Assembly (NCBI GenBank): GCA_040754375.1
Contig: JBFMCT010000032.1
Location: 2,068-39,444 of the forward strand
DNA length: 37,377 nucleotides
Reading direction: 5' to 3'
Source of the DNA: Actinomycetota bacterium
GTDB taxonomy: Bacteria; Actinomycetota; Acidimicrobiia; Acidimicrobiales; AC-14
The position numbers and the translations under genes were made by a program. Below are positions 1-37,377 of this stretch, in pieces. How positions within the stretch are numbered: position 1 is the stretch's first letter; each line of letters starts with the position of its first letter. Under the pieces are notes generated by a model, which was given only the letters and a program-made list of their open reading frames with translations, did not search any database and was not told where the DNA came from.

Positions 1-162
1 CGGCGATCTCGCCCCGGAGGGCGGCGCCCTGTTCGGTGAGGTCGGACCTCAACTCGGCGATCTCGCCCCGGAGGGCGGCGCCCTGCTCGGTGAGGTCGGA
101 CCTCAACTCGGCGAGATCGCCCCGGAGGGCGGCGCCCTGCTCGGCCACGTCGGACCGCAGGG
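1..162. repeat. three 54-bp tandem repeats coding for an 18-aa coiled-coil unit
   Basis: Units start at 1, 55 and 109. The first two differ by a single visible base; the third is more diverged, at its start and toward its end. The period is a multiple of three and lies inside the coiled-coil gene, so copy-number change would lengthen the coil without a frameshift. Confidence 0.9.
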
Positions 163-268
163 CGACGTCGCCCCGCGGCAGCAGGGTCATCAACGTGCCG
201 GCCGGGCCGGGGCCCAGCGCTTGTTCGAGGGCCTGGAAGAGCTCCAGGCGCATGGGTTCAGTAGCCAC
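1..268 (-). CDS. coiled-coil repeat protein, N-terminal part (runs off the left edge)
   Basis: Reading leftwards from GTG 268, the protein begins VATEPMRLELFQALEQALG and continues into repeats of 18 residues (EIAELRSDLTEQGAALRG). GTG is chosen because GGAAGG lies 5 nt upstream (274-279); ATG 253 is an in-frame alternative without such a site. The repeat is rich in Leu, Glu and Arg and should form a long coiled coil. An 18-residue period equals 7+11, a common heptad-plus-hendecad spacing. The short conserved-looking head before the coil resembles small actinobacterial coiled-coil proteins of unknown function. No enzymatic motif is visible. The gene is cut by the window edge, so length and C-terminus are unknown. 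Confidence 0.75.
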   Translation of the reverse strand, partial: MATEPMRLELFQALEQALGPGPAGTLMTLLPRGDVALRSDVAEQGAALRGDLAELRSDLTEQGAALRGEIAELRSDLTEQGAALRGEIA

Positions 269-373
269 GACATCCTTCCCCGCCGGGGCGCGGCCCGGCT
301 CAGCGTCACGCGATGCAGGGGGAAGAGCACATACGGAATGCTACCGGGAGCACCGAGGTAATGCGTGGGCGTG

Positions 374-1555
374 TCAGCCCCCAGGGGGCCGGCGGGGGTG
401 GGGCATGCAGAGCTCGTCGTACTCGGCGATGACCAGTTCGCCGGCGTCGGGCCCGCAGGCCGGGCACGAGGGGTCCCGGGGCACCTTGAAGGTGCGGAAG
501 GACTCCTCCATGGCGTCGTAGGCCATCAGGCGACCGACCAGGGGGTCGCCCAGGCCGAGCACGAGCTTTATGGCCTCCATGGCCTGGATGGTGCCGATGA
601 TGCCCGGCAGCACACCCAACACGCCCGCTTCGGCGCACGAGGGGGCCATCTCCGCGGGTGGCGGCTCGGGGAAGAGGCAGCGGTAGCACGGGCCCACGTA
701 GGGGTGGAAGACCGTGGCCTGGCCCTCGAAGCGGAAGATCGATCCGTGCACCACGGGGATCCTCTTGACCAGAGAGGCGTCGTTGACCAGGTAGCGGGTC
801 GGGAAGTTGTCGGCCCCGTCGATGATCACGTCGTAGCCGTCGATGATGTCGAGCACGTTGTCGGCGCCCAGGCGCACGTCGTAGCCCACCACGTCGACAT
901 CGGGGTTGAGGCCCACCAGGGTCTTCTTGGCCGAGTCGACCTTGCGCTCGCCCACCCGGTCGAGGTTGTGCAGGATCTGGCGCTGCAGGTTGGACTCGTC
1001 GACGGCGTCCATGTCGACGATCCCCAGGGTGCCCACCCCGGCGGCCGCCAGGTAGAGGGCCGCCGGTGAACCGAGCCCGCCCGCGCCCAACAGCAGCACC
1101 TTGGACTCCAGCAGCCGCTGCTGGCCGGCCTCGCCCACCTCGGGCAGCAGGAGGTGGCGGTGGTAACGGCTGCGCTGCTCGGCGCTGAGGACCTTGGGCG
1201 TGTGCCACTGGCGCCCCTCGTTCTTCCACTTGTTGAACCCGCCGGCCATCGAGACCACGTCGGTGTAACCCAGCTCGGCCAGCGTGCGGGCCGCGAACAC
1301 CGACCGGGTGCCGCTGGCGCAGTAGATGACCACCGGGGCGTCGTGGTCGGGGACCTTGTTCTCGACCTGGCTCTCGAAGTGGCCGCGAGGGACGTGGACG
1401 GCCCCCGTCAGCGCGCCCTGCTCGAACTCGGCCGGCTCCCTCACGTCGAGGGCGACGGCCCGCGGGTCGGCGGCCAGCAGCCGGGCGGCGGCCTCGGTGT
1501 CCACCTCACGGATCTGGGCTCGGGCCCGGGCCAGGAGGTCTCGGAAATTGGGCAT
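374..1555 (-). CDS. moeB: rhodanese-MoeB/ThiF fusion: sulfur-carrier adenylyltransferase/sulfurtransferase
   Basis: The 393-residue protein should adenylate the C-terminal Gly of a ubiquitin-like sulfur carrier (MoaD or ThiS type) and supply sulfur for molybdopterin, thiamine or cysteine synthesis in the cytoplasm. Residues 15-118 are a rhodanese domain with the active-site loop CASGTR (Cys79). Residues 125-390 are an E1-like domain with nucleotide loop GAGGLGSP (157-164), the NLQRQ segment near 189-193, DGADNFPTR (246-254), and a zinc site of CYRC (Cys290, Cys293) and CPAC (Cys364, Cys367). The rhodanese precedes the MoeB domain, the reverse of the usual MoeZ order. GAGGT lies just upstream of ATG 1555. 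No carrier gene is adjacent, so the pathway served is inferred. Confidence 0.93.
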   Translation of the reverse strand: MPNFRDLLARARAQIREVDTEAAARLLAADPRAVALDVREPAEFEQGALTGAVHVPRGHFESQVENKVPDHDAPVVIYCASGTRSVFAARTLAELGYTDVVSMAGGFNKWKNEGRQWHTPKVLSAEQRSRYHRHLLLPEVGEAGQQRLLESKVLLLGAGGLGSPAALYLAAAGVGTLGIVDMDAVDESNLQRQILHNLDRVGERKVDSAKKTLVGLNPDVDVVGYDVRLGADNVLDIIDGYDVIIDGADNFPTRYLVNDASLVKRIPVVHGSIFRFEGQATVFHPYVGPCYRCLFPEPPPAEMAPSCAEAGVLGVLPGIIGTIQAMEAIKLVLGLGDPLVGRLMAYDAMEESFRTFKVPRDPSCPACGPDAGELVIAEYDELCMPHPRRPPGG

Positions 1556-1660
1556 GGGCAGCTACCTCGCTCGGCGACAGGTACGACCAGAAACCCTACC
1601 GCGCAGGTCAACATTCCCGCTCCCCCCCATGAGGGCTCCCGCTTCGTAGGCTGTGTGCCG

Positions 1661-4600
1661 ATGTCCGCATTGCCCGTCGTCCCCCCCGGGGTCGTGGGTC
1701 GCGACCAGGAGTGGGCCCGGTTGGCCCGGGTTCTCGACCGGGGGCGGGTGGGCCGGGGGTCGGTCCTGCTCATCGCCGGTGAACCGGGGATCGGCAAGAC
1801 CCGCCTGCTGGTCGATGCGGCGGCAGTCGCCAGCGCGTCGGGTGCCCAGGTGGGGCACGCCACCTGTAGCCCGGAGGGACGGCCATACCGGCCTTGGCGT
1901 CAGGTCCTGCGGACGTTGGGCCGGCCCGAGGTGCTCGAGGGCACCCGGAACGGGCCCCACGGTGACCCCCCTGACGACACTTCACGATCGGTGTTGTTCG
2001 AGGCCGTCGACGATGCCTTGTCAGACCTGGCCGGCCTCGCACCGGTAGTCGTCGTGCTCGATGACCTCCAGTGGGCCGATCCCGCCTCCTTGCGACTCCT
2101 CGCCCTCGTGGGAAGGTCACTGGCGGCACGTTCGGTGGTGGTGCTCGGCGCGTTCCGCGACGGCGAAGTCGGGCCTGGACATGGGCTCGCGGGCGTAGTT
2201 GGCGACCTCGGTGCCGCCTGCTCGGTCATGTCGCTCGGCGGCCTGGCCCCACAAGCAGTGGGCGCTCTCCTGTCAGGCGAGCTGGGGAACGTGGGGCCCG
2301 AGGTGGCGGCCGCCGTGCACGCCCGCACGGGAGGCAACCCGTTCTTCGTCACCGAGGTGGCCCATGCCGCCTCGGTGGACCGCGGTTCTCTTGACGACGT
2401 CCCGCCGGTCGTTGGCGAGGTGGTCCGGCGCCAGGTGGCCCGCTGCGGTCCACTGGCCCGCCACCTGCTGGAGGTGGCCGCCGTGGCCTGGGGCGCGAAC
2501 GAGCTCGGGCTTGTCGGCGAGGTCCTGGCCACGAGGGGGGCGGACCTTGTAGCGCCCGCCGAGGAGCTCTGCCGGTCCCGCTTGTTGGTGCGCGAGGGAC
2601 CGGGCTACCGGTTCCGCCACGACATCGTTCGTGACGCCGTACTGGCCGCGATGACAGTCGAGGACCGGGCACGCCTGTCGTGGGCCGTCGGATCAGTGCT
2701 GCGCGATCGCAGGGGCCCGGGGCGCGTCGAGGAGGCGGCCGCCCTCCTGGAAGCGGGCGTGGAGGCGGGCGATGTCGCGACGGCCGTGGACGCGGCCCTG
2801 GCCGCTGCCGCGGCCGCGTCGGCGGCCCTCGGCTTCGAGGTGGCAGCTGGCCACCTGGCCTGGGTGGTCGAGCGGGCCCGGGCTGGCGGCCTACCCAGGT
2901 CCGGGCCTGACCTGGTCGAGACGCTCCTTGCCTTGGGCGAGGCTCAGCTGAACGCCGGGGACTGGGACGGCGCCAGCAGGACCTTCGGGGAGGCGGCCGA
3001 CGGGGCACGCGCCGCGGGCCGCGCCGACCAGTTGGCCCGGGCTGCCCTCGGTCCTGGGACCGGCCTGGCGGGGTTCGAGGTGAGAGTCGGGGACATGGCC
3101 CAGGTGCGGATGCTCGAACAGGCGGTCGTGGCCCTCGGCGACGCCGACAGCTGCGAACTGGCCTATGTGCTGGCCCGCCTGTCGGTGGCCCTGCCGCCCA
3201 CCCTGTCCAACGAGAGGCGGTCCGAGCTCGCCGGCCAGGCGGTGGACATGGCCCGCCGCCTGGGAGACCAAGCGTGCCTGGCCCACGCCCTCGCCGCCTG
3301 GTGTGACGTGATCGCCGGCCCGGCCCACATGGAGGAGCGGTCGGCGGTTGCTCGCGAGATCGTGGACGTTGCCTCCCGAGCTGAACGCGTCGACCTCGTG
3401 CTCCTCGGGCTCCGGCTCCAGGTGGTCGCGCTCTTGGAGGCCGGTGACTTCCGGGGCGCCGACGAAGCGGCGAGGTCCTTCTCTGCCCTGGCGGTGCGGG
3501 CCGCACCCATCGTCCGCTGGTACGACCCGCTGTGGCAGGGAATGAGAGCCCTGCTGGAGGGCCGGGCCGAGGTCGCGGTGGCGCGGGCGGACGAGGCCGA
3601 GGAACTGGGCCGGCGGGCGGGGAGCACCAACGCGGCCCTGCTGGCCGACACCCTTCGCTTCGCGGTGGCCGACCAGGGGGGCCGTGCCCCGGAGCCCGGG
3701 CTGGCTCATCGCCTGGCTACCTGGTGCGAGGCCGCGCTCCTCGACGACCCGGAGAACTGCCAAGCCCGCAGCCTGGCCCTGGCTCTGTCGTGGACGGGCC
3801 CCGATCTCAGGGCCCTGCGGGACCACCTCGACTCGCTGCTGGCGGCGGATTTCGGCCGGCGCGACGCCGAATGGCTGGGCACCGTCTATGCCGCAGGGCG
3901 AGCGGCCATCCTGCTCGGGGACCGGGAGGCGGCCCGGGTCGTGCGGCACCGCCTCGCCCCCTTCGGCCACCTGTGGTTGGTGGACGGTATAGGCGCAGCC
4001 CTTTACGGCGTGGTCGAGGAGGCCCTGGCTGCGCTCGACCTGCTGATCACCGGCGACACCGGCGGCGCCGGCGCCGCAAGAGACAGGCTCGCCTCCGTCG
4101 CCCGGATGTACGAGCTTCTTCCCGCGCCGTTGCTGGCGGCCCGCGCCCGCCGATGGCCGGAGGTCCTGGGCGCGGCCCGCCAGCCGCCAGGCACCGCCGC
4201 GGCTGGCCCCGAGACCGGCGTCCTCCGCCGGGATGGGCCGGTCTGGCGCATCGGATGGGCCGGACGGTGGGCGAGCGTGGCCGACAGTAAGGGCATGCGT
4301 GACCTGGCCAGGCTCCTGGCCCGGCCTGCTCAGGAGGTCCCTTCGCTGGAACTGGCCGGGTCGATGGCGGGGCGTTCTCCTCAGCCCACAGTCGACGGTC
4401 CAGCGGTCGAGGCATACCGCAGGCGATTGCTGGACCTCAGGGCTGAGATCGACGACGCCGACGAGGCCAACGACCCGGAGCGGGCCGCCCGCGCCCGGAT
4501 CGAGCTGGATGCGATCGTGGAGCACCTTGAGATGACGCTGGGCCTGGGAGGGCGGCCTCGGGCGATGCGCGACGAGCAGGAGCGCGCTCGCCAGGCCGTG

Positions 4601-4741
4601 CGAGCCCGCGTCCGCTACGCCATCGCCCGGGTTTCGTGCGAGCACCCCGGCTTGGGGCGGCACCTCGAAGGATCGGTCCGCACCGGGAGGTTCTGCAGCT
4701 ACCGGCCCGACCGGCCTGTCCGCTGGGAAGTGAGCTCCTGA
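1661..4741 (+). CDS. large AAA-type ATPase, signal-transduction/LuxR-like architecture
   Basis: This 1026-residue protein starts at ATG 1661 (MSALPVVPPGVVGRDQEW). The open frame extends far upstream but antisense to moeB, so the earlier start is rejected. It opens with the VGRDQEWARL element of MalT/AfsR-like ATPases, a Walker A GEPGIGKTRL (about 40-49), a Walker B VVVVLDDLQWADPASL (about 128-143) and a sensor-like ARTGGNPFFVTEV. A long Ala/Leu-rich helical, TPR-like middle follows. The C-terminal part has WRIGWAGRWASVADSKGMRDLARLLARP, a small domain found on actinobacterial regulators, and then a charged coiled coil. No LuxR-type helix-turn-helix is recognisable at the C-terminus. It is divergent from moeB with 105 bp between them. 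The ATPase call is firm, the biological role unknown. Confidence 0.88.
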   Translation: MSALPVVPPGVVGRDQEWARLARVLDRGRVGRGSVLLIAGEPGIGKTRLLVDAAAVASASGAQVGHATCSPEGRPYRPWRQVLRTLGRPEVLEGTRNGPHGDPPDDTSRSVLFEAVDDALSDLAGLAPVVVVLDDLQWADPASLRLLALVGRSLAARSVVVLGAFRDGEVGPGHGLAGVVGDLGAACSVMSLGGLAPQAVGALLSGELGNVGPEVAAAVHARTGGNPFFVTEVAHAASVDRGSLDDVPPVVGEVVRRQVARCGPLARHLLEVAAVAWGANELGLVGEVLATRGADLVAPAEELCRSRLLVREGPGYRFRHDIVRDAVLAAMTVEDRARLSWAVGSVLRDRRGPGRVEEAAALLEAGVEAGDVATAVDAALAAAAAASAALGFEVAAGHLAWVVERARAGGLPRSGPDLVETLLALGEAQLNAGDWDGASRTFGEAADGARAAGRADQLARAALGPGTGLAGFEVRVGDMAQVRMLEQAVVALGDADSCELAYVLARLSVALPPTLSNERRSELAGQAVDMARRLGDQACLAHALAAWCDVIAGPAHMEERSAVAREIVDVASRAERVDLVLLGLRLQVVALLEAGDFRGADEAARSFSALAVRAAPIVRWYDPLWQGMRALLEGRAEVAVARADEAEELGRRAGSTNAALLADTLRFAVADQGGRAPEPGLAHRLATWCEAALLDDPENCQARSLALALSWTGPDLRALRDHLDSLLAADFGRRDAEWLGTVYAAGRAAILLGDREAARVVRHRLAPFGHLWLVDGIGAALYGVVEEALAALDLLITGDTGGAGAARDRLASVARMYELLPAPLLAARARRWPEVLGAARQPPGTAAAGPETGVLRRDGPVWRIGWAGRWASVADSKGMRDLARLLARPAQEVPSLELAGSMAGRSPQPTVDGPAVEAYRRRLLDLRAEIDDADEANDPERAARARIELDAIVEHLEMTLGLGGRPRAMRDEQERARQAVRARVRYAIARVSCEHPGLGRHLEGSVRTGRFCSYRPDRPVRWEVSS

Positions 4742-4744
4742 CCT

Positions 4745-4759
4745 TCTCGCATCGCGAGA
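4745..4759. promoter_or_regulatory. 15-bp palindrome between the ATPase and NTF2-like genes
   Basis: TCTCGCATCGCGAGA is a perfect 6+3+6 palindrome starting 3 nt after the ATPase stop. Part of one arm recurs as TCTCGCG at 4765. It could be an operator for the next gene or a small hairpin after the stop. There is no T-run. Confidence 0.35.
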
Positions 4760-4822
4760 GCCGATCTCGCGCCAAGAGGTGCGAAGGGCGCCACGGAGGG
4801 GCCCGATCGGAGGGTGAACGCT

Positions 4823-5203
4823 ATGGAACGTTCCGAGCAGGTGCGACAGCTGGTCATCGAGTTCTGCGTAGCCGTCAACGACCGTGACGAGGCGGCCGTC
4901 AAGGACCGGTACTCCTCGGGCCCCGGTGCCTCGCTGGTGGGTACCGACGCGCACGAGTACTTCGTGGGAGGTGACCAGGTCTTGTCCGCCCTGACCGCCC
5001 AGTTCGCCGAGTACCCCGACGCCACCCTCGAGCCCGGGGACGTCGTCGCCTTCGAGGCCGGGGACGCGGGTTGGTTCACCGACCGGCCCGTGCTGCGCTG
5101 GGGTGACCTGGAGCTGCCCACCCGCCTGAGCGGCACCGCGGTCCGGGAGGGGGGCCGATGGGTGATGGCGCAGACGCACTTGTCAGTGGCCCGTCCGGAG
5201 TGA
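4823..5203 (+). CDS. NTF2-like/SnoaL-like fold protein
   Basis: A 126-residue protein with the layout of SnoaL-like proteins: an N-terminal helix (RSEQVRQLVIEFCVAVNDRDEAAVKDRYS), a middle mentioning GTDAHEYFVGGDQ, and C-terminal strands (LPTRLSGTAVREGGRWVMAQTHLSVA). The GGRW..AQTHLS ending is typical of this fold. ATG 4823 is chosen because CGGAGG (4808-4813) sits 9 nt upstream; the in-frame GTG 4814 directly abuts that site and is too close. The fold serves enzymes and ligand-binding proteins, so no reaction can be assigned. It is followed by a strong hairpin, which suggests a single-gene unit or the end of one. Confidence 0.88.
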   Translation: MERSEQVRQLVIEFCVAVNDRDEAAVKDRYSSGPGASLVGTDAHEYFVGGDQVLSALTAQFAEYPDATLEPGDVVAFEAGDAGWFTDRPVLRWGDLELPTRLSGTAVREGGRWVMAQTHLSVARPE

Positions 5204-5214
5204 CGGCCAGACCA

Positions 5215-5242
5215 GGCGTCCGGCCGGGAACGGCCGGACGCC
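5215..5242 (+). terminator. perfect 12-bp hairpin with GGAA loop after the NTF2-like gene
   Basis: GGCGTCCGGCCG (5215-5226) and CGGCCGGACGCC (5231-5242) pair perfectly around a GGAA tetraloop, 11 nt after the stop codon. The following bases are CTTCCGG, so there is no proper U-tract. G+C-rich actinobacteria often terminate at such hairpins. A 16-nt part recurs exactly at 7416-7431. Confidence 0.6.
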
Positions 5243-5402
5243 CTTCCGGTCAGGGCTGGGTGGCAGATCCGGCCACCCCCGGGCGAGTAGGCGCATGCGC
5301 CCAAATCAGGAATCCCCGCTCTGTTTCGCAACCTTTCACGCTGCTCGGGACTCTGAAGGGGGGAATCCGGAAAACGGCACCCAGCGGCAGGTCACCATCG
5401 TG

Positions 5403-5912
5403 ATGAGTGTAGGGAGCGAGAACCGTGGTCAGGACTTCGCCAGCCTCTACGCGGCGCACTACGAACCAGCCTTGCGCCTCGCGTTCCTCCTCACCGGGAG
5501 CACGTTGGCATCGGAGGAGGCCGTTGCCGACGCCTTTGCACTCGTCTATCCGAAGTGGCAGGCCGGCACCGTCCAGATGTTCGGTCCGTACCTGAAGACC
5601 GTCGTTACGAACCAGGTTCGGAGGAACCGCCGGCGAGAGCGAGCGCGCCGCGATCGCTCAGGGGGAGCATCCTCCATCGACCGTCCGTTGCGTGTAGCTG
5701 AAAATGTCGCGCAACGGAGCGTGCTGTTCGCGGCGCTTCTACGTCTGCCTGTCAGGCAGCGCGCCGCGATCGTCCTTCGGTACTACGAAGATCTGACAGA
5801 AGCACAGACCGCCGAAGTCCTTGGAACAAGCGTCGGCACAGTGAAGTCGCAAGTCTCCCGTGGACTAGGACGTTTGCAGGCCATACTGACCGACACCACG
5901 GAGGGCGTGTGA
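5403..5912 (+). CDS. ECF (SigE-like) RNA polymerase sigma factor
   Basis: The 169-residue protein contains region 2 (DFASLYAAHYEPALRLAFLLTG to about residue 75, including NQVRRNRRRERARR) and region 4 (LLRLPVRQRAAIVLRYYEDLTEAQTAEVLGTSVGTVKSQVSRGLGRL) with a clear helix-turn-helix. It should direct transcription of its own operon and other targets in response to a signal. ATG 5403 is preferred, although GTG 5400 directly precedes it in frame and the ribosome site is weak. Its last codons overlap the Kelch gene (GTGTGA), so the pair is translationally coupled. The DNA is visibly less G+C-rich than either flank, which suggests acquisition by transfer. Confidence 0.93.
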   Translation: MSVGSENRGQDFASLYAAHYEPALRLAFLLTGSTLASEEAVADAFALVYPKWQAGTVQMFGPYLKTVVTNQVRRNRRRERARRDRSGGASSIDRPLRVAENVAQRSVLFAALLRLPVRQRAAIVLRYYEDLTEAQTAEVLGTSVGTVKSQVSRGLGRLQAILTDTTEGV

Positions 5913-7264
5913 AACACAACGATATCGAGTCCCTTATCCGACACGAGCTTCGTAGTATCGCGACGGCAGTCAACGCGTCGGATAGCGTCTATCCTCAGCC
6001 GCCGGTCCGGCGAGCTAAAGGGCCAGCGGGCCGCCGTCTTGGTGCCGGGCTGCTGGCGTCGGCTGTTGGCGCTGCGGCGATCGCCCTTCTCGTCCTCCGC
6101 GAGACAGACAAAGGCGCGAACGTCGAGATCACGACACAGCCGTCGACCGCCGATACGAGCACGTTCACCGTGCCGACGGTTGATGCGTCCACGGCAGTCG
6201 TTGAGGCCCGACCTGGCTGGCGTCTCATGGCTCGTTCTCCCCTAAGCGGGCGCCGTGGGCACACGGCGGTATGGACGGGAGCCGAGATGATCGTGTGGGG
6301 CGGCCGAGCGTCAGGAGGTCCCGACAAGAACGGCGCCGCGTACGACCCTCGTGTGGACCGCTGGCGCAGCCTCCCCGCTGCTCCGCTCGATGCGCGGCAC
6401 GGGCACGTGGCGGTATGGAGCGGGAGCGAGATGATTGTTGTAGGAGGCAGGAACCAGCGCTCGGGCGCCGTCTTCTCTGATGGAGCGGCGTATGACCCGA
6501 AGCGTGACCAGTGGCGGCGCCTTCCGTCCGCACCCTTCGAGGCGAGGCTCGGGGATCAGTCAACAGCGGTATGGACGGGGGACGAGATGATCTTGTGGGG
6601 CGGTGACGTAGGCGCCGCAGGCGCCGCCTACTCTCCCTCGACCGACCGGTGGCGGATACTGCCGAGTTCGGGCCTCACTGCCCGTACCGGGCACACCGCG
6701 GTATGGACGGGGTCGGAGATGATTGTGTGGGGCGGCATTCCCTCGGCAGGAACGAGATTGTCACAGGGAGACCCGGAAATGATGTCCGACGGCGCTCGCT
6801 ATTCGGCCCAGCACGATGAATGGCGTCCGATCGCAAGGTCGCCGCTCACCCGGGCCTTCCATGCCGCCAGTTGGACGGGACAGGAGATGGTCGTGGTCGG
6901 TGGAACCAGCAAGGGTGGCGCAGGCGGACAAGCGTTCGCTGCCGCCTATGACATCGAGGCTGGGAGATGGCGCACGGTCCCTTCGGCACCGCTTTCGCCA
7001 CGGTCGTTCCTGACGGCCGTTTCGACGCATTCGGCTGTGGTGGTGTGGGGCGGAGAGGCCGGCTCGCCTCCCCACGGCCTGGATGACGGCGCAAGTTACT
7101 CTCCAATAGCGAACTCCTGGACCACATTGCCGATGAGCATGCTTTCGGCCCGCGGCGAGCACACGAGCGTCTGGACTGGGACGAGTGTGCTCATCTGGGG
7201 CGGGGAGGACGAGGGCTCGGGGACGCCCAGGGACGACGGTGCTCTCTTCACACCTGTCGGTTGA
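5909..7264 (+). CDS. membrane-anchored seven-bladed Kelch protein, putative partner/anti-sigma of the adjacent sigma factor
   Basis: The 451-residue product starts at GTG 5909, overlapping the sigma factor stop. Residues 1-43 are a basic cytoplasmic tail, about 44-64 one membrane helix (LGAGLLASAVGAAAIALLVL), and 65-100 a Thr/Ser-rich linker. From about 101 there are seven Kelch units of the pattern GHTAVWTGxEMIVWGG...AYDPxxDxWRxLPxAPL. The last unit ends at LFTPVG and lacks its W strand, while GWRLMARSPLSG precedes the first, so the ring should close by strand exchange. The position after an ECF sigma factor plus a short N-terminal tail suggests a transmembrane anti-sigma factor with an extracytoplasmic sensor. 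No zinc HxxxCxxC anti-sigma motif is present, so this role is inferred. Confidence 0.85.
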   Translation: MKHNDIESLIRHELRSIATAVNASDSVYPQPPVRRAKGPAGRRLGAGLLASAVGAAAIALLVLRETDKGANVEITTQPSTADTSTFTVPTVDASTAVVEARPGWRLMARSPLSGRRGHTAVWTGAEMIVWGGRASGGPDKNGAAYDPRVDRWRSLPAAPLDARHGHVAVWSGSEMIVVGGRNQRSGAVFSDGAAYDPKRDQWRRLPSAPFEARLGDQSTAVWTGDEMILWGGDVGAAGAAYSPSTDRWRILPSSGLTARTGHTAVWTGSEMIVWGGIPSAGTRLSQGDPEMMSDGARYSAQHDEWRPIARSPLTRAFHAASWTGQEMVVVGGTSKGGAGGQAFAAAYDIEAGRWRTVPSAPLSPRSFLTAVSTHSAVVVWGGEAGSPPHGLDDGASYSPIANSWTTLPMSMLSARGEHTSVWTGTSVLIWGGEDEGSGTPRDDGALFTPVG

Positions 7265-7390
7265 GCCTTCGGGGATTGCGCAGCACTTCGCAAGCTGGAC
7301 CTAACCCGTTGCCTCGGGGACAGCGCCAGGCGAGGTGTATACCGGGCGAGCTGCTCTCCCGTCGGCAACACCGAGCCGCGCTTCGCCTCG

Positions 7391-7431
7391 AGGCGGGTGG
7401 GCAGCTCCAGGTCACGGAACGGCCGGACGCC
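7391..7431. repeat. composite of two fragments copied from the other side of the sigma/Kelch operon
   Basis: 7391-7415 is the exact reverse complement of 25 bases inside the NTF2-like gene (5103-5127). Directly after it, 7416-7431 is an exact same-strand copy of the hairpin arm at 5227-5242. Neither piece belongs to a recognisable gene here. Confidence 0.8.
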
Positions 7432-7441
7432 TGAGATCCCC

Positions 7442-7493
7442 TTGACGTACGCTTGTGTATCAGCTAGAACACTGAAACGCCATGAAGTGTTCT
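7442..7493 (+). promoter_or_regulatory. promoter with 8-bp inverted repeat upstream of the unknown helical protein
   Basis: TTGACG (7442-7447) and TAGAAC (7465-7470) are spaced by 17 bp, a plausible primary-sigma promoter. A perfect inverted repeat, AGAACACT (7466-7473) and AGTGTTCT (7486-7493), overlaps the -10 and the expected start site. Its half-sites are 20 bp apart centre to centre, about two helical turns, as for a dimeric repressor. The rest of 7265-7544 shows only the scrambled fragments at 7391-7431. Confidence 0.55.
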
Positions 7494-7544
7494 CTTACTC
7501 GCTTCCTCCCTCAGCCACGCCCCGTTCGCTGGAGGGTTCCCGGC

Positions 7545-8237
7545 ATGTCCATCCCGGCCTTCGACCACGCTTCCCCCGCCATCGCGTCCCTTCCGGTCAG
7601 GGCCTGGCCCGACCCCGTCATCGACGCGTTGGGCCACGACCCCCGTTCCCCCTATGTCGAGAAGTTCTGGCTGGGCATCCTCGGGCCCAGCACCACCTGG
7701 CTCCTTCGCCTCCTGGCCGCCGAGATCGAGGCTCATCCGGAGGGGTTCGAGCTCGACCTGGCCGAGACGGCCCAGTGCCTGGGGCTCAGCTCCCGGGGCG
7801 GCCGCCACTCGGCCTTCATGCGGGCGCTGGCCCGGTGCTGCCGCTTCGACCTGGCCGACAGCCGGCCCGACGGCACGCTGGCCGTGCGCCGGCGGGTGCC
7901 GCCTCTCAACCGGCGCCAGGTCCTGGCGCTGCCCCCCTCCCTGGCCGATGCACACCGGGCCTGGCAGGAGGCCGACCTGGCCGTGCCCGCGGCCGAGCAG
8001 CTCCGGCGCCGGTGCCGCCAGCTGGCCCTCAGCCTCATCGAGCTGGGGGAGGACCGCGACGCCGTCGAGCGCCAGCTCGTGCGCTGGAAGTACAACCCGA
8101 TGGTCGCCCGGGAGGCGACGCTGTGGGCCACCGACCGCAGCGCCACCGGCCTCCCCCAGCCCTGGGCGGCGACCGCTGACCACGGCCCCGGTCCCCGCAA
8201 CGGGAGCCTTGCCGGCCCCCGACCGGGGGCCGCCTGA
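7545..8237 (+). CDS. conserved-looking helical protein, possible winged-helix DNA-binding protein
   Basis: I do not recognise a named family. ATG 7545 is chosen because GGAGG (7531-7535) is 9 nt upstream; the longer open frame from 7482 would place the dyad inside the gene. The 230-residue protein has a Trp/Tyr-rich helix (YVEKFWLGILGPSTTWLLRLLAAEIEA), then DLAETAQCLGLSSRGGRHSAFMRALARCCRFDLA followed by a basic LAVRRRVPPL hairpin. That order could be a helix-turn-helix with a wing. A helical stretch (RRRCRQLALSLIELGEDRDAVERQLVRWKYNP) and a low-complexity Pro/Gly tail follow. No membrane segment is seen. The operator-like dyad just upstream would fit autoregulation, which is inference. Confidence 0.8.
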   Translation: MSIPAFDHASPAIASLPVRAWPDPVIDALGHDPRSPYVEKFWLGILGPSTTWLLRLLAAEIEAHPEGFELDLAETAQCLGLSSRGGRHSAFMRALARCCRFDLADSRPDGTLAVRRRVPPLNRRQVLALPPSLADAHRAWQEADLAVPAAEQLRRRCRQLALSLIELGEDRDAVERQLVRWKYNPMVAREATLWATDRSATGLPQPWAATADHGPGPRNGSLAGPRPGAA

Positions 8238-8386
8238 CCGCCACGGGCGGCCGCCGCCACCACGCCCGGCGGCCGTCCGTCTGACCCCGCTCGCCGGCCC
8301 GGACGCCCCCTCCCACTGAGGCTCTGACCCAGCCTCCCGGGCCGGCAGCGGGGCCGGCGGCACCGGAGCCGTCGGCCCCGTCCGCC

Positions 8387-8485
8387 GCCAGACGTGGGCC
8401 GTCCGCCGCCAGCGTCAGCCGCCAGACGTGGGCCGTCCGCCGCCAGCGTCAGCCGCCAGACGTGGGCCGTCCGCCGCCGTCAGCC
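8387..8485. repeat. 34-bp direct tandem repeat, three copies
   Basis: Units begin at 8387, 8421 and 8455 with GCCAGACGTGGGCCGTCCGC. The first two units are identical over 34 bp and the third lacks three bases near its end. The repeats are contiguous without spacers. They lie between the convergent genes and run into the last codons of the leucyl aminopeptidase gene, whose stop (8449-8451) lies in the second unit. Since 34 is not a multiple of three, repeat loss or gain would change that C-terminus. Confidence 0.9.
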
Positions 8486-9957
8486 GTCACCCCGGCCGGG
8501 GGCTCGAAAGCCATGATGAGCTCCACGAGGGTCCGCACCCCGAAGCCCGTCCCACCCTTGGAGATGTAGCAGTCGTCCTCGTCGCTGCGGGCCGGCCCGG
8601 CGATGTCGAGATGCGCCCAGGGCACCGACCCCACGAACTCCTCGAGGAACAGGCCGGCGGTGAGCGCCCCGCCCCAGCGGCCGCCGATGTTCTTGAGGTC
8701 GGCGACGTCGGAGTCGATGTGCTTGCGGTACTGCGAGGGCAGGGGCAGGGGCCACACGGGCTCGCCCGCCCGCTCGGCGGCCGCCTGTACCTGGGCCCTC
8801 CACCCGTCGTCGTTGCCCATCAGCCCGGCGATGCGCTTGCCCAGGGCCACCATGCACGCCCCCGTCAGGGTGGCCACGTCCACGATGGCGTCCACCCCGG
8901 CCTCGACGGCCAGCGACAGGCCGTCGGCCAGCACCAGCCGCCCTTCGGCGTCGGTGTTCAGCACCTCGACGGTCTTGCCGTTGCGGATGTGGAGCACGTC
9001 GCCGGGCTTGGTGGCCCGGCCCCCGAGCAGGTTCTCGGTGGCCGGGATGATGGCGATCACCCGCACGCTCGGCTCCAACGAGGGCAGCACCGACATGGCC
9101 GCCAGCACGGCCGCCGCGCCCGACATGTCTGTCTTCATGGTCTCCATGGCCTCGGCCGGCTTGATGGACAGGCCGCCCGAGTCGAACGTGATGCCCTTGC
9201 CCACCAGGGCCAGCGTGCCCCTGGGGTTGGGGGGCTCGTAGACGAGCTCGATGAGCCGGGGGGGCTGGTCGGAGCCGGCAGCCACGCCCAATAGGCCCCC
9301 GAGGCGCTCGACGGCGATGGCCGCCTCGTCGAGCACCGTCAGCGACAGGCCTCCTTCGCGCTCGACCACTTCGGCGGCCTTGTCAGCCAAGGCCTGGGGG
9401 GTCAGGGTGCCCGCGGGCTCGTTGACCAGGTCACGGGCCATGGCCACCGCCGCCGCCAACCGCACCCCCCGGTCGAACCCGGCCGTGCCCGCCCCGTCGG
9501 TCTCGGGGCCCACGGCCGTGAACGACTCCAGGCGGGGCGCCTTGGGGTCGGCCTTGTAACGGGTGAAGCGGTAGGCCCCCAGGGCCGCCCCTTCAGCCAC
9601 CGCCTGGGCGGCCGTGGCCACGTCGAGGCGCCCCGACTCCACGGCCGCGGCCACCAGGGTGGTGGCCGCCCGCTCGTCCTTCCAGGCGGCCCGGGCGAAG
9701 GCGGCCGCGGCTCGGCGCAGGGCGTCAGCGTCGAGCTTGGCCGGGTCTCCGAGGCCGACGGCCACCACCGTGGGGCCGTCGCCCCCGGGCACGGCCATCG
9801 TCTCGCCCAGCTTGCCCTCGAACCCCCTGCGGGCCAGGTAACCGGCGTCGGGGACCACGCCCGCGCCCGCCGCGGGGGCCCGCTCCTCGAAGACGGGGGC
9901 ACCGACGACTGTGGCGTTGCCGGGCAGTTCGGCGGCGTAGGAGAACGCGATGGTCAA
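8449..9957 (-). CDS. pepA: leucyl aminopeptidase, M17 family
   Basis: The 502-residue cytosolic metallopeptidase removes N-terminal residues, preferably Leu, from peptides. The catalytic C-terminal domain carries GKGITFDSGGLSIKP (about 250-264), METMKTDMSGAAAV, and the M17 signature NTDAEGRLVLADGL (about 332-345), which together supply the two-metal site and active-site Lys and Arg. The N-terminal domain is variable, as usual. The start is taken as TTG 9957, where GAGGAG lies 5 nt upstream and TTGA overlaps the stop of the adenosyltransferase gene. No other start is convincing before TIAFSYAAELPGN. The extreme C-terminus (GGGRPTSGG) is encoded inside the 34-bp tandem repeat. Confidence 0.94.
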   Translation of the reverse strand: MTIAFSYAAELPGNATVVGAPVFEERAPAAGAGVVPDAGYLARRGFEGKLGETMAVPGGDGPTVVAVGLGDPAKLDADALRRAAAAFARAAWKDERAATTLVAAAVESGRLDVATAAQAVAEGAALGAYRFTRYKADPKAPRLESFTAVGPETDGAGTAGFDRGVRLAAAVAMARDLVNEPAGTLTPQALADKAAEVVEREGGLSLTVLDEAAIAVERLGGLLGVAAGSDQPPRLIELVYEPPNPRGTLALVGKGITFDSGGLSIKPAEAMETMKTDMSGAAAVLAAMSVLPSLEPSVRVIAIIPATENLLGGRATKPGDVLHIRNGKTVEVLNTDAEGRLVLADGLSLAVEAGVDAIVDVATLTGACMVALGKRIAGLMGNDDGWRAQVQAAAERAGEPVWPLPLPSQYRKHIDSDVADLKNIGGRWGGALTAGLFLEEFVGSVPWAHLDIAGPARSDEDDCYISKGGTGFGVRTLVELIMAFEPPAGVTADGGGRPTSGG

Positions 9958-10541
9958 GACAGCTCCTCGATGGGTTCGTTGGTCGGGGCCCGGGCGGGCA
10001 GGGGGGCGCCTTCCAGCCAGCGGGCCAGCGTCCACAGCAGGTCGGAAAGTCGGTTCAGGTAAGGCACTACGTGGGGGCCGGGGGCGGCGGCCGCCACCGC
10101 TCGGCGCTCGGCCCGGCGCACGACCGTCCGGGCGACGTCGAGGGCGGCCGACGGGACCGACTGGCCGGGCACGGCGAACTCGGTCAGGGGCACCGAACGG
10201 GCGCTGAAGGAGTCGATCACCGGCTCGAGCCGCTCGACCATGGCCTCGGTGACGGCCGTGCTCCCGTCTTCGAGGCGATGGCGCTGCCCGGGGGCGGCGG
10301 CCAGGTCGGCCATGAGCACCCACAGGTCACGCTCGATGCCAACCAGCAGTTCGTCGAGCTCACCCAGGTCGTCGGCGCCCTCGCCGGCCGGCCTGAGCGC
10401 CAGTGCGCGCGCCATGCCGATGGCGGCCTGGGCCTCGTCCACCGCGCCGCACGCCTCGATGACCGCCGAGTCCTTGGGGGCCCGGGAGCCGAAGAGCAGG
10501 CCCGTGGTGCCGTCGTCGCCCCGGCGGGTGTAGATCCTCAC
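9954..10541 (-). CDS. PduO-type corrinoid adenosyltransferase
   Basis: The 195-residue protein transfers the adenosyl group of ATP to cob(I)alamin to make adenosylcobalamin. Family motifs are the N-terminal MRIYTRRGDDGTTGLLFG (ATP loop), the ACGAVDEAQAAIG helix, and the C-terminal RTVVRRAERRAV with PYLNRLSDLLWTLARW. Length fits the homotrimeric helical-bundle family. It starts at ATG 10541 and its stop overlaps pepA by 4 nt, so the two are probably one transcript. B12-dependent methionine synthase lies less than 1 kb away on the other strand, consistent with a B12-using organism; MetH itself uses methylcobalamin, so an adenosylcobalamin enzyme must lie elsewhere. Confidence 0.93.
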   Translation of the reverse strand: MRIYTRRGDDGTTGLLFGSRAPKDSAVIEACGAVDEAQAAIGMARALALRPAGEGADDLGELDELLVGIERDLWVLMADLAAAPGQRHRLEDGSTAVTEAMVERLEPVIDSFSARSVPLTEFAVPGQSVPSAALDVARTVVRRAERRAVAAAAPGPHVVPYLNRLSDLLWTLARWLEGAPLPARAPTNEPIEELS

Positions 10542-10635
10542 CGGGCCGGAGCCTACGCGGCGGGCGGGTCAGTCGAGGGCGGGGGAGAGGGTGGCGGGGG
10601 AGAGGGGGCGTCGCCGGGAGGCCCGGGCCCGTCCA

Positions 10636-10766
10636 GGAGGCTGGTGTCTAAACCCTCCCCAGGCGGCCGGCCGCCCAGTCTTGGGCTCGGCCGAACTACG
10701 AAGTGCTGGTCAGGGGCAGGTCGGCCGCTCGGCGCGAAGCGCCGATCGCGAAAGACACCAGCCTCC
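10636..10766. repeat. 14-bp perfect inverted repeat bracketing the end of the membrane-protein gene
   Basis: GGAGGCTGGTGTCT at 10636-10649 is exactly complementary to AGACACCAGCCTCC at 10753-10766. A further palindrome, GGCGGCCGGCCGCC, lies near 10662. The right arm is inside the coding end of the 10696-11199 gene. It may be a small mobile repeat or a long-stem RNA structure. Confidence 0.7.
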
Positions 10767-11199
10767 CAGCCGCGGCTGGGCCCGGGTTGGCAGCCTGCTC
10801 CGCCCGGCGCCGGGCGACGTCGCGCTGGTGGACGAGGACGGCCACGTAGCCGATCGAGGCGTTGAGCAGGAACAGGGCCACCACCCAGGCCACCCGCAGG
10901 GCCGGGACCACTCCCAGCACGAGGGAGCCGGCCAGAGCGCCCACGAGGCCTCCGAGCACGTCCCGACGGCGTTTGGCGGCGCTCACCCGGCGACGGGGCC
11001 GGCCCGTCTTCGACCCTGCCCCCGCTTGGCCCGCCCCCGCCTGGCCGGCCTGGGCGGCGGCCTGCGGGCCCTTGCCCAAGACGCCCATCTGCTCGGAGAA
11101 GCTGGCGATGAACTCGGCCCGCCGTTCGGCCCGGGCGCGCAACACCGGCGGGACCAGCACCGCGGCCCAGATCAGACCGAGCACGATGAACACAGACAA
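10696..11199 (-). CDS. small membrane protein, function unknown
   Basis: The 167-residue protein starts MSVFIVLGLIWAAVLVPPVLRAR, an N-terminal membrane helix ending in a PPVLR motif often seen in actinobacterial membrane proteins of unknown role. A basic, Ala/Gly/Gln-rich cytoplasmic stretch (RAERRAEFIASF...AKRRRDVLGG) is followed by two close helices (LVGALAGSLVLGVVPAL and VAWVVALFLLNASIGYVAVLV) and a basic tail. No catalytic motif is visible. It is divergent from metH with 127 bp between. The last 20 codons hold one arm of the inverted repeat, so the C-terminus may have been altered by insertion of that repeat. Confidence 0.75.
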   Translation of the reverse strand: MSVFIVLGLIWAAVLVPPVLRARAERRAEFIASFSEQMGVLGKGPQAAAQAGQAGAGQAGAGSKTGRPRRRVSAAKRRRDVLGGLVGALAGSLVLGVVPALRVAWVVALFLLNASIGYVAVLVHQRDVARRRAEQAANPGPAAAGRLVSFAIGASRRAADLPLTSTS

Positions 11200-11326
11200 G
11201 CGGCGTCGCCCCCCTGGATTACGCCCGAACGTGCCTTACTACCACTTATCCACCGGCGGTGCACACGGGGCCCACATGCGGCAATCCGGTGAGGCCCTCC
11301 GGTGAGCGCCGGTAGCCTGGCAGGCG

Positions 11327-14782
<3,456 letters not shown>

Positions 14783-14816
14783 CGGTTAGCGGCCGCTGAA
14801 GGGGAACCTCGAGCAC

Positions 14817-16439
14817 GTGCCTGCCACCCTCGTCGCCCGCGACCTCACGGTGTCTTTCGGGGACCACGTGGTGCTCGACCGGGTGGGCCTCACGGTCGCA
14901 CCCGGCGACCGGGTCGGGGTGGTGGCGCCCAACGGCACGGGCAAGTCGACGCTGCTGCGGGCCCTGGCCGGCGTGCAGGCCCTCGACGGGGGTCGGGTGA
15001 TGCTGGCCCCGCCCACGGCCACCGTGGGCTACCTGCCCCAGGAACCTGAGCGTCGCCCGGGCGAGACGGTGCGGGACTTCCTGGCCCGCCGTACCGGGGC
15101 GACCGGCGCGGGCCACGACCTCGACCTGGCCACGGCCGACCTGGCCGCGGGAACGGCCGGGGCCGAGGACCGCTACACGGCCGCTCTCGAACGGTGGATG
15201 GCCCTGGGCGGGGCCGACCTCGACAGCCGCATCGGCCCCCTGTGGGCCAGCCTGGGCCTGGCCCCGGGCCTTCTCGACCAGGACATGGCCACGCTGTCAG
15301 GCGGCCAGGCGGCCCGGGCCTCGATGGCGGGTGTGCTGCTGGCCCGCTTCGACTTGTTCCTTCTCGACGAACCGACCAACGACCTCGACTTCGACGGTCT
15401 CGAACGGCTCGAAGGCTTCCTGGCCGGTCTCGGCGCGGGCGCGGTGATCGTGTCCCACGACCGGGCCTTCTTGGAGCGCACCATCACGGCCGTGATGGAG
15501 ATCGACGAGAACGAGCACACGGGCTCGTACTTCGCGGGCGGGTGGACGGCCTACCTCGACGAGCGGGCCACCGCCCGCCGCCACGCCGAGGAGGCCTACG
15601 GCGAGCACCGGGCCCGGAAACGGGAACTGCAGGAGCGGGCGCGCGAGCAGCGCCAGTGGGCGGTGCAGGGCGTGCGGGCCGTCAAGAAGAACCCCAAGGA
15701 CAACGACAAGGCCCAGCGGGGTTTCTCCGTCAACCGCACCGAGAAGCAGGCGGCCAAGGTGAGGATCACCGAGAAGGCCATCGAGCGGCTGGGTTCGGTC
15801 GACAAGCCGTGGGAGGGGTGGGACCTGCGGTTCACGGTGGCCTCGGCCCCCCGCAGCGGCGACGTGGTGGCCCGCCTGGTGGGGGCGGTGGTGGAGCGGG
15901 GTGACTTCCGCCTCGGTCCCGTCGAGCTGGAGCTGCGGTGGGGGGACCGCCTGGCTGTCCTCGGGCCCAACGGCAGCGGCAAGTCGACGCTGCTGGGCGC
16001 GCTCCTGGGCCGGCTGCCGCTGACAGCGGGCGAGCGGTGGGCCGGGCCCAGCGTGGTGGTCGGCGAGGTCGACCAGGCCCGGGGCCGGCTGGCGAGCGGC
16101 GACACCCTGCTGGCTGCCTTCATGGCCGAGGCGGGGGTCGACGCCCAGTCCGAGGCCCGCTCCCTGCTGGCCAAGTTCGGCCTGGGGGCTGGCCACGTGG
16201 TCCGGCCCGCGTCCTCGCTCACCCCCGGCGAGCGCACCCGGGCCACCTTGGCCGTCCTCATGGCCCGGGGCGTCAACTGCCTGGTCCTCGACGAGCCCAC
16301 CAACCACCTCGACCTGCCCGCCATCGAGCAGCTCGAAGCCGCCCTCGACAGCTACGACGGCACCCTCGTGCTGGTCACCCACGACCGCCGCCTGCTCGAA
16401 GCCGTCCGCATCACCCGCACCCTGACGCTCGGGGCCTGA
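14817..16439 (+). CDS. ABC-F family ATPase (ribosome-associated type)
   Basis: The 540-residue protein has two ABC domains and no membrane segment, as in ABC-F proteins that act on the ribosome. Domain 1 has Walker [10 protein letters not shown], signature LSGGQ and Walker [11 protein letters not shown]. Domain 2 has Walker [10 protein letters not shown], a degenerate signature LTPGER and Walker [12 protein letters not shown]. Between them (about 245-335) is a basic helical linker rich in Arg, Lys and Gln, the P-site tRNA-interacting segment of this family. GTG 14817 is the start, with AAGGGGA upstream. It follows metH by 34 bp. Some ABC-F proteins confer antibiotic resistance and others are housekeeping; sequence alone does not tell which. 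Confidence 0.92.
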
Positions 16440-16497
16440 CCATCGCCATCGGCGTGCCGCTGCATCGTCACGGTCAGGGCGACGGGCGAGGCCACCC

Positions 16498-17532
16498 CTA
16501 CAAGACGATGACGACCTTGCCTCGCACCTGACCGTCGAGGAGCAGGCGGACGGCGGCGGCGGCCTCGTCCAGGGGGTAGACCCGATCGACGGCCGGCGTC
16601 ACAGTCCCGGTCTCGATCAGCTCCCGGAGAGCGTCGAGATCGGCGGCGTTCTCCGAGGAGATGAAGGTACCCAGCGTCTGGCTGAAGAACGGGGACAGGA
16701 GCACAGCCCGGACCTGGCGGCCGGACCCGCCGAGCAGCCGCCCAGTGGTCTCGCCGCCGGTGATCACGAGCCGGCCGCGGGGGGTGAGCAGCTGGCGGAG
16801 CTCGGACAACCGGCGGTTGCCGCCGATGTCCACGATGGCGTCGTAGCGGGACCCGTCTCCTCCGATGTCGCCGCCTAGGACGTAGTCGATCACGTGATCC
16901 GCCCCGAGGGAACGGACCAGGTCGACCTTGGCCGTGCTGCACACGCCCGTGACCTCGGCACCCAGGGACTTGGCGATCTGCACGGCGAAGCTACCCACGC
17001 CCCCGGATGCCCCGATGACCAGCACCTTCTCGCCGGCCCGGACAGCGGCACGGTCGCGAACCGCCTGCAGGGCGGCAAGGCCGGACACGGGCACGGCCGC
17101 CGCCTGCTCGAACGTGAGGTTGGACGGCTTGAGGGCCAAACGCGCCGGTTGGGCCACGGCGTACTCGGCGAAGGTGCCGTTGGTGGTTCCGTAGACATCG
17201 TCGCCCGGTCGGAACCCAGTCACTCCCGCACCGACCGACTCGACCGTGCCGGCCATGCTGCGGCCCGGGTTGAGGTACTTCGGCCGGCGTACCCCGAAAC
17301 CGGCCACGCGGACCGGGTAGGGGAGACCGGACATGATGTGCCAGGTGCCCCGGTCGACGCTGGCCGCCCTAACCCGAACGAGCACGTCGCCGTCACCGCC
17401 CGCCGGCCGTTGGACCTCGGCCAGGCGCAGCACCTGCTCCGGTGCGCTGCCGTATTCGTCCTGTACGACGGCCCTCATCGTCGCCGTGTGCCCGCTCGTC
17501 GCTGCGTCATCGGTGGTGGCTGCTCGTGTCAT
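16498..17532 (-). CDS. zinc-free MDR oxidoreductase (quinone-oxidoreductase-like)
   Basis: The 344-residue protein belongs to the medium-chain dehydrogenase/reductase family. The GroES-like half begins MRAVVQDEYGSAPEQVLRLAEV and has GRSMAGTVESVGAGVTGFRPGDDVYG. The Rossmann half contains GASGGVGSFAVQIAKSLGAEVTGVCS and YDAIVDIGGNR. The catalytic zinc Cys of alcohol dehydrogenases is replaced (RGTWHIM segment), pointing to an NAD(P)H-dependent reductase of quinone-like or enone substrates. ATG 17532 is chosen for GAGGAG 5 nt upstream; the open frame reaching 17598 would overrun the promoter. It is divergent from a TetR-type gene, and two matching palindromes on its promoter suggest repression by that protein. 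Confidence 0.93.
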   Translation of the reverse strand: MTRAATTDDAATSGHTATMRAVVQDEYGSAPEQVLRLAEVQRPAGGDGDVLVRVRAASVDRGTWHIMSGLPYPVRVAGFGVRRPKYLNPGRSMAGTVESVGAGVTGFRPGDDVYGTTNGTFAEYAVAQPARLALKPSNLTFEQAAAVPVSGLAALQAVRDRAAVRAGEKVLVIGASGGVGSFAVQIAKSLGAEVTGVCSTAKVDLVRSLGADHVIDYVLGGDIGGDGSRYDAIVDIGGNRRLSELRQLLTPRGRLVITGGETTGRLLGGSGRQVRAVLLSPFFSQTLGTFISSENAADLDALRELIETGTVTPAVDRVYPLDEAAAAVRLLLDGQVRGKVVIVL

Positions 17533-17556
17533 GGTAACTCCTCGGGTCGCTGAAGG

Positions 17557-17598
17557 CTTACGTCGTAAGTAGTGTACCTTACATCGTAAGGTTGTCAA
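17557..17598 (-). promoter_or_regulatory. MDR-gene promoter with two TetR-type operators
   Basis: On the minus strand TTGACA (17598-17593) and TACACT (17576-17571) form a promoter with a 16-bp spacer. Palindrome CCTTACATCGTAAGG (17577-17591 on the plus strand) fills the spacer. A second, CTTACGTCGTAAG (17557-17569), covers the expected start site. Their centres are 21 bp apart. Binding would block the MDR gene and probably also the divergent tetR-like gene. Confidence 0.8.
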
Positions 17599-17631
17599 CC
17601 CGGCAACCAGTGGCGACAGGGAGGCAGCAGG

Positions 17632-18321
17632 ATGGTTGGCCCGACGAGGCCGGCACGGATGAGAGCGCCCCTAACCCGCGAGCGCGTCCTAAGCGAGGCG
17701 GCGGCGTTCGCGGACGAGCACGGCATCGCCTCGCTGAGCATGCGGAAGCTGGGCGACGCCCTTGGCGTCGAGGCCATGTCGTTGTACAACCACGTGGCCA
17801 ACAAGGACGAGCTGCTCGACGGTATGGTCGACCTGGTCTTCGGTGAGATCGACCTGCCCAAGGCCGGGGAGGACTGGTCGTCGGCCATGCGCCAGCGGGC
17901 CATTTCGGTCCGCCACGCGCTAGGCCGCCACCGCTGGGCCATCGGCCTAATGGAGTCACGAGCCGCGCCCGGCCCGGCCACCCTCCGCCACCACGACGCG
18001 GTCATCGGTTGCCTGCGCGGGGGTGGCTTCTCGGTGGAGATGGCCGCCCACGCCTTCTCGCTGGTCGACAGTTACATCTACGGGTTCGCCCTCCAGGAGG
18101 CGAGCCTGCCATTCGACACCGCCGAGGAGGCGGGCGAGGTCGCCACGGTGATCCTCGGCGCCATGGGCAGCGGCGCCTACCCCCACCTCACCGAGCTGAC
18201 CGTCGAACACGTGCTCCAGCCGGGCTACGACTATGCGGCCGAGTTCGAGTTCGGCCTCGACCTGATCCTCGATGGCCTGGCCCGGGCCGCCCGTCGGGCC
18301 CGGCAAGGCCGGGCCCGGTAG
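17632..18321 (+). CDS. TetR-family transcriptional repressor
   Basis: The 229-residue protein has an N-terminal TetR helix-turn-helix ([54 protein letters not shown], about 14-65) and a helical ligand-binding C-terminal half resembling the TetR_C type ([35 protein letters not shown], then a Tyr-rich helix near [14 protein letters not shown]). AGGGAGG (17618-17624) lies 7 nt before ATG 17632. The gene is divergent from the MDR oxidoreductase, with twin palindromes in between, so it very likely controls both genes and is released by a small molecule that the oxidoreductase may process. The ligand is unknown. Confidence 0.94.
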
Positions 18322-18364
18322 GGCCGGCGCAGTACGGCGGGGGCGTCGGCACCGAACACAGGTG

Positions 18365-19090
18365 ATGCGCCGAGCCCTGCCTTACACCGGGTTGGCCGGG
18401 GTGGGCGTCATCTGGACGACACTGCTGGCCGCCACCGCCGCCAGCGGGTTCGACCTGTTCGGCGACCTGCCCCTCAGCTACGTGGGCACCGAACCGGGGT
18501 CGGCCTTGCTGTTCACGGCGGGCATGGCGGCCACGGCCCTGTTGCTCGTGGCCTTCCACGGCCACGTCCGGGCCCGGTTCGACGTGTCCTGGGGGTTCTC
18601 GGTGGCCATGCTGGTGGGCCTGGCCGGCCAGTTGGTGGCTGCTTTCGTGCCGGTGGGGGGAGACACGGTCGCTCACCGCGTGCACACGGTCAGCGCCCTG
18701 GTGCTCGGCGCGTCGCTCCCGCTGCTCATGTGGCGGTTCGCGGCCGCCTTGCCCCGGGGCCGGCGGCGGAGAGCCGGCTACCGGCTGTTCTGGGCGGAGG
18801 TGGCGGCCTGTGCCGCCGGGTTTTACCTGTCGGCCATGGGGGTGGCGGCGGTGGCCGAGGTCCTGCCTGCTGCGGCCTTCCACGCTTGGGTCGTCACGGT
18901 CACGTTCTGGGGCCTGGACCGGTCGCGTGCCGGACGGGTGGCCCCCAGGCCGCAGAATACGGGGAATGGAAAGACGTACGAAGATCGTCGCCACCATCGG
19001 GCCGGCGTCGGACGACCCGGCCACGCTCGACCGGCTGATGGCCGCGGGCATGAACATGGCGCGGCTCTCCCTGGCCCACGGGCCGGTTGA
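18365..19090 (+). CDS. DUF998-like multi-pass membrane protein
   Basis: The 241-residue frame starts at ATG 18365 (GTG 18362 is adjacent in frame) and shows about six hydrophobic helices, beginning YTGLAGVGVIWTTLLAATAASGF and including ALLFTAGMAATALLLVAFHGHV and WGFSVAMLVGLAGQLVAAFVPVGG. The DLPLSYVGTEPGSALLFTAG and PVGGDTVAHRVHTVSALVLG segments resemble DUF998 proteins, with His in the latter. The hydrophobic core ends near VVTVTFWGLDRS. The last 42 residues or so are read from DNA that also encodes the start of pyruvate kinase in another frame, so this end is either a genuine long overlap or the product of a frameshift. Function is unknown. Confidence 0.7.
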   Translation: MRRALPYTGLAGVGVIWTTLLAATAASGFDLFGDLPLSYVGTEPGSALLFTAGMAATALLLVAFHGHVRARFDVSWGFSVAMLVGLAGQLVAAFVPVGGDTVAHRVHTVSALVLGASLPLLMWRFAAALPRGRRRRAGYRLFWAEVAACAAGFYLSAMGVAAVAEVLPAAAFHAWVVTVTFWGLDRSRAGRVAPRPQNTGNGKTYEDRRHHRAGVGRPGHARPADGRGHEHGAALPGPRAG

Positions 19091-20414
19091 GGAGACCCTG
19101 GGGCGTATAGCTCGCATCCGCCAGGCGGCCGAGACCGCCGGCGCGACGGTCGGCATACTCGCCGACCTGCCGGGCCCGAAGGTCAGGGCGGCCAGCTTCC
19201 GGGAGTCGGGCGTCTACCTGAACGAGGGGGAGACCACCGAGCTGGTGGCCGCCGGCCCCGGAGCCACCGGCAGTGACTGGCGCCGGATCGCGGTGGACAT
19301 GGCTGACCTGCTCGACCAGTTGCGCCCGGGCGACACGGTTGCCCTGGGTGACGGCGGGATCCGCCTGGCCGTGGAGACCGTCGAAGCCGACGTGGCCGTG
19401 GCCCGCATCGTGACGGGGGGCCGGGTCATGGGCCGGCCGGGGGTGGCCTTGCCGGCCAGCCGGTTCGCGGTCCGAACGCCCACTCCCGACGACCTGCGCC
19501 TGCTGGAGATCGTGTGCAAGGCCGGGGTCGACGCGGTGGCCATCTCGTTCGTGCGCGGACCGGCCGACGTGGAGCGGGTTCGGCTGGCGGCCGGTCCCGA
19601 CGCCCCCATGCTGGTGGCCAAGATCGAGACCCAGGAGGCGGTCGACGCCGCCGAGGAGGTGATCGCCGCCTCCGACGGCGTGATGGTGGCCCGCGGCGAC
19701 CTCGGCATCCGCTGCGCCCTCGAGGACGTGCCCCACCACCAGAAGCACATCATCCGCATGGGGGTGGCCTACGGCAAACCGGTCATCACTGCCACCCAGA
19801 TGCTGGAGTCGATGGTGTCGGCCCCCACCCCCACCCGGGCCGAGGTGAGCGACGTCGCCAACGCCGTGTTCGACGGCTCCAGCGCGCTCATGCTGTCGGG
19901 GGAGACGGCCATCGGCCACGACCCGGTGGCCGCCGTGATGGCCATGGCGTCGATCGCCCTGCGGGCCGAGAGGGAGTTCGACTACCTACGCTGGGGCTCC
20001 AACCTGGGGGCCCAACAGGTGGCCGAGACCAAGGGCGCCCCCGCGCCGACGAGGATCACCGCTTCGCTGTCGGCCGCCGCCTGGCGGGCGGCCACCGACG
20101 TGGCCGCCGCCGCCATCATCGCCTGCACCAACAGTGGGGCCACGGCCCGGGCCATCTCCCGGTTCCGTCCGACGATGCCCATCTTGGGGGCGACGCCCTC
20201 GTCGCGCACGGCCCGCCAGCTCTCGGTGGCCTGGGGCATAACGCCCCTGCTGGTCGACCGCCAGGAGTCCACCGACGACATCGTCTGGTTCGCCATCCAA
20301 GCGGCCGTCGAACGGGGCATAGTCCACACCAACGACGTGGTGGCCGTGCTGGTGGGTTCGCCCCTCGACCCCGACCCCGCCTCGGACGTGCTGCGGCTGG
20401 TGCGGATCCGTTGA
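18966..20414 (+). CDS. pyk: pyruvate kinase, probably potassium-independent type
   Basis: The 482-residue enzyme would convert phosphoenolpyruvate and ADP to pyruvate and ATP, the last step of glycolysis. Recognisable parts are RTKIVATIGPAS (4-15), GMNMARLSLAHG (28-39), ADLPGPKVR (66-74), AISFVRGPADVERVR, VAKIET, MVARGDLGIR, ITATQMLESM and the TRAEVSDVANAVFDGSSALMLSGETAIG stretch, then the C-terminal regulatory-fold domain. Three usual potassium-ligand positions differ: Asn to Ser35, Ser to Ala37 and Thr to Leu68. The Glu of GPEIR is Lys72, the change known for potassium-independent pyruvate kinases. The start is ATG 18966, inside the preceding gene. HrpB overlaps its end by 4 nt. Confidence 0.92.
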   Translation: MERRTKIVATIGPASDDPATLDRLMAAGMNMARLSLAHGPVEETLGRIARIRQAAETAGATVGILADLPGPKVRAASFRESGVYLNEGETTELVAAGPGATGSDWRRIAVDMADLLDQLRPGDTVALGDGGIRLAVETVEADVAVARIVTGGRVMGRPGVALPASRFAVRTPTPDDLRLLEIVCKAGVDAVAISFVRGPADVERVRLAAGPDAPMLVAKIETQEAVDAAEEVIAASDGVMVARGDLGIRCALEDVPHHQKHIIRMGVAYGKPVITATQMLESMVSAPTPTRAEVSDVANAVFDGSSALMLSGETAIGHDPVAAVMAMASIALRAEREFDYLRWGSNLGAQQVAETKGAPAPTRITASLSAAAWRAATDVAAAAIIACTNSGATARAISRFRPTMPILGATPSSRTARQLSVAWGITPLLVDRQESTDDIVWFAIQAAVERGIVHTNDVVAVLVGSPLDPDPASDVLRLVRIR

Positions 20415-23064
20415 CGGGCCCGGCGCCGACCGGGCTGCCGGTCGAGGCTTCGGTCCCCGCCGTGCAGGGCGCGCTGGCCACCGCCGGGGCGGCCGTCGTG
20501 CAGGCCCCGCCCGGGGCCGGCAAGACGACCGTGGTCCCCCTCCGGCTGCTCGACGAACCGTGGCTGCTCGGCCGGGTGGTCGTGCTCGAGCCTCGCCGCC
20601 TGGCCACCCGGGCCGCGGCCCGGCGGATGGCGTCGCTGCTCGGCGAACCGGTGGGGGCCACCGTCGGCTACACGACCCGCGACGAACGCCGGGTCAGCGC
20701 GGCCACGCGCGTCGAGGTCGTGACCGAGGGCGTGCTCACCCGCCGGCTCCAGCGGGCGCCCTCGCTGCCGGGCGTCGCCCTGGTCGTGTTCGACGAGGTC
20801 CACGAGCGCAACCTCCAGACCGACCTGGCCATGGCGCTGACCCTCGACACCCGCGCCCGGTGCCGGCCCGACCTCCGCCTGCTGGCCATGTCGGCCACCC
20901 TCGACACCGCCCGCGTGGCCGACCTGCTGGGCGGTGCGCCGGTGGTCAGCAGCGAGGGACGCCAGTACCCCGTCGAGGTGCGCTGGGCCCCACCGCGTCC
21001 CCGCCAGCGCCTGGCTGAGTCGGCCGCCGCCGCCGTCGAGCGGGCGCTGCGCGAGACCGAGGGCGACATGCTGGTGTTCCTGCCCGGGGCCGGCGACATC
21101 CGCCGCGTCCAATCCCTGCTGGCGGGCGTGGGTGACCGCGTGGACGTGCTGGCCCTCTTCGGGGCGCTGCCGGTGGCCGAGCAGGACCGGGCCCTGGAAG
21201 CGTCCGTCCCGGGGCGGCGCCGGGTCGTGCTGTCCACCGACATCGCCGAGACCAGCCTCACGGTCGAGGGGGTACGGGTCGTGGTCGACGCCGGCCAGGC
21301 CCGCATCCCCCGCTACGACGCCCGCACCGGGCTCAGTCGGCTTCAGACGGTGACCGCCTCGCGGGCGTCGGCCGACCAGCGGGCAGGCCGGGCGGGCCGC
21401 ACCGAGCCGGGGACCGCCTACCGGCTGTGGTCGAAGATGGAGCACGCCGCCCGCCGGCCGTTCGCCACCCCCGAGATCGAACTGGTCGACCTGGCCGGCT
21501 TTGCCCTCGATCTGGCCATCTGGGGCAAGTCGGCGGCCGACCTCCGGTGGCTCGACCCGCCGCCCGAGCGGGCGCTGGACGAGGCCCAGGCCCTGCTGCG
21601 CTCGCTGGGAGCGGTGGACGGCGACGGGCGGCCCACCGGCGAGGGCCGGGCCATGGCCGAGCTCCCCCTCCATCCTCGCCTGGCCCGCATGGTCACGGGC
21701 TCGGTCGACCGTGGCCTGGGCCCGGTGGCGTGCGTGCTGGCCGCCCTGCTCGAGGACCGCGACGTGCTGCGGGGCACACCCGACGAGATCCCCGTCGACG
21801 CCGAGGTGCGGGCCCGGCTCATCGCCGACGACCGGGCCCGGCACCCGCTGGCCGACCGGGCCGCGCTGGCCTCGGCCCGGCGCCGGGCGGCCGAGATCGC
21901 CGGCCGAGCGGGCGTGGCCCCCGGCGCCGCCCGCGGCCGCCCCGCGGCGACCGGTGGTTACAGCCCCGGCCCCGGCGCGGGCCCCGGCCCGGGCCCCGGC
22001 CCCGGCCCCGGTCCCGGACCTGGCCCCGGCCCGGGGAATGGGCACGGGCCGGCTCCGGGGGAGTGCGGGCGGGCGCTGGCCCTGGCTTATCCCGACCGCA
22101 TCGCCCAGGCCCGGGGCGGCGCCCGCTTCCGGCTCCGCAACGGGACGGGCGCGTGGGTGCCCAAGGGCGACCCGCTGGCCGACGAGGCTTTCCTGGTGGT
22201 GGCCGAGCTGGACGCCGACCGGCGTGACAGCCGGGTGCGGATGGCGGCCGCCCTCGACGCCGCCGACCTCGATGGGGCAGCCGGGGCGGCCCCCGAGACC
22301 TCTGTCGACCTCCACTTCGACGGCCAGCGGGGTGAGGTACGGCGGACCGTCACCCGGCGGCTCGACGGGCTCGTGCTCTCCTCGTCGGCCGGGCCGGCCG
22401 GCCCCGGGCCCGAGACGGTGGCCGCCCTGGTAGCCGAGGTCCGTGCCCGGGGCGTGGGGGTGCTGGCATGGTCCGACGGGGCCCGCGCTCTCCAGGCCCG
22501 GCTGTCGTTCCTGCGGGCGACCTTCGGCGAGCCCTGGCCCGACGTCTCCGACGGCGCCCTGGCCACCGGGGTGGAGCACTGGCTGCCGCCGGCCCTGCGC
22601 ACGGGCCGGCTCAAGTCGGTCGACGTGGCCCGGGTGCTGAGGGGCCGGGTGCCCCTGTCGGTAGCCGGCCGCCTCGACGAGCTGGCCCCGGCCAACGTCA
22701 CGGTGGCCTCGGGCCGTTCGCTGGCTGTCGACTACCGGGGCGAGAGGCCCAAGGTCTCCGGTCGCGTCCAGGACTTCTTCGGCACCACAGAGCACCCCAC
22801 GGTGGCCGGGGGCCGGGTGGCCGTTCTCGTCGAGCTCCTGTCGCCCGCAGCCCGCCCCGTGCAGCTCACCTCTGACCTGCCCGGCTTCTGGGCCGGTAGC
22901 TACGCCGCCGTCCGCCGCGACCTGGCCGGCCGCTACCCCAAGCACCACTGGCCCGAAGACCCGTCAGCCGCGCCCCACCGCCCGCCCCGTCCGCCCCGCC
23001 CGGGCGGCGGGACGGGTAATGGGCGTGGCCGGCCCAACCGCCCGCCGGCCCGCAGGCGGCGGCG

Positions 23065-23068
<4 letters not shown>
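20411..23068 (+). CDS. hrpB: ATP-dependent helicase HrpB (DEAH/RHA type)
   Basis: The 885-residue protein is an RNA or DNA helicase of superfamily 2. Motifs in order: I APPGAGKTT (about 33-41), Ia LEPRRLATRAA, II DEVHER (about 130), III SATLD, IV-V STDIAETSLTVEGVRVVVDAG, and VI QRAGRAGRTEPGTAYRLW. The HrpB-specific C-terminal half includes PDVSDGALATGVEHWLPP and the ending DLPGFWAGSYAAVRRDLAGRYPKHHWPEDP, which is diagnostic. The start TTG 20411 overlaps the pyk stop (TTGA) and the end overlaps the next ABC-F gene (GTGA). A Gly-Pro dipeptide run interrupts the middle around residues 517-542. The C-terminal tail is Pro/Arg-rich. Its cellular role is not well defined in any bacterium. Confidence 0.95.
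21962..22035 (+). repeat. hexanucleotide (GGCCCC-type) microsatellite coding a Gly-Pro run in HrpB
   Basis: About twelve near-perfect copies of a 6-bp CCCCGG-type unit encode alternating Gly and Pro. Unit length keeps the reading frame whatever the copy number. Both strands could form G-rich structures. Confidence 0.85.
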
Positions 23069-24948
<1,880 letters not shown>

Positions 24949-24972
24949 GGGGGCCGTGACAGGCTGGGGGCC

Positions 24973-25404
24973 ATGGACCTGCGCATCGACGTCGTCACCC
25001 TGGCCGTGCCCGACCTGGCCGCCGCCCACGCCTTCTACGTCGACCGTCTGGGGTGGGAGCCGGCGCTCGTGGTCCCGGGCGAGGTCACGTTCCTGAGGGC
25101 CGGCCCCGGGCGCATGGTGGGCCTGTTCGGGCGGGACGACCTGGCGGCCGACATCGGCTCGGGCCAACCGCCCCCGTTCGACCTCGGCCACCTGTGCGAC
25201 GACGAAACCGGGGTCGACGAGGTCACGGCCGCGCTGGTCGAGGCCGGGGCCACGGTGCGCAAGCCTCCCCAGCGGGCCGTGTGGGGCGGCTACCACGCCT
25301 ACGTCGAGGCGCCCGACGGGACGGTGTGGGAGATCGCCCACAACCCCGGCTGGTCGGTCGACAGCGAGGGCAACGCCCACATCGGCCCGGTCCCGGGAGC
25401 CTGA
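24973..25404 (+). CDS. VOC-superfamily (glyoxalase-like) protein
   Basis: The 143-residue protein starts MDLRIDVVTLAVPDLAAAHAFYVDRLGWEP, a clear first beta-alpha-beta unit of the vicinal-oxygen-chelate fold. The second unit ends YHAYVEAPDGTVWEIAHNPGW, with the usual Glu metal ligand in the VWEIAHNP segment. Two such units make one metal-binding cup. Families with this pattern include glyoxalase-like and dioxygenase-like proteins and antibiotic-binding proteins; nothing here distinguishes between them. It starts 24 bp after the Uup-like gene on the same strand and converges with the TSUP permease gene, whose stop lies 10 nt away. Confidence 0.92.
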   Translation: MDLRIDVVTLAVPDLAAAHAFYVDRLGWEPALVVPGEVTFLRAGPGRMVGLFGRDDLAADIGSGQPPPFDLGHLCDDETGVDEVTAALVEAGATVRKPPQRAVWGGYHAYVEAPDGTVWEIAHNPGWSVDSEGNAHIGPVPGA

Positions 25405-25414
25405 CCCGTCGTCC

Positions 25415-26179
25415 TCAGGTCAGGAGCAACCGCAGGGCCACGGCCGTCCCCACCACGATGATCACCGCCCGCAGCGCCAGCGGGGGGATGCGCCGGCCCA
25501 CCTTGGCCCCGACCTGGCCGCCGACGACGGCACCTACGGCCAGCAGGGCGGCCCCACCCCAGGCGATGTCGGCCGCGAACACGAACAGCACGGCCGCCAC
25601 CCCGTTGACCAGGGCGGCCAGCAGGTTCTTGAGGGCGTTGAGGCGCTGGAGGGTGTCCTGCAGGCTGATGCCGAGCAGGGCGATGAGGATCACCCCCTGG
25701 GCGGCCCCGAAGTAGCCCCCGTAGATCCCGGTGGCAAAGACCCCGAGAGGCAGCACCAGGCCGTGCTCGCGGGACCGGCCCACCCGCCCGGCCCGGCCCC
25801 GGGCGGCCCGGCGGGCCAGCCGGGGCTGGAGGGCGACCAGGGCGCAGGCCACCAGGATCAGCACGGGCACGACGGCCTCGAACACCTTGCCGGGAAGGGC
25901 CAGCAGCAGTAGCCCGCCCGTCAGCCCGCCGGCCACCGCGTAGACGCCCAGCAGCCGCGCCCGCCGGCCCTGGCCCTCCAACTCCCGGCGGTAGCCCACT
26001 GTTCCGCTGACCGAGCCCGTCACCAGGCCCAGGGTGTTGGTCACGTTGGCCACCACCGGGCTGTAACCCACGGCCAGCAGCGTGGGGAAGGTGATCAGCG
26101 AGCCCGACCCGACGATGGTGTTGACGGTGCCGGCGGCCAAGCCGGCCAGCACCACGGCCAGGGCCTCCAGCGCCGACAA
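25415..26179 (-). CDS. TauE/SafE (TSUP) family permease
   Basis: The 254-residue membrane protein is of the sulfite-exporter/TSUP family that moves sulfur-containing or organic anions. It has about eight hydrophobic helices, with the family pattern LAGLAAGTVNTIVGSGSLITFPTLLAVGY at the N-terminus, YRREL, and the inverted second half GVFATGIYGGYFGAAQGVILIALLG followed by LNALKNLLAALVNGVAAVLFV. The start is placed at TTG 26179, which gives an N-terminus (MSALEALAVVLAG) like other members. The open frame further upstream is antisense or out of frame to the next gene. It lies 5 nt after the stop of the 290-residue membrane protein and is probably cotranscribed with it. The substrate cannot be told. 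Confidence 0.92.
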   Translation of the reverse strand: MSALEALAVVLAGLAAGTVNTIVGSGSLITFPTLLAVGYSPVVANVTNTLGLVTGSVSGTVGYRRELEGQGRRARLLGVYAVAGGLTGGLLLLALPGKVFEAVVPVLILVACALVALQPRLARRAARGRAGRVGRSREHGLVLPLGVFATGIYGGYFGAAQGVILIALLGISLQDTLQRLNALKNLLAALVNGVAAVLFVFAADIAWGGAALLAVGAVVGGQVGAKVGRRIPPLALRAVIIVVGTAVALRLLLT

Positions 26180-26184
26180 CGCCG

Positions 26185-27057
26185 TCAGCCGGCCAGGACG
26201 GCCCGGGCCACGAGGTCGGTGCCGAAGGCGGTGAGGATGGCCAGGTAGAGCAGGCCGGTGGCGGCCATCACGGCCGAGTAAGACCGTTCCCTGAGGGCGG
26301 CCCGGGTCACCACGCACAGCACCAGGGTGGAGACGGCACACGCCAGCCAGAACCACCCGAGGGTTCCGTTCCAGCCGTCGTCCACCGCGCCGGTGAAGAC
26401 CGAGGCCATCCCGGTGGGCCACAGCAGGGCGGCCACCTCCAGGGGCCACACCACGGCCAGCCAGCGCACGAGGTCGAGCAGGGGCTCGCGGCCCAGGCCC
26501 GGCTGGACGAGGTACCAGTGGCCCAGCAGCATGGCGTCGGACACGGCCCCCAAGAAGGCGGCGCCGACCACCGTGCGGGCCACGGCCAGGGCCGCCGGGC
26601 CACCGGCGTCGAGGCCGGCGACGACCAGAGCGACCAGGCCCACCACCGGGGCCAGCAGGTCGAGCCCCGGCGGGAACTCGGGGCGGTCCGAGCCCGGCCT
26701 CCCACCCCCGGCCCCTCCCGGCCGCGGCTTGCGCTCACCGACCATCTCCTCGACGCGGGCCGACCTCCGTCTCCGGCGCTCGCGTTCGCCCGCGACCCCG
26801 GCCTTGCGGCGGGCCACCGACACGGCCAGCGCGGCCAGGGCGGCGGCGGCGACGCCCAGGGCCAACACGTCGCGCCCGGCCGACGGTTCCAACAGGCGAC
26901 CGGCGACCACCGAGAGCACGGCCATGGTCCCGTACACGCCCCGCAGCAGCCACCCGTAGCCGATGCCGACCTGGCGGCGCCTGCTGGTCACCCACAGGAA
27001 GAACAGGCCGCCGACGGCCCACTGCAACAGCACGGTGGCGGCGTCGAGGCGGATCAC
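26185..27057 (-). CDS. multi-pass membrane protein cotranscribed with the TSUP permease
   Basis: The 290-residue protein starts at ATG 27057 and has about eight hydrophobic segments: three before a basic Arg-rich loop (RKAGVAGERERRRRRSARVEEMVGERKPR, about 84-112), then a second set containing GAVSDAMLLGHWYLVQPGLGREPLLDLVRWL and ending with LLYLAILTAFGTDLVARAVLAG. GHWYLV has a conserved-looking His-Trp-Tyr in a membrane context, which could bind a cofactor. I do not recognise a named family. Close spacing (5 nt) to the TSUP gene suggests one operon, perhaps a transporter with a partner, though actinobacterial members also occur alone. Confidence 0.82.
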   Translation of the reverse strand: MIRLDAATVLLQWAVGGLFFLWVTSRRRQVGIGYGWLLRGVYGTMAVLSVVAGRLLEPSAGRDVLALGVAAAALAALAVSVARRKAGVAGERERRRRRSARVEEMVGERKPRPGGAGGGRPGSDRPEFPPGLDLLAPVVGLVALVVAGLDAGGPAALAVARTVVGAAFLGAVSDAMLLGHWYLVQPGLGREPLLDLVRWLAVVWPLEVAALLWPTGMASVFTGAVDDGWNGTLGWFWLACAVSTLVLCVVTRAALRERSYSAVMAATGLLYLAILTAFGTDLVARAVLAG

Positions 27058-27200
27058 CCGAGCAGTGTCGCACGGCCGCCGGCCAGGTTAGGGCGGGCCG
27101 GGCGCGGGGAAGGAGTGGCGGGTCGGCCGGCGGCCCTAAAGGTCCGAGCCCCCCCGGCCGACAACCCCGAGCAAGCAGGACGGCCAGGAAAGGCGTACCG

Positions 27201-27488
27201 ATGAACTCGTACGCAGCAGCAATCGCCCTCCCCGGCGCCATCGCCTTTCTGGCCGCCCTGTTCTGGTCCCGTCCGTGGCTGGTGCGGGCGCACCAGGTGA
27301 GGCGCTTCCGCAAGGACCTGTCCCACCTCGAGCTCATGGCGGCCGCCTGGTCGTTCAGCCAGCGCCAGGGCCACCCGCAGAGCGAGCACCCCTCGCACCG
27401 GCCCCGGCCCGCCCCGCGGAAGGCCGCCGAGGCCGACGAGGCACAAGCCGACGTCGACGACGACGGGGAGCCTCCGGTAGCGGCCTGA
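27201..27488 (+). CDS. small single-pass membrane protein
   Basis: The 95-residue protein starts MNSYAAAIALPGAIAFLAALFWSRPWLV, an N-terminal membrane helix, then a basic amphipathic stretch (RAHQVRRFRKDLSHLELMAAAWSFSQRQ) and an acidic, Pro-rich tail. AGGAAAGG sits 7 nt before the ATG, supporting expression. The gene is divergent from the 26185-27057 membrane protein (143 bp apart) and converges with the SDR gene. No family is recognised. Confidence 0.7.
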   Translation: MNSYAAAIALPGAIAFLAALFWSRPWLVRAHQVRRFRKDLSHLELMAAAWSFSQRQGHPQSEHPSHRPRPAPRKAAEADEAQADVDDDGEPPVAA

Positions 27489-27561
27489 CCAGGCCCCGCT
27501 CACCATTGAACGGACCTTCTGAGGGCCGGCCTCTAGTGACAGCGGCCTGACCGGCGAAGGG

Positions 27562-28290
27562 TCAGAACAGGCCGGGGTACTTGCCGCCGTCGACCAGCAG
27601 GGCGGCCCCGTTGACGTAGCGGGCCGGCTCCGAGCACAGGAAGGCGACCACCCGGCCGAAGTCGGCGGGGTCGCCGATGGGCTCACCCGGCTTGGCCAGG
27701 TCGAGTTGGCGGATGCGGTCGGTGGCGTGCAGGCCCGGGCAGGCGGTGTTGAGGGTGATGCCGTGCTCGGCCAGTTCGGAGGCGGCTGTCTTGGCCCACG
27801 CCCACAGGCCGGTGCGGGCCGTGTTGGACAGGGCCAGGGTGGGGATCGGCTTCTTTATCGAGTCGGACGTGATGAGGCAGACCCGCCCCCACCCGCCGGC
27901 CCGCATGTGGGGGACGGCCTCGCGCACGAGGCGGACCGACGTCAGCAGGTTGGCCTCCAGGGCGGCCGTCAGGGCCTGGTCGTCGAGATCGAGCGACCGC
28001 CCGGCCGGGGGCCCGCCGGCGTTGGCCACCAGGATGTCGAGGCGCCCGAAGTGCTCGACGGTCCGGGCCACCAAAGTGGCCGGTACCGACGGCTCGGTCA
28101 CGTCGGCTACCACGGCCAGCACGTCGGTCAGCGCCGCCAGCTCCCGTTCGGCTTGGCCCAGCGCCTCCTCGCCCCGGGCGCAGATGGTGACCTTGGCCCC
28201 TTCGCGGGCCAGGGCCAGGGCGCACGCCCGTCCCAGCCCCTTGGACGCGGCCGTGACCAGGGCCACCCGCCCGGCGATGCCGAGGTCCAC
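27562..28290 (-). CDS. SDR-family protein lacking the catalytic Tyr and Lys
   Basis: The 242-residue protein has the short-chain dehydrogenase Rossmann fold: cofactor loop TAASKGLG (13-20), DVTE after the third strand (63-66) and NAGG (90-93). The active-site region reads ITSDSIKKPIPTLALSNTARTGL; a Ser is present (142 or 144), but the YxxxK pair is replaced by Ser155 and Arg159. This matches a known subgroup of FabG-like SDRs with an imperfect catalytic tetrad, whose reaction is unclear. GTG 28290 starts one base after the stop of the upstream peptidase gene, with GGAGG inside that gene's end, so the two are coupled. Cofactor binding looks intact (NADP-type, by ARG at 38-40). Confidence 0.9.
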   Translation of the reverse strand: MDLGIAGRVALVTAASKGLGRACALALAREGAKVTICARGEEALGQAERELAALTDVLAVVADVTEPSVPATLVARTVEHFGRLDILVANAGGPPAGRSLDLDDQALTAALEANLLTSVRLVREAVPHMRAGGWGRVCLITSDSIKKPIPTLALSNTARTGLWAWAKTAASELAEHGITLNTACPGLHATDRIRQLDLAKPGEPIGDPADFGRVVAFLCSEPARYVNGAALLVDGGKYPGLF

Positions 28291-28291
28291 C

Positions 28292-29392
28292 TCAGGCCTC
28301 CACGACGGTCAGGGAGTGATCGGCCTGGTTGAGCGGGACAGGCGTGTCGGCCCCGGCCACGACGATGTCCTCGATGCGCACGCCCGCGCGGCCCGGCAGG
28401 TAGATGCCGGGCTCCACCGAGAAGGCGTGCCCGGGCTCCAGGGGGGTGCGGTTGCCGGCCACCAGGTAAGGGTCCTCGTGCTCCTCCATGCCGATGCCGT
28501 GGCCCGTGCGGTGCACGAAGTAGGCGCCGTAGCCGGCTTGCTCGATGTGGTCGCGCGCCGCCCGGTCGACGTCCTGGCAGGGGGTGCCGGCGGTGGCCGC
28601 TCCGACGCCGAGGGCCTGGGCGCGGCGGACGACCTCGTAGACCTCGGCCAGCTCGGGCGGGGGCGGGCCGGTGAACACCGTGCGGGTCATGTCCGAGCAG
28701 TAACCGTCGAGGGTGCCCCCGAAGTCGCAGACCACGGCCTCGCCGGGCCCGATGACCCGGTGACCCGCCTCGTGGTGAGGGCTGGCCCCGTTGGGCCCCG
28801 ACGCCACGATGGCGAAGTTGACCCGCTGGTGGCCCTCGGACAGCAGGCGCTCGCCGATCTCGCGCGACACGGCCGCCTCGGTGCGCCCCACCAGCGCGAT
28901 ATCCCCGGCCAGGAGCTGGGCCGCCACCCGGTCGGCCGCCTGGGCGGCCCGCCCCAAGGCGGCTACCTCGTCGTCGTCCTTGACGGCCCGCAGCGGGCCA
29001 GTGACCACCGACGCCCGCTGCCAGGAACGGGATGGCAAGGCCTCCTGGAGGCCGATCAGGAACGTGGCCCATGCCCGGTCTGACACGGCCAGGCGCAACC
29101 GTCCGCCCACCAGGGCCGACACCACGGCCACCGGGTCCTCGGTCTCGTCCCACGGCCTGACGGCGAACACGTCGGGCCGGGGATCGACCCGGGGCGCTTC
29201 CAGCCGGGGCACGACCAGGGTGGCGTCCCCGTCGGCCGGGAAGACGAGCATGGTCAAGCGCTCGAGGGGCATGGCCTCGTAGCCCGTCAGCCACGGCAGG
29301 TCGGCCCCCAGCGAGAGCAGCAGGGCGTCGACGCCCAGCTCCTGCATCCTTGCCCGCACCCGGGCGGACCGGGTCACCAGGTCAGCAGCCAC
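28292..29392 (-). CDS. M24-family aminopeptidase (Xaa-Pro type)
   Basis: The 366-residue protein has an N-terminal creatinase-like domain (1-130) and a C-terminal pita-bread domain with the five metal ligands of M24 enzymes: Asp in VCDFGG, Asp in YCSDMTRTVF, His in HRTGHGIGMEEHEDP, Glu in FSVEPGIYLPG and Glu in VRIED. It should cleave the bond before Pro in peptides. The start is taken as GTG 29392; GTG 29377 is possible. It is upstream of, and coupled to, the SDR gene and divergent from the DUF192 lipoprotein gene with only 35 bp between. The combination with a proline-unrelated SDR gives no clear pathway. Confidence 0.93.
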   Translation of the reverse strand: MAADLVTRSARVRARMQELGVDALLLSLGADLPWLTGYEAMPLERLTMLVFPADGDATLVVPRLEAPRVDPRPDVFAVRPWDETEDPVAVVSALVGGRLRLAVSDRAWATFLIGLQEALPSRSWQRASVVTGPLRAVKDDDEVAALGRAAQAADRVAAQLLAGDIALVGRTEAAVSREIGERLLSEGHQRVNFAIVASGPNGASPHHEAGHRVIGPGEAVVCDFGGTLDGYCSDMTRTVFTGPPPPELAEVYEVVRRAQALGVGAATAGTPCQDVDRAARDHIEQAGYGAYFVHRTGHGIGMEEHEDPYLVAGNRTPLEPGHAFSVEPGIYLPGRAGVRIEDIVVAGADTPVPLNQADHSLTVVEA

Positions 29393-29427
29393 CGGGGCAG
29401 CGTACCGGCGGCGACATACTTGTCGGC

Positions 29428-30045
29428 GTGCCCCTCACCCATCCCCGGCGGCCCCGCGCCCGAGCCGACCGGGTCACGAGGTCGGTAGCCGCGGTGCTGG
29501 TGCTGGTCATGCTGGCCGTCTTGACCACTGGCTGCCGCTGGGGTGGTGACCGCGAGGCCGGGCCTGTCGCGCCCCTGGCCCCACCCACCGCTGCCCCGTC
29601 CACCGGCCCGGGAGCCGGCGGGGGGTCGCTCGCGCCCGCGAGCCGCACGCCGGTGGCCGGCTTCGGCGAGGTCGCCTACCGGGTCTCGGGCTCGATGGCC
29701 CTGCGCTGTGCCCTCCTGGCCGAGACGGCCGCCCAGCGCAGCCGGGGCCTGATGAACCAGACGAGCCTGTCGGGCTACGACGGCATGTTGTTCGTGTTCG
29801 AGTCCGACACCCGGGGCGCCTTCTGGATGAAGGACACCCCGCTGCCTCTGTCGATCGCCTGGTTCGACGCGTCCGGGCGTCTGGTGTCGACGGCCGACAT
29901 GGAGCCCTGCCTGGGTGGCGGCGACTGCCCGCTCTACCCGCCCACCGGGCCCTACCGCTACGCCCTGGAGGTGGCCCAGGGAGGCTTGGCCCCCCTCGGG
30001 GTGGAGCCCGGGTCGACCATCACCATCGGCGGAGCGTGCCCGTGA
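29428..30045 (+). CDS. DUF192-family lipoprotein
   Basis: The 205-residue protein begins at GTG 29428 with a basic head and a hydrophobic signal (VAAVLVLVMLAVLTTGC), Cys36 being the likely lipidated residue (TTGC is a weak lipobox). After a Pro/Ala/Gly-rich linker comes the DUF192 domain: LLAETAAQRSRGLMNQTSLSGYDGMLFVFESDTRGAFWMKDTPLPLSIAWFDASGRLVSTADMEPC, ending YRYALEVAQGGLAPLGVEPGSTI. The domain is widespread in exported proteins, role unknown. CATACT at 29414-29419 could be a -10 box placing the transcript start at or just before the GTG, that is, a leaderless message. It overlaps PdxH by 4 nt (GTGA). Confidence 0.9.
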   Translation: MPLTHPRRPRARADRVTRSVAAVLVLVMLAVLTTGCRWGGDREAGPVAPLAPPTAAPSTGPGAGGGSLAPASRTPVAGFGEVAYRVSGSMALRCALLAETAAQRSRGLMNQTSLSGYDGMLFVFESDTRGAFWMKDTPLPLSIAWFDASGRLVSTADMEPCLGGGDCPLYPPTGPYRYALEVAQGGLAPLGVEPGSTITIGGACP

Positions 30046-30614
30046 ACCCCCTCGGCCAGGTGGGGGGGTGGCTGGCCGAGGCCCGCGACGCCGGGCTGCT
30101 GGCCTGGGACACGGCCGTGGTGGCCACCGCCACCCCCGACGGGCGCCCGTCGGCTCGGGCCGTGATCCTGCGGGGCCTCGACGAGCGGGGCTTCGTCTTC
30201 TACACCGACACCCGCAGTCGCAAGGGCCGAGAGCTGGCCGCCAACCCCCGGGCCGCCCTGGTGCTGCACTGGGCCGAGCTCGAGCGCCAGGTGAGGGCCG
30301 AGGGCCGGGTCGAGGCTGTCAGCGCGGCCGAGTCCGACGCCTACTTCGCCCGCCGCCCGCGCGGCCACCAACTCGGCGCCTGGACCTCCCACCAGAGCCA
30401 GGTGCTCGGCGACCGCTCTGAGCTCGAAGCCCGCCTGGCCGAGGTCACGGCCCGGTTTGAGGGCACCGAGGTGCCCCGCCCCCATTACTGGGGCGGCTAC
30501 CGGTTGGTGCCCGAGGAGGTCGAGCTCTGGCAGGGCCGGCCCGACCGCCTCCACGACCGGGTGCGCCACCGGCTCTCGGCCGGCGGCTGGCAGTCCGAGC
30601 CCCTCTGGCCCTAG
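30042..30614 (+). CDS. pdxH: pyridoxamine/pyridoxine 5'-phosphate oxidase
   Basis: The 190-residue flavoenzyme oxidises pyridoxine or pyridoxamine 5'-phosphate to pyridoxal 5'-phosphate with FMN and oxygen, the last step of vitamin B6 synthesis or salvage. It shows the FMN-binding split barrel (SARAVILRGLDERGFVFYTDTRSRKGRELAANPRAALVLHW), a conserved RPRGHQLGAWTSHQSQ segment, and the C-terminal signature HYWGGYRLVPEEVELWQGRPDRLHDRVRH. GTG 30042 is chosen because GGAG (31-34 in the 30,000s) is 7 nt upstream and GTGA overlaps the lipoprotein stop; GTG 30036 is an alternative. It is the last core-type gene before the accessory region. Confidence 0.95.
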   Translation: MNPLGQVGGWLAEARDAGLLAWDTAVVATATPDGRPSARAVILRGLDERGFVFYTDTRSRKGRELAANPRAALVLHWAELERQVRAEGRVEAVSAAESDAYFARRPRGHQLGAWTSHQSQVLGDRSELEARLAEVTARFEGTEVPRPHYWGGYRLVPEEVELWQGRPDRLHDRVRHRLSAGGWQSEPLWP

Positions 30615-30666
30615 CCCCGAGCCGAGCCCGCCCCCCGCCCGTTCCCGGTTATTGGCGGCCACCGCC

Positions 30667-30709
30667 GGGAGGTTCCAGGTGCTTGGCGCCCCAGGCCACC
30701 TGACCTCCC
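30667..30709 (+). terminator. long imperfect hairpin 53 nt after pdxH
   Basis: GGGAGGT (30667-30673) pairs with ACCTCCC (30703-30709), then AGGTG with CACCT, then a G-T-containing inner stem (CTTGG with CCAGG) around a small loop. There is no T-run. Its position fits transcript termination after pdxH, at the border of the accessory region. Confidence 0.45.
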
Positions 30710-30882
30710 AGAGCCCCGTCAGGACGACACTCTGGTTCTGGCCAAACGCTCCCATGCGTCGGGCCCTTGGGCTATCGGTCCGTCATCTCACCAAACGCAC
30801 TGTTCCTCGGGCATGGTTGCCATTGCCCGTCCACCCGCACCATTGGGATGCGGACGAAGGCGTCGCCTCGTGTACCAGTCAG

Positions 30883-30922
30883 CTCGGGCTGATCGGCCGG
30901 CGAGCCGGCCAGTCAGCCCGAG
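30883..30922. repeat. 40-nt near-perfect hairpin in a gene-poor stretch
   Basis: CTCGGGCTGA (30883-30892) pairs with TCAGCCCGAG (30913-30922), and GGCCGGC with GCCGGCC inside, leaving one mismatch pair and a very small loop. The stretch 30615-31118 otherwise holds only the pdxH-side hairpin and no supported gene. Confidence 0.7.
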
Positions 30923-31118
30923 GGGCATCGAGTAGTCAGCCCTGTCGAAAATTACCGCGCCGCCGTCGTCCGCGCGGAAGCGGTGCTCGTGGCGCAATGC
31001 GCAAACGGCCCTGACTTCATCTCGTCGACAAAGAACCTAGGACGGTCGTGGCGTGAGATCGCCGAAACCGGCTATCGCCGCTAACACTACAAAGAAAGGG
31101 GGATCAAGACTTGGTCAA

Positions 31119-31487
31119 CTATGCTGCGTAGACCCAAACGATGAACATGGTGAAGCCACCGAACAACATCAAGGCACCTCCAAGGACAGGGACGGGATCG
31201 ATTGGGGTATGGAATCCGGCCCACATGGCGTAGAGGCCGCCAGCTATCAGTCCAACAGCAAGGCCAAACAGATAGATCTTCTTCCCGAAGTTCGTCAGTT
31301 TTAGAATGCTGTCTGCATTCTTTATCATCCCTCGTCCTGAGGTGATCAAGCAACCTACTCCCAGGAGGCCAGTCACAACAACTGCGGGGAGGGGGTGCTG
31401 ACGAGCAACCCCTGCCGTAGCAGCTGAAACCAAGACAACACCGCCGACAACACTAAGCACCAGAAGGCGGAACTCACTTGCTGACAT
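31119..31487 (-). CDS. four-helix membrane protein in an A+T-richer island
   Basis: The 122-residue protein starts at ATG 31487 with GAGGG a few bases upstream. Four hydrophobic helices are clear: LLVLSVVGGVVLVSAATAGVA, LPAVVVTGLLGVGCLITSG, IYLFGLAVGLIAGGLYAMWAGF and LGGALMLFGGFTMFIVWVYAA. The second loop has basic residues (GRGMIKNADSILKLTNFGKKIY). The DNA is much less G+C-rich than the core genome. I recognise no family. It lies downstream, in the same direction, of an Rhs fragment. The two other Rhs pieces in this window are also followed by small membrane proteins, so an immunity-like role is possible but unproven. Confidence 0.65.
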   Translation of the reverse strand: MSASEFRLLVLSVVGGVVLVSAATAGVARQHPLPAVVVTGLLGVGCLITSGRGMIKNADSILKLTNFGKKIYLFGLAVGLIAGGLYAMWAGFHTPIDPVPVLGGALMLFGGFTMFIVWVYAA

Positions 31488-31839
31488 TGTCCCTCATCGA
31501 AACGTGAGTACGGATGGTCCAGTGAAGTCGACATCGTTCAGAGCTCCCCATGCACCAAACAAGCACGCACCAGCGACGCTAGCCGCGATCGACCCAGCGG
31601 GTGACCATCGTCCTCGAGCTGCCCGCTTGGGACCACACCAACGGGATGACTGCCATCCATGCGGTGGTCGACGTGCTGGGCCGTCTCGACCGGGACGGGC
31701 TACGCCCCTTATCGCACGACCATCGACGTCGCCGAACTACCGACAACCTGAGCACCGGCGGCGACAACGCCAGGACCCGCGGCGACACCTTGAGCATCAA
31801 CCGTCCCGGACGAGAGTGTCGCCGCTGTCCTCAACCTGA
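31488..31839. other. 352-bp stretch without a recognisable gene
   Basis: It contains short open frames in both directions but none with a family resemblance, a good ribosome site, or codon use I would trust. It lies between the four-helix gene and the Rhs fragment and probably holds remnants of rearranged DNA. Confidence 0.4.
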
Positions 31840-31841
31840 AC

Positions 31842-32250
31842 GTCGGGCAACAGGGGGGCACGAGCCGTTGGGCGACGGGCCGGTGAAGCACGACGAGGGG
31901 GCGGGGCCGAAGGTGGCCGAGGGCCGCCCGGCGTGGTCGTAGTGCATGGCCGTCACCCGCCCGGCGGCGTCGGTGCTCAGGGCCAGGCGGTCCCCGCTGC
32001 CCCAGGTGTAGGAGGTGCTGTGCCCGGTGGCGTCGGTGCCCGACAGGGCCCGCCCGAAGGTGTCCATGGTCACCCGCCGGGCCCAACCGGGGGCCGAGGT
32101 GACCCCCGCCACCTGCACCCGGGCCTCGGTGGGCGAGGGGTGCTCGTAGTGGTGGGCGGGCCGGGGCGCCCCCTCGGCGGGGGCGGCCAGGGTGACCGAG
32201 GAGGGCCGGCCCCCGTCGTAGGCGATGTCGGTGCGGTCCTGGGGCCCGGC
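31842..32250 (-). pseudogene. Rhs/YD-repeat gene fragment
   Basis: The minus-strand translation reads DRTDIAYDGGRPSSVTL, then RRVTMDTFGRALSGTDATGHSTSYTWGSGDRLALSTDAAGRVTAMHYDHAGRPSATFGPAPSSCFTG and ends NGSCPPVA. These are typical Tyr-Asp (YD) repeats of the Rhs shell, and the last part resembles the segment that precedes a later domain in actinobacterial Rhs proteins. Homology stops abruptly at both ends: on the right it runs into IS66 sequence near 32250-32300, on the left it hits a stop just after the PPVA. No start codon or ribosome site belongs to it. It is therefore a dead middle fragment of a larger gene. Confidence 0.8.
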
Positions 32251-32289
32251 CATGGGTCCTGGTCCGCACTGCAGGGTTCGTACACCAGG

Positions 32290-32824
32290 TTGACATTCCC
32301 ACCCGCGCCTCGTCGGGGAACGGCGCCCGGGTGACGTGGCCGCACGAGCAGCGGCAGGCGTGGGAGCGGTGCTCGGTGACCACCGGGCGGACCTCGAGCA
32401 GCTCGATCGCCTGGCGGGCCGAGAACTCGCTCGGCGAGCCGTCCCCGAGCTCGGCCCCGCAATCTTCGCAGCGCTGCGGCCGGTGGTCGACGACCTCGTC
32501 GGGCTTCGGTGACATCTCCAGGCCCTTGCCCCTGGCGCCCCGCTGCTTGCCCCGTCGGCGCTTTGCCCCGCCACTGCCGGCCTCTGCCCGTCGCGCGCGC
32601 TTCTCGGCCTGGCGCTGGCGCTCGGCGGCGGAGTCCCGCGACGAAGGCTTCCCCGAGTTCCCCGAGTTCTGCCCCAACTGCCGTCGCAGCTCGGCTACGA
32701 GCGCCTCGAGCCGCTCGATCGCCTGGCGCTGGGAATCGATCAGCTCCGCCTGCTGGGCGACGACCGCCTCCAGGTCGGCGATGCGCCGCTCGTGCTCGGA
32801 GGCCGAGGGCGCGTCGTGTGCCAT
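32290..32824 (-). pseudogene. tnpC: truncated IS66-family transposase (tnpC, N-terminal part)
   Basis: From ATG 32824 the protein reads MAHDAPSASEHERRIADLEAVVAQQ, a leucine-zipper-like N-terminus, then the conserved LRRQLGQNSGNSGKPSSRDS, a basic Arg/Lys segment, and an IS66 zinc finger (CEDCGAEL ... CRCSCGHVT). It stops matching at PFPDEA, where the catalytic domain should begin, and the DNA then turns into an Rhs fragment. So the DDE core is missing and the gene is inactive. ISBst12-like members of IS66 encode only TnpC, so the absence of tnpA and tnpB upstream need not be a loss. Confidence 0.85.
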
Positions 32825-32859
32825 GTACACACTCTCGCGACCACCCCTCTTGTCTCCTG

Positions 32860-32875
32860 CTTACAACGGTGACAA
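32860..32875 (-). mobile_element. probable surviving terminal inverted repeat of the IS66-like element
   Basis: Reading leftwards, TGTCACCGTTGTAAGC lies about 36 nt upstream of tnpC, as expected for an IS66 end. The partner end has been lost with the rest of the element. Between here and 32971 no gene is seen. Confidence 0.4.
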
Positions 32876-32971
32876 TTCATGGGCGATCGACATCAGCGTC
32901 GACGGCGGACGTGAACACTTAGCCTAGCCTTACTCCCTAGAGGCGAGGCAGAAAGGCTATCGCCGCCGACC

Positions 32972-33172
32972 TCACCAGCGATTCAAGAAGCGGTCAAGTG
33001 CGAGTAGGATCGCGCACACCGTAGCCAGTAGGATGATGGCAAGGAAAAACTCCAATACAGACAGGCCGCGCCAGATAGCACGCAAGACAGTTACGCCAAG
33101 GACAAATAGCAGGAACACATTACGGTTCCTTGTAGATGCGCGTGGCGAATCTCGATTGTCGGTATTAGACAC
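32972..33172 (-). CDS. small two-helix membrane protein behind Rhs tip 1, candidate immunity protein
   Basis: The 66-residue protein starts at GTG 33172 with AAAGG 6 nt upstream. A polar N-terminus (MSNTDNRDSPRASTRNRN) is followed by two hydrophobic segments, VFLLFVLGVTVLRAIW and VLEFFLAIILLATVCAILLAL, and a short basic end (DRFLNRW). The DNA is A+T-rich relative to the core. It lies 295 nt after the stop of the Rhs protein at 33468, in the same orientation. Position, size and composition fit an immunity protein for the Rhs tip, but there is no recognised domain. Confidence 0.6.
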   Translation of the reverse strand: MSNTDNRDSPRASTRNRNVFLLFVLGVTVLRAIWRGLSVLEFFLAIILLATVCAILLALDRFLNRW

Positions 33173-33467
33173 ATGAAACCTTTAGGCAGGTACTGCAATC
33201 CTGACGCCTCATACGTTCTTTTTCCCCCATTCTTGTTCTAAAGTTATTGCCTGGGGAAAAGCTCCACACAGAGCGTTTCACAACTATGGACTAGTCCACC
33301 GTAGCGGTCAAAGTGATGGGCACTATGGCGTCGAGGTCTCAACGCTCTGTTCGCGGCCTTGAGTTGGAGGACGTTCAGGAACCGATGTCCTTTCGACCAT
33401 CGAGGATGAACAGACTGGGGACGAAACTGAAGGCCAGGTCACCGGGACTTCCGTGACGGGCCACTAG
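33173..33467. other. 295-bp gap between Rhs tip 1 and the small membrane protein
   Basis: No credible open frame or RNA is visible. The composition is mixed, A+T-rich near 33210-33260. It may contain the promoter of the small membrane-protein gene or the remains of an earlier immunity gene. Confidence 0.35.
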
Positions 33468-35696
33468 CTAGTACCCAATTGCAGCACAGGCAGCGTCGAG
33501 CGCAGTAATCGCCACAGTTGCATAAGGTACAACTGTTGCTACTCGCCCGCCGACTGCCGTCGCTCCTTTGTGGGTAAGATCGCCAACAATGTACGCCTCA
33601 AGCGCCTGGTCAAAGGCCTTGGTAGGATCAGTGCTAGTCACTGAACGCGCGAAGCCACCTAGGCTAAAGAACTGCACTACGTTGCGAAACGGCTTGGGGC
33701 ATTCGATGCGGCTAATGTGAGGCTCATCATAGCGACGGCCTTTACCAACGAAGTCGAAGTAGATAGAGCTGTCGTCGTTAGCCTTTGCTGTCCGGTAGTG
33801 GAGACATTCCTCACCGTAGAAGATGTCGTTCGGTGCGTTGTAGCCGCAGTGGGCCTCCAGGTCGGGGAGGGGTTCCTTGCTCTTCTTCTTGGTCCCCGTC
33901 AGGTCCAAGCCGTTCACGGGGTCGCCGCACACGTAGTCGTAGTCGTTGCAGGAGCCGCCCTCGATGGGGTCGACGGACAGGAAGCGGCCCAGGGAGGGGG
34001 CGTAGGGGCGGGCGCCCATCTGCACGATGGTGGTTGCCAGGCCGTGGTCGGTGGGGCGCTGGTGGGAGCCCAGCCAGCCGTAGTCGTAGTCCCCGTCGGA
34101 GTTGTCGGGCGGGGGGCCGGTGCCGTCGGGGGTGTAGGCGTGCTTGGTGGTGCCCACCAGCACGGGCAGCCCGGCCAGCGACCCGGCGTAGGTGGCGGTG
34201 GCTGCCGTGTGGCCCCCCACGTCGGGGTAGCTCCACACGTCGGTGACCGCCAGTGGGGGTGTGACCACGAAGCGCCGGGTGAGCACCGCCCCGCCGGCCA
34301 GGGCCACGGTGGCCTCGTAGGGGGCACTCTGGCTGTCGAGCGTGGCCGAGGGGCTGTCACCCGGGCCCCGGTGGGCGTAGCGCACGGTGCCCGAGGCGTC
34401 GGTGCGGGCCACCACCCGCCCGGTGGCGTCGCGGGCATAGGTGACGGTGGCCGGGCCCTCGGTGGTGGCCACGTGGCGGCCGGCCCCGTCGAAGGACAGG
34501 GCGGCCGCCCCCAGCATGGTGGTGTTGCCGTGGTCGTCGTAGGCGATGGCCCCCAGGCTAGGCGAGGCCCCGACCAGGCGGTCGGCGTGGTCGTGGCAGA
34601 AGGTGGTGGTGGTGCCGTTGTCGGTCACCGACGTGCGGTTGGAGTTGAGCCCCGCCCCCGGGGCCGGCCCGCAGCCCCCGGCGGGGGCGTAACCGTAGGT
34701 GAGGTGGTGGCCGGGCACGTGGGCCTCCACCAGCCTCCCGGCGCCGTCATAGGAGAAGTTCGGGCCCCCGGGATGGGCGTCGGTGCCGTCGATGACCTGG
34801 TCCATTACCCGGCCCGACTGCGAGCGGGTGACCGACGAGGACGAGAACCCGGCCTCGGTGGCCAGGTCCCAGGCCAGCGAGGCCAGCCGCCCGGCGCTGT
34901 CACGCGTGAGCGAGGCCAGCGACGAGCCGTTGCCCGCCCCGCCCACCGCCGCCGGGTAGGAGGCCGAGGCCAGCTCGCCGGCACCGTCGTAGGACACGGT
35001 GGCGGCCGTCACGCCGTCGAGGGACTGCGAGCTCACCCTCCCGGCGGGGTCGTATGTGCTGGCCACGGTGGGCAGGCCCGGTGTGGCCACCGAGGTCACC
35101 CGGCCCCCCTGGTCGTAGGTGTAGGACGAGACCTTGGCCCACACGTCGGTGTAGGTGGCCAGCCGGCCCAGGCGGTCGAGGGCCGCGGTGACGGTGCCCG
35201 CGGGGTCGGTGACCGAGGCCACCAGCGGGCTGGCGCCCACGGCGTGGTCGTAGGTGACGGTGCGGGCCGGCTGGGCGCCGTGGGCGGGGAAAGCACGCGT
35301 CAGGGGGCGGCCCCGGTCGTCGTAGGTGGTGCACGCCCACGGGCCGGTGCCCACCCGGGTGGCCACCGGGCGGCCCATGGCGTCGTGGACGACCTCGGTC
35401 ACCCTCGCGACCTCGGGGCCGGGGCCGTCGGGGTCGGGGCCGGTGGAGCGGCGCACCATCCCCCCCTGGTTGGCGCTGGCCCCGCCGGGGCAGGGGTTGG
35501 CGACCACCTCGGTGGGGCCGTAGTGCTCGTAGGTGGTGGTGGCCCCCGAGGGGAGCGTGCGGGCCGTGCGCCGGAAGAAGGCCCCCGGGCCGGCGGGCTC
35601 GTAGGAGGTGGCGGTGGTGAGGGCCAGGCCCCCGGGATCTGCGGTCACGGCCGTGGGCAGGCCCAGGTGGGCGTGGGCGTAGGAGGTGGCCGTCAC
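33468..35696 (-). CDS. Rhs/YD-repeat protein, 5'-truncated, with core and variable tip 1
   Basis: The frame encodes 742 residues of Rhs shell: many YD units (GRPVATRVG, YDDRGRPLTRAF, LDRLGRLATYTD, YDGAGRLVEAH, YDDHGNTTML, YARDATGRVVART) and the Rhs core (MGARPYAPSLGRFLSVDPIEGGSCNDYDYVCGDPVNGLDLTGT). After the core boundary (33891) comes a 140-residue tip starting KKKSKEPLPDLEAHCGYN, containing YFDFVGKGRRYDEPHISRIECPKPF and a hydrophobic end. The tip matches no toxin family I know. Homology continues upstream of the start codon to about 35755 (YGLPTTST), where an in-frame TGA (35757-35759) meets foreign DNA. No signal or ribosome site remains, so this is probably a silent C-terminal cassette. 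Confidence 0.85.
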   Translation of the reverse strand: MTATSYAHAHLGLPTAVTADPGGLALTTATSYEPAGPGAFFRRTARTLPSGATTTYEHYGPTEVVANPCPGGASANQGGMVRRSTGPDPDGPGPEVARVTEVVHDAMGRPVATRVGTGPWACTTYDDRGRPLTRAFPAHGAQPARTVTYDHAVGASPLVASVTDPAGTVTAALDRLGRLATYTDVWAKVSSYTYDQGGRVTSVATPGLPTVASTYDPAGRVSSQSLDGVTAATVSYDGAGELASASYPAAVGGAGNGSSLASLTRDSAGRLASLAWDLATEAGFSSSSVTRSQSGRVMDQVIDGTDAHPGGPNFSYDGAGRLVEAHVPGHHLTYGYAPAGGCGPAPGAGLNSNRTSVTDNGTTTTFCHDHADRLVGASPSLGAIAYDDHGNTTMLGAAALSFDGAGRHVATTEGPATVTYARDATGRVVARTDASGTVRYAHRGPGDSPSATLDSQSAPYEATVALAGGAVLTRRFVVTPPLAVTDVWSYPDVGGHTAATATYAGSLAGLPVLVGTTKHAYTPDGTGPPPDNSDGDYDYGWLGSHQRPTDHGLATTIVQMGARPYAPSLGRFLSVDPIEGGSCNDYDYVCGDPVNGLDLTGTKKKSKEPLPDLEAHCGYNAPNDIFYGEECLHYRTAKANDDSSIYFDFVGKGRRYDEPHISRIECPKPFRNVVQFFSLGGFARSVTSTDPTKAFDQALEAYIVGDLTHKGATAVGGRVATVVPYATVAITALDAACAAIGY

Positions 35697-35759
35697 CAGC
35701 GGGGGCGAGCCGTCGGTGGAGTCGTGGGCAGTAGAGGTGGTGGGCAGGCCGTAGCGTCA

Positions 35760-35990
35760 ACAGCAGGGCTTCTCCTGGCATGCTTGGACCTCCACCGGTC
35801 GCTGGTATGGGCTACGGCCGGCCATCATGGCCGGTCCCGTGTAGCGATCGGTGGAACTCCCCCTCCCCTCCGACGCAGCCCACAGGATCGGGGCTTCGCC
35901 CCGAGTTGATGATGTGCGTCAAGACGCCGCGCTCAGCACGAGGCATTTCACCGCAGAAGGAGCTCGTCAACGGGCGCAAGGCGAACCCGG
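35760..35990. other. junction region with a 17-bp palindrome between Rhs fragment and transposase remnant
   Basis: No gene is supported. CCGGCCATCATGGCCGG (35818-35834) is a perfect palindrome with one central base. Around 35945-35990 one frame (QKELVNGRKANPGRD) faintly resembles the KKELVGNFKN segment of ISAzo13-type transposases, in a different frame from the clear match that follows. A degraded, internally deleted element is the best reading. Confidence 0.35.
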
Positions 35991-36440
35991 GACGGGATAC
36001 GCCGCTGGTGGCAGGCCATGGGCCGGGACCGCTACCAGGAGGCCACCACCTTGCTGGTGACCGCCACCGCCGATGCCGGCGGATCGAACGGCTACCGCAA
36101 CAAGCTCTGGAAGGTCGAACTGGCCGAGCTGGCCGCCGAGACGGGGCTCACGATCACGGTGTGCCACTACCCGCCGGGCACGTCGAAGTGGAACAAGGTG
36201 GAGCACCGGATGTTCAGCTTCATCACCAAGAACTGGCGGGGCAAGCCCCTCACGTCCTACCAGGTGATCGTCGAGCTGGCCGCCGGCACCACCACCGAGA
36301 CAGGCCTGCGGATCCTCGCCGATTGGGACCAGGGCCACTACCCGAAAAGGACCGAGATCAGCGACGACACGATGGCGGCGCTTCCCCTCATCGGCCACGA
36401 CTGGCATGCCGAATAGAACTACGACCTCGCACCGCCGACA
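35991..36440 (+). pseudogene. broken ISAzo13-family transposase (C-terminal part)
   Basis: The frame reads DGIRRWWQAMGRDRYQEATTLLVTATADAGGSNGYRNKLWKVELAELAAETGLTITVCHYPPGTSKWNKVEHRMFSFITKNWRGKPL, ending near LPLIGHDWHAE. This carries the second Asp (ATADAGGSNG) and the Glu (WNKVEHR) of the DDE triad; the first Asp and N-terminal half are absent. After HAE the codon is TAG (36414-36416) where family members have Trp (HGEWNYTIAP), and in-frame NYDLAP follows, so a TGG-to-TAG nonsense change ends the protein early. It lies on the strand opposite to the Rhs genes and separates the two Rhs cassettes. Confidence 0.85.
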
Positions 36441-36485
36441 CCATCAAGGGGACGGCTCAGTACCAGGTAGTTCCCGCCCGATTCC

Positions 36486-36680
36486 TTAACGATCTCGAGT
36501 AAAATAGAACCAACACGCCGTACTAGCTAAGAGCAGAAACCAGGCCGCCAATCCTGGATAGCTTAGACGGTCATAACCACTGAGAAGCCCCGCGATCAAG
36601 ACACCAAATGACCATGCCATCGTCCATAAGAAGATGACGGCCTTGTCACGACGGGTAGGCTCATCCGGTGGTCCTCTCAT
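36486..36680 (-). CDS. small two-helix membrane protein behind Rhs tip 2, candidate immunity protein
   Basis: The 64-residue protein starts at ATG 36680, 8 nt after the Rhs stop, with AGGAG (36686-36690) overlapping that stop codon and 5 nt from the ATG. It reads MRGPPDEPTRRDKA, then VIFLWTMAWSFGVLIAGLLSG and YPGLAAWFLLLASTACWFYF with a charged end (TRDR). The ribosome site is the best in this region, and tight coupling to the tip gene strongly suggests that the two proteins work together. Composition is A+T-richer than the Rhs core. An immunity function is inferred from position; no family is recognised. Confidence 0.72.
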   Translation of the reverse strand: MRGPPDEPTRRDKAVIFLWTMAWSFGVLIAGLLSGYDRLSYPGLAAWFLLLASTACWFYFTRDR

Positions 36681-36688
36681 GACTTCTC

Positions 36689-37377
36689 CTAGTTGCACGG
36701 GATCAACGAGGTGACTACGGAGGCAGTCACTCCGAGGCCCTTTGCCGCACCAGCTATAGGGCTGTCCGCAAAGTGGTAAATCGCCGCTGTGGCGGTACTT
36801 GAGAAGCTTGATGCGGTACCCCCCGTCGCCACGAAGGCCGTAGAGCACGCCGGGTCGACCAAGTTGCCAGCGGTTGAGACCACGACCGGAACTGCTATTG
36901 CTGCCGCTGCAGGGGCACCTACCGCAGGCAGTGCCACAGCGGCTGCAGCGGCTACGACCCGCAGCGTGTCGTCTGCGTATCGTTCCGCGTAGACCTTCTC
37001 GGCCCGTGCGATCGGGTTGGTGTTCTCGACTGTGCAGTTGCACTCGTAGCTCTCCCGGTCCTGGCGCTTGAGGTCCCCGGCGGTGGCGTAGTCGACGACC
37101 GCCCGGACGGCGGCGCCGGCACAGTGGTGGGGGTGGCGCCACGAGCAGTGCGTCCCCGTCAGGTCCAAGCCGTTCACCGGGTCGCCGCAGACGTAGTCGT
37201 AGTCGTTGCAGGAGCCGGCTTCTATGGGGTCGACGGACAGGAAGCGGCCGAGGGAGGGGGCGTAGGGGCGGGCGCCCATCTGCACGATGGTGGTTGCCAG
37301 GCCGTGGTCGGTGGGGCGCTGGTGGGAGCCCAGCCAGCCGTAGTCGTAGTCCCCGTCGGAGTTGTCGGGCGGGGGGC
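36689..37377 (-). CDS. Rhs/YD-repeat protein, C-terminal end with variable tip 2 (runs off the right edge)
   Basis: The window edge cuts this gene. Its visible part begins in the Rhs core (GARPYAPSLGRFLSVDPIEAGSCNDYDYVCGDPVNGLDLTGT) and changes at 37151 to a 153-residue tip. The tip starts HCSWRHPHHCAGAAVRAVVDYATAGDL, has a Cys pair (YECNCTVEN), and then Ala/Val-rich hydrophobic stretches (LRVVAAAAAVALPAVGAPAAAAIAVPVVVSTAGNLV and later GTASSFSSTATAAIYHF), ending VTSLIPCN. The hydrophobic runs could insert in a membrane, so a pore-forming activity is possible, but no known toxin motif is seen. It appears intact at its 3' end and is coupled to the small membrane-protein gene. Confidence 0.85.
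   Translation of the reverse strand, partial: PPPDNSDGDYDYGWLGSHQRPTDHGLATTIVQMGARPYAPSLGRFLSVDPIEAGSCNDYDYVCGDPVNGLDLTGTHCSWRHPHHCAGAAVRAVVDYATAGDLKRQDRESYECNCTVENTNPIARAEKVYAERYADDTLRVVAAAAAVALPAVGAPAAAAIAVPVVVSTAGNLVDPACSTAFVATGGTASSFSSTATAAIYHFADSPIAGAAKGLGVTASVVTSLIPCN

Follow-up and report, generated by a model that had tools for sequence, protein, structure and literature searches.

The end of an Rhs gene and the small gene behind it

The end of the window, by which we mean the whole stretch of 37,377 nt that was analysed, raises the question of whether the hydrophobic tip of an Rhs protein and the small gene behind it form a toxin and its immunity protein, as the first-pass annotation had proposed. 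We re-read the minus strand and found that the frame entering from the window end runs through GRFLSVDPIEAGSCNDYDYVCGDPVNGLDLTGT into a 153-residue tip (36692-37150), which is closed by a stop codon at 36689-36691. The match to the NCBIfam profile Rhs_assc_core (TIGR03696) ended at DLTG with 46.9 bits (cut-off 32.5), so the annotated core boundary was confirmed, and the final in-frame 225 nt of the window are the C-terminal end of an Rhs core. The small gene was also as described: an ORF of 64 residues starts with an ATG at 36680, 8 nt past the tip stop, its AGGAG overlaps the TAG of that stop, and its own stop codon ends at 36486. AlphaFold2, applied to four related small proteins, predicted the two helices of the window protein at residues 10-33 and 41-63 (mean pLDDT 73.4). 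Both the tip and the small ORF are open. Of 4000 dinucleotide-shuffled sequences, 684 had an ORF of 60 aa or more beginning where the small ORF begins, and in 22 such an ORF contained a strongly hydrophobic segment. The window ends where contig 32 of the source genome ends; the Rhs gene therefore runs off the contig and its N-terminal part could not be read.

The core retains both aspartates with 18 residues between them, DPIE-X18-DLTG as compared with DPXG-X18-DPXG; read in this way, the first motif departs from the pattern at its G and the second at its P. This aspartate pair is reported to be the self-cleaving protease of Rhs plugs that releases the C-terminus (PMC10684867). In a weak PDB alignment (8h8a, E 0.098) the second aspartate was paired with the D of a DPTG motif, at which the 8h8a chain stops; the 8h8b chain has an A at this position and continues, and 8h8b is presumably an uncleaved mutant. 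A relative, L104, begins with what reads by eye as a Sec-like signal sequence, the basis for taking the window Rhs protein to be probably exported.

A second pair, on contig 13 of the same genome (L010, here C13), allowed us to look inside the tip. It consists of a 154-residue tip, whose Rhs core is frameshifted upstream of it, and a 76-residue two-helix protein that overlaps the tip stop by one base. The first 39 residues of the two tips are identical (39/39) and their genes differ there by four codon changes, all of them synonymous, whereas past residue 39 only 53 of 113 aligned residues are identical (47%); for the small proteins the figure is 17 of 61 (28%). GC3 stood at 0.96 for the core fragment and 0.97 for the linker, then fell to 0.66 over the remainder of the tip and to 0.50 in the small gene. 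The drop of both measures at residues 39/40 places the start of the diverging unit at about residue 40 (37033) and not at DLTGT, and divides the tip into a conserved linker of 39 residues and a variable hydrophobic module (Table 1). The idea of a polymorphic-toxin tip was thus retained, but as two modules and not as a single unit; the Ala/Val-rich stretches that had been noted lie in the variable module, from residue 40 on, while the Cys-x-Cys noted with them (residues 37-39) sits in the linker. The linker evolves with the core, and the hydrophobic module diverges together with the small gene. It is possible that the linker is a docking or entry segment.

Alanine, glycine and serine make up 41-55% of four C-terminal modules, and the window and C13 tips have polar residues in common, ENTNP and YADDT among them. 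When the residues of the tip were shuffled at constant composition, 73 of 1000 shuffles matched its strongest hydrophobic window. The structure model of the tip is helical, with a mean pLDDT of 38.7 at which the fold is unusable.

Table 1. Features of the two Rhs ends in the window
Feature	Position	Strand	Basis or remarks
Rhs core end	37151..37375	-	TIGR03696 above cut-off; Asp pair DPIE-X18-DLTG; open to contig end
Tip linker, 39 residues (HCSWRHPHHC...ECNC)	37034..37150	-	Identity to contig-13 copy; GC3
Variable Ala/Gly-rich hydrophobic module, 114 residues	36692..37033	-	Divergence from contig 13; GC3; hydrophobic segments
Two-helix hairpin protein, 64 residues, putative immunity protein	36486..36680	-	Predicted helices; family with C13, C56a, C56b
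Second Rhs tip, 140 residues	33468..33890	-	Linker 33720-33890 and variable C-terminus
Two-helix ORF, 66 residues, GTG start	32972..33172	-	295 nt behind the second tip

Further pairs in the source genome

The layout of a toxin tip with an immunity gene gained support from its recurrence. The small proteins of the window and of contig 13 are related at a score that none of 2000 shuffles reached, and a profile built from these two alone found a third on contig 56 (E 5.1e-4), a contig that also carries an Rhs core. Contig 56 holds two tip remnants, which overlap their hairpin ORFs by 32 nt and 1 nt; the second remnant and its hairpin gene (L060:2152-2648) stand just behind nuoJ/nuoK-like genes (assigned by eye), away from a complete Rhs gene. 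Contig 2 carries two further, probable pairs, in which 22 and 24 nt separate the tip from the small gene; one of these tips (C2a) is frameshifted. Related small ORFs thus hold the same position behind other tips or tip remnants of the genome, and the search for the pair behind other Rhs cores, which had been suggested as a check, was positive there. Neither of the refuting results named beforehand was seen: the tip did not prove to be tied throughout to this core in the absence of a small partner gene, nor did it match a structural, non-toxin domain.

In leave-one-out profiles no more than 1 of 2000 shuffles reached the score of any of the small proteins of the window, C13, C56a and C56b, and by sequence these four securely form one family. 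For the contig-2 proteins C2a and C2b the numbers were 259 and 10 of 2000, and their membership is probable only. Among the tips, those of the window, C13 and C56b held in the same procedure (0, 0 and 3 of 2000 shuffles) and those of C56a and C2b failed (90 and 245 of 2000), although in a pairwise comparison the score of the C56a and C13 tips was reached by none of 1000 shuffles. All six small proteins, of 64-84 residues, have two hydrophobic segments, and in 6 of 6 the tails are more basic than the loop, as befits a hairpin with both ends inside. The loop has at most one K/R, fewer than in either tail except in C2a, whose N-tail has two. The contig-13 protein and both contig-2 proteins (L010:6246-6473, L012:2393-2632 and L061:2903-3121) carry in front of the hairpin an N-terminal C-x2-C...H-x3-C, possibly a small zinc site, that is absent from the window protein.

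Other Rhs ends of the genome were recorded alongside. On contig 29 two of them (L037 and L038) lie 3 kb apart and share the start of the tip, after which they differ. Two hydrophobic Rhs tips on another core type (L029 and L030, contigs 37 and 90) are followed by proteins of 77 and 156 residues with two hydrophobic segments each.

Database searches and the tips of the taxonomic family

That both parts of the pair would be undescribed, as had been proposed, was borne out in the databases searched: the small protein had no match in Pfam, NCBIfam or PADLOC, and the window tip had nothing credible there. Pfam matches below cut-off were set aside (DUF6732 for the window tip, DUF3040, FtsX), as was the match of the C13 tip to a WDR90 propeller (19.1 bits, cut-off 50). 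A search of the PDB with the window tip up to E 10 returned a single chitinase (E 1), and profile searches of the PDB were not credible, with Phi6 P5 best for the tips (E 0.08) and a light-harvesting subunit for the small proteins (E 0.77). Among the open-licence papers listed by literature searches, no title or abstract start described these families.

No homologue outside the source genome was accepted from 395 genomes of the class, 396 of the phylum, sets of 99 and 148 relatives, plasmids and viral contigs; the class, phylum and relative samples overlap. At E <= 0.01 the tip was matched in 11 of the 395 class genomes, its own included. The ten others were rejected as weak (0.0005-0.009) and three of them contain stop codons; a regular expression for the Rhs core found none within flanks of about 1.5 kb. 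In the phylum sample and among the 99 relatives the only match was the source genome itself (1/396 and 1/99). It was joined among the 148 relatives by four others (5/148), which were rejected at E 0.003-0.009 with no Rhs motif alongside. The small proteins matched in seven class genomes (7/395, own included), and the six that were not the source genome (E 0.002-0.004) likewise lacked an Rhs motif alongside and were not retained. Plasmids gave no match to the tip and one to the small protein, at E 0.4. Exact linker peptides, a query that could miss relatives of the toxin module, found nothing in viral contigs and one locus in a scan of genome contigs, the Sporichthyaceae Rhs L042, in which HCSWRHPHHC and a little more follow directly on the core before the sequence becomes different.

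We then compared the Rhs ends within the taxonomic family, where 7 of 10 genomes, the source genome included, have Rhs cores. Five of 34 cores were dropped with a tip absent, cut or open (L091, L093, L099, L101 and C56), which left 29 usable tips. Two types of linker were distinguished, an HCSW type of 39 residues and a CGYNAPND type of about 57. The second Rhs tip of the window has a linker of the latter type (57 residues), of which 41 residues of 57 are identical in L087, from another genus, while their C-termini are unlike; its C-terminus instead resembles that of L084 (0/500 shuffles). No link was seen between the two tips of the window (129/2000). The 66-residue ORF is a possible immunity protein of the second tip, and it weakly resembles the small proteins that follow L084 and C37c (7 and 6 of 1000 shuffles).

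Among 45 tip pairs tested, the C-termini of L089 and C37c matched (0/500 shuffles), the match of L087 with C37c was weaker (4/500), and L087 with L089 fell outside the pairs reached by 10 of 500 shuffles or fewer. The C37c copy is broken, since linker and C-terminus lie in different reading frames. The membrane protein that follows L089 is related both to the one that follows L087 and to the one that follows C37c (0/1000 shuffles each), as compared with 169 of 1000 for those behind L087 and C37c. The linker of L089 is unlike those of L087 and C37c. One linker with unlike C-termini, together with one C-terminus with unlike linkers, suggests that linker and toxin are exchanged separately in these tips. 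A tentative extension, which we hold to be possible, is that three tiers can be exchanged: the core, a short linker for entry, and a membrane toxin together with its hairpin. The linkers would then be entry domains that dock to a receptor, as in CDI ionophores, with Rhs as the carrier. As an observation in its own right, L087, L089 and L031 represent a separate family of tip and membrane protein that is common to several genera.

For 14 of the 29 usable tips the next protein, within -45 to +60 nt, has one or more TM-grade hydrophobic segments. Such a partner stood behind 8 of the 12 tips classed as hydrophobic and 6 of the remaining 17, a count made by eye that gives no more than a non-significant trend (p 0.14). 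Three of ten tips scanned were above Pfam cut-offs, with phospholipase A2 (L094), DUF6973 (C16) and Ntox17, so the related core type does carry recognised domains. The phospholipase A2 and DUF6973 tips are each followed by a four-TM protein, and a membrane partner is therefore no proof of a pore.

The window contains further debris around its second Rhs end. The C-terminal piece of an ISAZ013-type transposase (36018-36416, plus strand; profile positions 172-300 of 308) separates the second Rhs fragment from the small gene. IS66-type transposase pieces with weak Pfam matches near the cut-off (31709-32830, minus strand) adjoin a YD-repeat-like frame, and behind them comes an ORF of 122 residues (31119-31487, minus strand) that has four hydrophobic segments; together they are perhaps a third, broken Rhs unit.

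A proposed mechanism and its alternatives

The gene order, its recurrence, the co-divergence and the junction within the tip were observed and the hairpin was predicted, and from these we regard it as fairly likely that the locus is a polymorphic toxin-immunity module of the Rhs kind, with a tip that enters membranes and depolarises them and a hairpin that blocks this tip. The Rhs shell would be exported and would sever its own C-terminus after DLTGT. The 39-residue linker would dock or guide the released tip into its target, where the 114-residue Ala/Gly-rich module would enter the cytoplasmic membrane and dissipate its potential. In the producer membrane the 64-residue hairpin, with both ends inside, would bind the inserted module and block it, and the toxin module and hairpin gene would be exchanged and diversified as one. 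Membrane action of the putative toxin tip is what we infer from its hydrophobicity, its hairpin partner and the analogy to CDI ionophores and Tse5.

The nearest parallels are CDI ionophores and Tse5/Tsi5. The C-terminus of CDI ionophores is described as bipartite, an entry domain followed by a helical ionophore, and their CdiI as a very hydrophobic two-helix hairpin of 72-100 residues with both ends inside; the entry part is near-constant while ionophore and immunity protein diverge, the latter to about 30% identity within a group (PMC11630599). The pairs studied here share the bipartite tip, the hairpin partner and a near-constant first part of the tip, and the 28% identity of the small proteins is close to the value given in that source, but the window protein, with 64 residues, is shorter than the CdiI range (64-84 in the family here). 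The carrier is Rhs instead of CdiA, and VENN is absent from the tips examined. The Gly-x3-Gly-x3-Gly of CDI ionophores was missing from the full window and C13 tips and from C56b and present only in C2b; looser glycine-zipper matches in the tips were weak, with shuffle frequencies of 0.03 and 0.12. The CDI ionophore is reported as a five-helix bundle (PMC11630599), to be set against our low-scoring helical model.

Tse5, an Rhs pore-former of a type VI system, and Tsi5, with two predicted transmembrane regions, share with the window pair the Rhs carrier, a C-terminus devoid of enzyme motifs and a two-TM immunity protein, as far as they are described (PMC9637101, PMC10684867). The best PDB match of the window's second Rhs core was the Tse5 shell (2.5e-10; 8cp6_B, 1121 residues, shell only, without Tse5-CT), and against this chain the tips showed no likeness. 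Two-TM immunity proteins beside polymorphic-toxin tips are also listed as Imm-CdiI and Imm17, along with Tox-WTIP, a two-helix pore-forming tip (PMC3482391), and the layout here is alike; unlike Tox-WTIP and Imm17, however, the window pair lacks W-x-[ST]-I-P in the tip and W-x-W in the small protein, and the small protein has no Pfam match. Membrane-disrupting C-terminal toxins are further reported for Tme (PMC7046647) and EsxX/TelE (PMC12744356), with membrane immunity proteins for Tme (PMC7046647) and, outside the cell, for EsxX (PMC12744356). The window tip differs in having no DxxK, Tmi mostly has three to six TM helices, and Tme has another carrier (PMC7046647); EsxX/TelE have other carriers as well, and EsxX has an extended glycine zipper (PMC12744356).

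We consider it unlikely, though the foremost of the alternatives, that the tip is an enzymatic toxin working at or near the membrane, for example on lipids or lipid-linked precursors, with the hairpin protecting there and not by blocking a pore. The four-TM partners of the phospholipase A2 and DUF6973 tips and the polar residues kept between the window and C13 tips would agree with such an enzyme, but no match in Pfam or the PDB points to one, and the Ala/Gly/Ser content of the four modules with their long hydrophobic stretches is unusual in enzymes. Somewhat less likely still is that the tip and small ORF are decaying, non-working relics of a rearranged Rhs array. Transposase pieces and cut Rhs genes throughout the array, the frameshifts in the C13 core and C2a tip, the chance frequency of an ORF of this length and the truncation of the window Rhs gene by the contig end would agree with decay, but both window ORFs are open, all four codon changes in the linker are synonymous and the relatedness of the small proteins goes far beyond that of shuffled sequences. 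It is improbable that the tip is no toxin but anchors the Rhs protein in the membrane, with the small protein as its partner there or as its chaperone, which a hydrophobic C-terminus with a membrane partner could suggest. Against it stand the recognised toxin domains that take the same place on cores closely resembling this one, in its own genome and family, the sharp exchange junction with its co-diverging partner, and an aspartate pair reported in Rhs proteins to release the C-terminus (PMC10684867).

Hydrophobic tips and two-helix immunity proteins are of kinds already described (PMC3482391, PMC9637101, PMC11630599). The novelty lies in the sequence families themselves, in the way they have diversified inside a single genome and in a junction that falls within the tip. 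Under the preferred reading of a membrane-acting toxin and its hairpin, undescribed families of both would join the membrane-acting Rhs tips. Several diverged pairs in one genome, two of them with the same linker, offer a natural test of recognition between hairpin and toxin, and the position of the junction within the tip, not at the cleavage site, would make a separate Rhs entry module directly testable.
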